A DNA stretch of 48,036 bases from NCBI GenBank assembly GCA_003167255.1, contig PMTR01000131.1, positions 1 to 48,036 of the forward strand, written 5' to 3'. Origin of the DNA: Bryobacterales bacterium (GTDB lineage Bacteria; Acidobacteriota; Terriglobia; Bryobacterales; Bryobacteraceae). A program made the translations under genes and the position numbers. Of this stretch, positions 1 to 48,036 are shown one piece after another (the first letter of the stretch is position 1; each line of letters begins with the position of its first letter). A model generated the notes under the pieces. That model had not been told where the DNA came from. It saw only the letters and a list, made by a program, of their open reading frames with translations, and ran no database searches.

Positions 1-528
1 GCGCTGATGCAGCACCACGGCGCACCCACGCGGCTGATCGACTTCACGTGGTCGCCCTACGTGGCCGCATTTTTCGCGCTGGAGCGGACGCTGGCCGATG
101 GCGTGGTCTGGGCCATGAACCCGGCGCGCATCGACAGCAGCCGGGCGAAAAAGCCGGAGCGCATGGACCCGCGGGAAAAAGGCCACTTCGCGCGCTATTT
201 CCTACAGGGCAACCACCGCTTCATCTGGATGGGCGAGCCGCACACCATGAACCGGCGGCTCATCGCGCAGTCGGGCACGTTTGCCGTGCCGGGTGTGCTG
301 GATATCCCCATCGAAGACATTTTGCGCGACGCCGACCCGGAGAATATTCTGGCCAAGATCGTGCTCACGAACCCCGTGCGCGAGGTGGGGATGCGGGAGT
401 TGTACCGCATGAACATCACCTACGGGACGCTGTTTCCGGACTTGGATGGTCTGGCAAAATCGATGGGGTACGAACTGGAATTTCACTGGGCGTACAATCC
501 GCGGACGATGGAAAAATATCACACGTAG
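1..528 (+). CDS. FRG domain protein, 5'-truncated by window edge
   Basis: The reading frame is open from base 1 and ends at the TAG at 526-528; about 175 C-terminal residues are visible. The segment LMQHHGAPTRLIDFTWSP followed by YVAAFFALE matches the core of the FRG domain (named for its F/RG motif). That domain is found alone or fused to other domains in bacterial proteins of mostly unknown biochemical role, some of them linked to phage defence. The next gene is on the other strand, so no operon partner is visible. The upstream domain content is unknown because the start lies outside the window. The family call is firm; the function is not known. Confidence 0.75.
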   Translation, partial: ALMQHHGAPTRLIDFTWSPYVAAFFALERTLADGVVWAMNPARIDSSRAKKPERMDPREKGHFARYFLQGNHRFIWMGEPHTMNRRLIAQSGTFAVPGVLDIPIEDILRDADPENILAKIVLTNPVREVGMRELYRMNITYGTLFPDLDGLAKSMGYELEFHWAYNPRTMEKYHT

Positions 529-597
529 CGGCGGTAGCTAGCTATAGCTAGGCCCGTGACTGCCCCTGCTGATTCTTTGTACCGCGCGAGGGCCCGA

Positions 598-626
598 CCT
601 GGCCGGCGGAAGCGCCTGCCCCACCT
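598..626. repeat. Dispersed GC-rich repeat ending in CTGCCCCACC
   Basis: The segment GGCCGGCGGAAGCGCCTGCC followed by CCACC has a GGCG...CGCC hairpin and the tail CTGCCCCACC. The same tail, with variant hairpins, recurs at 4614-4635 (CTGTCCCACC) and 9428-9510 (CTGCCCCAC), and a related CTCGCCCCAC form lies at 12679-12722. It looks like a REP-type palindromic repeat between genes. It lies just downstream of the LytTR regulator, which is transcribed leftwards. Confidence 0.45.
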
Positions 627-629
627 TCT

Positions 630-1391
630 CTACGTTTGCCCTACTCCGGCTAGGGATTGCAGGAGGTCGCGGAAGCGGCGGCGGGCGACTTCCAACTTCT
701 GGCCGTTCTTGAGGAGGACTTCCCCCGATCCGCCAGTGAGCGGGATCACTTCGGTGACCGCGTTCAGGTTGATGAGCGCGGAGCGGGAGATACGGAAGAA
801 GCGGGCGGGGTCGAGCCGCCGCTCAAGATCGTTGAGAGTGGGGTCCATCCAATACTCGCCCTTGTCGGCGACCAGGCGGGTGAGACTGCCTTCGGTGCCG
901 AAATACAGGGCGCGGGATTCGTGGACGACCAGGTAATGGCCGCCGCTGCGGACCAGGAACCGGGCCGGTGACGGAGGCTGGCCGCGAAGGGCGCGGTCGA
1001 GCGATGCTTCGTGCTCTCCGGGGCGCTCTGCGGCGGGCGGCAAGGCGCGCAGGTGTTCGAGCGATTGCGCGAGACGGGCGCGGCCGATGGGTTTCAGCAG
1101 ATAATCCACGGCGTGGAGCTCGAAGGCATCCACGGCGTATTGGTCGTAGGCGGTGCAGAAGATGATGTGGGGGCGTGGCTGCGGCAGGCAGGCGGCGACA
1201 TCGATACCGGAGCAGCCCGGCATCTGGATATCGAGGAGGATCGCGTCGGGATGGAGTTCCGCCGCCATTTGTATGGCTTCGACGCCGCTCCCGGCTTCGC
1301 CCGCGACCTCGATATCGGAGTGCGCGGCGAGCAACTGGCGCAGGCGGACGCGGGTAGGGGCTTCGTCATCGACGATGAGTACGCGTATCAA
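630..1391 (-). CDS. LytTR-family response regulator
   Basis: This 253-residue two-component response regulator has an N-terminal receiver domain (about residues 1-115). The acidic pair is in VDDE near residue 8-9, the phospho-acceptor is Asp54 in LLDIQMPG, and the conserved Lys is in LLKPI. The C-terminal LytTR DNA-binding domain spans about residues 145-245 (GSLTRLVADKGEYW, then FFRISRSALINLNAV). Such regulators bind DNA as beta-sheet LytTR domains. The start is a TTG at 1389-1391 that overlaps the stop of the upstream sensor kinase by three bases of TTGA, so the two are translationally coupled. Its targets cannot be told from this window. Confidence 0.92.
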   Translation of the reverse strand: MIRVLIVDDEAPTRVRLRQLLAAHSDIEVAGEAGSGVEAIQMAAELHPDAILLDIQMPGCSGIDVAACLPQPRPHIIFCTAYDQYAVDAFELHAVDYLLKPIGRARLAQSLEHLRALPPAAERPGEHEASLDRALRGQPPSPARFLVRSGGHYLVVHESRALYFGTEGSLTRLVADKGEYWMDPTLNDLERRLDPARFFRISRSALINLNAVTEVIPLTGGSGEVLLKNGQKLEVARRRFRDLLQSLAGVGQT

Positions 1392-3268
1392 CGAGATTCT
1401 CCACTGGCCACCCCGGAAACGGCGGACTGCGGGAACGTGAGCACAACGCGGGTGCGGTTCCCGCCGCTCTCCCAGGATAACCGGGCGGAGTCGCCGTAGT
1501 AGCCGCGGAGGCGTTCGGCGACGTTGCGCAAGCCGTGGCTCTCGCCCGGCGCCTGGAGCGAGAAGTTGGGCGGGAAACCGGGCCCGTTGTCGAAGACCTC
1601 AACCGAGATCCGGCCGTCTTCGAGCGCTGCGCGGAGGCCCACGGTTCCGCGGCCTTCCCTGGCTGAGACGCCGTGCTTGATGGCGTTTTCGATGAGTGGC
1701 TGAATGCTCATGGCGGGGATGGGAATGTGCGCCGCGGCGGGATCCACGTCGAACTCCACCTGCAGGCGATCGCCGAAACGGGCTTGCTCGATGCGCAGGT
1801 AGGCGGTGATGAACTCGATCTCTTCGCCGAGCGGCGCCCATTCGTTCTCGGATTTGCGGAGGGTATAGCGGAAGACCTGGGCCAGGCGCTCGATGGTTTC
1901 ATCGGCCAGTTCGGGCTGGTATTGCATGAGGCCGGCGATGACGCTGAGCGAGTTGAAGAGGAAATGGGGATTGATCTGGGCGCGCAGGGCCTTCAACTCG
2001 GCGCGGCTGGCCAACAATCGGAGTTGCTGCTCGCGCTCTTCGTGGCGGCGGCGATCGGCGCGGAAGCGGACGTTTTCGAGGACCATGCCGAGCGTGCCGG
2101 CGAGCGATTGCAGCAGGCGGCGGTCGTCGCTCATGAACGGGATGCCGTTGGAGCGTGGCGCGAGCAGGATGGAGCCCTGGTGGGCGTCGGCGTGTTCGAT
2201 CCCGGCGGAGAGGGCGTCCTCGTCTTTCCCAGTGGGAGCGGCTGCGGGATCGAAGCAGACCTGGGCAGGCGCCTGGAAGATGGCGGCGAGGCTGGCGGCG
2301 GCGCCGGAATGCAGTTCTTCTTCGGTAGCGGCGGCCTGCACGTCGCGGATGAACTGGCGTTCGGCTTCCACCACGGAGTAGGGGCGGCGCAGCCAGACGC
2401 GGTCGATGGCGCGGGCGACGAGGGCGTAGACCCAGGGGCCGGCGAGCCAGAAAAGCAGGCCGAAACAGTAGAGCCAGGGACTGGCGCTATCTGGGAGACG
2501 GACTGGCGAGCGGGTGGATGCTGCGATGACCGCGGTGAGCGCGGCGAGACCGAGAGCCAGGAAAACGCCGCGCTTCATGAGCACGTCGAAGAATACCAGG
2601 CGTTCGCGGTAATACAGGCTGACGCAGAAGAAGGCCAGCAGCAGGTAATCGGGGATCTGGCCCACATAGGGGCCGGCACCGCCGAGGCTGGCGGCGGCAC
2701 AGACGAGCATGAGAATCAGCAGGCCGCCCATCCGGCGTAGGTGGGCGCGTTCGGCGGGGCGCAATGGATGCGGCGCGACGATCTGAAAAAGCAGGCCCAT
2801 AGCGGCGGCCGCGGCCAGGGCTACAGCGGGAGCGCGATAGAGGTTGTCGCTCCAGGGAGCGGAGAGGAGGCCGGTCCCTTGCAGAACCCGAGCCAATGCG
2901 GCGGCGATGCTGGCTGAGTAGAACGCGGTGAGCAGCCAGCGCCAGGGGCGTCGGGCGGGGAGGCCGTTGCCACCGCTTTCGAGAACCAGGTGGAAGATGA
3001 GCGGGGGCAAGAGACTGACGGCCAAGTTGCGAATCGCCAGGAAAGCGATGGCGAGCCAGGGACCGGCGCTTTGCGGGATGGAGGTCTGGAAAAGCAGGTT
3101 GTACAGGAAAGCGACGGCACAGACCAGCGTGAAGGCGGGCAAGGCGGTATATGGGCGGCGCTTACCGCGGCGGCGCTCGCCCCAGTAGAACAGAACGAGA
3201 GTCGAGAAAGTCAGCGCGCCGAACGCGTAGACGGCTAGCGAAGCTATTTCGAGCAGCCTATACATCAT
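1388..3268 (-). CDS. LytS-like membrane sensor histidine kinase
   Basis: This 626-residue kinase pairs with the LytTR regulator. Residues about 1-290 hold several hydrophobic segments, giving a polytopic sensor region. About residues 300-400 resemble a GAF-type domain (ERQFIRDVQAAATEEEL, then LLQSLAGTLGMVLENVRF). The His_kinase (PF06580) domain follows: the phosphorylated His is about residue 435 in QINPHFLFNSL, the N-box is SIQPLIENAIKHG near residue 528, and the glycine-rich DNGPGFP box is near 560. It starts at an ATG at 3266-3268 and overlaps the regulator by 3-4 bases. The signal sensed is not evident. Confidence 0.92.
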   Translation of the reverse strand: MMYRLLEIASLAVYAFGALTFSTLVLFYWGERRRGKRRPYTALPAFTLVCAVAFLYNLLFQTSIPQSAGPWLAIAFLAIRNLAVSLLPPLIFHLVLESGGNGLPARRPWRWLLTAFYSASIAAALARVLQGTGLLSAPWSDNLYRAPAVALAAAAAMGLLFQIVAPHPLRPAERAHLRRMGGLLILMLVCAAASLGGAGPYVGQIPDYLLLAFFCVSLYYRERLVFFDVLMKRGVFLALGLAALTAVIAASTRSPVRLPDSASPWLYCFGLLFWLAGPWVYALVARAIDRVWLRRPYSVVEAERQFIRDVQAAATEEELHSGAAASLAAIFQAPAQVCFDPAAAPTGKDEDALSAGIEHADAHQGSILLAPRSNGIPFMSDDRRLLQSLAGTLGMVLENVRFRADRRRHEEREQQLRLLASRAELKALRAQINPHFLFNSLSVIAGLMQYQPELADETIERLAQVFRYTLRKSENEWAPLGEEIEFITAYLRIEQARFGDRLQVEFDVDPAAAHIPIPAMSIQPLIENAIKHGVSAREGRGTVGLRAALEDGRISVEVFDNGPGFPPNFSLQAPGESHGLRNVAERLRGYYGDSARLSWESGGNRTRVVLTFPQSAVSGVASGESR

Positions 3269-3288
3269 CCGCCGGGTTCCAGACTATC

Positions 3289-3771
3289 TCATTTCGCATA
3301 CTCCGTCGGCCTGCCGGTCAAGGCCTCGAGGAGCCTGCCGATGCCGGCAGAGGCATAGGGAGAATTCAAGAGCATGGCGGCAGGTTTGCCATCGTCGGTT
3401 TGATAAAGGATGCCGACGAAAGCAAAGTCCAGAAGCAGACCGAAGAGCGTGGGCCGCTTGGACGGAAGCTGGGCGCCGCTGACGTCGGCTACGCGCTGCC
3501 AGGCGCCGGATCCGCAAACCACCGCCGTGATCTGGGAAGGTTTGAGGCGCACAGTCTGTTGATGCCCAAAGACGGATGCGGGAGCAATCACCACCACCAC
3601 GCTGTCGGGATTCGAGGTGATGGTGACGGTGGTGGTCCAGTCGTACGGGCTGGCCTTGATCGGAAGCGTGCCGCCGATATATTGGACCTTGTTCCAGGAT
3701 TTTCGCTCCGCCGCGGAGCAGAGCGCGCCGATTGCGGCTAGCACGAGGAGATATCTGAAGCCCCTTCGCAT
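3289..3771 (-). CDS. Secreted hypothetical protein
   Basis: This 160-residue protein has an N-terminal signal peptide (MRRGFRYLLVLAAIGALCSA, probable cleavage after CSA). The remainder is beta-rich (TTTVTITSNPDSVVVVIAP). I recognise no domain. It ends only 20 bases upstream of the sensor kinase start on the same strand, so it could be the first gene of a three-gene unit with the kinase and regulator. A periplasmic partner of the sensor is possible but is inference only. The start is an ATG at 3769-3771. Confidence 0.7.
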   Translation of the reverse strand: MRRGFRYLLVLAAIGALCSAAERKSWNKVQYIGGTLPIKASPYDWTTTVTITSNPDSVVVVIAPASVFGHQQTVRLKPSQITAVVCGSGAWQRVADVSGAQLPSKRPTLFGLLLDFAFVGILYQTDDGKPAAMLLNSPYASAGIGRLLEALTGRPTEYAK

Positions 3772-3955
3772 GTCGAACCGACTTCAGTATAAGAGCGCCT
3801 GCACTGCGCGGACAATGGATTCCCGCCGAGTGGCGGAAGCCGATTTTGAACGGCTGGAAGAGCTTTTGAGCGGTGCGCGCCGCTCAGCGCCAATTCCAGC
3901 CGGTCAACGGATTTTGGTGGTCTGAGCCGGCACTTACTCTTAAGATGAGTTTGAC

Positions 3956-4564
3956 ATGCGCAAGAGTTCCCCGATGCGGTTTCTGGTTGTGGCTCTGTGG
4001 TCCTGCGCCGCGTGGGCGCAAGGACGAATCCAAAACTTTGACATTTTCATTTCGGCGGGGCCCGCGTGGAACAAGTCCCATGCGATCAGCGGGACGAACG
4101 TCACGCTGGCTGACTCGTGGGGATATAGTTCCGAGACGGACTATGGGTACCAGGTTGCTCGGGCATCGGCGGCCAGCCTGTGGATCGACTATTCGATGGT
4201 CTTCCCGGATCCAGGTTTGAAGGCCAATGTGCCGGTCTCAAGCAGCGGCAAATCCGGGTTCGCGGCGACGCTGGGCTTGCGGTTCATGGTTCCGGTGAAT
4301 TCGCGGCTGTCCTTTTATGCGGTGTCTGGCGGTGGTGTCGGTAGTTTTTGGTATCCGGCGGTCACCGGGTCAGCCAACCCTTCGGTTTTCACGAATTCCA
4401 CGAGTCATGGCGTATTCGTGTTCGGGGGCGGCGCGGATGTGCGGCTGTTGCGGTGGTTCAGTCTACGGATGGAGGTCAGGGACCTGGTGACGGGCAAAGA
4501 TCTGAGCGGGGCGGCTGGGCGGCACCACGTGTTGCCGTTGTTCGGAGTGGCGTTTCATTTCTGA
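3956..4564 (+). CDS. Outer-membrane beta-barrel-like protein
   Basis: This 202-residue protein carries a signal peptide (MRFLVVALWSCAAWAQG, which starts at an in-frame ATG at 3974). It is followed by alternating beta strands with aromatic girdles (FDIFISAGPAWNKS, LWIDYSMVFP, RLSFYAVSGGGVGSFWYP) and ends in an aromatic residue (LPLFGVAFHF), as outer-membrane barrels usually do. The length suits an 8-stranded OmpA/OmpW-like barrel. The true start may be 3974 rather than 3956. It stands alone, with no operon partner. The specific function is unknown. Confidence 0.65.
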   Translation: MRKSSPMRFLVVALWSCAAWAQGRIQNFDIFISAGPAWNKSHAISGTNVTLADSWGYSSETDYGYQVARASAASLWIDYSMVFPDPGLKANVPVSSSGKSGFAATLGLRFMVPVNSRLSFYAVSGGGVGSFWYPAVTGSANPSVFTNSTSHGVFVFGGGADVRLLRWFSLRMEVRDLVTGKDLSGAAGRHHVLPLFGVAFHF

Positions 4565-4613
4565 GGGGCGAGTAGCGGGCCGCTTCGGGCACAAGACATG
4601 GGGCCCAAAATTG

Positions 4614-4635
4614 ACAGGCGGAAGCCTGTCCCACC
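4614..4635. repeat. Dispersed hairpin repeat ACAGGC...GCCTGTCCCACC
   Basis: ACAGGC at 4614-4619 pairs with GCCTGT at 4624-4629 across a GGAA loop and is followed by CCCACC. It sits in the convergent gap between the barrel gene and the GT4 gene and belongs to the same repeat class as the copies near 600 and 9430. It may act as a bidirectional terminator here. Confidence 0.5.
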
Positions 4636-5727
4636 CTAACTTCCATTCCCCAGCAATCTTCGATAGAGCGCCGAGTAATGATCGCTCATGCGCGAGATCC
4701 CGTAATGCGCCGCCGCCAGGTCGCGCCCGGCGCGGCCCATCTCGACAAGGCGGGCATCTTGCGTGCTCGTCATCATGGCATCGGCCAGTGCGTCCACGTT
4801 GCCGGGCTCGCAATAGCGTGCGACCAAGCCTTCCGGCGCGACCTCGGGAACTCCACCCACGCGCGTGCTGACAATCGGCAATCCCGCCGCCATGGCCTCC
4901 AGAATCACCAGCGGCAGACCTTCCTGAACGGAGGAAAACACAAAGACGTCCAGAGACGCCAGGACTCGTGCGGTATCTTCGGTGGGGCCTTCCAAACGAA
5001 TGCGGCCCTCCATCCCCAGACTGCGGACCTGAGACTGCAACTCGCCGTACAACGGGCCGTAGCCGTAAATCTGCAATTCAGCTTCCGGTACCCGGCCGGC
5101 AATCCTGGCAAACGCGTCGATCAGCACGGTATGTCCTTTGGCCGGCACCAACCGGCCCACAGTGCCAAACCGCAGCTTTGGCCGGGCACTGCCTAGCGAC
5201 GCGGGCCGCGCCAGAAATCTTTCCGTGGCAATGCCATTGAGGATCACCGAGCATTTCGCGGACGGGTACCGCAAACGCGGTTCGAGTTGTTTGCGCACAT
5301 ACTCGCAGACAAAAACCACGTGGTTCGTAAGCGGACCGGCCAGACGAAAGTATTTTTCCTGGTAGGGATCGCCGCCCGAAGTGGTTGCGCTGTGCCGCGA
5401 GTTCATGCACACGCGCACTCCGGCCGTGGCTTTGGCCAGCGCGGCGGCATGATGCACACCGGGATTGTGGCTGTGGAGGATTTCCACCCGATCGCGCCGC
5501 AGTTGACTGGCCATGCGCCAAACCAGGGCCGGATTCGAGTGCCGCTCCTTATGGAACTCCGTGACGGGTATGCCGGCCGCGTCCAGTTGCGCCCGCAACG
5601 GGCCAGCTCCGAAAAAACAATACACTCCCACCCAATTGCCCGCGGCATGCTGAGCCAGCGCCAGATCCACGGCCATTCGCTCCAAACCGCCTACATCAAG
5701 GGATTCAACGAGTTGCACGATCCGCAT
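4636..5727 (-). CDS. GT4-type glycosyltransferase
   Basis: This 363-residue GT-B fold retaining glycosyltransferase is of normal length for the family. The N-terminal acceptor domain begins MRIVQLVESLDVGGLERMAV with the glycine-rich GGLE turn. HSHNPGVHHAAALAK gives the conserved His region. The C-terminal GT4 domain has FGTVGRLVPAKGH, the hinge, and the nucleotide-sugar E-x7-E motif in QEGLPLVILEAMAAGLPIV, followed by GGVPEV. It acts in the cytoplasm on a lipid-linked or cell-surface glycan; the sugar and acceptor cannot be deduced. It is divergently placed from the GT2 gene at 5880, and the two probably form a small glycan locus. Confidence 0.9.
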   Translation of the reverse strand: MRIVQLVESLDVGGLERMAVDLALAQHAAGNWVGVYCFFGAGPLRAQLDAAGIPVTEFHKERHSNPALVWRMASQLRRDRVEILHSHNPGVHHAAALAKATAGVRVCMNSRHSATTSGGDPYQEKYFRLAGPLTNHVVFVCEYVRKQLEPRLRYPSAKCSVILNGIATERFLARPASLGSARPKLRFGTVGRLVPAKGHTVLIDAFARIAGRVPEAELQIYGYGPLYGELQSQVRSLGMEGRIRLEGPTEDTARVLASLDVFVFSSVQEGLPLVILEAMAAGLPIVSTRVGGVPEVAPEGLVARYCEPGNVDALADAMMTSTQDARLVEMGRAGRDLAAAHYGISRMSDHYSALYRRLLGNGS

Positions 5728-5879
5728 GCGCGCCCGGCAACCTACTTCCGGATCCTCCTCGCGAAGCTCCGACCAACCAATGGGGGCTCTTTCTTCCGCA
5801 TCCTGCTAGTGTAAACCACGGCGTTGATTTGGCGTGGCTTTGGGGGTAGTTCAGGTGACTTCGGCCCCCGGGTTGGGCG

Positions 5880-6788
5880 ATGATGGAAGACAGCACTACC
5901 ATGGATCCCGTCCGTGTCAGCGTCATCACGCTTACGGTTAATCGCCCTCAGTATATTGTTCGAGCCGTAGAAAGCATTCGCTCGCAGACGGTATCGGACT
6001 GGGAGTTGATCGTGGTCCATGACGGGCCCAATCACCAAATCGAAGGCATTCTGCGCGAATGGGAGAAGCGCGAGCCGCGTTTGCGGTATTTCCACAGGCT
6101 CCAGGGGGGAAATATCGCGGAAGCCATCAATTTTGGAATCCGCCAGGCGCGGGGATCCTATATTGCCATCCTCGACGACGACGATTACTGGCGTGTCCCG
6201 GAAAAACTGAGCATGCAGATCCGGTTTTTGGAAGAGCATCCCGATTATGCAGGCTGCGGCGGCGGCGCTGTCTGCGTCGGGCAGGACAACGTCGAAACGA
6301 TTTCCTACCTCAAGCCCGAAACCGATGACGGGATCAAAGCCCGGGCACTGCTGGCGAATCCCATGATTCACAGCACGGCGCTGTACCGCGCCGACGCCGC
6401 CTGGAAGGCGGGGCTTTACGACGAAACCCTCGCCGGTTTCCAGGATTGGGACTTTTTTCTCAAGCTCGGCCAAATCGGTAAGTTGTACAATTTCCCCGAA
6501 TATTTTCTGGCGTATCGGATCTGGGAAGGCGGCGGCAGTTTTGAAGCGCAGAAGCGCAATACGGAGTCCGCATTGCGAATCGTCCGGCGCCACAGTAAAC
6601 AGTACCGTGGATACGCTCCGGCACTCCTGCTGGCATGGATGTATTACGCTTATGCCAGGCTCCCGCTGATCCTGCGGAAATCGACTTTCCCGATGCTCTC
6701 GCGCCTGAAAAAGAGCCTGTCTTCAAGCAAAGACCGAAAGGGTGGAATACTCGCTGACAGGGAGGGCACCCGCTCCGTTTCGCGCTGA
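5880..6788 (+). CDS. GT2-family glycosyltransferase
   Basis: This 302-residue protein has a GT-A fold: VSVITLTVNRPQYIVRAVES is the nucleotide-binding strand, SDWELIVVHDG follows, the DXD-type metal site is ILDDDDYW, and FQDWDFFLKLGQIG is the acceptor-side motif. A weak hydrophobic stretch near residues 245-262 (ALLLAWMYYAYARLPLIL) may associate with the membrane. The start may be ATG 5880 or the in-frame ATG at 5901. It is divergent from the GT4 gene with a gap of about 150 bases that must hold both promoters. The donor sugar is unknown. Confidence 0.88.
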   Translation: MMEDSTTMDPVRVSVITLTVNRPQYIVRAVESIRSQTVSDWELIVVHDGPNHQIEGILREWEKREPRLRYFHRLQGGNIAEAINFGIRQARGSYIAILDDDDYWRVPEKLSMQIRFLEEHPDYAGCGGGAVCVGQDNVETISYLKPETDDGIKARALLANPMIHSTALYRADAAWKAGLYDETLAGFQDWDFFLKLGQIGKLYNFPEYFLAYRIWEGGGSFEAQKRNTESALRIVRRHSKQYRGYAPALLLAWMYYAYARLPLILRKSTFPMLSRLKKSLSSSKDRKGGILADREGTRSVSR

Positions 6789-6803
6789 ACCGGAACACTG
6801 CTA

Positions 6804-8243
6804 TCAAATGCAGACGGCGGCGGCCTTGCGCACGTCTTCCAGGACGCGTTCCATGTCGGACTTGGTCGTGCGGTAGTTCAGCACGCAGCCGCGCAGGGCG
6901 AAGCGGCCGCGCACCTTGGCGTTCGATAGATAAGTGCTTCCGGCGTGCTGCACTTCCACCAGCACGCGCTCGTTGAGCAAGTCCAGATCGCCCGTGAAAT
7001 TCTCGGGTTTGTAACGGAAACAGAAAACCGAGAGACCTACCGGCGCCAGCATTTCGAAATCGTCACTGACGTTGACCAGGCCTTGGAAATATTCCGCGCA
7101 AGCGATGTTCTCTTCGATGGCCCGGCTGAGCCGCTCCACACCGGCGTACTTAATGAGGAGCCAGAGGTCCAGGGCGCGGAAAGGACGGGTGAGTTCGGGG
7201 CCGTAATCCCAAAACGCGAAGGCCTCGTCGCGTTCCAGGCCGATGACGCGGGCGTATTCGGCGCCGTGCAGGAAGGCGGCGCGCGCGGCGGCGGGATCTT
7301 TGTAGAGCACGCAGCCGCAGCCCACGGGGAGGTAGAGCCACTTGTGGGGATCGAGGGTCACGGAATCGGCTTCGGCGATGCGCTCGAAGAGGTGCCAGGC
7401 GGAGGGCGCGAGCGCGGCGAAGCCTCCGTAGGCGGCATCCACGTGCAGCCAGAGGTCATGGCGGCGGGCGACATCGGCGAGCGCGCCCAGGGGATCGAAC
7501 GCGCCAGTGGCGGTGGTTCCGGCGCTGGCCACCACGCAGAACGGCAGATGGCCGGCCGCGAGATCGGCTTCGATGAGGCGCGACAGGTCGTCGGCATCCA
7601 TGCGCAATTGGTCGTCGGTCTTCACGAACCGCACATTGGCTTCGCCGATGCCGAGCATGCCGGCGGCTTTGGCGATTGAAAAATGGCCTTCTTCGGAGAC
7701 GTAGAGGCACATGCGCCGGCCGGCCGCGGCCATGCCTTCGCGCACCACGTTGACGGGCGCCTTGCGGCTGCGGGCGGCCGCGAGCGCCGCGAAGTTGGCC
7801 ATGGAGCCGCCGCTGGTCAGCAACCCCGCGGCCTCGGCCGGATACCCCAGCATTTGTTTGAGCCAATCGATGGTCAAATGCTCCACGTCCGTGCCGGTTG
7901 GCGCCGACCGCCAGCAGGTAGCGTTGATGTTGAGAGCAGCCGCCAACATGCTTCCGATGGCCGTGATGGCGGTCCCCGGCGAAGAGACATAGCCGAAGAA
8001 TCGAGGGTGCGCGTTGTGGCGGGCATACTCGCAAATCACATCGCGGAAGGTGCGGAGGAGTTCGTCGAAATCGGCGCCCTGTGGCGGCAGGCGCTCGTCG
8101 ATTTTGCGGCGAATCTCCTGGGAGGTGGTCGGGACCAGGACCGCCCGCTCCTCCAGGGTTTCATAGTAGGCGGCCAGAAAATCGACCGCCTGGCCGGCAA
8201 TGCGCCGGAATTCGTCGGCCGGGATGGCCAGCTTGTCGGTCAT
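6804..8243 (-). CDS. PLP-dependent group II decarboxylase (aromatic amino acid type)
   Basis: This 479-residue protein is full length for the pyridoxal-dependent decarboxylase family. HPRFFGYVSSPG is the substrate-pocket loop, LLTSGGSMANFAALAAAR binds cofactor phosphate, His187 in YVSEEGHFSI stacks on PLP, HVDAAYGG holds the Asp that contacts the pyridine nitrogen, and Lys301 in LDPHKWLYLPVGCG is the Schiff-base lysine. Family members decarboxylate L-DOPA, tryptophan, tyrosine or phenylalanine to amines. The exact substrate cannot be read from the sequence. It is a single gene, convergent with the GT2 gene and divergent from the sigma-factor operon. Confidence 0.9.
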   Translation of the reverse strand: MTDKLAIPADEFRRIAGQAVDFLAAYYETLEERAVLVPTTSQEIRRKIDERLPPQGADFDELLRTFRDVICEYARHNAHPRFFGYVSSPGTAITAIGSMLAAALNINATCWRSAPTGTDVEHLTIDWLKQMLGYPAEAAGLLTSGGSMANFAALAAARSRKAPVNVVREGMAAAGRRMCLYVSEEGHFSIAKAAGMLGIGEANVRFVKTDDQLRMDADDLSRLIEADLAAGHLPFCVVASAGTTATGAFDPLGALADVARRHDLWLHVDAAYGGFAALAPSAWHLFERIAEADSVTLDPHKWLYLPVGCGCVLYKDPAAARAAFLHGAEYARVIGLERDEAFAFWDYGPELTRPFRALDLWLLIKYAGVERLSRAIEENIACAEYFQGLVNVSDDFEMLAPVGLSVFCFRYKPENFTGDLDLLNERVLVEVQHAGSTYLSNAKVRGRFALRGCVLNYRTTKSDMERVLEDVRKAAAVCI

Positions 8244-8281
8244 ATGGTTTGAAAGGTTAGGGAGGTTGGTGAAAAAGCCTT

Positions 8282-8357
8282 AGCCGCCGATGAACGCAGA
8301 TGAACGCAGATTGAAAACAAGAAAACTATCCGCGTTGATCCGCGTTCATCGGCGGCT
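8282..8357. repeat. Large imperfect inverted repeat (GATGAACGC type)
   Basis: Two 30-base arms (8282-8311 and 8328-8357) are complementary at 27 of 30 positions around a 16-base A-rich loop. Each arm contains the tandem unit (A/G)GATGAACGC. The element lies in the divergent gap between the decarboxylase and the sigma-factor operon and would form a very stable stem. It resembles dispersed GATGAACGCAGAT repeats known from several soil bacteria. It could also affect transcription of either flanking gene. Confidence 0.7.
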
Positions 8358-8443
8358 GAAATTGTCCCTTTCAGCATTCTGTTAGGGTATCAAGATTTCC
8401 CATACACGCTTTGGCCTCGGGCGCAGTTGTATCTAGTGGAAGG

Positions 8444-9034
8444 ATGAACGTCCTGGCACTGCTTGAGATGCCCGCTCCGGTAGAAAGCCCTGACAGCGGT
8501 GCGCGCACCATCGCCGCGGCGAAAGCGGGCGACCTGGCGGCCTTCGAGAGCCTGATGCGCCAACACGAGCGCCTGGTTCTGGTGACGGCGCTGCGGTTGC
8601 TGGGCAAGCTGGAAGATGCGCAGGACGCGTCCCAGGAAGTCTTCCTGCGGCTGTATCGCAACCTGGGCAAGATCGACACGGTGCGGAACGTGCCGGGGTG
8701 GCTCTATCGCGTCACGGTGAATGTCTGTCACGACATGACGCGCAAGCGGCCGGCGCCGGTGGCAGTGGACGAAATGCCGGAGCTGGCGGATACGGGGGCC
8801 GACCCGCAGCAAAGCGCCAGCCAGGCGGAGCGGCGGCGCGCCTTGCAGATGAGCCTGCGGTTCCTTTCGGAGAAGGAGCGCGCGGCGATCGTGCTGCGAG
8901 ACCTGGAAGGACTTTCCACCGGGGAAGTGGCGCGGGCCCTCGGATCGAGCGAAGCCACGGTGCGCTCGCAGATTTCGAAAGCGCGCATCAAAGTGCGCGC
9001 GTTTATGGAGCGCTATTTCCGGAGCCATTTATGA
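8444..9034 (+). CDS. ECF-type RNA polymerase sigma factor
   Basis: This 196-residue sigma-70 family factor has region 2 (DLAAFESLMRQHERLVLVTA, then LEDAQDASQEVFLRLYRNL and VPGWLYRVTVNVCHDMTRKR) and region 4 (LSEKERAAIVLRDLEGLSTG, then EVARALGSSEATVRSQISKA). The open frame extends upstream to a TTG at 8411, but ATG 8444, right after GGAAGG, gives a family-typical N terminus. Its stop overlaps the start of the next gene as ATGA, coupling it to a membrane anti-sigma factor. It directs RNA polymerase to a regulon that is probably released by an envelope signal, and it likely autoregulates the operon. Confidence 0.93.
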   Translation: MNVLALLEMPAPVESPDSGARTIAAAKAGDLAAFESLMRQHERLVLVTALRLLGKLEDAQDASQEVFLRLYRNLGKIDTVRNVPGWLYRVTVNVCHDMTRKRPAPVAVDEMPELADTGADPQQSASQAERRRALQMSLRFLSEKERAAIVLRDLEGLSTGEVARALGSSEATVRSQISKARIKVRAFMERYFRSHL

Positions 9035-9594
9035 ACTGCCAGGAATGGGAAGAACGAATCGCTCTTTATGTGGCGGGCGATCGAGCGGCGGCCGATGCCG
9101 GCGAGACGGAACGCCACATAGCCGGCTGCGCGGGGTGCCAGGTGTTTTGGAGCGGAATGAAGCAAAGCTTGGAATGGCTGCGGGAGGCGCACCAGGAAGA
9201 GATCGCGCCGGCACATTACGCGGCCGTGCGGGCGCGTGTGATGACGCAACTGGAGAGAGGGCGCGCGCCGTGGTGGAAGCAGGTTTGGGTGTACAGAGTG
9301 GGGCTGGCGGCGGTGGTGGTGGTGATAGCCCTGATGATGGCGCGGCCCCATGCGCAGAGCCCGCGGGTGGCGATGGTGAAAGCGGCGGTGGTTGAGGTAT
9401 CGGCAGATGCCGGTCAGGGGGCCGGCAGCAGACCGGGGGGTCTGCCCCACTATAGACACGCGGTGGTGAGCGAGGCTAGCCGCACGCGCAGACCAGGGGG
9501 TCTGCCCCACAATGCGGAGACTATTCTGGTGAAGTTGGAGACGGATAACCCGGACGTGGTGATTTATTGGATCGCGGAGAAAAAAGGAGACTGA
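9031..9594 (+). CDS. Membrane anti-sigma factor with zinc-finger (ZAS) motif
   Basis: This 187-residue protein starts at the ATGA overlap with the sigma gene. The N-terminal anti-sigma domain has the H-x3-C-x2-C signature in ETERHIAGCAGCQ. One membrane helix follows (VGLAAVVVVIALMMA, about residues 91-105), with a short periplasmic tail. Two copies of a dispersed DNA repeat lie inside the tail and encode RPGGLPH twice, 20 codons apart, so the reading frame has been lengthened by repeat insertion without being broken. It should hold the sigma factor inactive at the membrane. The ending is LETDNPDVVIYWIAEKKGD. Confidence 0.88.
   Translation: MNCQEWEERIALYVAGDRAAADAGETERHIAGCAGCQVFWSGMKQSLEWLREAHQEEIAPAHYAAVRARVMTQLERGRAPWWKQVWVYRVGLAAVVVVIALMMARPHAQSPRVAMVKAAVVEVSADAGQGAGSRPGGLPHYRHAVVSEASRTRRPGGLPHNAETILVKLETDNPDVVIYWIAEKKGD
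9428..9510. repeat. Two intragenic copies of the CAGACC..GGTCTGCCCCAC repeat
   Basis: Copies at 9428-9450 and 9488-9510 each contain CAGACC or CAGACCA, a G-run, then GGTCTGCCCCAC, forming a CAGACC/GGTCTG hairpin. They are exactly 60 bases apart, so both are read in the same frame inside the anti-sigma gene. The unit is the same class of element as the intergenic copies near 600 and 4620. This is an unusual coding location for a REP-like repeat. Confidence 0.75.
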
Positions 9595-9595
9595 A

Positions 9596-10306
9596 ATGAA
9601 ACGATTGATACTGGCGCTGGCAGTGATCGCAATGCCCACCCTGGCGCAGGTGGGACAAGACCCCTCGGAGCATATTCAGAAGCTGGTCACGCTGAAGTAT
9701 GCGGACCCGCAGTCGGTGGCCGGCCTGCTTCACGATTTCGGTGTGGAGTTGCGGGTGGATAACCGCATGAAAGTGATTGCCCTGAGCGGGAACCGGAATC
9801 GCGTGACCACGGCCGAGGACGCCATCAAACAATTGGACATCCCGGCAGCCGCCCAGAAAGATATCGATCTGACGGTTTATTTCGTGGTCGGGAGCGACAT
9901 GACCAACACCGGCAGTCCCATTCCCAAGGAACTCGACAGCACCGTAGCGACTCTCAAGGGCGCATTCCCGTTCAAGAACTATGTGATGTTGGATGTCCTG
10001 TCGCTTCGCTCGCGCTCGGGTGCAAGCGCCGACGCCAGCGGGCAGTTAACGGCCGGGCGGCTGACGACTTTTCGCGTCCGGTCGGCCAGCCTGGATGGTG
10101 ACGGCGGCATGATCCGGCTGGATAACCTGCACGCCGGATTGCGGGTGCCCATTGGCACCGCCGAGAAAACGCAGTACATCGATACGGGTATCTCAACCGA
10201 TGTGGTGGACGTGAAGGAAGGGCAGAAACTGGTGGTGGGCAGGAGCAGCCTAAACGGGCCGGATACGGCGCTGTTTCTGGTGTTGATCGCGAAAGTGGCG
10301 CAGTAG
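9596..10306 (+). CDS. Secreted secretin-N-domain-like protein
   Basis: This 236-residue protein has a signal peptide (MKRLILALAVIAMPTLAQ). Residues about 30-85 (LVTLKYADPQSVAGLLHDFG, then ELRVDNRMKVIALSGNRNRV and AIKQLDI) match the short beta-alpha-beta repeat found at the N terminus of secretins such as GspD and PilQ. The pore-forming secretin C domain is absent. The second half is beta-rich and ends DTALFLVLIAKVAQ. It starts one base after the anti-sigma stop, so it is the third gene of the sigma operon. It is probably a periplasmic target or sensor component; that role is inference. Confidence 0.7.
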   Translation: MKRLILALAVIAMPTLAQVGQDPSEHIQKLVTLKYADPQSVAGLLHDFGVELRVDNRMKVIALSGNRNRVTTAEDAIKQLDIPAAAQKDIDLTVYFVVGSDMTNTGSPIPKELDSTVATLKGAFPFKNYVMLDVLSLRSRSGASADASGQLTAGRLTTFRVRSASLDGDGGMIRLDNLHAGLRVPIGTAEKTQYIDTGISTDVVDVKEGQKLVVGRSSLNGPDTALFLVLIAKVAQ

Positions 10307-10349
10307 GGGCAGCCGCGGGTGCCGGGCGGGCGTCACCGCCAGGCCCACC

Positions 10350-11096
10350 CTATTTCTTGATGCGCTCGTCTTTTTCGATTTTTCCGTCGCGGATGTGAAT
10401 CACGCGGTGGGCGTGGAGCGCGATATCGTGCTCGTGCGTCACCAGGATGATGGTGTTGCCGGCCTGGAAAAGCCGCTCGAACAACCCCATGATTTCGTTG
10501 CCGGTGGCGGAGTCCAGGTTTCCGGTGGGCTCGTCCGCCAGAAGAATGGAAGGGTTGTTGACCAGCGCGCGGGCCACCGCGACGCGCTGGCGTTGGCCGC
10601 CCGAAAGCTCGTTGGGCTTGTGGTACATGCGGGCTTCCAGATCCACCTGGCGCATAGCCAGCTTGGCCATCTCCAGGCGTTTATCCGAGGAGATGCCGGA
10701 ATAAATCAGCGGCAACTCGACGTTGTGCAGGGAAGTGGCACGCGGCAGCAGGTTAAACGTCTGGAAGACGAAACCGATTTCCTTGTTGCGGATGCGGGCC
10801 AGTTGATCGTCCGACATCTCGCTGACCAGGTTGCCGTTGATGTAATACTGGCCGGAGGTGGGCGTATCCAGGCAGCCGATGAGATTCATCAGAGTCGATT
10901 TCCCCGACCCGGAAGGTCCCATGATGGCACAGTACTCGCCGCGCTTGATTTCAATATCCAATCCCGAAACGGCATTGATCTCCTGGTCGCCCATGATGTA
11001 GGTCTTCCAGAGATTGTAGGTGCGGATGACGATACCGTCCCGCTTGAGTTGCTCGCCACGGAGGATGAGTTCGTTTTTTTCGGCCACTGCTGACAT
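10350..11096 (-). CDS. MacB/LolD-type ABC transporter ATP-binding protein
   Basis: This 248-residue ATPase carries Walker [19 protein letters not shown], the Q-loop in [11 protein letters not shown], the signature [16 protein letters not shown], Walker [14 protein letters not shown] and the switch His in ILVTHEHD. The N terminus extends about 25 residues before the usual start ([20 protein letters not shown]). The next gene upstream on the same strand is a MacA/HlyD adaptor, 33 bases away, so the two are one operon. No FtsX-type permease follows; the downstream gene is convergent. It presumably works with a permease encoded elsewhere. Confidence 0.92.
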
Positions 11097-11129
11097 CGTG
11101 ATGATTCCTGTTCCTCGATTGTAGCGCGC

Positions 11130-12563
11130 TTAGCTCTTGGGCGCTTCGACGACCGGCTTGTTGTCGACCTTGACCTGCGCGTCGTTGGCGATGGTGCGGA
11201 TGATCTGGTAGGTGCCCGTGACGATCTGCGCGCCTTCGTCCAGACCGGTCAGCACCTCGATATCGGTGGCGCCGGTAATACCGGTTTCCACTTTGTGGAA
11301 GGCGGCCTTCCCGCCGGCCACGACGAAGACGCCCTGAACCTCTTCCTTGCGGGCTTTCTCGGCGACTGGATCCAGCTTGGTGACCGGCTGTGTGCCAGAC
11401 GCGGGGGTTCCAGGCTTCTTCGGTTCCAGATCGCCCTTTTGGCGGACGGTGAGCGCCTGGATCGGAATGGTGAGCGCGTTTTTGCGCGTGGCCGTGGTGA
11501 CTTTGGCGGTACAGGAGAGCCCCGGGCGGATTTCATCCGGCGGGTTGTCCATGGCGATTACCACCTTGAAGTCTTTGGCTTCCTGGCTGGAGATGGCGCT
11601 TTGCGAGGCGGCGACGCCGGTGGAGCGCAGAATGGCGGTGTTGCCGATTTCGGTCACATGGCCTTTGAAGGTCTTGTTGGGAATGGCGTCGATGGTGATC
11701 TCCGCCTGTTGGCCGAGTTTCACGTTGACGATATCGGTTTCGTCGACTTTCACTTCGGCGGTGATCAGCGACATATCGGCGATGGTCATGATGAGGGTGC
11801 CGGTCTGGTTTTGCAATCCGGGAACCACGGACTCACCGGCGCGGACCGGCAGGTTGGTGACCACGCCCTCGAGCGGGGCGTAGGAATCGTACTTGTGGAG
11901 AATGTCGCTGCTGCGCGTGAGGACGGCTTTGGCCACGTTGATGCGACGCTGGGTGGCAGTGAGTTGGGCGGCGGTCTGTTCGCGCTGGGACCGGGCCTGA
12001 ACCAGGCGCGCGCGGGCTTGGTCCACGGCCGCCTTCTGCGCGTTGTAGAGGGCGGTCTTGCTCTCGAGGTCCTGCCTGGCGCCGAGTTTTTCCTTGTAGA
12101 GGTCCCCGGCGCGGTCGGCATCCTGCTTGGTGCGGGCGAGATCGGCTTCGGCCTCGACGACGGCCGCCTGCAGGGTGGCCATGTTGTCGTCGGCGGCTTT
12201 CAAGCCGGCTTCCGAAGCGTTGGAATCGGCCTCCGAGGATGCCAGATTGGCCTTTTGGGATTCGACGTCGGCGCTAGGCTGGGTGTTCTCAATCTTGGCC
12301 AACAACTGGCCCTTGTGGACATGGTCGCCTTCCCGCACCAGCAGTTCGGTGATGTCGCCCATGGCGTTGGCGCCGATGTTGATGTAATTCTTGGGTTTAA
12401 TCTCGCCGGAGGCGGTGACGATGCTGGTCAGATCCTGCCGCACGACGGACCCGGTTTGCACCGTGACAAGGCCGCGTTTGCTATAAACCGTGCTGGCGTA
12501 TACGCCCGCGGCCAGAACGACGACGGCCGCCAGAGTGATGATTACTTTCCACTTAGTCTTCAC
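11130..12563 (-). CDS. Efflux periplasmic adaptor (MacA/HlyD family)
   Basis: This protein has about 477 residues. It has an N-terminal membrane anchor (VIITLAAVVVLAAGVYA), a first barrel and lipoyl half (VVRQDLTSIVTASGEIKPKN, then VREGDHVHKGQLLAKIE), a long alpha-helical hairpin (coiled coil, about residues 100-215), a second lipoyl half (YAPLEGVVTNLPVRAGESVV) and beta-barrel domains. The GTG at 12561-12563 is preferred over the TTG at 12569 because GGAGAA lies 7 bases upstream of it. It links an inner-membrane ABC permease to an outer-membrane channel and is cotranscribed with the ATPase at 10350. The substrate is unknown. Confidence 0.88.
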   Translation of the reverse strand: MKTKWKVIITLAAVVVLAAGVYASTVYSKRGLVTVQTGSVVRQDLTSIVTASGEIKPKNYINIGANAMGDITELLVREGDHVHKGQLLAKIENTQPSADVESQKANLASSEADSNASEAGLKAADDNMATLQAAVVEAEADLARTKQDADRAGDLYKEKLGARQDLESKTALYNAQKAAVDQARARLVQARSQREQTAAQLTATQRRINVAKAVLTRSSDILHKYDSYAPLEGVVTNLPVRAGESVVPGLQNQTGTLIMTIADMSLITAEVKVDETDIVNVKLGQQAEITIDAIPNKTFKGHVTEIGNTAILRSTGVAASQSAISSQEAKDFKVVIAMDNPPDEIRPGLSCTAKVTTATRKNALTIPIQALTVRQKGDLEPKKPGTPASGTQPVTKLDPVAEKARKEEVQGVFVVAGGKAAFHKVETGITGATDIEVLTGLDEGAQIVTGTYQIIRTIANDAQVKVDNKPVVEAPKS

Positions 12564-12678
12564 AACCAAATTCTCCGTATCACCGCAATTAGACGCAAAA
12601 AACGAGGATGAAGTTCAATTTCTATTCTACACGGGGGCGCGGTGCGCCTATTTGGAAAGACGGGCCACGGCGGGGGAA

Positions 12679-12722
12679 GTTAGCCGGCTAAAGCCGGCTG
12701 CGGGCAAAATTGCTCGCCCCAC
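12679..12722. repeat. Dispersed double-hairpin repeat ending CTCGCCCCAC
   Basis: AGCCGGCT and AAAGCCGGCT form one short palindrome (around 12680-12700); GCGGGCAAAATTGCTCGC forms a second hairpin followed by CCCAC. It is the same tail as the other REP-like repeats in the window and sits just downstream of the 88-residue protein gene transcribed leftwards. Confidence 0.5.
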
Positions 12723-12988
12723 TACTTCAGCCAGTCCACCGAATCGGGCGGGGTATTTTCGCACTGGTTGGTTTCGGTGACGCCGCCGGAGAGCTGGGCG
12801 CAGGCGGTGGTGGTGGCGGTGCGGATGGCTCCCTCGCGGGTTTCGGCCGACCCGGTGCGGCAATCCCGGCTTCCTTTAAAAGTGATACAGACCTGGCAGC
12901 GGAAGGGCTGAGAGTGGAAGGAGGAGAACACCAGGTAACCGAGCACGGCCACAGCGAACAGAATTCCCAGCAATGTGGTTTTCTTCAC
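12722..12988 (-). CDS. Small single-pass membrane or secreted hypothetical protein
   Basis: This 88-residue protein has an N-terminal membrane segment or signal anchor ([20 protein letters not shown]) and a small soluble domain with four cysteines ([15 protein letters not shown], then TACAQLSGG and QCENTPP) that could form disulphides outside the cytoplasm. It starts at a GTG that overlaps the accA stop by four bases (GTGA), so it is coupled to accA. I do not recognise the family. The link with fatty-acid synthesis is positional only. Confidence 0.65.
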
Positions 12989-13818
12989 GCGAAGAAATTT
13001 CCCATATTACGGAATTTGGCGTAGCGGTGCTGCACCAGTTGATCCGGGCTAAGGCCGTCGAGCTGGTTCAGGCTGCGGCGGAGATGCTGGCGCAGGCTTT
13101 CGGCCGCCGCGTCGGGGTCTTCCTGAGCGCCGCCCGGGGGTTCGGGGATGATGCCATCGATGAGCTCCAACTCCAGCAGGTCCGGCGCGGTCAGCTTGAG
13201 GGCCGCGGCGGCCTGTTCGGCCTTCCCGGAATCGCGGTAGATGATGGCAGCGCAGCTTTCGGGCGAAATCACGCTATAGACGGCGTTTTCCATCATCAGC
13301 ACGGTATTGCCGACTCCCAGGGCAAGGGCGCCACCGCTGCCTCCCTCGCCGATGCAGACTACCACCACCGGGACGCCCAAGCGGGCCATTTCCCGAAGGT
13401 TGCGGGCGATGGCCTCGGCTTGGCCGCGCTCTTCGGCATCAATGCCGGGGTAGGCGCCGGGCGTGTCTAAGAAGGTCACCACCGGCCGCCGGAACTTGTC
13501 GGCCATCTGCATCACGCGCAAGGCTTTGCGGTAGCCTTCTGGTTTGGGCATGCCGAAGTTACGAAAGAGTTTCTGTTTGGTGTCGCGGCCCTTTTGCTCG
13601 GCCACGACCATCAGCGGGTTTCCCTCGAACTGGGCCAGGCCGGCGACGATGGCGGGGTCATCCCCGAAGGTGCGATCGCCGTGGACTTCCTGGAAATCGG
13701 TGAACAGACGCTGAATGTAATCGAGCGAATGGGGGCGCTTGGGGTGGCGCGCCAATTGCACGCGCCGCCAGGCCGGATGGGATTCCGGCTGTGCCCCGGG
13801 GTTTTCTTCTGGAACCAC
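12985..13818 (-). CDS. accA: Acetyl-CoA carboxylase carboxyltransferase subunit alpha
   Basis: This 277-residue AccA transfers the carboxyl group from carboxybiotin to acetyl-CoA, the first step of fatty acid synthesis, with AccD. Visible motifs are [84 protein letters not shown] and [16 protein letters not shown], all crotonase-fold CT-alpha hallmarks. It lacks about 40 N-terminal helical residues present in the 319-residue E. coli protein, which is common in shorter AccA forms. The start is a GTG at 13818; no strong ribosome site is visible, so the exact start is uncertain. The downstream small gene overlaps it by 4 bases. Confidence 0.93.
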
Positions 13819-13924
13819 TTACACATCTTAACTTAACAGGCATGCGCGGGTCAGATTGCCAAACTCCCCCAGCTCCGCCAGAGTTCGCGCCGATTTGGGC
13901 TACACTGGAACGCTTGGGTCCCCC

Positions 13925-14758
13925 GTGATCGATCTGCACTCCCACACCAACGAATCCGACGGCAGTTGTTCGCCCGAGCAACTGATTGCCGAAGCCGTGC
14001 GGGCCGGCGTGGACCGTCTGGGAATCACGGATCATGACACTTTTGCCGGTTATGACAGGGCGCGCGACGCCGCGGCCCGGGCGGGCGTCGAGCTGGTCTG
14101 CGGCATCGAGCTTTCCACGCGCCTGCACGACCATTCGGTACACGTGCTGGGTTATTTCCTGGGTTCGGGCGGGCTCGGCGCGTTCCGCGATTGGGTGCTG
14201 GAGCTGCAAGCATCGCGCCGGGAACGCAACCAGCGGCTGGCCATCCGGCTGCGCGAGTTGGGTTTCGACGTCACGGTCGAAGAGGCCGAAGCGCGCGGCC
14301 GCGGCATAACGGGACGGCCGCATTTCGCGCAAATCATGGTGGAGAAGGGCTACGTATCCAACCTGCGGCAGGCGTTTGACGAATACCTGGACGAATCCGC
14401 CAAAGGCTACGTGTACCGCCGCGAGCCGTCATTTGCCGAGGGCGTCCGACACATCCGCGACGCCGGCGGGTTCGCCTCGCTGGCCCACCCGATCCGCGTG
14501 GCGGGCGATGTTTCCAAGATGATGCCCGAACTGTGCGCCGCCGGGCTGAATGCCATCGAGGCGTACCACAGCGATCACGGCCCGGGCGAGACGGAGATCT
14601 ATCTCGGCCTGGCAAAGCGGTATGGGCTGCTGGTAACGGGGGGGTCGGATTTTCATGGGGCTATGAAGCCGGAAGTTTCGCTGGGGACGGGATACAAGGG
14701 GAACTTGCGCGTGCCGGAGGATGTGTGGGAGCGGATGAGGGCTAGCGTTAACGCCTGA
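13925..14758 (+). CDS. PHP-domain metal-dependent phosphoesterase (YciV/TrpH-like)
   Basis: This protein is about 277 residues if started at the GTG at 13925, which places the first metal motif DLHSHTNESDGS at residues 3-14. A TTG at 13856 would add 23 residues but is less family-like. Further metal ligands are in LGITDHDTFAGY, GIELSTR, SLAHPIRV, YHSDHGP and GGSDFHGAMKP. The family includes the 5'-nucleotidase and 5'-3' exoribonuclease RNase AM. The cytosolic role in RNA or nucleotide turnover is inferred. It converges with ygfZ with an 11-base overlap of the 3' ends. Confidence 0.87.
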   Translation: MIDLHSHTNESDGSCSPEQLIAEAVRAGVDRLGITDHDTFAGYDRARDAAARAGVELVCGIELSTRLHDHSVHVLGYFLGSGGLGAFRDWVLELQASRRERNQRLAIRLRELGFDVTVEEAEARGRGITGRPHFAQIMVEKGYVSNLRQAFDEYLDESAKGYVYRREPSFAEGVRHIRDAGGFASLAHPIRVAGDVSKMMPELCAAGLNAIEAYHSDHGPGETEIYLGLAKRYGLLVTGGSDFHGAMKPEVSLGTGYKGNLRVPEDVWERMRASVNA

Positions 14759-15572
14759 CGTAACCCAGTGCAATCACTTTTCCCAAGTGTGGGGAAAAGA
14801 CGGCGGATGTTACTTCCGCTTCGGCGCCTTCAATCTGGACCTTCGTGCCGGGCGCGGGCGGCTCCGAACCTTCCAGCTCAAACCGCTCCAACTTCTTGTG
14901 CACCTGGCCCAGAGCCCGGATGCGTTCGACAATCTCCTGCCCCAGGTAGCAGCCCTTGTTGAAACTGACGGCTTGCATCTGCTGGGTTTCCTGGGGCAGC
15001 GATGTGTCGCGGATGTCTTCGCCGTAGCGCGGCTTGCCGTTTTCCATGCGCGCCAGGCGAGCGTCCGCGGCGCTCGCCTCGACGGCCCCTGCGCCTTCCA
15101 GTTGCCGCACCAACTCGGACTTGGCCTCCGACAGGCAGTAAACGCGATAGCCCGGTTGGCCAGTCACCGTGAACGGCGCCGTGGTGTATTCGCCGGGTGG
15201 AAGCTGAACCGAAGGCGCCGCCGGACCTTCCACGCCGATGGAAGCGGTGCGTTCGGTGACGTCTTCGAGCTCCACCTGGTCGGCGATGATATAGCGGCGG
15301 ATAAGCTGGTGGACCTTTTCGCGCAACTCCGGCTCGGTGTCGATCAGGAAATGATCGGCCAGGCACAACAATTGCAAATCGGCCTGTATGCGGCCCTGCG
15401 GGTTCAGGAGGAAGGCGTAGCAGGAGTCACTGGGAACCATTTTCTTGACTTCGTTGCTGGTGATGGCGTGCAGCAGGCGCGCGCGGTCGCGCCCGCGGGC
15501 CACAATGCGGCCGCGCCCGTCGAGATCCAGCCATGCCGCGCCTTGGCGCAGCGCCTCATCGCCTTTGTTCAT
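14748..15572 (-). CDS. ygfZ: YgfZ-family folate-binding protein (Fe-S cluster assembly/repair)
   Basis: This 274-residue member of the GcvT-like superfamily has the diagnostic KGCYLGQEIVERIRALGQVH motif (K-G-C-Y-x-G-Q-E, with the conserved Cys), RGRDRARLLHAITSNEVKKM near the N terminus and a C-terminal barrel ending VIALGYVRR. In E. coli YgfZ is a folate-dependent factor needed for MiaB and other Fe-S enzymes. It is followed (upstream in sequence order) by a small membrane protein gene starting 423 bases away on the same strand. The start is an ATG at 15570-15572. Confidence 0.88.
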   Translation of the reverse strand: MNKGDEALRQGAAWLDLDGRGRIVARGRDRARLLHAITSNEVKKMVPSDSCYAFLLNPQGRIQADLQLLCLADHFLIDTEPELREKVHQLIRRYIIADQVELEDVTERTASIGVEGPAAPSVQLPPGEYTTAPFTVTGQPGYRVYCLSEAKSELVRQLEGAGAVEASAADARLARMENGKPRYGEDIRDTSLPQETQQMQAVSFNKGCYLGQEIVERIRALGQVHKKLERFELEGSEPPAPGTKVQIEGAEAEVTSAVFSPHLGKVIALGYVRR

Positions 15573-15581
15573 GCTTTCAGT

Positions 15582-15995
15582 CTAAAAGATGTGGCGCAGG
15601 TACGCCGCGATGGCGATAATCGCGAGGCCCGAAAAGGCAGCGCCGGCCATCATGCGCGGGCGGCGCGGGTTGTGCGGACGGCCCATCAGGATGGCGACCG
15701 AGAAGACGTGCATCACCAGCAGGAGCTTGACGCCGAGCAGTGCGTGGTACAGCGGGCGGTGTCCGGGAATGGTGAGCACGTTGTACGTGCCGGACACGAG
15801 CAACGCGCCCATGGCTCCGAAAGCCAGAGGCTGGTAGATGGCGGCGGCGCGGTCGAGAAAAGTTTCGCGGGCGTCGGGCGCCAGCGCGCCGGCGGCGCGG
15901 GTCATCACCCAGCGGCCGAAGATCATGCCGCCGACCAGCGTCACGGCCGAAGAAATGTGCAGCCACCGCATGAGCACGTAGATCGCGTCAGCCAT
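15582..15995 (-). CDS. Small four-helix membrane protein (CopD/DUF-type)
   Basis: This 137-residue protein has four predicted membrane helices (VLMRWLHISSAVTLVGGMIF, then IYQPLAFGAMGALLVSGTYN, HALLGVKLLLVMHVFSVAIL and MMAGAAFSGLAIIAIAAYLR). Histidines at helix faces (RWLHIS, HALLG and VMHVF) resemble the CopD/HemJ-like membrane families that may bind haem or copper. Its stop is 10 bases before the ygfZ start on the same strand, so they form an operon. It is divergent from the MBL gene with a 26-base gap. The function is not known. Confidence 0.7.
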   Translation of the reverse strand: MADAIYVLMRWLHISSAVTLVGGMIFGRWVMTRAAGALAPDARETFLDRAAAIYQPLAFGAMGALLVSGTYNVLTIPGHRPLYHALLGVKLLLVMHVFSVAILMGRPHNPRRPRMMAGAAFSGLAIIAIAAYLRHIF

Positions 15996-16021
15996 ATAGC
16001 TCTAGAGTATACAATCGGCAT

Positions 16022-16651
16022 ATGATCCATGAGATCATCCCGGTCGGAATGTTGCAGTGCAATTGCTCGATCTTCGGGGACGAGCAGACGCGCGAGGCGC
16101 TGGTGGTAGATCCGGGAGACGAGATCACCCGCATTCTGCAGGTGCTGAAGCGCCACGGGCTCACCGTGAAGGGGATCGTGATCACGCATGCGCACATCGA
16201 CCATATTGGCGGTGCGCAGAAGCTGAAAAAGGCCACCGGCGCGCCCGTCTACATGAATCCTGACGACGCCGAACTGCAAAAGATGATGGAAGTGCAGGCG
16301 GGATGGTTGGGGGTCGAGACGCCGGACGCGGTGGAAATCGATTCGCCCGCGATGGATGGCGGCAAGCTGGTGGTGGGGGCGACGGAGTTCCACGTGCTGC
16401 ACACGCCGGGGCACACCCAGGGCAGTATCAGCTTATGGATTCCGTCGGAAGGCAAGCTGGTGGCGGGCGATACGCTGTTCCGCGACAGCATCGGCCGCAC
16501 CGATCTGCCGGGCGGCGATTCGCGCCAGATCCTGCGGTCGATTCACCAGAAGCTATTGCCGCTGCCGGAGGAGACGGTGGTAATTCCGGGGCACGGCGAG
16601 AAGACGACCCTCGGACGGGAGAAACAGTTCAATCCTTTTTTGCAGGACTAG
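16022..16651 (+). CDS. MBL-fold hydrolase (glyoxalase II-like)
   Basis: This 209-residue metallo-beta-lactamase-fold hydrolase has H56-x-H58-x-D60-H61 in THAHIDHIGG, a third histidine in LHTPGHTQGSISLW, the metal-bridging Asp in VAGDTLFRDSIGRTDLPGGD and the last His in VIPGHGEKT. The compact length without the glyoxalase II C-terminal domain fits the YcbL-type small thioesterases. It probably hydrolyses a thioester such as an S-acylglutathione-like substrate; the substrate is inferred. It starts with ATG 16022, only 26 bases from the divergent membrane gene. Confidence 0.87.
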   Translation: MIHEIIPVGMLQCNCSIFGDEQTREALVVDPGDEITRILQVLKRHGLTVKGIVITHAHIDHIGGAQKLKKATGAPVYMNPDDAELQKMMEVQAGWLGVETPDAVEIDSPAMDGGKLVVGATEFHVLHTPGHTQGSISLWIPSEGKLVAGDTLFRDSIGRTDLPGGDSRQILRSIHQKLLPLPEETVVIPGHGEKTTLGREKQFNPFLQD

Positions 16652-16693
16652 TGCTTTGACCGCTAGAAGTTGTTCCGTCGGCCGGCAACGCTC

Positions 16694-16875
16694 TCTTATG
16701 TTCGCGGCTCTGATCCGAGTCGCGCGCGTCAGGAAGCGGTATTCCAATGGGCTAAACTCTCATGGTCATGGGACTAGATGAGCTAAGTACGTGGTTTCAG
16801 AAGTTCGTTCACGTATTGCCAGACCGCTTGCTTACGCGCGCGGCTCCGATCCGAGCCGCGACCCTGAGGGAGCGA
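16694..16875. repeat. Two copies of a GAGCCGCG hairpin repeat in a gene-free gap
   Basis: Copy 2 (16831-16875) has the perfect arms CGCGGCTC/GAGCCGCG around CGATCC, followed by ACCCTGAGGGAGCG. Copy 1 (16694-16740) is a diverged version (TTCGCGGCTCTGATCCGAGT, then CGCGCGCGTCAGGAAGCGG). They fill most of the 267 bases between the MBL hydrolase and the broken membrane protein gene. Repeats of this shape are typical REP-like elements of Solibacter-type genomes, by recollection rather than search. I see no gene in the gap. Confidence 0.65.
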
Positions 16876-16918
16876 ACTTCGCGGAATACGAGAATGTATT
16901 GATGAAACGGTGTAATAA

Positions 16919-18319
16919 ATGAAGCCGGAATGGCAAGAACGTTTGCTGTTGTTGCTCTGCGCGGGGATTCTGGCGTGGCAGCTCTTTCTGCCGGGCTTCA
17001 TCGGCATGGCCAACAACGGCGACTTTGGCAAGGTCGCCGGACCGCTGAGTATCGGCGGGGCGGATCACGGCGCTGACAACTTCCTCTTTTTCCAACCCCA
17101 ATACGTGCGAGGTCCGGAGCACTACTATATTCCGAAGCCGCCGTCGTCGGAGATTGGGCTGGCGTGGTCGGCGTCGACGGTGCAGAAAGCCGTGGGAGAT
17201 CCGGCCCGATTCGATATCCGCTAGCTCGGCGCCGTGCACGCGCTGATCTTCCTGGGATTCTATTACACGGTACTGGTTGTTTTGCGACCCTACGGAACCG
17301 CGTGGCGGCTGGCACTGTCGCTGGGTGCTTTATGGATTTTCGCAGACGTGGGGACGCTGGCGTATTTCAACTCGTTCTACACGGATGCGGCGGCGATACT
17401 GGGAGCGCTGGCGGCCTCGATGCTGGCGGTCAGGCTGATCGGCAACGGCGAAGTGCAGCCGGCGGCGCTCGGGCTGTTCGGAGCGGCTGCGCTGTTGTAC
17501 GTCACCTCGAAGGGCCAGCATGGCGTGCTGGTATTCGTGCCCGCCTTGGGGGCGCTCGCGTTCGCGGTTGCGGCGCGCCGCGCGAAGACCCTGTTCTTGG
17601 GGTGCGCCGTCGCGGCTGTGGTGACGGCGGGGTCGGTCTGGACGCTTGAGAGCATGCCGGACTGGTACCGGGGGCAGTCGCGCTTTGATCTCATTTTCTT
17701 TTACATCACCAGGAACTCGCCTACGCCGGCACAAGATCTGCGGGAGTTGGGCCTGGGAGCGAGCGAGCTCCGTTATGTCGGGACACATGCGTTCATGGCC
17801 GGTAGCCCGATGGCGCAACGGGATTTTGTCACCAGCTTTTGCGAGCGCAGCACGTATGCGCGGGTTCTGGCATTCTATTGGCGCCACCCGGGTGTGGCGG
17901 CCCGGAAACTGTGGTCGGATCTGCGGGACCTGGCGCCGCAGCGGCGTCCGGTCAATCTCTCAAATTTCCAGCGGGCGCAAGGAATGCCGGCGGGCGCGAG
18001 GACCGAGCGGCTGGGATCGTGGAGCCGGCTGCGGTCCGCGCTGTTCCGGTGGTGGCCCGCCCACATGTTGGTCTGGTACGGAATCGCGCTGGCGGGCTTC
18101 CCGTTGCTGGGGAGGCGGTCGGGGCCCGGGTTTCGCCGATCGCTGGCGTGGGTGATTTGCGCCATCGCGCTGGCTGGAGCGACGGAATTTGGCGTCGCTT
18201 CGTTGGCGGACGCGGTGGATACGGACCGGCATTTGCTGCTCTTCCATCTGCTGACGGATGTGACGATGTTTCTTGCGCTGGTGTGGGCGGCTCCGCGGAA
18301 GCGGGGTGTTTGCGGCTAG
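16919..18319 (+). pseudogene. Polytopic membrane protein gene split by in-frame TAG
   Basis: Two open segments, 16919-17221 and 17225-18319, are in the same frame and separated only by TAG at 17222-17224. Read through, they give a 466-codon protein. It has an N-terminal helix (LLLLLCAGILAWQLFLPGFI), the extracytoplasmic motif MANNGDFGKV, and about ten hydrophobic helices in the second part (LGAVHALIFLGFYYTVLVVL, then ALWIFADVGTLAYFNSFYTD). The layout resembles GT-C-like or Wzy-like membrane proteins, a weak call. The second part could restart at GTG 17234. Either the gene is broken, it is read through, or the base call is wrong. Confidence 0.75.
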
Positions 18320-19350
18320 GTAACATGCGCCCCGCGCGTCCCCACGTACAACGCATACAGCGATTGACTGGCCGCCATGAAGAGGCGGTTCCGCCTGGCG
18401 CCACCGAAACACAGATTGGCGCAGATCTCCGGTAGCAGGATCATCCCGATCCGCTCACCGGCCGGCGAAAAGGCGTGCACGCCATCGTATCCGGCGCCGG
18501 CCCAGCCTGCGCCGGCCCAAATGTTACCGTCGGCATCGGCGCGGATTCCGTCGGCTAAACCAGCCCCTTTGCCGGCCATCGTCATGTTGGTGAACTGGCG
18601 TTTGGCGCGCAGGGTTTGGCCATCCGCCACGTCGAAAACCTGAATGTCTCTGGGGCTGCCGCTGTCGCAGATGTACAACTTCTTATAGTCGGGCGAGAAA
18701 CACAGGCCGTTGGGTTTGTCGAGTTCGTCGCTGACCTTCTCCATCTTGCCGGTTTTCGGGTCGACGCGATACACCGCCTCCTTCAACTCCGCCTTGGCCT
18801 GGAACCCTTCGTAGTTGCCCAAAATGCCGTAAGGCGGATCGGTGAACCAGACTGCTCCATCGGGATGCACCACTACGTCGTTCGGGGAATTGAGCGGCTT
18901 GCCTTGCCATTTCTCGGCGATCACCGTCACGCTGCCATCGTGTTCATAGCGCACTACACGCCGCAAACCATGCTGGCAGGAAATCTGCCGGCCCTCGAAA
19001 TCGAAAGTGTTCCCGTTGCTGTATTCCGAAGGTGTGCGGAAAGCGCTGGTGTGGCCGTCCTCCTCCAACCAGCGCATCTGGCGGTTGTTGGGGATGTCGC
19101 TCCAGACCAGGTAGCGGCCAGCGGCGCTCCAGGCGGGACCCTCGGCCCACCGCGCGCCGGTCCACAGACGCTGGATGGCGGCGCTGCCGATCGCGTATTT
19201 CCGGAACCGCTCGTCGAGCGCGATGACGTCGGGGTCGGGATAGCGGACGGGTTGCTGGCCGCTCCAATCCCTTTGCGTTTGCCCGGAAGCAGTGTGAGCA
19301 ATGGCGGCCGGGGCAAGCGCCGCGGCCTTCAGAAAGAATCGTCTCTGCAT
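18316..19350 (-). CDS. SMP-30/gluconolactonase family protein, Tat-type signal
   Basis: This protein has about 344 residues. The N terminus MQRRFFLKAAALAPAAIAHT is a twin-arginine-like signal followed by a periplasmic beta-propeller of the SMP-30/LRE-like family: TGARWAEGPAWSAAGRYLVW with the metal-binding Glu, PLNSPNDVVVHPDGAVWFTD, DKPNGLCFSPDYKKLYICD with the Asn, and GLADGIRADADGNIWAGAGW. Family members hydrolyse lactones such as gluconolactone. ATG 19350 is preferred to the GTG two codons upstream. It is convergent with the broken membrane gene with a 4-base overlap of stops. The substrate is unknown. Confidence 0.88.
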   Translation of the reverse strand: MQRRFFLKAAALAPAAIAHTASGQTQRDWSGQQPVRYPDPDVIALDERFRKYAIGSAAIQRLWTGARWAEGPAWSAAGRYLVWSDIPNNRQMRWLEEDGHTSAFRTPSEYSNGNTFDFEGRQISCQHGLRRVVRYEHDGSVTVIAEKWQGKPLNSPNDVVVHPDGAVWFTDPPYGILGNYEGFQAKAELKEAVYRVDPKTGKMEKVSDELDKPNGLCFSPDYKKLYICDSGSPRDIQVFDVADGQTLRAKRQFTNMTMAGKGAGLADGIRADADGNIWAGAGWAGAGYDGVHAFSPAGERIGMILLPEICANLCFGGARRNRLFMAASQSLYALYVGTRGAHVT

Positions 19351-19492
19351 AAGCACCGGTTCCCTTAGATTGTATGCGTTTGGGCGCGCGATGCGGCCGG
19401 GAGATGCAGTTTAACTATTATGGTCCCCCAGTCCCGGGTCCGAGTTCCGCAACTTGCCACATCTCGCGGCATTCTCCTATACTCGTGCAAAT

Positions 19493-20008
19493 ATGAAATG
19501 GCTCATCCTGATTGTTGGCGGGATCGTGCTGCTGGTGGGGTTGGTGGCCGCCATCGGGGCCATGCTGCCGCGCGATCATCACGCCACCCGCAAAGCCCGG
19601 TACCACGTTGCGCCCGACGCGCTTTTCGCGGTATTGATGGGGCCGCCCGATTGGCGGACCGGCGTCAAGAGCTTTGGCGTTCTGCCCGAACAGGACGGGC
19701 GCAAGCATTGGTGGGAACAGGATACCCACGGGCAGAAAATTACTTATGAGCTGGTGGAAGCCAAACCGCCGGAACGGCTGGTGACGCGCATCGCCGATGG
19801 CGTCCTGCCGTTCGGCGGCACGTGGACCTTCGAAATTTCACCCACGGCGGGCGGCGGCTCGGAAGTCCGGATCACCGAAGATGGCCAGGTCTATAACGTG
19901 ATCTTTCGCGCGCTGGCCCGCTTCATCTTCGGCTACACGGCCAGCATCGAGGGTTATCTGCGCGATCTCGGCGTCAAGTTCGACGACCGCGTAACGATCG
20001 GGCCGTGA
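19493..20008 (+). CDS. Membrane-anchored SRPBCC/polyketide-cyclase-like protein
   Basis: This protein has about 171 residues. ATG 19493 starts an N-terminal membrane anchor (MKWLILIVGGIVLLVGLVAA) and then an SRPBCC (START-like) fold: ARYHVAPDALFAVLMGPPDW, WWEQDTHGQKITYELVEAKP, PERLVTRIADGVLPFGGTWT and GSEVRITEDGQVYN. SRPBCC domains bind hydrophobic ligands. The upstream in-frame ATG at 19454 would put extra residues ahead of the anchor and is less likely. The next gene, a membrane GT2, starts 109 bases downstream on the same strand. The ligand is unknown. Confidence 0.8.
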   Translation: MKWLILIVGGIVLLVGLVAAIGAMLPRDHHATRKARYHVAPDALFAVLMGPPDWRTGVKSFGVLPEQDGRKHWWEQDTHGQKITYELVEAKPPERLVTRIADGVLPFGGTWTFEISPTAGGGSEVRITEDGQVYNVIFRALARFIFGYTASIEGYLRDLGVKFDDRVTIGP

Positions 20009-20116
20009 CCTGCCTCCGGCCTTTCCACCGGCAGAATGAGATTTGATACCATGATGTAGGCCGCAGGGCCGATCTCTCCGCCACACTGGTTTGTTCGTGG
20101 CGGCGGGTTTCTCCGT

Positions 20117-21730
20117 ATGCCGATACATTTACCGCTGGCGTTGTTGGCCGCTCGTTCCGGAGCGGACACTTTCTCGCGCATGTTTGCGAAGACGCCGTTC
20201 GCGGGCATCCACCAATTGGCGTGGTTCGATTGGGCCATCCTGATCCCGTACTTTACCGTGCTGGTGATCCTGTCGGTATACGGCATTCATCGCTACGACA
20301 TCATCCGAACTTATTTCAAGCACCGCAAGAAAGCCACCCGGGAACCTTCGCAACTCCGTTTTGAAAAGCTTCCGCCGGTCACCATCCAGCTTCCGCTCTA
20401 TAACGAGCGGTACGTGGTGGAGCGGCTGATCGAAGAAGTCATCAAGATGGACTACCCGAAGGAATTGCTGCAGATCCAGGTTCTGGACGATTCCACCGAC
20501 GACACCGCGCCCTTCGCCGAAGCGCTGGTGGAGCGCTACCGGAACATGGGGAATCCCATCGAATACCACCACCGCTCGAACCGGCACGGCTACAAAGCCG
20601 GCGCGCTGCAGGAAGGGCTCAAGAGCGCTACCGGTCTACTGGTGGCGGTGTTCGACGCCGATTTCTGCCCGCCGCCCGATTTTCTGCTGCGCACCGTGCA
20701 CTATTTTGCCGACCCCGGCGTGGGCGTGGTGCAGACGCGTTGGAGCTATCTCAACCGCGACTACAACTTCCTCACCGAAGTGGAAGCGATCCTCCTGGAC
20801 GGCCATTTCATACTGGAGCACGGAGCCCGTTCGAGCGCGGGATACTTCTTCAACTTCAACGGAACCGCCGGCATCCTGCGGGTCAAGATGATCGACGACG
20901 CGGGCGGCTGGCAGCACGATACCCTCACCGAAGATTCCGACCTGAGCTATCGCGCGCAATTGAAGGGCTGGCGCTTCGTATACCTGCCGGGCCTGGAGTG
21001 CCCGTCGGAGCTGCCGGTGGAAATTCACGGCTTCCAGGTGCAGCAATCGCGCTGGGCCAAGGGCCTGACGCAGGTGGCTAAGAAGCTGCTGCCGGCCATC
21101 CTCAAGGCCGACGTATCCAAACGGATCAAGGCCGAAGCTTTCCTGCACCTCACGCCGAATATTTCCTATCCCCTCATGATCGTCGTGTCGGCGCTGATGC
21201 TGCCGGTGATGATCGTGCGGTTCTACATGGGCCCGTGGGAAATGGCGCTTATCGACCTGCCGCTGATCGCGGCGTCGTTCTGGTCGATCTCGGCTTTTTA
21301 CGTGATTGCGCAGCGCGAGTTGCACCCCACCGGCTGGAAGCGGTCGGTCCTGCTGCTGCCCATGCTGATGGCGGTGGGCGTGGGTCTCACGATCATCAAC
21401 ACGCGCGCGGTTCTGGAAGCGCTTTTCGGCGTGGAGACGGCATTTGCGCGGACGCCCAAGTACGCCATCGGCGACCGGCCCATGAACCTGGAAGTCAAGA
21501 AGTACCGCCGGCGTAGCGGCTGGCTGCCCTATGCCGAAATCGCGGTGGGGACTTACTTCCTGGGAATGATCGGCTTCGCGATTGAGACTTACAACTTCTT
21601 CTCGATTCCCTTCCTGGGGCTCTTCGTCGTGGGATACTATTGGGCCGGCTTTGGCACGCTCTACCAGGAGCATCAGAGCCGCCTGCAGTGGCTGAGGCAG
21701 CAGAAACTGGCGCCGGTAAGAACGACGTAA
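20117..21730 (+). CDS. Cellulose-synthase-like membrane GT2 glycosyltransferase
   Basis: This 537-residue processive-type GT2 enzyme has an N-terminal helix (FDWAILIPYFTVLVILSVYG), VTIQLPLYNERYVVERLIEE, the UDP site QVLDDSTDDTAPFA, the DXD-type FDADFCPPPDFLL, the catalytic base TEDSDLSYRAQLKGW and QxxRW as QQSRWAKGL, followed by four or so C-terminal membrane helices (YPLMIVVSALMLPVMIVRFY and others). Such enzymes build beta-linked polysaccharides such as glucans or mannans across the inner membrane, or glycosylate lipids. No bcsB or PilZ partner is present nearby. An alternative start is ATG 20180. Confidence 0.88.
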   Translation: MPIHLPLALLAARSGADTFSRMFAKTPFAGIHQLAWFDWAILIPYFTVLVILSVYGIHRYDIIRTYFKHRKKATREPSQLRFEKLPPVTIQLPLYNERYVVERLIEEVIKMDYPKELLQIQVLDDSTDDTAPFAEALVERYRNMGNPIEYHHRSNRHGYKAGALQEGLKSATGLLVAVFDADFCPPPDFLLRTVHYFADPGVGVVQTRWSYLNRDYNFLTEVEAILLDGHFILEHGARSSAGYFFNFNGTAGILRVKMIDDAGGWQHDTLTEDSDLSYRAQLKGWRFVYLPGLECPSELPVEIHGFQVQQSRWAKGLTQVAKKLLPAILKADVSKRIKAEAFLHLTPNISYPLMIVVSALMLPVMIVRFYMGPWEMALIDLPLIAASFWSISAFYVIAQRELHPTGWKRSVLLLPMLMAVGVGLTIINTRAVLEALFGVETAFARTPKYAIGDRPMNLEVKKYRRRSGWLPYAEIAVGTYFLGMIGFAIETYNFFSIPFLGLFVVGYYWAGFGTLYQEHQSRLQWLRQQKLAPVRTT

Positions 21731-21849
21731 GAGACGGTATTCCTAGATTCCTTGCCGGCCCTTCCCAAACAAGGCTACTTCAACAATTCCCCGGTCTTGC
21801 CATGTGAAGACTCCGCCGCCGTTGCACTTCTGACTTCTGACTGACTCCC

Positions 21850-21884
21850 AAATCCCGCAGGGATTTCAAGGGCGAAGCCCTTGG
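21850..21884. terminator. Paired hairpins after the ABC operon
   Basis: AAATCCC/GGGATTT (around 21850-21866) and AAGGGC/GCCCTT (around 21868-21882) form two adjacent small hairpins just downstream of the leftward ABC ATPase stop. There is no clear U-tract, so a terminator role is tentative; a dispersed repeat is the alternative. Confidence 0.35.
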
Positions 21885-22568
21885 TTAGGTCTTCTCGATA
21901 ATCCGGCCGTCGCGCATGTGAATGGTGCGGTGTGCGAAGACGGCGGCTTCCGGGTTGTGCGTGATCATGAGGATGGTCTGGCCCAGGCGCTTGTTGAGAT
22001 CACATAGTACTTCCAAAACAGCCTTTGAATTCTCCGTGTCGAGATTGCCGGTGGGCTCGTCGGCCAGCAGAATCGCGGGGTGATTCACGATGGCGCGGGC
22101 GATGGCGATACGTTGCTGCTCGCCGCCGGAGAGCGCGTTGGGCTTGTGGTCGAGGCGGTGGTCGATGCCGAGGAAGCGAAGCAACTCCTGGAACTCCGGG
22201 TCGGGACCCGCGTGATTGCCGGCGATGTAGCGCGCCACGGCGATGTTGTCGCGCGCGGTGAGATTCGGCAGAAGATTGAATTTCTGGAAGACGAAGCCGA
22301 CGGTGCGTTTGCGCAGTCTGGTGCGCCCGGCATCGGTTAGCAAGGCGAGGTCCCGACCGCCGACGTGCACCTGGCCGGATGTCGGCGGCGTGAGGCCCCC
22401 GATAATATGGAAGAGCGTCGACTTACCGGAGCCGGAGGGGCCGACAATGGCGAGGAAGTCGCCGGGCTGCACGCTAAGATCCACACCGCGCAGGGCCGAC
22501 ACGTCGACCTTGCCGACTTTGTAGGTCTTGCGCAGGTCGCGGGTTTCGATGATGAGCCCGCTACTCAT
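21885..22568 (-). CDS. ABC transporter ATP-binding protein (LolD/MacB type)
   Basis: This protein is about 227 residues from the ATG at 22566-22568. It has Walker [19 protein letters not shown], the Q-loop in VGFVFQKFNLLPNL, the signature ALSGGEQQRIAIARAIV, Walker [16 protein letters not shown] and the switch His in MITHNPEA. The longer open frame upstream overlaps the permease and is not used. It overlaps the permease stop by 8 bases and so completes a lipoprotein/permease/ATPase operon. The transporter probably works as a LolCDE- or MacB-like mechanotransmitter acting on envelope lipids or lipoproteins. Confidence 0.92.
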   Translation of the reverse strand: MSSGLIIETRDLRKTYKVGKVDVSALRGVDLSVQPGDFLAIVGPSGSGKSTLFHIIGGLTPPTSGQVHVGGRDLALLTDAGRTRLRKRTVGFVFQKFNLLPNLTARDNIAVARYIAGNHAGPDPEFQELLRFLGIDHRLDHKPNALSGGEQQRIAIARAIVNHPAILLADEPTGNLDTENSKAVLEVLCDLNKRLGQTILMITHNPEAAVFAHRTIHMRDGRIIEKT

Positions 22569-23670
22569 AAGCCAAGGCCTCGATGGGGTCGTGGCGGGCG
22601 GCGCTAAGGCCGGGATAGAGCGAGCCGAGGCCGGTGCCCGCGAGCGTGATGACAAGCGCGATGGGCCACCAGGAGTAGACAATGATCATGGGAATGGAGG
22701 CGGGGACGAGGGCGCCGATGACCCAGCAGGCGCCGTAGCTCATGAGGATTCCGAGAACGGTTCCGAATAGACCAAGCGTGAGCGCTTCGATGACGACGAT
22801 CCGGAGAATGAAACTGTTGGAGCCGCCGAGCGACTTGAGGATGCCGATTTCGCGGGTGCGCTGCAAGACGGCCATGTACATGGAGAGACAAACGACGGCG
22901 AAACCGATCAACACGCCGATGCCGATCACGACGTAGGTGAAGATGCGAACCTGTTCGATGTTGTTGACGCTGAACATGGACGTGAAGGCTTCCATGGTGT
23001 CGATGTTGAAATCGGCCCAATTTTCATCCTTGCGGAGTTCTTCGACCACCTGGTCGGCAAGGGCTGGGTTGTCGAGCTTGACGTAGATAACGCTGACCTT
23101 TCCGTTGGCGCTCTCAAGAAATTGCAGTCTCTTCTTATCCACGACGATGCGGGCCAGCTTGCCGCCTTGAATAATGCCGGAGACGCGCCATGGACGGCCC
23201 ATAATGGTGAGCGTGCTGCCCACCTGGGCATGCCGCTGGGCGGCGTAATACTTGTCGATCAGGACATCATTATCAGGGTCCTGTAGCGGGACGCCGTGGA
23301 GATAAGTGAAGCCGCCGTTCATTCGGCTGAATTCCGCCAAATCCACACCCATCACGTTGAGCGGCAACTCGACGGGTTTGACAACAACGCCGAGTGCCAT
23401 TTTGACGTGTGGATATTGTTCGATCAGCCCTATGTATTTCTCATTGATGGTGGTGCCGCTAAAACTGATGGCTACTTTAGATGTGCTGGCGCCGCGCATG
23501 ATGATATCGGCGCCGACGCCGCGCGCGCGGGTTTGCGCGTCTTCGGAAAGGCCGTGGCTCAAGCCGACCAGGCTGAGGACCAGCGTAACGGGAACGCCGA
23601 TGAGCAGGACGCTGAGCAGCGAGCGCATGGGTTTGTGCTTGAGGTTCTCCCAAACGAGGCGGGCGGTCAC
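22561..23670 (-). CDS. FtsX-family ABC transporter permease
   Basis: This protein is about 369 residues from a GTG at 23668-23670 (VTARLVWENLKHKPMRSLLS). It has the classic MacB/FtsX layout: one helix at the N terminus (LLSVLLIGVPVTLVLSLVGL), a large periplasmic domain (about residues 45-240), then three C-terminal helices (IGIGVLIGFAVVCLSMYMAV, VIEALTLGLFGTVLGILMSY and WWPIALVITLAGTGLGSLYP). The coupling motif REIGILKSLGGSN contacts the ATPase. Its start overlaps the upstream lipoprotein stop by four bases (GTGA) and its end overlaps the ATPase start, showing tight coupling. The cargo is unknown. Confidence 0.9.
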   Translation of the reverse strand: MTARLVWENLKHKPMRSLLSVLLIGVPVTLVLSLVGLSHGLSEDAQTRARGVGADIIMRGASTSKVAISFSGTTINEKYIGLIEQYPHVKMALGVVVKPVELPLNVMGVDLAEFSRMNGGFTYLHGVPLQDPDNDVLIDKYYAAQRHAQVGSTLTIMGRPWRVSGIIQGGKLARIVVDKKRLQFLESANGKVSVIYVKLDNPALADQVVEELRKDENWADFNIDTMEAFTSMFSVNNIEQVRIFTYVVIGIGVLIGFAVVCLSMYMAVLQRTREIGILKSLGGSNSFILRIVVIEALTLGLFGTVLGILMSYGACWVIGALVPASIPMIIVYSWWPIALVITLAGTGLGSLYPGLSAARHDPIEALAYE

Positions 23671-24593
23671 GGTTTTGATCCCTTCTTGCGAGGCGTAGGC
23701 GGCGGAGCCGGCGTCACAGGCGGCTGACCAACGGTCTGCAACGTGGTTCCTTCCGGCTGATCGAGAACAAACTGATCGTCGGGCACACCTTTGTTGATAT
23801 CCATTTTCACCAGATCGATGACCACGGCATATTCGTCGCGGGGGCGGTTGATTTCGATGTGTTTCGGGAAGGGCACATTGTCGTAAGGATGCCATTGCGA
23901 ATAGCGGGCGTCGGTGAGGATGTTGCCGTCGTGGTCGAAGATCATCTGGCGCGCCATCAGAAGGTCGAGGCGGTTGAACCAGATGGTGCGGCTGAGCCGC
24001 AATTCGCCGCTCGGCGCTTCGCGAACCTCGTGCAGGATGTAGTAGGCGTTGTCCTCGTCGGTGAAGTTTTCGATCATGACGTGGAAGGTCTTCAGATCGA
24101 TGGGACGCACCATGAGGGCATCCAGGAAATGTTGCGGGCGGAGGTTCTCCAGGTTGTTGGACGAGGGCTTCTCGATTTCGTTGCGGCCCACGATGAAGCG
24201 GTTCTTGGAAGGAACGTAGAGCTTGAAAGTGGCGCCATCGGAAAGCATGTCGAAGGCCTGGCTGCGCACTACGGGAAGCAGGCCGATGAGCCGGATGTTG
24301 GCGGGCTTTCGGAAACGGATGTAGGCGCGGACGTCCTTATACTCAGTGATGTGGTTCTTCTCGGCGCTGCCCAGAGCGGGCACCATGTCGACGGTGGCGC
24401 TAAAATCCTGAATGGCGTCGTACTGGTGCTGGACGGCATCGAGAAGCGATTTGAAGTCCGCGATCTTGAGCGAGGGGGTGCTGCCGGCGGCGCGCGGAAT
24501 GAGGCGCCGGCGCGCCAGACAGGCAGAGAGGCCGAACGCGAGGGCGCAACAGAGCAGGAGTATAGCCGGCGTTTGGCGCCGAAGGGGCATCAT
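23667..24593 (-). CDS. LolA-like lipoprotein (outer-membrane lipoprotein sorting type)
   Basis: This protein is about 308 residues from the ATG at 24591-24593 (24588-24590 is also possible; the longer frame uses a TTG). It has a lipoprotein signal (LLLCCALAFGLSAC with the lipobox Cys) followed by a LolA/LolB-like half-barrel: ALGSAEKNHITEYKDVRAYI, RFRKPANIRLIGLLPVVRSQ, MLSDGATFKLYVPSKNRFIV and IWFNRLDLLMARQMIFDHDG. The C terminus is Pro-rich (QPPVTPAPPPTPRKKG). It is the first gene of the permease/ATPase operon, which suggests a LolA-like carrier paired with a dedicated ABC transporter. The cargo is not known. Confidence 0.8.
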   Translation of the reverse strand: MMPLRRQTPAILLLCCALAFGLSACLARRRLIPRAAGSTPSLKIADFKSLLDAVQHQYDAIQDFSATVDMVPALGSAEKNHITEYKDVRAYIRFRKPANIRLIGLLPVVRSQAFDMLSDGATFKLYVPSKNRFIVGRNEIEKPSSNNLENLRPQHFLDALMVRPIDLKTFHVMIENFTDEDNAYYILHEVREAPSGELRLSRTIWFNRLDLLMARQMIFDHDGNILTDARYSQWHPYDNVPFPKHIEINRPRDEYAVVIDLVKMDINKGVPDDQFVLDQPEGTTLQTVGQPPVTPAPPPTPRKKGSKP

Positions 24594-24686
24594 TTCATTG
24601 TAGGCAGTCCGCAAAGCGGCCTGTCAATTCATTCTATGCGTGCCCGTATGATATATTGGAAGAACCTGTCAGCAGATGCACGGTAA

Positions 24687-24762
24687 GGGCCTGTGGCGCA
24701 GTTGGGAGCGCGCTTCCATGGCATGGAAGAGGTCGTCGGTTCGAACCCGACCAGGTCCACCA
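24687..24762 (+). tRNA. tRNA-Ala (anticodon GGC)
   Basis: This is a complete 76-base cloverleaf. The acceptor stem is GGGCCTG with CAGGTCC (one G-U pair), the D arm GCGC/GCGC, the anticodon stem CTTCC/GGAAG with loop ATGGCAT and anticodon GGC, the T arm GTCGG-TTCGAAC-CCGAC, and an encoded CCA at 24760-24762. It is intact although it abuts mobile DNA, as expected when an integrase targets the 3' end of a tRNA and restores it. Its 3' part is repeated at 26583 and 27348. Confidence 0.95.
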
Positions 24763-24766
24763 AAAC
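24718..24766 (+). repeat. att-like site 1 (within tRNA-Ala 3' end)
   Basis: The 49 bases from ATGGCATGGAAG through CCACCAAAAC are identical to 26583-26631. The repeat covers the anticodon loop, T arm, acceptor 3' strand and CCA plus four following bases. This is the usual attachment core for tyrosine-recombinase islands. By position it would be the left junction of the first cassette. Confidence 0.85.
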
Positions 24767-24797
24767 AAAGCCCAACAAAACATAGACTTGCGAAAAT

Positions 24798-24873
24798 GCT
24801 TGCGCGCTTCCACGTCGCGGAAGAGGTCACGCGGAGTCCATTCGGAGTCCAAACTCGCCAAAATTTGGACTCC
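24798..24873. promoter_or_regulatory. Candidate integrase arm-type sites beside att site 1
   Basis: A tRNA-like arm (GCGCGCTTCCACGTCGCGGA, then AGAGG) at about 24802-24826 is followed by GGAGTCCA at 24833-24840 and 24844-24851, and by its inverse TGGACTCC at 24866-24873. A clearly related block follows att site 3. Short direct repeats near an att core are typical of integrase arm binding. No protein gene is seen between 24763 and 24972. Confidence 0.5.
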
Positions 24874-24972
24874 AGCCAGCGGCTCTAACTAACGTCATGG
24901 TCGGGAAGGCGGCCCAACTTTCGTTCAACTAGCTAGAATTGAACTGAAGAGACAAGCGCTGTTCGAAATGCC

Positions 24973-25557
24973 ATGAGCTACAACGTCGCCATCTGTACTC
25001 CGCCTGTCCCCGCGGAGGACAATGCAGCGTGGGAAGTACTCGACACCCTTATCAACGAGCAGGGCCCGCCTCCACCTGTTTTCCGTGAGTTGCACGACGC
25101 GCTAACGGCACGGTACCGGTGCATCTGCACTCTTCCCGACGACAAGGTCGATGAGGAAGGTGTTTGGAGCGACGGGCCGCTGTGGAACGACTTCAGCCAC
25201 CGCGCCGCCGTCCTCGGCATGATCTGGTCGCGGGTGGAAGAGGTGTTGCCATTCCTTGTGCGAACGGCGAATTCCCTTGGGCTTACTGTTTTCGACTGGG
25301 GCGGCCCTACAATCTATCGGCCGGAAGCGCGCCACGCCCTTCCTGACGTAGGAACTGGGCGGCGGCTCCCAAGATGGCGGACACGGCTGATCGTCCACAA
25401 ATCGCGTAAACTGGAATCACCGCTAAGAGGCAGCCATGGAACGGAATCTCGATCAGAGCGCCGACAGGCCCAGGTATTGCTTGATGCGCTGCCAGCCGAA
25501 CAGCTGAATGCGGTCCGCAACCTGCTCGAGTACCTGCGGTTTTCCGGTGGCGTGTAA
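24973..25557 (+). CDS. Hypothetical protein, possibly a frameshift fusion
   Basis: This 194-residue protein starts at ATG 24973 in cassette 1. Residues 1-115 (SYNVAICTPPVPAEDNAAWE, then WSDGPLWNDFSHRAAVLGMI and SLGLTVFDWG) read as one compact globular domain I do not recognise. Residues about 120-155 are Arg-rich and look out of frame. The last 30 (AQVLLDALPAEQLNAVRNLL, then EYLRF) look like the helix of small antitoxin-like proteins. A separate ATG at 25437 (MERNLDQSADR) would join that tail after a single frameshift. So this may be two decayed genes joined by chance. The function is unknown. Confidence 0.55.
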   Translation: MSYNVAICTPPVPAEDNAAWEVLDTLINEQGPPPPVFRELHDALTARYRCICTLPDDKVDEEGVWSDGPLWNDFSHRAAVLGMIWSRVEEVLPFLVRTANSLGLTVFDWGGPTIYRPEARHALPDVGTGRRLPRWRTRLIVHKSRKLESPLRGSHGTESRSERRQAQVLLDALPAEQLNAVRNLLEYLRFSGGV

Positions 25558-25564
25558 ACGTGAC

Positions 25565-25897
25565 CTATGCCGAACGCCGGATCGGTACAAAACGGATCTC
25601 GACCCGCTGATTCAACGCGCCCGCTATCCTGCGCAACATCGCCAGGGAGTGCCCCTCATAATCGGCGTCCTCAAGGCGGCAGATGACCGATGCGGTGGTG
25701 CCTATGAGCTTGGCAAGCTGAGTTTGGGTGAGGGCCGCAGCTGCCCTCAGTTCTTGGATTCTGCGAGCGATCTCTTCATTCGCGCGCGCCTCTTCCAGGT
25801 TCTTCAGCCGGGCCGGCTTGCCTTCGTAGAGCCGGCGGTGAAGGATCTCCACCGCGTCGCTGGCCGGTTTCAGCGTCTTTGCTTTGTTATCTGGCAT
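25565..25897 (-). CDS. HigA-like XRE antitoxin
   Basis: This protein is about 110 residues. ATG 25895-25897 is preceded by AGGAGG at a 7-base spacing, so it is chosen over the TTG at 25903. The helix-turn-helix is at residues about 55-100 (IQELRAAAALTQTQLAKLIG, then TTASVICRLEDADYEGHS). The N terminus (residues 1-45) is basic and helical. It is the antitoxin and autorepressor of the upstream toxin gene, overlapping it by 11 bases. Toxin-first order is typical of HigBA-type modules. It would bind the palindrome at 26282. Confidence 0.87.
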   Translation of the reverse strand: MPDNKAKTLKPASDAVEILHRRLYEGKPARLKNLEEARANEEIARRIQELRAAAALTQTQLAKLIGTTASVICRLEDADYEGHSLAMLRRIAGALNQRVEIRFVPIRRSA

Positions 25898-26267
25898 AGT
25901 CAAGCCTCCTCATAGTGTGCTTCGCCGGATTCGCCTCAAACCGCTTCTTGCGTTCGACGGCGCGATCGATCTCTTTCGGCGGGACCACCCGCTCTTTCGC
26001 AAGACCGTGAGAGACCACGGCCGCCACCGCGCCGTGAAAGAAGTAGAGTATCCGGTGATGAACGCCTCCCAGGCTGGCGCGCAGTTCGTAGATGCCGTCT
26101 CGCAGGAAGTCCGCTTCGGGCCGACGCAGTTCGTGGCCCAGCTCGCGCAGGCGCTCCAACCGGAGGTAGCACTTGTCCTGCACTTTCGCCGGTAACTTGT
26201 CGAACCACTCGATGAACGGGCATGATCCGTCTTCCTCCCGGTAGAGGGCGACTCTGGTCTTGGACAC
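25887..26267 (-). CDS. HigB/RelE-like toxin (phage Gp49-like family)
   Basis: This protein is about 126 residues from the GTG at 26265-26267; a TTG at 26288 would extend it into the operator. YREEDGSCPFIEWFDKLPAK, QDKCYLRLERLRELGHELRR and FLRDGIYELRASLGGVHHRI, then LYFFHGAVAAVVSHGLAKE, are signatures of the PF05973 RelE-superfamily toxins that cleave mRNA, usually at the ribosome. The antitoxin follows with an 11-base overlap. The pair lies between att site 1 and att site 2 and probably stabilises that cassette. Confidence 0.87.
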   Translation of the reverse strand: MSKTRVALYREEDGSCPFIEWFDKLPAKVQDKCYLRLERLRELGHELRRPEADFLRDGIYELRASLGGVHHRILYFFHGAVAAVVSHGLAKERVVPPKEIDRAVERKKRFEANPAKHTMRRLDYAR

Positions 26268-26281
26268 TCGACCCCAGTCTA

Positions 26282-26316
26282 TTCGCAATATTGCGAAAAC
26301 GCAAGTTTACCTTGCG
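26282..26316 (-). promoter_or_regulatory. Operator-like palindromes upstream of the HigBA pair
   Basis: TTCGCAATATTGCGAA at 26282-26297 is a perfect 16-base palindrome. CGCAAG and CTTGCG at 26300-26316 form a second dyad with a five-base centre. They lie 15-50 bases upstream of the preferred toxin start, the place where HigA-type repressors bind to shut the operon. Confidence 0.7.
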
Positions 26317-26370
26317 AAGCCGCGAAGGCGGTCATCGCTCCACGTGGGGATCATCCTATAGAGAAATCAT

Positions 26371-26396
26371 TTGTTGTCTGCTCAAGCAGACAACAA
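26371..26396. repeat. Perfect 12-base inverted repeat with 2-base centre
   Basis: TTGTTGTCTGCT at 26371-26382 and AGCAGACAACAA at 26385-26396 are exact complements separated by CA. With so short a centre it is more likely a protein-binding dyad than a transcription terminator. It lies about 190 bases left of att site 2; a role in recombination or regulation is possible. Confidence 0.6.
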
Positions 26397-26582
26397 TCAC
26401 GACGGCTTGTAACCGCGTGCGTGAAAGCATGCGTCGTGCCGTTTCCGCTGTGGAGTCCCGGAGTCCGCGCAGAGTCCTGATTGTGAAAACGGCCTTCGGT
26501 GGCGTCCACCGGCGTCCACGTCGCCTCTCGCTAAGCCTTTTGTTTTGCGCCAAGCTGTCTGCAAGTGATTGATATTTCCTAA

Positions 26583-26631
26583 ATGGCATGGAAGAGGTCG
26601 TCGGTTCGAACCCGACCAGGTCCACCAAAAC
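26583..26631 (+). repeat. att-like site 2 (49-base exact copy of tRNA-Ala 3' part)
   Basis: It is identical to 24718-24766, from ATGGCATGG through CCACCAAAAC, but lacks the 5' half of the tRNA, so it is not a functional tRNA gene. It marks the right junction of cassette 1 and the left junction of cassette 2. VapC ends 16 bases further on. Confidence 0.88.
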
Positions 26632-26646
26632 TATCACTCAAAGAAC

Positions 26647-27033
26647 TCACGGCTGGATTAGAAGTAGTGGAATCTCACGAAAGTGAACATCCAGCGTGAG
26701 GAGTTGAAGCCCGTGCTCCAGCGCAACCGCTGCGATCCAGACATCATTGCGCGGAATGGGCCGGCCTTTCTTTCGCAAATATACGTCCACCTCCGCATAC
26801 CGCAGCGCGGTCTCTTCGGTTACGTTCAAGACGCGAACCGATGGCTTACTCAGGAATTGCGCCAACTGTGCCGTGTTCTCCGCCCAGCGATTTCCGGCAC
26901 GGAATCCGCTGTACAACTCGCCTAAAACAACGGCTGAAACAGCAACCGTCTCCGATCGCCGCATCACGTCGAGAATCGGTTGCTGTCCCCGCTGCAGTGC
27001 CGAGTAGGCCGACGTGTCGAGCAATACATTCAC
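26647..27033 (-). CDS. VapC-like PIN-domain toxin
   Basis: This 128-residue PIN-domain ribonuclease keeps all four acidic residues: Asp6 in MNVLLDTSAY, Glu39 in VVLGELYSG, Asp97 in IPRNDVWIAA and Asp115 in TLDVHF. They bind the metal ions used to cleave tRNA or rRNA. The start is a GTG at 27031-27033 that overlaps the antitoxin stop by four bases (GTGA). It lies between att sites 2 and 3 and forms the whole content of cassette 2 together with VapB. Confidence 0.9.
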   Translation of the reverse strand: MNVLLDTSAYSALQRGQQPILDVMRRSETVAVSAVVLGELYSGFRAGNRWAENTAQLAQFLSKPSVRVLNVTEETALRYAEVDVYLRKKGRPIPRNDVWIAAVALEHGLQLLTLDVHFREIPLLLIQP

Positions 27034-27278
27034 CCGGCTGACTCCCAGTCCGCGGGATCGACTTGACGCATCTCGACTAAGGCCGCGTCGAACGCATCAG
27101 CCTCCGCACTCGACCATGTTCCGCAGAACTCCTCAAAATCGGAGTTCTTGGCCGGCTTGCGCAGTTGTGCTTCGAGCAATCGAAGGGTGGCCTTATTGAG
27201 GCTGATTCCTTCGCGATGGCTTGTGTCAAGAATCGCCTTTTCGACTTCCTTAGGCAGGTTCCTGAGAGAGATCGTCAC
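27030..27278 (-). CDS. VapB-like antitoxin
   Basis: This protein is about 82 residues from the GTG at 27276-27278. The N-terminal ribbon-helix-helix is TISLRNLPKEVEKAILDTSH, then REGISLNKATLRLLEAQL, which binds the operator DNA. The acidic C-terminal tail (FEEFCGTWSSAEADAFDAAL) should wrap the VapC active site. A longer open frame starting at 27329 runs through the operator region and is not likely used. It overlaps vapC by four bases. Expression is probably autorepressed through the GATGCA repeats at 27301-27339. Confidence 0.86.
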   Translation of the reverse strand: MTISLRNLPKEVEKAILDTSHREGISLNKATLRLLEAQLRKPAKNSDFEEFCGTWSSAEADAFDAALVEMRQVDPADWESAG

Positions 27279-27300
27279 GAATCCACTGTAGCACAATAAC

Positions 27301-27339
27301 GATGCATAATGCATCATAGCTTGATGCAATCATGATGCA
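27301..27339 (-). promoter_or_regulatory. VapB operator-like GATGCA palindromes
   Basis: GATGCATAATGCATC at 27301-27315 is a perfect 15-base palindrome. Two further GATGCA copies follow at 27323 and 27334. On the minus strand TTGCAT and TATGCAT hexamers within it could serve as promoter elements. The position, 20-60 bases upstream of vapB, fits an autoregulatory operator. Confidence 0.65.
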
Positions 27340-27347
27340 GGGAGATC

Positions 27348-27408
27348 GGAGCGCGCTTCCATGGCATGGAAGAGGTCGTGAGTTCGAATCTCACCAGGTC
27401 CACCAAAC
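27348..27408 (+). repeat. att-like site 3 (diverged tRNA-Ala 3' part)
   Basis: GGAGCGCGCTTCC runs into the anticodon arm, T arm and CCA of tRNA-Ala. The T arm is GTGAG-TTCGAAT-CTCAC instead of GTCGG-TTCGAAC-CCGAC, so the stem is changed on both sides and still pairs. It therefore derives from a different tRNA-Ala gene rather than by decay. It is likely the left junction of the prophage. Confidence 0.82.
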
Positions 27409-27440
27409 ACATCCCCTACACATTCAAACACTTACGCAGA

Positions 27441-27509
27441 TTGCTTGCGCTCTTCCTCTTTGTGGAAAAGGTCGCAAGGTCCAAAAGCAAGGTCCAAACA
27501 CGGTCCAAA
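27441..27509. promoter_or_regulatory. Candidate integrase arm-type sites beside att site 3
   Basis: TTGCTTGCGCTCTTCC, a spacer and GGAAAAGGTC are related to the block beside att site 1. Three GGTCCAAA copies follow at 27478, 27491 and 27502 (13- and 11-base steps). Regularly spaced short repeats next to an att core are typical of phage integrase arm sites. Confidence 0.55.
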
Positions 27510-27928
27510 ACTCTGTTTTCCACAGACCTTCGCGTGGTATGGATCGGACCGCGTTTCCTCCCCGCTCAATCGCACTGATTCGACGACCAGTTGGTATGCG
27601 TGGTAGCGATGGTAAGCGTTTTGACGCTCGTGTGCCGTTGGGCAGACATTTTTCCCTTTTCTCGCGCTATATAGGGTTTTTTCATCCCACCCACACCACG
27701 CGGTAGGCATGGTGTGGATGGTGTGGGTCTTTCGGTCTCCTGTGGTCTCCACGGCCACCGTTGCGCTCCGCGGCGCGCGATGGAATCGCCACGGACATCG
27801 ACGACGTTTCTCTTCTGGCCCACGTCGCGCGCCCGTTGCCTCACGAACGCGCCTTGGCGGTTCGGTGGTAGTGCGAGGCCACCCGCGCCGACAACGCGCC
27901 CCAGCGCCCCGTGTGTGCAGAGACCAGC

Positions 27929-27951
27929 AAAGCCGCCTAACAAGCGGCTTT
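27929..27951 (+). terminator. AAAGCCGC/GCGGCTTT hairpin
   Basis: AAAGCCGC at 27929-27936 pairs exactly with GCGGCTTT at 27944-27951 across a 7-base loop; TCTTGCTTCT follows. It looks like an intrinsic terminator on the plus strand, with a weak U-tract. Related AGCCGCC hairpins occur at 33033 and 33470. Confidence 0.55.
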
Positions 27952-28225
27952 CTTGCTTCTGCGGTGTGCTTGGTATTGATGGTAAGCACCCATTAGATTC
28001 CTGTCGTCTCGACAGTGGATCGTGCCCGTAGCAGCGCACGCGAAATCGCAAGAAAAACATTGACGGGCGTTTGCGTTTCTGTGAGACTTGCAGTAGTAGC
28101 GTGTCGCGAGGTGCCGGGATACCTCGATTCAAAACTCTTTCCCGCATCCGCATGGGCATCGTGTTTCTACAAGCCTAAGCCCCCAAAATCTACAGCGGAA
28201 AAACGAGCGAGCAGATGGTGACCCT

Positions 28226-28564
28226 ATGCCCATTCCGCTCTACTCGCATGATTTCGCCGTTCTCGATTTCATCAACGAGAAACGCGCGCTCCGGCTGGAG
28301 AACGCCGGCCTCGCCAAGCTGGTGCGTCACAAAGGGCATCTCAATCGCGTAGTCCTGTACCGCCGTCCGGGCGATCCACATCCGACCTCCGTCCGGCAGT
28401 ACATGGGCACCGGCTATTCCTTCGAGCAACCGCTCAGCGACGGCCACCACTGCTGGAAACTTCGTCCGCTGCAAGGCGGGCGCGCGGAATCGTTGCTCGC
28501 ACCGCCCGAGGTGCGGCCGATCTTCATGCGCGTCCTGCTCGACTGCATGGCCCCGGCGGCGTGA
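28226..28564 (+). CDS. Prophage hypothetical protein
   Basis: This 112-residue protein starts at ATG 28226. It is a compact alpha/beta sequence (MPIPLYSHDFAVLDFINEKR, then VLYRRPGDPHPTSVRQYMGT and GYSFEQPLSDGHHCWKLRPL). There are no membrane segments or known motifs. It precedes the methyltransferase genes on the same strand, with a 340-base gap. I do not recognise the family. Good codon composition compared with its shadow frames supports it being real. Confidence 0.6.
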   Translation: MPIPLYSHDFAVLDFINEKRALRLENAGLAKLVRHKGHLNRVVLYRRPGDPHPTSVRQYMGTGYSFEQPLSDGHHCWKLRPLQGGRAESLLAPPEVRPIFMRVLLDCMAPAA

Positions 28565-28905
28565 AGCTGTAGCCCAACGACGATCTCATACTTGCAGACT
28601 TCGATCTTTAGCCAAGGACATGAGTGAACCACTGTTTCGAGCGCAAACAAATCGTCGTGTCGGGCCTTGGACAGCGAGCGCCGCGCGTGCGAACCGCCGA
28701 GTAAGAGGCATAGGTACTTCCTGGCGCGCGGCGGCGGCGCGTTGAAGAGTAGCGCAGTTTCGCTAGCGCCAGGCGCGAAAAGAGGCGGTCGGGCGGTCAG
28801 GCGCGCCCGAGGCGGCGGGTGCGCCACGGAGCCAACCCGGAGGCAGACGGCGCAACACGTGCCAACGGGGCGCGAAAGGGCGGCCAAGCCCGCCCCAGCA
28901 ACCAC
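28565..28905. other. Gene-free 341-base gap before the first methyltransferase
   Basis: It is GC-rich with several potential stems (GGCGCGCGGCGGCGGCGCG near 28720) but no supported gene. An open frame reaching back to 28819 merely extends the methyltransferase. It might contain the promoter of the methyltransferase operon; I see no clear -35/-10 pair. Confidence 0.4.
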
Positions 28906-30471
28906 ATGTCAACGCTTCCGGCGACCATAACGCCCGCCATGGCGCGGCGCATCGAAATCTGGCCGACCGCCCGGCTGGTGCCGTACGCAAGGAACGCGCG
29001 GACCCACTCACCGGAGCAGGTCGCGCAGATCGCGGCGTCCATCGTGGAGTTTGGATTCACCAATCCGATCCTGGTCGATTCCATGGACGGGATCATCGCC
29101 GGCCATGGCCGCCTCCTGGCTGCCCGCAAGTTGGGACTCGCGGAAGTTCCGGTGGTGGTGCTGGACCACCTCAGCGAGACTCAAAGGCGGGCATACATCA
29201 TCGCGGACAACCGGCTCGCCATGAATGCCGGATGGGACGAGAAGGTGCTGGCGCACGAACTCGCCGAACTGGAGCACGAGGGCATGGACCTCGCGTTGGT
29301 GGGCTTCAGCGACGCCGAACTGGAAGCGCTGCTCGCCGATAGCGAAGCGACGCCGCCGGATGTGCAAGATGAGGTCCCCGAGCCGCCGGCCCAGCCGGTA
29401 ACCCGGCCCGGAGATGTGTGGCTGATCGGAAGCCACCGCCTGATCTGCGGCGATTGTCGGGACTTCCATGTCGTCGAGAAACTAATGCATGGCGTGCGTG
29501 CGAACGTGTGCATCACGTCGCCGCCGTACGCCACCCAGCGCGAGTACGATTCCTCGAGCGGCTTCAAGCCGATCCCGCCGGAGGAGTACGCCGACTGGTA
29601 TCGGGATGTGGCCGCGAACATCGCGGCTGTCCTCGCGGAAGATGGCTCCTACTTCCTGAACATCAAGGAGCACGCCGACGACGGCGAGCGGAGTCTGTAC
29701 GTGAAGGATCTCGTCATCGCCCACCGGCGGCAGTGGGGATGGCGGTTTGTGGATGAGTTCTGCTGGCGGAAGACCGATAACGGCGTGCCTGGCGGATGGG
29801 GAAATCGATTCAAGAACGCCTGGGAGCCGGTGTTCCATTTTTGCCGCCAGCAGCAGATCAAATTTCGGCCCAAGGCGGTCGGGCACGCCTCGGACGACTG
29901 CTTCGATTACAGCCCCAACAATCCGAAGGCGACTTCCGGCAGCGGCTTGCTGGGCACCGGCCCGCGTGGTGCCGCAGCCGACGGCGGGAAGAACCAGAGC
30001 GCCTGGCAACGGAGTCGAAACAGCCTGTCCGATGATTCGGAAGGGCGCCATGCCGGCGTCGCGCGGCCTTCCAACGTCGTCGAAGTTCGCACGGAGTCGG
30101 GCCAGGGATCGCACTCCGCTCCCTTCCCGCGACCGCTCGTCGAGTTCTTCCTGCTGGCGTTCAGCGATGCAGGCGACGTGGTGTTCGACCCTTTCATGGG
30201 TTCCGGAACCACGATGGCCGCGGCGGCAGTGTTGGAGCGCGCTGGCTACGGCTGTGAAATCAGCCCTTCTTATTGCGATGTGATTCTGCGCCGGATCATG
30301 AACTTGACCGGCGAGACGGCGATGCTTGCGGAGACCGGAGAAACATTCACTGCGGCCGCGGAGTCGCGCGGCGTGCCCGTCGACCAGGCTTTGAACCCGA
30401 AGCGGCAGGACTCGCGGGCCATCAAACATCGCGGCCCGAATCCGTTCTACGGCAGCAAAAAGGCTTCCTGA
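28906..30471 (+). CDS. ParB-N-domain DNA methyltransferase, SPPY type
   Basis: This protein is about 521 residues from ATG 28906. Residues about 15-110 form a ParB/Srx-like N domain (LVPYARNARTHSPEQVAQIA, then DGIIAGHGRLLAARKLG). A beta-class methyltransferase follows: catalytic CITSPPYATQREYDS at about 203-217, a long target-recognition stretch, then the SAM site DPFMGSGTTMAAAA at about 428. The SPPY tetrad suggests N4-cytosine methylation, by family rule. No restriction endonuclease accompanies it, so it probably protects phage DNA or alters host expression. A paralogue lies at 31360. Confidence 0.88.
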   Translation: MSTLPATITPAMARRIEIWPTARLVPYARNARTHSPEQVAQIAASIVEFGFTNPILVDSMDGIIAGHGRLLAARKLGLAEVPVVVLDHLSETQRRAYIIADNRLAMNAGWDEKVLAHELAELEHEGMDLALVGFSDAELEALLADSEATPPDVQDEVPEPPAQPVTRPGDVWLIGSHRLICGDCRDFHVVEKLMHGVRANVCITSPPYATQREYDSSSGFKPIPPEEYADWYRDVAANIAAVLAEDGSYFLNIKEHADDGERSLYVKDLVIAHRRQWGWRFVDEFCWRKTDNGVPGGWGNRFKNAWEPVFHFCRQQQIKFRPKAVGHASDDCFDYSPNNPKATSGSGLLGTGPRGAAADGGKNQSAWQRSRNSLSDDSEGRHAGVARPSNVVEVRTESGQGSHSAPFPRPLVEFFLLAFSDAGDVVFDPFMGSGTTMAAAAVLERAGYGCEISPSYCDVILRRIMNLTGETAMLAETGETFTAAAESRGVPVDQALNPKRQDSRAIKHRGPNPFYGSKKAS

Positions 30472-30547
30472 TCTTTTCTCTTTGAGCGGCCCGGTGATCC
30501 GGGCTGCATGACCCAAACCGCAACTCCAACCGAAAGGAATTTCCCGT

Positions 30548-31063
30548 ATGGCCGAAACCAATCCCAATCTTTCCCCGTGCGTCACCCACCAGCCGAGTCT
30601 GTTGGGCGGCGCCGAAAACATCAAACTGCTCTTCGACGAAGAGCTGGACAACCGCCGCGAAAGCCTGGCGCGTCAGCGCGCCTGGGAAGCGGTCTCGCTG
30701 GACCTGGCGCAGACCGCCAGCCGGCGCGCGCAGAACGCGGCGACGATCGATCACGCCATCAACGCGGGCATCGTGTTGTCCGGCCAGGTCGGTACGACCG
30801 AGGGCCAGCAGACCGTGTCGCCCGCCGGCACGGCCGCCAGCGAAACCACCAAGGGCGCTGTCGCCGCCGCCGGAGCTGGCGAAGCGGTGAGCGCCGAGGC
30901 CGTCACCGCCAACGTCGCCAACCTGTTCACGTCGCTGACGCCGGTGATCGCGAGCGCTCTGGCCGCTGCGATCTCGCAGACGATCGCGGCCCTGGTGCCG
31001 GTGGTGGTGACCGCTTCGGGCGGTGCCTCCACCCCTTCCCAGACGCAGCCGAAGGCGGCGTAG
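30548..31063 (+). CDS. Prophage hypothetical protein, Ala-rich
   Basis: This 171-residue protein is preceded by GAAAGGAA. The N-terminal third is hydrophilic and helical (NIKLLFDEELDNRRESLARQ). The rest is Ala/Thr/Val-rich (AVAAAGAGEAVSAEAVTANV, then TPVIASALAAAISQTIAALV) and could form a hydrophobic helical bundle or membrane helices near residues 130-155. I do not recognise the family. A holin-like or virion-associated role is possible but unsupported. It lies between the two methyltransferase genes. Confidence 0.6.
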   Translation: MAETNPNLSPCVTHQPSLLGGAENIKLLFDEELDNRRESLARQRAWEAVSLDLAQTASRRAQNAATIDHAINAGIVLSGQVGTTEGQQTVSPAGTAASETTKGAVAAAGAGEAVSAEAVTANVANLFTSLTPVIASALAAAISQTIAALVPVVVTASGGASTPSQTQPKAA

Positions 31064-31128
31064 ATCTCCCCATACGGGAGATCCCCGCGCGAGGCGGCTG
31101 CGGAAGCTTCGGCTCCAAAGCCGCCTCG
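31063..31128. terminator. Two consecutive hairpins
   Basis: GATCTCCC (31063-31070) pairs with GGGAGATC (31076-31083). CGAGGCGGCT (31090-31099) pairs with AGCCGCCTCG (31119-31128) around a loop that itself contains GAAGCTTC; CGGGCTTTCTCG follows. They sit between two small genes and probably attenuate or end transcription. Confidence 0.5.
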
Positions 31129-31164
31129 ACGGGCTTTCTCGTGAGGACCAGAAAGGAAAAGACG

Positions 31165-31347
31165 ATGAACTTTTTGCAGATCATTCAAACGATTCTCAGC
31201 GTGGCTCCCTCCGGCATTCAGTTGACGCAGGAGGTGGTGGCGCTCGTCCAGGCCATCGAAGCCGCTTTCACCGCCGGCCAGACTCCGGCTTCTCACCAGC
31301 AGGCTGTGGCATCGGCTCTCGGCGCCCACCTTGCGAAGACGGCGTAA
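31165..31347 (+). CDS. Small prophage protein (60 residues)
   Basis: ATG 31165 is preceded by GAAAGGAAAAG at good spacing. The protein is helical and amphipathic (MNFLQIIQTILSVAPSGIQL, then VVALVQAIEAAFTAGQTPAS). It begins 36 bases after the double hairpin and ends 12 bases before the second methyltransferase gene. There is no recognised family. A structural or minor membrane role is conceivable; nothing in the sequence decides it. Confidence 0.6.
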   Translation: MNFLQIIQTILSVAPSGIQLTQEVVALVQAIEAAFTAGQTPASHQQAVASALGAHLAKTA

Positions 31348-31359
31348 CACCCAATCCAC

Positions 31360-32682
31360 ATGAAGATCGCGCAAGCAATCGCCACGCGACGGGAGAGTTC
31401 CGTGATCCCGGAGCGTGTCTTGCGCGATCTCGCGGTGGAACGCTGGCCCATCGACCGCCTCATTCCTTACGTTCGCAACGCGCGGACGCATACCGAGGAG
31501 CAGGTGGCGCAGGTCGCCGCCAGCATCATCGAGTTCGGCTGGACGAATCCAATTCTTGTCGGCGCGGACGGGGTGATCATTGCCGGGCACGCGCGCCTGC
31601 TTGCCGCCAGGAAGCTCGGGATGACGGAAGTCCCGGTCATCGTTCTCGACCACCTCTCCGAAACACAGCGGCGCGCGCTGGTGCTCGCTGACAACCGCCT
31701 GGCGCTGAGCGCCGGATGGGATGAGGAGATGTTGCGCGTCGAACTGGATTCACTCAAAGCGGACTTCTTCGACCTCGACCTGGTTGGCTTCACCGACGCC
31801 GAGTTGGAGGACTTGCTCCGCGACCCGGAGACGGCTAACGATGGACTCACCGATCCGGACGCGATCCCAAGCGATCAGGAGCAGGTCGTCACCGTCCTGG
31901 GGGACGTTTGGCTGCTGGGCCCGCACCGGTTGCTCTGCGGCGACGCGACTCAGACGGCCGACATCGAGAAGGTCCTTGCCGGCGGGTTGGCCGACATGGT
32001 TTTCACCGATCCGCCGTACAACGTCGCCTACGAAGGAAAGACATCGAAGAAGCTCACTATCGGCAACGACGCGCTTGGCGAGAAGTTCTATGACTTCCTG
32101 CGAGAGTCGTCGGCCAACATGCTGGCCGTCACGAAGGGCGCCATCTACATGTGCATGTCCTCGTCGGAGCTGCACACGCTGTTTCGCGCCTTCTCGGACG
32201 CCGGTGGCCACTGGTCGACCTTCGTGATCTGGGCCAAGCACCATTTCACGCTGGGCCGGTCGGACTACCAGCGGATGTACGAGCCGATCCTCTACGGCTG
32301 GCGCGACGGGACGCAGCACTTCTGGTGCGGCGACCGGAACCAGGGCGACGTGTGGTTCATCAAGCGGCCCATGGCGAACCTGGAACACCCGACCATGAAG
32401 CCAGTCGAGCTCGTTGAGCGCGCGCTTCGGAACAGCAGCAAGACCCGCGATACGATCCTCGATCCATTCGGCGGGTCCGGAACGACGCTGCTCGCGTGCG
32501 AGCGCACCAACCGCCAGGCGCGCGTGATGGAACTGGACCCGAAGTACTGCGACGTAGCGGTTCGTCGCTGGCAGGATTACACGGGCGACGTTGCGCGGCA
32601 CGCCGACTCCGGCCGCGCGTTCAACGATCTGGTTGGAGGGGAGTCTGGCGATGGAACAGAGCAACCACGCGCGGCTGGTTGA
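31360..32682 (+). CDS. ParB-N-domain DNA methyltransferase, DPPY type
   Basis: This protein has 440 residues. The ParB-like N domain (LIPYVRNARTHTEEQVAQVA, then GVIIAGHARLLAARKLGMTE) is closely similar to that of the enzyme at 28906. The catalytic motif is FTDPPYNVAYEGKTS at about 215-229, and the SAM site is DPFGGSGTTLLACERT at about 368. DPPY in this beta-class order suggests N6-adenine methylation. NPTMKP-like EHPTMKPVELVERAL is conserved in phage adenine methylases. The two enzymes share the N domain but differ in catalytic tetrad, so they probably modify different bases. Confidence 0.9.
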   Translation: MKIAQAIATRRESSVIPERVLRDLAVERWPIDRLIPYVRNARTHTEEQVAQVAASIIEFGWTNPILVGADGVIIAGHARLLAARKLGMTEVPVIVLDHLSETQRRALVLADNRLALSAGWDEEMLRVELDSLKADFFDLDLVGFTDAELEDLLRDPETANDGLTDPDAIPSDQEQVVTVLGDVWLLGPHRLLCGDATQTADIEKVLAGGLADMVFTDPPYNVAYEGKTSKKLTIGNDALGEKFYDFLRESSANMLAVTKGAIYMCMSSSELHTLFRAFSDAGGHWSTFVIWAKHHFTLGRSDYQRMYEPILYGWRDGTQHFWCGDRNQGDVWFIKRPMANLEHPTMKPVELVERALRNSSKTRDTILDPFGGSGTTLLACERTNRQARVMELDPKYCDVAVRRWQDYTGDVARHADSGRAFNDLVGGESGDGTEQPRAAG

Positions 32683-32815
32683 TGCCGGCTGGGCTTACAG
32701 GACGAACGCGGATCGCGGCTGGCTGATATACCGCGACCCGAAAACCGGGCTGTGGCACCCGATGAAGGAAGCGATGGGGATACTGGAGGCTTCAAATGGA
32801 ATCGCAGTGGTCTGA
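32651..32815 (+). CDS. Small prophage protein (54 residues)
   Basis: ATG 32651 lies within the last codons of the methyltransferase gene in another frame (GAGGGGAGTCTGGCG upstream as a ribosome site). The protein NHARLVDAGWAYRTNADRGW, then LIYRDPKTGLWHPMKEA is compact and Trp-rich. It overlaps the next gene by 20 bases. There is no known family. The tight overlaps suggest translational coupling. Confidence 0.6.
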   Translation: MEQSNHARLVDAGWAYRTNADRGWLIYRDPKTGLWHPMKEAMGILEASNGIAVV

Positions 32816-33032
32816 TCGTTGCGACGATCCGCGAATCGCGCCGCACCTGCAGACGTTGGCGGATCGGTCCTTCGCGTCGTTGATCGAGATCGCGCGGTCG
32901 GTCGGCGTCGATGCGGCGACCGCGCCGTTCGATGTGATGGATGAACACGTGGGGAACACGTGGAAGGCTTGCATCGCGGAATTCCTGGTGGCGCTGTTGC
33001 CGCCCGTTCCGGACGACGCGCCGCCCAAATAG
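32796..33032 (+). CDS. Small prophage protein (78 residues)
   Basis: This 78-residue acidic helical protein (RIAPHLQTLADRSFASLIEI, then ARSVGVDAATAPFDVMDEHV) starts at ATG 32796, overlapping the previous small gene by 20 bases. The stop at 33030-33032 is followed directly by the hairpin at 33035. I recognise no domain. It is the last rightward gene before two leftward genes. Confidence 0.6.
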   Translation: MESQWSDRCDDPRIAPHLQTLADRSFASLIEIARSVGVDAATAPFDVMDEHVGNTWKACIAEFLVALLPPVPDDAPPK

Positions 33033-33034
33033 AG

Positions 33035-33062
33035 AAAGCCGCCAGCAGGACGCTGGCGGCGG
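33035..33062 (+). terminator. GCCGCCAGC/GCTGGCGGC hairpin
   Basis: A GCCGCCAGC arm at about 33038-33046 pairs with GCTGGCGGC at about 33052-33060 across AGGAC. It lies right after the stop of the 78-residue gene and between convergent genes, so it can end transcription from either side. Confidence 0.55.
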
Positions 33063-33088
33063 TGAAGTGGCGGCGGCGTGCGCTCTTT

Positions 33089-33397
33089 CTACAGGCTGGA
33101 CGACAGCAATTCGGCGGCGACGCGGTAGCTGCCCTCGAGTCCTTGCGCCCAGACCTTGTAGCAGTAAGGGCAAAGGCCGGGATCGCCGCCGCGCTCCAGT
33201 TTCTTCATCCTGTTCCGGAGGTCGCATTGTGCGATCTCGCGCGCCTCGTTGATGCTTACGACTACGCCAATGGGCTCATACTGGCCTTCTTCGGATTCCG
33301 CGATCAGCGTCGCGAGGCCCAGTTCGGTGTCGTCCGTTATTACGATTGCGAATCCTGGGGTGGTGGCTCTTTGCTTCTTGGTGGTGGTGGTTTTCAT
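33089..33397 (-). CDS. Prophage small protein with LCPYCYK motif
   Basis: This protein is about 102 residues from the ATG at 33395-33397. After a Lys/Thr-rich start (MKTTTTKKQRATTPGFAIVI) comes a compact domain (TELGLATLIAESEEGQYEPI, then VVVSINEAREIAQCDLRNRM) and a Cys pair in GLCPYCYKVW that could bind metal. A 27-base element shared with the next leftward gene lies 15 bases upstream of its start. The family is not recognised. Its orientation opposes the late genes, suggesting separate (early or lysogenic) expression. Confidence 0.65.
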   Translation of the reverse strand: MKTTTTKKQRATTPGFAIVITDDTELGLATLIAESEEGQYEPIGVVVSINEAREIAQCDLRNRMKKLERGGDPGLCPYCYKVWAQGLEGSYRVAAELLSSSL

Positions 33398-33411
33398 CTG
33401 CGTTCTCCGTA

Positions 33412-33438
33412 CATGACGATTCATCACTCCGGTGCGCC
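33412..33438 (-). promoter_or_regulatory. 27-base shared upstream element, copy 1
   Basis: CATGACGATTCATCACTCCG, then GTGCGCC is identical to 33996-34022. On the minus strand it lies just upstream of the 102-residue gene, and CCTTGC precedes it by 8-10 bases in both copies. It may be a promoter/operator that co-regulates the two leftward genes. Confidence 0.65.
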
Positions 33439-33465
33439 GACAGCGCAAGGGATTGATCGCGCCGC

Positions 33466-33500
33466 CCGCAAGAAAGCCGCCCGTTTCCAGGCGGCTGCTT
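33466..33500 (-). terminator. AGCCGCC/GGCGGCT hairpin
   Basis: AGCCGCC (about 33474-33480) pairs with GGCGGCT (about 33490-33496) with an 8-9 base loop, 22 bases downstream of the leftward DUF3489 gene. AAGAAAG on the left reads as a U-rich run on the minus strand, which supports a terminator for that gene. Confidence 0.55.
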
Positions 33501-33521
33501 TGGAGCGGCGTGTGCAAGGGC

Positions 33522-33962
33522 CTACTTCGCGATCCGGTACGTCCTCTCGCCCGCCTCGTTCTTGCCGGATTCGACCGTGAGGCCCATCTTCTTGGTGAGG
33601 TTGCCACTGATGAAGCCCCGGATCGAGTGCTTCTGCCAGTCGGTTGCCTTGGCGATCTCGGCCATGGTCGCGCCCTTGGGGCGGCGCAGGAGGTCCAGGA
33701 CGATGCTCTTTTTCGAGAATTCGCGCGGCACCACGGCCTCCTTCGCTTTGGGCGCCTTCTTGCTGGTGGCCTTCTCCTTGGCCTGCCTCTTCGACGCGAC
33801 CTTGGCTTGCTTGGTGGCTTTCTTCACGCCCTTGTTGGCCTTGGGCGCGCCCTTCTTCTGGCTGGCAGCCTTCTTCGAGGTGGCCTTCTCCGGCGCGACT
33901 TGCGCGCCCTGTTCCGCAACGGCGGCGGTTTCGGTGGTCTTGGTGGCTTCTGCGTTCGTCAT
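33522..33962 (-). CDS. DUF3489 protein with Lys/Ala-rich histone-like N terminus
   Basis: This protein is about 146 residues from the ATG at 33960-33962; an in-frame ATG at 33998 lies inside the shared 27-base element. Residues 20-85 are a run of Lys/Ala repeats (EKATSKKAASQKKGAPKANK, then GVKKATKQAKVASKRQAKEK) like histone H1 tails. The C-terminal domain (SIVLDLLRRPKGATMAEIAK, then ATDWQKHSIRGFISGNLTKK) is a winged-helix-like DUF3489. It probably binds DNA. A terminator-like hairpin follows the gene. Such genes are common in proteobacterial prophages. Confidence 0.8.
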   Translation of the reverse strand: MTNAEATKTTETAAVAEQGAQVAPEKATSKKAASQKKGAPKANKGVKKATKQAKVASKRQAKEKATSKKAPKAKEAVVPREFSKKSIVLDLLRRPKGATMAEIAKATDWQKHSIRGFISGNLTKKMGLTVESGKNEAGERTYRIAK

Positions 33963-33995
33963 CGGGGTGCTTTTCCTTTCGGCGGGTGATCCGCG

Positions 33996-34022
33996 CATGA
34001 CGATTCATCACTCCGGTGCGCC
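33996..34022 (-). promoter_or_regulatory. 27-base shared upstream element, copy 2
   Basis: It is an exact copy of 33412-33438, placed 34 bases upstream of the DUF3489 start and between that gene and the divergent small terminase gene. It probably contains the promoter for the leftward gene. Confidence 0.65.
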
Positions 34023-34055
34023 TGCAAAGCAAGGCAATTCCTAGCAAATAATCGT

Positions 34056-34544
34056 ATGGCGAACATGAGCCAGCGGGCGTATGCCCGGCAGCGCGGCGTT
34101 TCGGTGAGCACCGTCCAGAAGGCCATCGAGACAGGCCGCATCTCGACATTGCCCACCGGGCAAATCGACTCCGATGTGGCAGACGAAGAGTGGGCACGTA
34201 ACACGCAGACCCATGCGCCAGCGGTCGACCGGCGCGGCCAGGCAGACGAGGATGCCGAGGTCTTCGGCGCGTCGCAGTACACCAAGGCGCGGGCCGTGCG
34301 GGAGCACTACCAGGCGCGCCTCGCCAAGATCGAATACGAGGAACGAATAGCGCAGCTCGTTTCCGGGGATGAGGTCCAGGTAGCCGCTTACAACAAGTTC
34401 CGCCAGTTCCGCGATGCGATGCTCAATCTTCCCGACCGCCTCGCCGCGATGCTTGCCGCCGAGAGTGAAGCCGCCAAGGTGCATGAGGCGCTCACGCTTG
34501 AGATTCGGAAGGCCCTGAATGATTTCGCCGACGCTAACGGCTGA
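34056..34544 (+). CDS. Terminase small subunit (Nu1-like)
   Basis: This 162-residue protein has an N-terminal helix-turn-helix (MSQRAYARQRGVSVSTVQKA, then IETGRISTL), as in lambda Nu1, which recognises the cos site. A long helical C-terminal part (QYTKARAVREHYQARLAKIE, then LNLPDRLAAMLAAES) is typical of the phage small-terminase family that assembles as an oligomer with the large subunit. ATG 34056 or 34065 may be used. It overlaps the large-subunit start by 26 bases. It starts the rightward late operon. Confidence 0.82.
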   Translation: MANMSQRAYARQRGVSVSTVQKAIETGRISTLPTGQIDSDVADEEWARNTQTHAPAVDRRGQADEDAEVFGASQYTKARAVREHYQARLAKIEYEERIAQLVSGDEVQVAAYNKFRQFRDAMLNLPDRLAAMLAAESEAAKVHEALTLEIRKALNDFADANG

Positions 34545-36435
34545 GCAAATCTATTCTGCCGCCGCCGCGGCCGGCGCGCGCCCGGACCCGCTGCTCACCA
34601 TTTCGCAGTGGGCCGACCGCTATCGCTGGCTCTCGCAACGGGCGTCGGCTGAGCACGGTCGCTGGCGCACGGAGCGCACGCCTTATCTGCGCGAGATCAT
34701 GGACTGCCTCTCGCCCATGTCGCCCATCGAGCGCACGGTGTTCATGAAGGGCGCGCAGATCGGCGGCACCGAGTGCGGCAACAACTGGATGGGCTACATC
34801 ATCCACCAGGCGCCGGGGCCGATGATGGCGGTGCAGCCCACCGTCGAGATGGCGAAGCGCAACTCGAAACAGCGCATCGACCCGCTGATCGAGGAGTCGG
34901 AGGTGCTGCGGAAGCTGGTCCGCGATCCACGGTCGCGCGATTCCGGCAACACGGTTCTATCGAAGGACTTTCCGGGCGGCGTGCTGGTGATGACCGGTGC
35001 GAACAGCGCGGTCGGCCTGCGGTCGATGGCCGCGCGGTATCTGTTCCTGGACGAAGTGGACGCCTACCCCGGAGATGTGGAAGGCGAGGGCGACCCGATC
35101 ACGCTGGCGATGGCGCGCACGCGCACGTTCGCCAGGCGGAAGGTGTTCCTCTGCTCGACGCCCAAGATCACCGGCATGAGCCGGATCGAGGCGGCGTATG
35201 AAGAGAGCGATCGGCGCAAGTATTTCGTGCCGTGCCCGACTTGCCGCGATTTCCAGGTCCTGAAATTCGCGCAACTCCGGTGGCCGAAGGGCAATCCGCA
35301 GGGGGCGGTTTACGTTTGCGAGCATTGCGGCCAGGAGATCCAGAACCACCAGAAGCACTGGATGCTGGCTCGCGGCGAGTGGCGCGCGGGCACGAAGGGA
35401 GATGGCAAGACGGCGGGCTTCCACATCTCCAGCCTCTACAGCCCGGTTGGCTGGTTCTCGTGGGGCGACGCAGCCAAACAGTTCGAGCAGGCCCAGAAGA
35501 ACTCCTCGCTGCTGCAGGTATTCGTCAACACCGTGCTGGGCGAGACGTGGACCCAACTCGGCGAGGCTCCGGATTGGCAGAAGCTCTACGACCGCCGCGA
35601 GGACTACAAGGTCGGGCTGGTCCCGCGCGGCGGTCTGTTTCTTACGGCGGGCGCGGACGTTCAGAAGGACCGTATCGAAGTCGAGATCGCCGCCTGGGGC
35701 CGTGGGAAGGAGTCGTGGTCGGTCGATTACCGGGTGTTCGAAGGCGACACGTCGCGCCCGGCTGTGTGGGAGAAACTCACCGACCTGCTGAACGAAACCT
35801 TCACGACCGCATCGGGGCTGGAGTTGCCCATCATGCAACTCGCGATCGACTCCGGATTTGCCACCACCGAGGTCTACCATTGGGCGCGGCGGCAGGGCGG
35901 GCGCGTACTGGTGATCAAGGGCGATTCACGCGCACCAGCGCTGCTCGGGGCGGCTTCGCCCGTGGACGTGGGTCCGTTGGGCGCCAAAATCAAACGCGGT
36001 ATTCGCGTGTGGCCGGTCAACTCCGGCATGGCGAAGGAAGAGTTGTACCGTTGGCTGCGCCTTGATCGGCCCACAGACGAGGACCTTGCCAGCGGTGTGC
36101 CGTTTCCAGCAGGCTACTGCCACTTTCCGAAGTACAGCGAGGAGTACTTCAAGCAGATCACTGCCGAGCAGTTGGTGACGAAGCTGGTCAAAGGCTACCG
36201 GCGGCATGAATGGCAGAAGATGCGCGAGCGCAACGAGGCGCTCGATTGCCGCGTGTATGCGCGCGCGGCGGCAGGCCGGATCGGCATTGATCGTTTCCAG
36301 GAGAAGCACTGGGCCGATTTCGAGCGCCGGGTGGGCGCCCCTCCGGTAAAAGAAGTGAAACCAGCGCAGCAACCACGGCGCACGGAAGGGGCGCCGCCTG
36401 CGCGTAACCGCGTGCGCTTCAGGATGGATCTCTAA
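34519..36435 (+). CDS. Terminase large subunit (lambda gpA family)
   Basis: This 638-residue packaging ATPase/nuclease is the length expected for gpA-type (PF05876) enzymes. The ATP site is FMKGAQIGGTECGNNWMGY (about 75-93). Walker B with catalytic Glu is ARYLFLDEVDAYPGD (about 172-186). Two Cys pairs, CPTC near 239 and CEHC near 267, form a zinc knuckle. A C-terminal nuclease region includes LPIMQLAIDSGFATTEVYHW. It packages DNA into the procapsid, cutting at cos or a similar site. Its stop shares one base with the gpW start. Confidence 0.93.
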   Translation: MISPTLTAEQIYSAAAAAGARPDPLLTISQWADRYRWLSQRASAEHGRWRTERTPYLREIMDCLSPMSPIERTVFMKGAQIGGTECGNNWMGYIIHQAPGPMMAVQPTVEMAKRNSKQRIDPLIEESEVLRKLVRDPRSRDSGNTVLSKDFPGGVLVMTGANSAVGLRSMAARYLFLDEVDAYPGDVEGEGDPITLAMARTRTFARRKVFLCSTPKITGMSRIEAAYEESDRRKYFVPCPTCRDFQVLKFAQLRWPKGNPQGAVYVCEHCGQEIQNHQKHWMLARGEWRAGTKGDGKTAGFHISSLYSPVGWFSWGDAAKQFEQAQKNSSLLQVFVNTVLGETWTQLGEAPDWQKLYDRREDYKVGLVPRGGLFLTAGADVQKDRIEVEIAAWGRGKESWSVDYRVFEGDTSRPAVWEKLTDLLNETFTTASGLELPIMQLAIDSGFATTEVYHWARRQGGRVLVIKGDSRAPALLGAASPVDVGPLGAKIKRGIRVWPVNSGMAKEELYRWLRLDRPTDEDLASGVPFPAGYCHFPKYSEEYFKQITAEQLVTKLVKGYRRHEWQKMRERNEALDCRVYARAAAGRIGIDRFQEKHWADFERRVGAPPVKEVKPAQQPRRTEGAPPARNRVRFRMDL

Positions 36436-36647
36436 TGGCATTCACCCAGTCCGACCTCGATGCTCTCGACGCCGCGCGCAAGCAGGGTGCGCGACGAGTC
36501 CGGTTTCAGGATCGCGAGTTTGAATTCGATTCCGTGGACGACTACTTGAAGCTTCGGAATCTGATTTTGAATGACATCGCCCAGCAGTCTGGACCGCAGC
36601 AAGTGCGCCAGGTTCGCATCTACACCACGAACGGTTGGGGCCAGTAA
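36435..36647 (+). CDS. gpW-like head-tail joining protein
   Basis: This 70-residue protein matches the lambda gpW head-completion family in size and location. It starts on the terminase stop (TAATG overlap). The sequence AFTQSDLDALDAARKQGARR, then EFEFDSVDDYLKLRNLILND is helical with the typical (L)xxLRxxI end. gpW helps close the head at the portal before tail attachment. The position between TerL and portal is the lambda order. Confidence 0.85.
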   Translation: MAFTQSDLDALDAARKQGARRVRFQDREFEFDSVDDYLKLRNLILNDIAQQSGPQQVRQVRIYTTNGWGQ

Positions 36648-36653
36648 ATCGCC

Positions 36654-38258
36654 GTGTCAATTGAAACATTGATGACGCTCGCGCGCCAGGCCGGGCACGA
36701 GCCGATGCCGATCCCGGTTCAGCGCGTGCCGCGCACCCGCGCTATGGGGACGTTCCCGTTCGACGCCGCCGGGCGCGGGCGTCGCGGCATCGGCTGGAAT
36801 CCGCCGTTCCTCGGCCTCAACACGCTCCTGTTTTCGCACGGCCTGGAGTTGCAGGCGCGGAACCGGGACGCCGTTCGCAACAGCGCGTGGGCGGCGGCGG
36901 CCGTGGATTCCTATGTGGCCAACGCGATCGGGCGTGGGATTCGCCTGGTCCCGCACCATCCGGACGAGAAAACCCGCGACCTGATCACCAGGAAGTGGAA
37001 CCGATGGACTCGCGAATGCGACGTCGAGTACGACCCGCGGAATCCCGCGTCGGGCCAGACGGACTTCTACGGCCAGCAGATGGTGATTGCTCGCGAGGTC
37101 ATGGAGGCTGGCGAGTGCTTCGTGCGGTTTCGGCCGCGCTCGCCCAAGGAAGGCCTCACGGTTCCGCTGCAACTGCAGCTCATCGAGGCCGAGCAACTGC
37201 CGCTGTGGCGCACGGCCATCGAGCAGATGCCGCCGAAGAACTCGGTCCGTTGCGGCATCGAGTTTCAGACCGACGGACGGCGTGCGGCGTACCACTTCTG
37301 GAAAGCGCATCCGGGCGAAACGATGTTCTTCCCGATGGAGGCGCTCTCGGTCGAGCGGGTGCCCGCCACCGAGGTGCTGCATGTCTACAAGCCGATTCGC
37401 GCCGGTCAGTTCCGGGGGCAGCCGTGGCTCACGTCGGTGATCGCGAAGCTCTACGAGTTGGAGCAGTATACAGACGCCGAGATCGTCCGCAAGAAGCTCG
37501 CGGCGATGATTACCGGGTTCATCACCCAGGCCAGTCCGGACAATCCGATCATCCCCCCGGATCAATATCAGAACGGGCCGGGCCAGACGGAGCCGGGGAC
37601 GCAGATCAGCAAGCTCGAACCCGGCACCTTCCAGGTGCTGAACTTCGGCGAAGAGGTGTCGTTCGCCGAGGCCAAGGACAGCGGCGATTTCAAATCGTTC
37701 ATCCGGACGTGTCTGCAGGCGTTTTCGAGTGGCGCCGGGCTTGCCGAGTATCAGATCAGTGGCGACCTGTCGGGGATCAACTACTCGTCGATCCGCGCCG
37801 GCCTGCTGGAGTTCCGCCGCAAGTGCGAGCAGTATCAGCATTCGGTTTTCATCTTCCAGGTCTGCCACCCGGTTTATAAACGCTGGCTGCGGGAGGCGAT
37901 GCTAGCGCTGGTGTTCGGCATCGACCTGCTGAACGCGTACAGCAAAGATCCCGAGCCATTCGAGGAAGTGCAGTGGGTAACGCCCGGCTGGCCGTGGGTC
38001 GATCCCGAGAAGGACATCAAAGCTTCCAACGACGCCATCCGCAGCGGCTTGTCCACGCGCTCTGCCGAGGTGGCGGCGCAGGGGCGCGACGCCGGTGCAG
38101 TGGACGCGGAGCAGACGGCGGACAACGAGCGGGCCGACAAGCTTGGGCTCTCTTACGACAGCGATGGCCGGAAGGTCCTGACCGGGCGCAACGCCGGATT
38201 GACGGAAGCCGAGATCCAGCAGGATGCCAGCAAGGGCGAGGTGGACGTGAAGCCATGA
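36654..38258 (+). CDS. Phage portal protein (lambda gpB family)
   Basis: This 534-residue protein starts at GTG 36654. The central portal domain reads RNSAWAAAAVDSYVANAIGR, FYGQQMVIAREVMEAGECFV, HVYKPIRAGQFRGQPWLTSV and DLSGINYSSIRAGLLEFRRK. The dodecameric portal ring is the DNA gate of the capsid and docks the terminase. The C-terminal tail carries DxxQ-rich helices. The stop overlaps the protease gene by four bases (ATGA). Length and order match gpB of lambdoid phages. Confidence 0.92.
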   Translation: MSIETLMTLARQAGHEPMPIPVQRVPRTRAMGTFPFDAAGRGRRGIGWNPPFLGLNTLLFSHGLELQARNRDAVRNSAWAAAAVDSYVANAIGRGIRLVPHHPDEKTRDLITRKWNRWTRECDVEYDPRNPASGQTDFYGQQMVIAREVMEAGECFVRFRPRSPKEGLTVPLQLQLIEAEQLPLWRTAIEQMPPKNSVRCGIEFQTDGRRAAYHFWKAHPGETMFFPMEALSVERVPATEVLHVYKPIRAGQFRGQPWLTSVIAKLYELEQYTDAEIVRKKLAAMITGFITQASPDNPIIPPDQYQNGPGQTEPGTQISKLEPGTFQVLNFGEEVSFAEAKDSGDFKSFIRTCLQAFSSGAGLAEYQISGDLSGINYSSIRAGLLEFRRKCEQYQHSVFIFQVCHPVYKRWLREAMLALVFGIDLLNAYSKDPEPFEEVQWVTPGWPWVDPEKDIKASNDAIRSGLSTRSAEVAAQGRDAGAVDAEQTADNERADKLGLSYDSDGRKVLTGRNAGLTEAEIQQDASKGEVDVKP

Positions 38259-39826
38259 GGAATCTGACTCGTGTGGCATCGCGGTTTGTGAACACGCCAC
38301 TCATGATTCATCCGCCCAAGCTGGACGTCATGGTGCAGGCGCTGGGCCCGCGCCTGGGGATCATTCCGGGAGCACCGGAGACTACCCAGCCGTTCGCCGC
38401 GTCGTACATCGAGCAGGGTGATGACAGCGGCTACCAGGTGATCGACGGCATCGCGATCATCCCGATCCAGGGCGTGCTGACGAAAGCGGAATCCTGGGTT
38501 TCGGCGCTGAGCGGTTGCAGTTCCTATTCGCAGATTGGGGGCTACCTTCAGGACGCGGTGAACGACGTCGGAGTGCGGGCGATTCTCCTGCAGGTTGATT
38601 CACCGGGCGGTGAGACCACCGGATGCCTGGAACTGTCCGACTACGTCTATTCTCTTCGCGGCTTGAAACCTATCTTTGCGGTCGCCGACGATTTCGCATT
38701 TTCGGCGGCCTATGCCCTCACCAGCGCGGCCGACAGGATCTTCGTCACGCGCATGGGAGCGGTCGGGTCCGTTGGCGTCGTCGTGCTCCACACGGAAGAT
38801 TCAAAGTTCAACGATGAGCAGGGATTCAAGTACACCTACATCTTCAAAGGCGACAAGAAGGTCGATGCGAACCCGCATGAACCGCTTTCGGAGCGCGCCG
38901 AAAAGGACATCCAGTCCGAGATTGACCGGCAGTACGAACAGTTCGTTGCAACGGTGGCGCGGAACCGGAAGGCCACCGCAGAAGAGATCATCGCGACGCA
39001 GGCCGGCGTGTTCTGGGCCGAAAATGCCGTTCCGATGCTGGCCGACGGGGTCGGATCGCTGGGCGACGCCATGAACGCGCTTCGCCAACTGCTCGGACAG
39101 CCGGTCCAGAAATCAACGGCGGCGATTGCCGCAATATCCACAACCAAGGAGGTAACAGCAAGTATGCCCGACGAAACACTGACGATCGCCGCCGAAGGTA
39201 AAAAGCCGAGTGACGACGAGAAAACCAACAACGAGCCGAAGTTCTGCCATGCGTGTGGGACCAAGCTTCACGGGGATGCGACGTTCTGCCACGCTTGCGG
39301 CGAGAACGTAAAGGGCGACGCCAAGAAACCGGAAGGCACGGCCCCGCTCACCGGCCTGGCTGCCGTGCCTGGCGAAGCGTTGAAGATGCGTCCCGAGGGC
39401 GACATCGAAGCCATCGGCGCACTGTGCAAGATGGCCGGATGTCCCGACAAGGCCGCGGAACTCCTCACCAAGAAGAAGGCCACCGGCCAATACTTCAGCG
39501 TGGCGGAAATCAGTGAGGAACTGACCGCCGCCCGCGTGATCGAAAGCGAGAGGAGCATGATCACTTCCCACGTCAACCCGAACCAGGGAGCGGTCGGCTC
39601 GCTTCAGGAAATTGAAGCGCAGGCCACCAGTTACGCCCGGCAGAATCGCGGCAAAGAGACTTCCAATCTTTACGCCGAAAGCGGTACCACCAAGCTGACC
39701 AAGGAGCGTGCCTACGCCCAGATGCTCGAAGAGCATCCCGAGGTTTACGGAGCGTTCGTGGCGCAGCACAACGCGAAGGGCCTGATCGCCACGCTCGAGC
39801 GGGCTGGCGTTCGCCTCGCCCGGTAG
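38255..39826 (+). CDS. S49-family capsid protease fused to scaffold (lambda gpC/Nu3 type)
   Basis: This 523-residue protein is the prohead protease. The catalytic Ser150 is in DDFAFSAAYALTSAADRI and the Lys is at 201-202 in FKGDKKVDANP, with the 52-residue Ser-Lys spacing seen in SppA and lambda C. LQVDSPGGETTG is the conserved oxyanion region. After about residue 300 comes a linker with a double Cys pair (FCHACGTKLHGD, then ATFCHACGENV) and a helical scaffold-like domain. An internal in-frame start at 39164 should yield the scaffold alone. It starts on the portal stop as ATGA. Confidence 0.9.
   Translation: MRNLTRVASRFVNTPLMIHPPKLDVMVQALGPRLGIIPGAPETTQPFAASYIEQGDDSGYQVIDGIAIIPIQGVLTKAESWVSALSGCSSYSQIGGYLQDAVNDVGVRAILLQVDSPGGETTGCLELSDYVYSLRGLKPIFAVADDFAFSAAYALTSAADRIFVTRMGAVGSVGVVVLHTEDSKFNDEQGFKYTYIFKGDKKVDANPHEPLSERAEKDIQSEIDRQYEQFVATVARNRKATAEEIIATQAGVFWAENAVPMLADGVGSLGDAMNALRQLLGQPVQKSTAAIAAISTTKEVTASMPDETLTIAAEGKKPSDDEKTNNEPKFCHACGTKLHGDATFCHACGENVKGDAKKPEGTAPLTGLAAVPGEALKMRPEGDIEAIGALCKMAGCPDKAAELLTKKKATGQYFSVAEISEELTAARVIESERSMITSHVNPNQGAVGSLQEIEAQATSYARQNRGKETSNLYAESGTTKLTKERAYAQMLEEHPEVYGAFVAQHNAKGLIATLERAGVRLAR
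39146..39826 (+). CDS. Internal scaffold product (Nu3-like) start within the protease gene
   Basis: AAGGAGGT at 39146-39153 stands 10 bases before ATG 39164, which is in frame with the protease. This would give a 220-residue protein equal to the C-terminal scaffold domain: SMPDETLTIAAEGKKPSDDE, the two CxxC zinc-ribbon pairs, then helices to the end. It copies the lambda C/Nu3 arrangement, where the scaffold is made from an internal start of the protease gene. The feature begins at the ribosome site; coding starts at 39164. Confidence 0.75.
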   Translation, partial: KEVTASMPDETLTIAAEGKKPSDDEKTNNEPKFCHACGTKLHGDATFCHACGENVKGDAKKPEGTAPLTGLAAVPGEALKMRPEGDIEAIGALCKMAGCPDKAAELLTKKKATGQYFSVAEISEELTAARVIESERSMITSHVNPNQGAVGSLQEIEAQATSYARQNRGKETSNLYAESGTTKLTKERAYAQMLEEHPEVYGAFVAQHNAKGLIATLERAGVRLAR

Positions 39827-39848
39827 GGGCGAAAGGAGACCAACAGAC

Positions 39849-40232
39849 ATGGCATTCGAACAGACATTACGCACAGTAGGGCTTCCGGCGGCTGCGGACC
39901 TCACGAGCGGTGGAACTGTGAATCCGCAGTTCTGCTTCGTGACCACCAACGCGTCCGGACAGATCAACTTCACGGGCGCTGGCGCCGTCGCCGACGGCGT
40001 AGTCCAGGATAAGCCCAACGCGCAGGGCGTCGAGGGCGAGGTCGCCATCCTGGGCATCACGAAGCTGGTGACCGGCGCTGCCGTTATTGCGGGCGACCCG
40101 CTGATGGCCAACGCCAGTGGGCAGGCCATCACCGCGACCGCCGGGAATTTCGTGCGGGCGCGCGCTCTGGCTTCCTCGGCGGGGGCTGGCGTGATCATCC
40201 CTGCGCTGCTTCTCGGCCCGTACAAGATGTAG
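39849..40232 (+). CDS. DUF2190 capsid cement/decoration protein
   Basis: This 127-residue protein, preceded by GAAAGGAG, has the repeating beta motifs of the DUF2190 family (VADGVVQDKPNAQGVEGEVA, GDPLMANASGQAITATAGNF and VRARALASSAGAGVIIPALL). Family members bind the outside of HK97-fold capsids and stabilise them, the job of lambda gpD. It is located between protease/scaffold and major capsid genes, exactly where gpD is found. Confidence 0.87.
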   Translation: MAFEQTLRTVGLPAAADLTSGGTVNPQFCFVTTNASGQINFTGAGAVADGVVQDKPNAQGVEGEVAILGITKLVTGAAVIAGDPLMANASGQAITATAGNFVRARALASSAGAGVIIPALLLGPYKM

Positions 40233-40271
40233 CCGTCAGCGAGCCGCAACAACTCAAAGGAGAAATAAGAA

Positions 40272-41285
40272 ATGCCTCAACCGACATTGCAGGACGTTCA
40301 CGTCAACCGACCGCTGACGAACATCTCCGTGGCCTACCTTCAGGAGGCCGCCGGAGTCGAATTCGTCGCGGACAAAGCCTTCCCGGCTGTCCCGGTCGAG
40401 AACAAAAGCGATCTCTATTACACCTACGCGCGGGCCGACTTCAACCGCGACGAGATGCAGAAGAGGGCGCTCGCTACCGAATCCGCCGGCACGGGTTACA
40501 ACCTGAATTCCACCGGCACCTACAACTGCGACGTTTGGTCGCTGCACAAGGACGTGGATGACCAGATCCGCTCCAACAGCGACTCGCCGCTTGCGCCCGA
40601 CCGCGACGCCACGATCTTCCTGACGCAGAAGGCGCTGATCCGGCGCGAAAATCAGTGGGTCTCGAAGTTCTTCGGCACCGGCATCTGGACCAACCAGGCT
40701 AGTGGCCAGGCAACCGCGGATTCCACGCACGTCGTCTATTGGGACTCCGCAAACTACCCCAACGGCAACCCCATCACGGACATTCGCCACGCGAAGACCC
40801 AGATGCGGCTGTCGAGCGGCGGCTTCGCGCCCAACATCTTCGTGGTGAGTCGCCCGGTGTTCGACAAGCTAGTGGATCACCCCGACTTCATCGACCGCAC
40901 CAAGTACGGCCAGACCGCACCCAACCCGGCAGTCGCCACTCGCCAGATCATGGCGGAAATCCTGGAACTCGAAGACGTCATGGTTATCGACGCCGTTTAC
41001 AACCAGGCGGCGGAAGGCGCGGCCGAATCCAACGCGTTCATCGGCGGCCTGAGCGCCGCGCTCTTCTACCGCCCGAAGAATGCCGGCCTGATGACTCCCA
41101 GCGCGGGTTACGTCTTCAACTGGACGGGCTTGATCGGCACCACCGGTGGCGCGGGCGTCCGCATCAAGACGTTCCGCATGGAGCACCTGGGTTCGGATCG
41201 CGTAGAGATCGATTCGGCGTTCGATATGCGCCTCGTCTCTGCCGACCTGGGCTTCTTCTTCAACAACGTGATCTCGGCGGTGTAG
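40272..41285 (+). CDS. Major capsid protein
   Basis: This 337-residue protein is preceded by AAAGGAGAAAT. FVADKAFPAVPVENKSDLYY, TQKALIRRENQWVSKFFGTG, VSRPVFDKLVDHPDFIDRTK and MDRV-like MEHLGSDRVEIDSAF are typical of the HK97-fold capsid families of lambda gpE type. It follows the cement gene and precedes the connector genes. High Gly/Asn/Thr content and absence of Cys fit a secreted-shell protein made in large amounts. Confidence 0.87.
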   Translation: MPQPTLQDVHVNRPLTNISVAYLQEAAGVEFVADKAFPAVPVENKSDLYYTYARADFNRDEMQKRALATESAGTGYNLNSTGTYNCDVWSLHKDVDDQIRSNSDSPLAPDRDATIFLTQKALIRRENQWVSKFFGTGIWTNQASGQATADSTHVVYWDSANYPNGNPITDIRHAKTQMRLSSGGFAPNIFVVSRPVFDKLVDHPDFIDRTKYGQTAPNPAVATRQIMAEILELEDVMVIDAVYNQAAEGAAESNAFIGGLSAALFYRPKNAGLMTPSAGYVFNWTGLIGTTGGAGVRIKTFRMEHLGSDRVEIDSAFDMRLVSADLGFFFNNVISAV

Positions 41286-41287
41286 CC

Positions 41288-41578
41288 ATGATGCTTCGTC
41301 GTGAATCGTGGGCGCGGCTGACCAAGGGGCGGGTTCCGCCTCTGTACGTCCTGCGCCCGTTGCAGGGCTTTACGCCATCTGACATCGGCGACGAGTATCC
41401 CGCCCCGGACGCCACAAACAAGGTTCAGTTGACGCGCGCGCGGCAGCTCTACGAGCAGCGCCGGATCGGGACTCAGATGGAAGCGGAGCGGGCGCTCTCC
41501 AAGCTTCCCCAACACGAACCGGCCAAGCTTGGAAAGGAAAAACGACATGGCAGTCAAAGTGGAAAAAACGCCCGTTAA
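41288..41578 (+). CDS. Prophage hypothetical protein after major capsid
   Basis: This 96-residue basic protein starts at ATG 41288, 2 bases after the capsid stop. WARLTKGRVPPLYVLRPLQG, then QLTRARQLYEQRRIGTQMEA suggests a short domain plus a helix. It overlaps the next gene by 32 bases. There is no known family; by position it is FI- or connector-like. Confidence 0.6.
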   Translation: MMLRRESWARLTKGRVPPLYVLRPLQGFTPSDIGDEYPAPDATNKVQLTRARQLYEQRRIGTQMEAERALSKLPQHEPAKLGKEKRHGSQSGKNAR

Positions 41579-41855
41579 CGCTCCGGAGTTTCAGAGCGCG
41601 GGCCCGCAGCCGAATTTCAAGGGCAGCTACCCGTCGAAGCAGAAGCAGTTCTTGTCGGCGGTGCAAACCGGAAGCGGCGCGCAGCAGAGTATCGCGCACG
41701 GCCTGGGGGCGGTGCCTGCGGGCGTGCTGGTCTCCTGCACTGACAACAGCGGCAGTGCCAACGTCTTCACGGTCACCGAGGGCGCGCACGACGCCACCAA
41801 CGTGAAGGTGACCGTTACCAACAACGCCAAGTACAAGATCCTGGCCTGGCTCTGA
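41547..41855 (+). CDS. Prophage beta-rich protein (virion or connector)
   Basis: This 102-residue protein starts at ATG 41547, preceded by GGAAAGGAAAAACG. It is beta-rich (QFLSAVQTGSGAQQSIAHGL, then VPAGVLVSCTDNSGSANVFT and VTVTNNAKYKILAWL), like a small Ig- or jelly-roll virion protein. There is no recognised family. It is followed 5 bases later by the next structural gene. Confidence 0.6.
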   Translation: MAVKVEKTPVNAPEFQSAGPQPNFKGSYPSKQKQFLSAVQTGSGAQQSIAHGLGAVPAGVLVSCTDNSGSANVFTVTEGAHDATNVKVTVTNNAKYKILAWL

Positions 41856-41860
41856 TTCCG

Positions 41861-42187
41861 ATGAAAGCAAAATCGTTCGGCAAAATCTCCGTCCCGACGC
41901 CCGGCACGCCGGTTCCAGTTAGCATCGACACGAACCTGCGCGTGGAGCGGATGCGCTTCGCGGCGGCCATCGGCGATACGGGCCGCGTGTTCCTGGGCGT
42001 ATCCGGCATGAACAAGGCGAACGGCGCGGGTGTGGTCAAAGAGTTCTGGCCCACCGGTGCTGGTGGCGGCGTCGCGGATGCTTACGAGATCTGGGCGGAA
42101 GACGCGCGCCATTTGCTGGTGCCCTCCGATTACTTCGTCGACGCCAACAACGCGGGCGAAGGACTGATCGTCGCGTATTGGACGTGA
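41861..42187 (+). CDS. Prophage structural-module hypothetical protein
   Basis: This 108-residue protein starts at ATG 41861. It is beta-rich (SFGKISVPTPGTPVPVSIDT, then MRFAAAIGDTGRVFLGVSGM and LLVPSDYFVDANNAGEGLIV), suggestive of a capsid-surface or connector protein. It ends one base before the next start. The family is not recognised. Confidence 0.6.
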   Translation: MKAKSFGKISVPTPGTPVPVSIDTNLRVERMRFAAAIGDTGRVFLGVSGMNKANGAGVVKEFWPTGAGGGVADAYEIWAEDARHLLVPSDYFVDANNAGEGLIVAYWT

Positions 42188-42188
42188 G

Positions 42189-42512
42189 ATGCCGAACTGG
42201 CCCAGCATTGAAGCGTTCGTGGACGGCGTGATGTTGCAGACGTTCGGCGAGCCGGTGGTGTACCAGCCGGTGCAGGTTGGCGTCGCGCAGGGAAACCCGT
42301 TCACGGTGACCGCCATCCGCCACCTTCGTGTGCGTGAGGAGTCGGGCGCGGTAGCGAACTTCGAGGAGATCTCGGTGAATCCGGCTGACTTCTCGAATCC
42401 ACCGGCAAAAGGCGATTGGGTGACGGCCTGGGGTACGCAGTACGTGGTGACGACGGTGCGCCAGCCGGATGCCTACGGCATGCTCAACCTGGCACTTCTT
42501 CAACGGTCGTGA
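42189..42512 (+). CDS. Head-tail adaptor-like protein (gpFII position)
   Basis: This 107-residue protein is built of beta strands (GEPVVYQPVQVGVAQGNPFT, then EISVNPADFSNPPAKGDWVT and TQYVVTTVRQPDAYGMLNLA). The PxxGD...YxVxxxxxP..G pattern is typical of small head-tail joining proteins such as FII. Its stop overlaps the next GTG by four bases (GTGA). The assignment rests on size, fold pattern and order. Confidence 0.65.
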   Translation: MPNWPSIEAFVDGVMLQTFGEPVVYQPVQVGVAQGNPFTVTAIRHLRVREESGAVANFEEISVNPADFSNPPAKGDWVTAWGTQYVVTTVRQPDAYGMLNLALLQRS

Positions 42513-43012
42513 TCAATCCGAAAACAATACTCGGCGAGTGGGTGACTGCGCTCCAGTCCTGTCCGGACCTGGTCAGCGCGATTGGCGGCGACGGCGACAA
42601 CATCCGCGCGTTCATGGAAGGGCTGGCCAACGACAACAATCTGCGGCTGGCGATCCTCCAGATGCCGCTCGGCTCGATTCTGGTTGCCTGGAATGGCACC
42701 GCGCCGCGGCGTCTCACTGGCGGATCACTGCACTTCGCGCATCGCTTCTCGATCTACTTGCGGGCGCCGGAACAGGATTCCACCGCCACGTATGCCGATC
42801 TGTTCTGGCTGCTGGTGAGCGCAATACCAACGGGTGCTCCATCGTGGGCGTCCCTTCTGCATTTCCAGATCGATCCGGATTGTTACCCGATGGACATGGA
42901 GCTGCCCTCCGCGCAGCGAAACACGGTTGTGGTGAGCGCGGACGGGGCGACCCTCGATTACTTCGAGGTGCAAGCAACGCTCGTGGAGCAAGGCAATCCC
43001 GGCGGGGAGTGA
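42509..43012 (+). CDS. Tail terminator-like protein (gpU position)
   Basis: This protein is about 167 residues from GTG 42509 (ATGA-like GTGA overlap with the adaptor). It has an alpha/beta layout (ILGEWVTALQSCPDLVSAIG, then HFAHRFSIYLRAPEQDSTAT and DLFWLLVSAIPTGAPSWASL) ending in beta strands (DGATLDYFEVQATLVEQGNP) as in minor tail or tail-terminator proteins that cap the tail tube. No motif is decisive. Confidence 0.65.
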   Translation: MINPKTILGEWVTALQSCPDLVSAIGGDGDNIRAFMEGLANDNNLRLAILQMPLGSILVAWNGTAPRRLTGGSLHFAHRFSIYLRAPEQDSTATYADLFWLLVSAIPTGAPSWASLLHFQIDPDCYPMDMELPSAQRNTVVVSADGATLDYFEVQATLVEQGNPGGE

Positions 43013-43019
43013 GGACAAC

Positions 43020-43193
43020 ATGGAAACGGTTTTTATGAGATCGCCGGATGGCGAACTGAAGGAAGTCGAGGTGACCACCGAAGCTCTGACGCCCCGCATG
43101 GCGTCCGGTTGGCATCAGGTTCCCGCGCCGGCGGCGGCGCAAAAGCCGGTAGTTGTAGCTGAGGAGGAGAAGCAACATGGCGAACATCAGTGA
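43020..43193 (+). CDS. Small prophage protein (57 residues) before tail tube
   Basis: ATG 43020 is preceded by GGGGAGTGAGGACA. The protein METVFMRSPDGELKEVEVTT, then EALTPRMASGWHQVPAP ends EEEKQHGEHQ and overlaps the tail-tube start by 17 bases. It looks like a short phage protein with an RSPDG turn, often seen near head-tail genes. There is no known family. It is too short for a standard gene-length cutoff. Confidence 0.6.
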   Translation: METVFMRSPDGELKEVEVTTEALTPRMASGWHQVPAPAAAQKPVVVAEEEKQHGEHQ

Positions 43194-44205
43194 ACTGCTG
43201 AACGGTTGGGGATTCGGCAAACAGACCGCCATTGGAACGGCGAATCTGGTGGCCACCATCTGGCGTCACACGAATCTTAATACCAAGCCGTGGGCGAAGG
43301 TCCCAGTCAACGAGGATGACCGTGCGGAAATTGGCAAGGGCCACGAGTTCCCGACGCAGCTCTTCAAGTCGCATTACAACATGCCGGCCTACGAGCTCTC
43401 GAAGTACGCCTCGTCGGAATTCCTCGCGTGGGCGATGTCCTTCTCCATGGGCAACGTTGTCGTGAGCGGTAGCGGTCCGTACACGTACACCATCGTTCCG
43501 GCATTGGGAGCCACGAACCCGACCGGCCTGGAGTTGCCGTACTTTTCGTTCTTGCAGCAGATCCGGCCTGGTGGCTCTGCGGTGCTGGACGAAATGCTGG
43601 TGGGCTGCGCGGTCAAGGGCTGGAAGCTCTCCATCAAAAACTCGCCGGGGCGCGCCAGCGCGATGTGCTCGGTGGAGTGCGTCACGACCGGCCAGTACAC
43701 TTCGCCCAGCGCCATCACGCTGCCGGCCATCTCCACGCCGCATGAGTTCAACGCCGGCATGATAAGCGCTCTGACCTTCAACGGCATCAACTACCTTTCC
43801 GGCGGCAGCGCCAAGCAGTTCGTGTCGATGGAAGCCTCCTGGGAAAACAATTTTCGGCCCGGCTTCTTTCCTGGCTCGGGAGCGCAGGATGGCTACCAGA
43901 TCCAGGGGCGTTTCGAGTGGGGTGATCGTGCCTTCGCGGTGCAGTTTGTGGTGCGCGTGCAGGCGGGATCGACCGAGTATGCGAACCTGATCAACCTGAC
44001 TACCGGGACGGCCACGTTCACCATGACCCGCGACGCCAACAACTCGTTCACGATGCTCATCCAGAAGATGGGCTTCAACGTCGCCGAACTCGGGAACACG
44101 GACGGTATCGTGACGCTTCAAATCACCGGCGTTCAGCTTTACGACCCCACCAACGGGATGGTGACGATGACCATCACCACTCCGTTGCAGGGCATCTGCC
44201 AGTAG
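43177..44205 (+). CDS. Major tail tube protein
   Basis: This 342-residue protein is preceded by GAGGAGGAG. It is dominated by beta strands (YTYTIVPALGATNPTGLELP, then GWKLSIKNSPGRASAMCSVE and AFAVQFVVRVQAGSTEYANL) with the terminal VTLQITGVQLYDPTNGMVTM expected for the tail-tube (gpV-like) fold of long-tailed phages. It lies right after the terminator-like gene and before the chaperone-position ORFs. The non-contractile tail implied by lambda order suggests a siphophage. Confidence 0.8.
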   Translation: MANISELLNGWGFGKQTAIGTANLVATIWRHTNLNTKPWAKVPVNEDDRAEIGKGHEFPTQLFKSHYNMPAYELSKYASSEFLAWAMSFSMGNVVVSGSGPYTYTIVPALGATNPTGLELPYFSFLQQIRPGGSAVLDEMLVGCAVKGWKLSIKNSPGRASAMCSVECVTTGQYTSPSAITLPAISTPHEFNAGMISALTFNGINYLSGGSAKQFVSMEASWENNFRPGFFPGSGAQDGYQIQGRFEWGDRAFAVQFVVRVQAGSTEYANLINLTTGTATFTMTRDANNSFTMLIQKMGFNVAELGNTDGIVTLQITGVQLYDPTNGMVTMTITTPLQGICQ

Positions 44206-44214
44206 GAGGCTTGG

Positions 44215-44802
44215 ATGTTTGACGCGAGTAAGCCTTTCGTGGTGCCGATCCTTTCGGGCGGCGAGAAGAGCTGCGAGGTGCGGTTCCCCTCCGATGAGGA
44301 GTGGTGCACGTGGGCGCGCGCACAGCGCACCGTGCGCCATTTCCTCGGGCGCGGGAAGTCGCAGAGCGAGGACGTGGACCTGCCGAAGATCAACGCCGAG
44401 TTGTTCGCCAAGATCCGCGTCGATAAGGACGGGCCGGAGTTCGATGATGCCGAAGCCGGCATGGTGATCGGCCGCGTCGAGCGGTGCGCTGTGGCCACCG
44501 TGGAGCGCGAAGGCATCAACTACCGGATCGAGATGAAAGTCCCCGGCACGCGCGTGGTTCACGTGCTGCGCATGCCGACCGCGAAGGAGATGCAGGAACA
44601 CGAGCGGGCTTCGACCAGCGTGGTCGCGGCGCGGCGGTCCATCGAGACGCGGGCGTTCCTGGAGCCGAGCGGCGCGCTCTACGACAAGCTGCACATTTCG
44701 CAAGACGGCTATGCGGGCGCCGTGCCCATCGTTCACAAGTCGGCGGCGGTGTCTGAGGTTATCGCGCAACTTGCCATCGAGGCCGACGAAGACCCGGAAT
44801 AG
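44215..44802 (+). CDS. Tail assembly chaperone-position ORF (gpG-like)
   Basis: This 195-residue protein follows the tail tube. SKPFVVPILSGGEKSCEVRF, then FPSDEEWCTWARAQRTVRHF and MPTAKEMQEHERASTSVVAA describe an alpha/beta protein with a helical end. Its size and place fit the first tail-assembly chaperone. The next ORF lies one frame back (-1) and the frame is open across its stop, so a lambda G/GT-type frameshift is possible, although no clean slippery heptamer is seen near 44757-44802. Confidence 0.6.
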   Translation: MFDASKPFVVPILSGGEKSCEVRFPSDEEWCTWARAQRTVRHFLGRGKSQSEDVDLPKINAELFAKIRVDKDGPEFDDAEAGMVIGRVERCAVATVEREGINYRIEMKVPGTRVVHVLRMPTAKEMQEHERASTSVVAARRSIETRAFLEPSGALYDKLHISQDGYAGAVPIVHKSAAVSEVIAQLAIEADEDPE

Positions 44803-44834
44803 CCGCGCCCGGCGACTGGCCAGAAGAGCCGGGC

Positions 44835-45260
44835 GTGCGATTCCTGATCCGGTCGGTGCTGTACCAGGGCGGGCTGTGTGGGCCTGACGAAGAATGCCCC
44901 GACCGCGTCTTCCGATGCCGGAAGTGCGGTTACTCGGCACAGACGGAGTTGGATGGCTGTCCCACCTGTCGCGCCGACTGGAAGGCCATCGACGTCAGCC
45001 ACGGGCCCGGCTGTCCGAAGAATCTGCTCGAAGAGGCGATGGACACGCCGAATGGCGCTCTCGTTCGACGGTGCTTCCGAATTCTGGCTGCCAAGAACAT
45101 CGGGCTGACAATCACGCTGGCGGATATCACGGAAGAGGAGTTCCGGGTGCTGGAACTGATCGAGGTTGAGCGCCAGGAGCAGAATAGGAGCGGAGAAGGC
45201 ACACCGGGGCCGCGGCAAGCCGTATCAGTCAGAAACAATACAGCCGTCAATCCTGCGTGA
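44835..45260 (+). CDS. Zinc-ribbon ORF in the gpT position
   Basis: This protein is about 141 residues from a GTG at 44835 without a strong ribosome site. It has four Cys in CRKCGYSAQTELDGCPTC, a zinc-ribbon, then LLEEAMDTPNGALVRRCFRI and TITLADITEEEFRVLELIEV. The frame is open upstream to 44757, including GDWPEEPGVRFLIRSVLYQG, and relates by -1 to the preceding ORF, so it may be made as a fused product. The C terminus faces the convergent MazF-like gene. Confidence 0.6.
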   Translation: MRFLIRSVLYQGGLCGPDEECPDRVFRCRKCGYSAQTELDGCPTCRADWKAIDVSHGPGCPKNLLEEAMDTPNGALVRRCFRILAAKNIGLTITLADITEEEFRVLELIEVERQEQNRSGEGTPGPRQAVSVRNNTAVNPA

Positions 45261-45567
45261 GCCCTAACCAATTCCGCACGCCCGCCATAACCGCCGCCAT
45301 TTGGTCGCGCGTGAGTGCGCCGATCTTGCGGATCGCCCAGGCTTTGGGGTGTGTCGATATGCCTTGAACCAAGAAGGCGCCCTGTTGAAGGAAGGGGGCA
45401 CGCACGGAGATTTCAAAGAGAGAGCCGCGAAGCTGAGTCGTGTGAGGGACGACGGTAACGATGGCGCGATCGGCATCGCCATAGGCGACACTCACAACCA
45501 GAACAGGACGGGTCTTCGCCGCCATCCCGAGGTCGAATAGCCACACCTCACCTCGGGTGGGCTGCAT
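45247..45567 (-). CDS. MazF/PemK-like toxin
   Basis: This protein is about 106 residues from the ATG at 45565-45567. It has the PemK/MazF fold: TRGEVWLFDLGMAAKTRPVL, then VVSVAYGDADRAIVTVVPHT and TQLRGSLFEISV, with the conserved Arg-Gly-Glu start and TT near the substrate loop. Family members cleave mRNA. Its start overlaps the antitoxin end by 20 bases. It is leftward while all the tail genes are rightward, so it is an inserted moron-type unit. Confidence 0.87.
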   Translation of the reverse strand: MQPTRGEVWLFDLGMAAKTRPVLVVSVAYGDADRAIVTVVPHTTQLRGSLFEISVRAPFLQQGAFLVQGISTHPKAWAIRKIGALTRDQMAAVMAGVRNWLGLTQD

Positions 45568-45751
45568 TCTCTTCCTGGTCGAGGTGGGCGAACAGCGCCT
45601 TGCCGGCTTCGCCAATCTCCTCGTCGGTGATCGGGCCGGAGTCAAACGGCAATTCGCGGGTCCGCCGCATGATTTCCACGGCGAATGCCTGCTTGTCGTC
45701 GGACGGCAGCGCCTCGAAAGCATCCAGGAGCTGGGCAGTTTGCTCGCTCAT
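45548..45751 (-). CDS. MazE-position antitoxin
   Basis: This protein is about 67 residues from the ATG at 45749-45751. MSEQTAQLLDAFEALPSDDK, then QAFAVEIMRRTRELPFDSGP and ITDEEIGEAGKALFAHLDQE is a helical, acidic antitoxin common beside MazF/PemK or RelE-type toxins. It precedes and overlaps the toxin as expected for antitoxin-first modules. An 814-residue open frame that continues rightward is a shadow of the tape measure gene and is not real. Confidence 0.82.
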   Translation of the reverse strand: MSEQTAQLLDAFEALPSDDKQAFAVEIMRRTRELPFDSGPITDEEIGEAGKALFAHLDQEENAAHPR

Positions 45752-45859
45752 ACCTTCAAGGTAGCCTCTTCCTGGTTTCTCGGCAAGTCGGGGTGCCTGG
45801 TGCTCCCCGTCTTCCACCGGGCCTTTCCGGCCTTGCTCGAACCACCCAATAGTGAATCC

Positions 45860-46318
45860 ATGCCCCGATTTCAAACCGTGATCCGCCGCGCCCGCTTCGT
45901 GTACTCGCCCTACACCGCCACGGAAATGCAAGGCTTCGCGCAGGTGCTGGCGGATTCGATCCGGGCGCGCATTCAGAGCGGGCGAAACATCTACGACCAA
46001 GCCGCTGCGCCACTGAAACCAGGGCTGCCGGGCCGGCGCGGTTACCCCGACTACAAGGCGGCGCGCGGCCTGCGGCCGATCCGCGATTGGACCTGGAGCG
46101 GGCATACCCTGCGCTGCCTCAAAGTCCTTACCGCGAATGAGAACCGCGCGGCGATTGGGTTCCTCGACGAAGCCCTTCCCGGACGGCGGATGACGGCTTC
46201 GCAGATCGCCGCCTTCAATAACCGGCGCGAGGCGCAGTGGGGCGTGTCGCCGCGCGACCGCCAGGCCGTGCTCTCGGCATTTCAGGCGCGTCCCTTCGTG
46301 ATGCTCAAGGCAGCGTAA
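45860..46318 (+). CDS. Prophage tail-module hypothetical protein
   Basis: This protein is about 152 residues from ATG 45860. RFVYSPYTATEMQGFAQVLA, then DSIRARIQSGRNIYDQAAAP and LKPGLPGRRGYPDYKAARGL, followed by LTANENRAAIGFLDEALPGR, resembles virion-morphogenesis proteins (tail completion or gpZ-like) of phages. It is basic and has the Ix(S/A)GxNxxDxxAxPLKP-type pattern often seen in such proteins. It ends on the tape-measure start (TAAATG). Confidence 0.65.
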   Translation: MPRFQTVIRRARFVYSPYTATEMQGFAQVLADSIRARIQSGRNIYDQAAAPLKPGLPGRRGYPDYKAARGLRPIRDWTWSGHTLRCLKVLTANENRAAIGFLDEALPGRRMTASQIAAFNNRREAQWGVSPRDRQAVLSAFQARPFVMLKAA

Positions 46319-48036
46319 ATGGCAGACCAGGCAGAGCGCGTAATCCTCGAAGCCGAGGACCAGGTCACCCCGATAACGGACAAGGCCAACGCAGCCCTCG
46401 ACGGCTTTGAGAAGAAAGCGGAGTCCTCGCACGGCAAGGTCATCCGGATTTCGGATCAGACCCGATCCAGTGTCCAGCGGCTCATCGCCTCCCTCGAAAA
46501 GCAGTCCGAGACCTATGGCAAGAGCGGCGTGGACCGGCTGATCACCCAACGAGACCAGCTTCTCCAGCGATATAACCGCGAGCCGCAGGCCATTGACGCG
46601 ATCACCCGATCCTACGAAAAGATGATCGCCATGGAGGAGAAAGCCGCCCGCGAAGCTCTCGCGGTTAAGGCGGCGAAAGAAGCCGAAGAAGCATTGCGGA
46701 AGCAGTCCGAAGCCATTACTTCGTTCGGCGAGCGCGTCAGCCAGTTCATGGAGAACCCGCTCCAGGGAGCGAAGGGTGCAATCTCGTCGGTGCTGTCCGC
46801 TCTTGGTCCCTTTGGTATTGCCGTCACGGCTGGTGCTGCTGTATTGGGCACCATTGCGGCGTCCGCATTCGAGGCGGCAAAGAGTCTCGGCGAATACGGC
46901 ACTCGCGTGAAGGACGCGGAACTGCGCACCGGTTTGACCGCGAAGGAAGTCGGGCAGTTCGGCTTCGCGGCGCGCGCGGTCGGGCAGGACATCTCGATTG
47001 TCGAGCGCCTGATGCGCGGTTTGTCCCAGGCAGCCGACGACAATTCCAGGGAAGGCGAAAAGGCGCGGGCCACCTTGCGCGGGATGGGCATCGATTTTCA
47101 CACCGCCACCGGAGAGATGAAGCCCACCTCCGAGATTCTGACAGAGATCTCCGAGGGTCTGAATAAGCTCCCGGAAGGCCTTCAGCGGGACGCCGCCGCC
47201 ATGGACCTGTTCAAAAAGGTTGGCGTGGAGGCGATTCCGTTCATGACGGAACTCAACGAGAACCTGCGCGTCGCCCACGAGCAGGGTTTCGGGCCGACCG
47301 AAGACGACATCCGCCGTTTTGCCGAATACCAGCGTGAAGTTACCGTTCTCGAAACCAAATGGGACGGGCTGGTCCGCAAGTTCAAAGAGGGCCTGGTCGT
47401 TACCGTGACGTGGGTCGGGAAGGGCGTCGACTGGTTCCTCAATAACGTCGGCACCGCCGGAGACGATGAACGGGAACACCGCGAAGAAGAACAGGCGCGC
47501 CAGGATGCTGCCGCTATTCGGGCGGCGGGCGGCATTGGGGCGAAGATGTCGATCTCCGGTCATCGTCAACAGGTTGCTGACATGGAGCGACAGGCGCCGG
47601 AGATCATGAAGAATCGCGATGCCACCTTGAAGCGCATCGAGGATTTGCGGGCCCAACAGCAAGGGCTGGTCGGCGACTTCGGCATCCTGCAAGCGATTGC
47701 GCCCACCCGCGACGAGGAGGCCCGAGCGAAGCGCGCAAGCGAAATCCAGGACCAGATCCAGCAGTTGCAGAAGATGCTGGCGGATGCCGAGGCAGCCACC
47801 AAGCGGACAGACCTGCGTGCAGGCAAGGAAGAGACGGATCGCATTCGCGCCCGGTTCTTCGGCACGCACGACGGAATGGAGAAGGCCTACGCCGACGCCA
47901 AGAAGGATGTCGAGCGGCTCCAGAAACAACTGCTCGAACCTGACAAGCCGTTGACGAAGGCTCAGGCACAGGATCTGGGCCAACAACTCCACGTCGCGGA
48001 AGCCACCGAAGCGCGCCGCAAGGCGGCATTGGACGC
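46319..48036 (+). CDS. Tail tape measure protein, 3'-truncated by window edge
   Basis: ATG 46319 opens a frame that stays open to the window end; 572 residues are visible. The N terminus (ILEAEDQVTPITDKANAALD) is helical. A coiled-coil stretch (VQRLIASLEKQSETYGKSGV) is followed by a membrane-like hydrophobic helix (VLSALGPFGIAVTAGAAVLG, near residues 155-180). The phage tape-measure core then reads LRTGLTAKEVGQFGFAARAV, GQDISIVERLMRGLSQAADD and LNKLPEGLQRDAAAMDLFKK, then VGVEAIPFMTEL. Long helices follow. It sets tail length and helps eject DNA. Confidence 0.9.
   Translation, partial: MADQAERVILEAEDQVTPITDKANAALDGFEKKAESSHGKVIRISDQTRSSVQRLIASLEKQSETYGKSGVDRLITQRDQLLQRYNREPQAIDAITRSYEKMIAMEEKAAREALAVKAAKEAEEALRKQSEAITSFGERVSQFMENPLQGAKGAISSVLSALGPFGIAVTAGAAVLGTIAASAFEAAKSLGEYGTRVKDAELRTGLTAKEVGQFGFAARAVGQDISIVERLMRGLSQAADDNSREGEKARATLRGMGIDFHTATGEMKPTSEILTEISEGLNKLPEGLQRDAAAMDLFKKVGVEAIPFMTELNENLRVAHEQGFGPTEDDIRRFAEYQREVTVLETKWDGLVRKFKEGLVVTVTWVGKGVDWFLNNVGTAGDDEREHREEEQARQDAAAIRAAGGIGAKMSISGHRQQVADMERQAPEIMKNRDATLKRIEDLRAQQQGLVGDFGILQAIAPTRDEEARAKRASEIQDQIQQLQKMLADAEAATKRTDLRAGKEETDRIRARFFGTHDGMEKAYADAKKDVERLQKQLLEPDKPLTKAQAQDLGQQLHVAEATEARRKAALD

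Follow-up and report, generated by a model that had tools for sequence, protein, structure and literature searches.

Known ParB-methyltransferases of phages

Paracoccus prophages are described as having 36 ParB-methyltransferases, all 36 of them encoded upstream of the terminase, and 21 m5C enzymes occur in ParB-Tls loci (PMC6536676). A packaging-linked role, with ParB directing modification during packaging, has been proposed for ParB-Tls loci (reported in PMC6536676). The closest described analogue of the adenine enzyme considered here is M.BceSVII (BCE_0392) from a prophage of Bacillus cereus ATCC 10987. It carries a ParB domain (PMC5512222) and is called promiscuous, an m6A methyltransferase with activity as a clone but none in its native genome (PMC3526280). 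Its product, m6dA, was seen by LC-MS and the m6A signal was weak; plasmid from E. coli expressing it resisted none of the 28 restriction enzymes in the published list, and the authors cite earlier work that saw no activity (all PMC3459991). The next locus number, BCE_0393, is a prophage multi-specific m5C enzyme (PMC3459991).

An N-terminal ParB-like domain has been reported for the methylase of Wolbachia phage WO (PMC3089641). A protein of Aurantimonas phage AmM-1 has been counted among GANTC enzymes (PMC6536676), and this phage encodes a ParB-DPPY protein; if the two are the same, some DPPY relatives would be sequence-specific. ParB is not mentioned for pamA in the main text of PMC12435837, nor are ParB-fused methyltransferases mentioned in the parts available of the literature on gut phages, Serratia phages and C. 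difficile.

The paired genes and their phage setting

The window analysed is a 48,036-nt stretch of DNA from a Bryobacterales bacterium. It contains a prophage in which two such genes, here M1 and M2, lie upstream of the terminase genes. The features are as follows.

28906..30471, + strand: M1, ParB_N domain plus SPPY amino-methyltransferase, predicted N4-cytosine (ORF; PF01555 and PF02195; M.PvuII profile match; M.PvuII at Foldseek rank 1)
28948..29337, + strand: ParB-like N domain of M1, residues about 15-144 (Pfam 32-93; PHROG ParB families 15-156; Noc and Spo0J matches)
29101..29112, + strand: GHGR, the GxxR (P-motif) of the ParB fold in M1 (G66, H67, G68 and R69 invariant in 28 SPPY proteins)
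29515..29529, + strand: TSPPY, motif IV of M1 (T204-Y208 invariant, 28/28)
30187..30207, + strand: DPFMGSG, motif I of M1
30548..31063, + strand: 171-aa ORF separating M1 from M2, without family match (Pfam, PHROG)
31360..32682, + strand: M2, ParB_N domain plus DPPY amino-methyltransferase, predicted N6-adenine (ORF; PF01555; phrog_498, 4.7e-156; profile; Foldseek)
31585..31596, + strand: GHAR, the GxxR of the ParB fold in M2 (G76, H77 and R79 invariant in 28 DPPY proteins)
32005..32019, + strand: TDPPY, motif IV of M2
32461..32481, + strand: DPFGGSG, motif I of M2
33522..33998, - strand (here opposite to the pair): DUF3489 protein, often found near the pair (PF11994, 4.8e-24)
34056..34544, + strand: terminase small subunit (phrog_57, 2.4e-29)
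34519..36435, + strand: terminase large subunit, GpA type (PF05876, PF20454)

As a preliminary description of this DNA had it, there are two ParB-domain methyltransferases 0.9 kb apart: both ORFs are intact, 888 nt separate them and the motifs it quoted are present in both. M1 has 521 aa (550 aa from an alternative in-frame GTG start at 28819) and M2 has 440 aa. The two are 52% identical over the 246 aa that span the ParB domain and motif IV, and 41% identical over 79 aa of the motif X-I region. The N6_N4_Mtase family (PF01555) is above its Pfam cut-off in both (E 1.5e-35 for M1, 1.2e-25 for M2) and motif IV precedes motif I, the beta-class order; by family and motif order both are beta-class amino-methyltransferases. 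The ORF between them is present in 25/86 loci of the window's lineage, the window counted.

With a ParB-methyltransferase upstream of the terminase large subunit, the arrangement is that of a ParB-Tls locus. The preliminary description saw no endonuclease, and no restriction endonuclease family was matched among the window ORFs given to Pfam and PADLOC (sets of 10, 9 and 10 proteins). No promoter-like sites were found (0.9 expected) and there are 7 terminator-like sites (5.4 expected).

Recurrence of the pair

One SPPY and one DPPY ParB-methyltransferase, SPPY first and in the order and strand of the window, occur together in 215 loci; a second contig from this genome and Acidithiobacillus phage AcaML1 are included in that number, and the pairing is more than chance. 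The same pair is found near packaging genes in phages from distantly related bacteria. That SPPY always comes first is refuted by a Roseicitreum-type set, of whose 80 loci 72 carry the pair with DPPY first; the uniform order in the first sets is due to the queries used. Pairing is common, not obligatory: an SPPY gene is missing from 41 DPPY loci that have 2 kb or more upstream, and a second ParB ORF from 15 SPPY loci that have 1.5 kb or more downstream (13 of these from one search set).

In tallies where pairs with unmeasurable spacing were assigned to the 'prot' class, a relative of the DUF3489 protein is present in 247/287 pair loci (either strand counted), 88 of the 102 pair loci that extend 4.5 kb or more downstream have a same-strand relative of the terminase large subunit there, and the two genes overlap by 4 nt in 189/287 pairs. 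The labels 'acid' and 'prot' denote motif-spacing classes or, for the comparison of identities between lineages, sequence-motif classes, and not hosts. Among the 215 pairs, 185 were complete enough for identity comparison and 80 of these are non-redundant, with 28 of the 80 in A1 and A2.

Predicted chemistries

The top match of the SPPY-family profile is a Thermus enzyme of unassigned target base (2zie, 92 bits). It is followed by M.PvuII, with 86 bits over 272 profile positions, i.e. the whole methyltransferase domain, and rotifer N4CMT with 74. Both of the latter outscore every m6A enzyme (M.BceJIV 57, MboIIA 56, CcrM 54, M1.HpyAVI 42). For the DPPY-family profile the ranking is reversed: M1.HpyAVI (68) and CcrM (63) are best, rotifer N4CMT scores 40 and M.PvuII, with 28, is last of 22. 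Foldseek places M.PvuII at rank 1 for M1, with an m6A enzyme at rank 2, and CcrM and M1.HpyAVI at the top for M2. Motif, profile and predicted fold thus agree that M1 is likely an N4-cytosine and M2 an N6-adenine enzyme, and what had initially been read from the SPPY and DPPY tetrads gains support beyond them. (GANTC enzymes are described with NPPY/F/W; PMC5537653.) In the M1 model the TRD is of low quality, with residues 326-389 below pLDDT 50, so the structure gives no reading of relaxed specificity.

The ParB domain

M1 scores 28.2 bits against ParB_N (PF02195, Pfam cut-off 26.3 bits) and M2, at 26.0, falls just under. The profiles of both families match Noc and ParB chains, that of the M1 family also Spo0J. 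For the M1 family the matches to ParB/Noc chains stop at profile position 84-102, for the M2 family at 91-128, and Pfam reports neither an HTH nor a C-terminal dimerisation domain in either protein; the lack of these domains in Pfam and the purely N-terminal profile matches do not fit a chromosome or plasmid partition ParB. GH.R is kept in 286/287 SPPY and 284/287 DPPY members. On the strength of this conserved GxxR, the domain is probably a nucleotide-binding ParB fold. The fold binds nucleotides in other proteins and a later survey treats it as an NTP-binding module; nucleotide binding was absent in 17 of the 28 ParB-fold proteins that had been purified and, in the part of the survey available, no N6_N4 fusion is named among the binders (PMC12704722).

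The proposal that this is a shared DNA-targeting domain is not supported, with only the N-terminal part of ParB matched, the GxxR kept and no HTH found by Pfam. The description of the two domains as nearly superimposable is fair, but the resemblance belongs to the family as a whole: an SPPY and a DPPY domain taken from different loci have a mean identity of 0.562, hardly less than the 0.567 for two from the same locus (80 pairs).

Evolution of the two halves

Locus-level concerted evolution as a strong effect is rejected, as the gap within versus between loci is at most one percentage point. With 56 pairs the values are 0.556 and 0.555 (1884/5000 permutations as high); for the larger set of 80, 50/2000 permutations reach the gap given above. 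In the window's lineage the values are 0.583 within and 0.574 between (47 pairs; 0/2000 permutations), and in the other lineage 0.544 and 0.541 (33 pairs; 362/2000). At lineage depth, some partners' ParB domains do cluster with each other, on a tree that omits 4/8 lone DPPY rows and some further rows whose domains were incomplete. In the DPPY-first lineage a single clade holds the domains of both partners (26 rows, 100/98), and at locus L269 the two are sisters (100/95). A single clade of all paired SPPY ParB domains is rejected by an AU test (p-AU 4e-67) whose groups were named after a preliminary tree had been viewed.

The methyltransferase parts differ in how far they are conserved. Between the two lineages SPPY enzymes are 31% identical over IV-VIII and 23% in the TRD, whereas DPPY enzymes are 59% and 68% identical (28 pairs). 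The motif-spacing classes of SPPY and DPPY partners show no association (6/9 and 19/12, Fisher p 0.22, 46 of 47 pairs). On a methyltransferase tree made without L257, which has a long branch, and without some of the DPPY-first rows, window-type SPPY enzymes group with stand-alone enzymes (100/97), with a program warning of long branches meeting. The identity contrast and this tree suggest a swap of the SPPY methyltransferase domain; such a swap is not claimed, as an AU test, its groups likewise named after the preliminary tree, does not reject one clade of ParB-fused SPPY enzymes (p 0.146).

What the pair may do

The observations to be accounted for are two genes of this domain make-up with intact motifs, paired in both orders, frequently overlapping by 4 nt and close to the terminase. 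The best explanation, with about an even chance of being right, is a module for two-base self-protection of a temperate phage, in which the enzymes are gated or assembled through their ParB domains. M1 and M2 would form a solitary two-enzyme DNA modification module in a ParB-terminase (packaging) locus, M1 methylating cytosine N4 and M2 adenine N6. Before packaging or in its course, phage DNA would receive marks on two bases in many sequence contexts, and so may be shielded from various restriction enzymes when it enters the next host. Each enzyme's ParB N domain would be a nucleotide-binding switch or assembly module, not itself reading DNA sequence, and would tie M1 and M2 to a common state or partner. 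Relaxed specificity is suggested by analogy with M.BceSVII, and protection from restriction by the phage context together with the lack of an endonuclease among the scanned ORFs. However, the failure of BCE_0392 to protect against the 28 enzymes means that the closest described analogue counts against self-protection. A more elaborate version, doubtful as it stands, has M1 and M2 as one nucleotide-switched heteromer whose ParB domains close round DNA or dock on the terminase jointly, so that a single NTP-gated step would methylate both adenine and cytosine in each packaged genome; the cytosine half could be exchanged from one phage lineage to another, while the adenine half would stay almost unchanged.

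The conserved pair near the terminase suits either of the roles first suggested, anti-restriction or packaging mark. For the latter to be the whole function, the ParB domains would bring both enzymes to the packaging site or terminase and methylation would mark DNA for cutting and loading rather than protect it. The frequent downstream terminase large subunit, the role proposed for ParB-Tls loci and a terminase-small-subunit-like gene directly 5' of the AcaML1 pair speak for this, but no site-finding HTH domain is detected by Pfam, and the idea is held to be rather unlikely. Coordination of the pair at one site is not supported, in view of the unequal lineage identities. These same identities (SPPY 31%/23%, DPPY 59%/68%), the unassociated spacing classes and the lack of an endonuclease among the ORFs scanned also make it improbable that each enzyme modifies one strand of the same non-palindromic sequence, Type IIS-like, even though the genes are in tandem with different target bases and a frequent 4-nt overlap, and m4C pairs for a single asymmetric site exist (BceSIII; PMC3526280).

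Regulatory methylation, by which the pair would alter host or prophage gene expression in lysogeny, has a precedent in a prophage methyltransferase with such an effect (PMC12435837). It fits poorly with the adjoining packaging genes and with the inactivity of two promiscuous prophage m6A enzymes in host genomes (PMC3526280), and has little probability. A very small chance is given to the ParB domains acting as nucleases that nick host or rival DNA, making these modification-plus-nicking enzymes: nicking by BCE_0392 has been reported (cited in PMC5512222 and PMC3459991), but the NTP-binding view of the fold in the later survey (PMC12704722) goes against it.

Whichever applies, the pair could help to show what the ParB fold does in the ParB-methyltransferases that are frequent in phages. 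It is a compact test system, with a predicted adenine and cytosine pair, genes mostly overlapping and partner ParB domains that are closest kin in some lineages. It offers a test of whether the fold gates or assembles methylation and of whether phages shield both base types together. A caution is that the shared ParB domain should not be taken for a DNA-targeting domain.

Comparison with known systems

The window shares with the Paracoccus ParB-Tls loci a ParB domain fused to an m6A/m4C methyltransferase 5' of the terminase; the split into SPPY and DPPY partners with related ParB domains is a feature of the window that the available part of that account does not describe for ParB-Tls loci (PMC6536676). 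M.BceSVII, as described, is like M2 in being a prophage ParB-adenine methyltransferase, and its locus resembles the window in having a cytosine methyltransferase at the next locus number. Unlike M1, that enzyme, BCE_0393, is m5C and a ParB domain is not mentioned for it in what is available of PMC3526280 and PMC3459991.

In AcaML1, gp24 and gp25 are SPPY then DPPY with the terminase downstream, as in the window, though there the genes overlap by 4 nt. The methyltransferase domain of gp24 is about 30% identical to that of M1, and gp25 is 63% identical to M2. Its terminase-small-subunit-like gene 5' of the pair is additional to the annotated one adjoining the terminase large subunit gene. Proteins of Wolbachia phage WO, whose methylase genes are named met1/met2 (PMC3089641), have 46-48% identity to M2 over >90% of its length. 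Stand-alone PvuII-like m4C enzymes of plasmids and jumbo phages are 32-37% identical to M1 in the methyltransferase domain, and all 5 of those fetched have SPPY, as does M1; unlike M1, these 5 have only 285-292 aa and are too short to hold a ParB domain. While no description of recurrent pairing of an adenine and a cytosine ParB-methyltransferase was found in the literature, the kind of system is already known, as ParB-methyltransferases 5' of the terminase, in ParB-Tls loci, and the reportedly promiscuous M.BceSVII are both in print.

The paired genes and their prophage

The right part of the window, which belongs to a genome of 7.35 Mb in 200 contigs, is a prophage with terminase small and large subunits, a lambda-type portal, an S49 protease, capsid E and a weak tail-protein match. 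Three genes stand near its packaging genes:

28906-30471, same strand as M2: M1, whose end is 3.6 kb upstream of the gene for the terminase small subunit
31360-32682, same strand as M1: M2, whose end is 1.4 kb upstream of that gene
33522-33998, minus strand: DUF3489 protein, close to both the pair and the terminase genes

M1 and M2 both have a ParB_N domain and then an N6_N4_Mtase domain, with motif IV ahead of motif I (the beta-class order). Motif IV is TSPPY in M1 and TDPPY in M2. The twin ParB-methyltransferases with SPPY and DPPY tetrads of the preliminary description are indeed both present, and are 52% identical over 246 aa. The 888 nt between them hold an ORF of 171 aa that matched no family and is present in 25 of the 86 loci of the window's lineage, the window counted.

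An intact tRNA-Ala(GGC) gene (24687-24762) is followed by two partial copies: 27348-27407 matches 24705-24764 at 92% identity, and 26583-26629 matches part of the 27348 copy at 89%. They look like nested attachment sites left by serial integrations, and the left end of the prophage is perhaps near 27.35 kb. Between the two tRNA 3′ copies (26647-27329, minus strand) are a PIN-domain gene and, upstream of it, a small ORF that had no match in a Pfam search; a toxin and its antitoxin are possible.

Distribution and gene order

The SPPY/DPPY pair is real, conserved and recurrent. A second pair is on contig C31 of the same genome, its M2 being 73% identical to that of the window, and Acidithiobacillus phage AcaML1 carries the pair as gp24/gp25. 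With these and the window, viral-contig scans (queries M1, M2, gp24 and a further SPPY protein) and one genome scan gave 215 loci that each pair an SPPY with a DPPY ParB-methyltransferase; they are not independent, since some contigs recur across scans. In all, the genes are on the same strand with SPPY first; the tetrads are SPPY/DPPY in 212 and SPPY/DPPF in 3. For comparison 185 pairs were complete enough, and 80 were left at <90% identity. The viral-contig scans, in the query order just given, yielded the pair in 64/80, 17/79 new, 41/79 new and 75/80 loci, and the genome scan in 15 of 28. That scan covered a collection of named genomes, and 26 of its 28 M1-matching loci carry acidobacterial titles, which makes an acidobacterium the probable host.

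An SPPY gene followed by 1.5 kb or more of sequence but by no second ParB ORF was found in 1/80, 1/28, 13/79 and 0/80 loci of the four SPPY-query sets, and a DPPY gene with at least 2 kb upstream and no SPPY gene in 41/79 of the DPPY-query set. Thus DPPY is often alone and SPPY rarely, except in the distant part of one set; the 13 lone SPPY loci there (L244-L264) are more distant. Another genome of the same family (G076) has six M1-like genes of nearly full length, spread over six contigs, which suggests that it holds several related prophages.

The reverse order, DPPY first, occurs on one Roseicitreum and one Paracoccus plasmid (L446), and, with both genes on the same strand, in 72 of 80 viral loci retrieved with the Roseicitreum SPPY protein. 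Seven of the other eight have SPPY alone at most 1.1 kb from the locus end, and one has DPPY and a partial second ORF. The two genes overlap by 4 nt, the second start lying inside the first stop, in 189 of 287 pairs: 28/86 in the window's lineage, 98/129 among the remaining SPPY-first pairs and 63/72 with DPPY first. The pair in the window is of the spaced, not the overlapping, type.

Predicted chemistry

SPPY tends to mark cytosine enzymes and DPPY adenine enzymes. A profile of 28 SPPY proteins matched the N4-cytosine enzyme M.PvuII along its positions 197-468 with 86 bits, and the rotifer N4-cytosine enzyme with 74, versus 57, 56, 54 and 42 bits for the adenine enzymes M.BceJIV, MboIIA, CcrM and M1.HpyAVI; its top score, 92 bits, was for the unassigned Thermus enzyme 2zie. 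The profile of 28 DPPY proteins favoured M1.HpyAVI (68), CcrM (63), 2zie (62) and M.BceJIV (61) versus rotifer N4CMT (40) and M.PvuII (28, last of 22). Foldseek set the chemistries apart less sharply. With AlphaFold2 models of mean pLDDT 71 (M1, its TRD modelled poorly) and 75 (M2), M1 had M.PvuII at rank 1 and an adenine enzyme at rank 2, and M2 had CcrM, then M1.HpyAVI, on top and M.PvuII at rank 40. Profiles, models and tetrads together make it very probable that M1 is an m4C and M2 an m6A enzyme, so that the two chemistries first proposed, cytosine N4 and adenine N6, are a likely prediction.

The ParB domain

The GxxR motif takes the form GH.R in 286/287 SPPY and 284/287 DPPY members. In other ParB-fold proteins mutation of the GxxR arginine abolished nucleotide binding, and the available text of that study names no N6_N4 fusion among its nucleotide binders (PMC12704722). 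To call the domain a targeting domain, as was done at the outset, exceeds the evidence, since matches to ParB/Noc chains stop at profile position 84-102 (M1 family) or 91-128 (M2 family) and Pfam gave no HTH or dimerisation domain.

Evolution of the pair

Across 80 pairs the mean ParB-ParB identity is 0.567 within a locus versus 0.562 between loci, and so shows no strong recent homogenisation. A tree built from 78 ParB domains puts the two partners' domains of the DPPY-first lineage into one clade (26 rows, 100/98) and makes the two of locus L269 sisters (100/95). A constraint placing every paired SPPY ParB domain in one clade, apart from those of the DPPY partners, was rejected (p-AU 4e-67, with groups chosen once a quick tree had been looked at). 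The DPPY methyltransferase domains, on the other hand, fall into a single clade that spans lineages (100/99, 72 rows, with a long-branch warning). More than once, therefore, pairs with related ParB domains came together or their ParB domains became alike.

Identities between the two classes (16 and 12) of the 28 pairs behind the SPPY and DPPY profiles were as follows.

Identity between classes, by region
SPPY enzymes: ParB 61%, IV-VIII 31%, TRD 23%, X-I 43%
DPPY enzymes: ParB 64%, IV-VIII 59%, TRD 68%, X-I 71%

The M1 methyltransferase domain is 32-37% identical to stand-alone plasmid and jumbo-phage enzymes, and 30% to that of AcaML1 gp24. Domain exchange in SPPY enzymes is suggested by the tree, though not established (p-AU 0.146). 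The spacing classes of the SPPY and DPPY partners showed no association (Fisher p 0.22, 46/47 pairs). Partner distances correlate across the 80 pairs (Mantel r 0.70 ParB-ParB, 0.53 methyltransferase-methyltransferase), as expected of genes inherited together.

Packaging neighbourhood, possible role and known relatives

Among the 102 pair loci that extend 4.5 kb or more downstream, 88 have there, on the same strand, a relative of one of three terminase large subunits; set by set, its median distance is 1.6, 2.6 and 2.9 kb. A DUF3489 relative, irrespective of strand or place, is present in 247/287 pair loci (75/86, 103/129 and 69/72). Directly upstream of the AcaML1 pair, gp23 (6921-7454) is terminase-small-subunit-like (phrog_57), and is additional to the annotated small subunit adjoining TerL.

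M1 and M2 may form a broad self-protection module, produced while the packaging genes are on, in which ParB would be an NTP-dependent switch or assembly domain. This is favoured because enzymes for A and for C near packaging genes are common to the analogues, in Bacillus as in Paracoccus. M.BceSVII (BCE_0392), a Bacillus prophage ParB-adenine methyltransferase, is in the accessible text termed a promiscuous m6A enzyme, with activity once cloned but none in the genome (PMC3526280); its product, m6dA, was detected by LC-MS, and the next-numbered prophage enzyme, BCE_0393, is a multi-specific m5C one (PMC3459991). However, plasmid from BCE_0392-expressing cells resisted none of the 28 restriction enzymes listed (PMC3459991), and an AmM-1 phage protein, perhaps its ParB-DPPY one, is classed among GANTC-specific enzymes (PMC6536676). 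Both count against self-protection.

The SPPY/DPPY pairing was not found described in the accessible text of openly licensed literature on ParB or phage methyltransferases. The same arrangement, a ParB-methyltransferase ahead of terminase, has been named in print the ParB-Tls locus: in Paracoccus prophages, as far as the available text goes, all 36 ParB-methyltransferases are upstream of terminase genes, and m5C enzymes occur alongside them (PMC6536676). The kind of system is thus already known, but a pair predicted to act on two bases and carrying related ParB domains opens what ParB does in phage DNA methylation to direct test.
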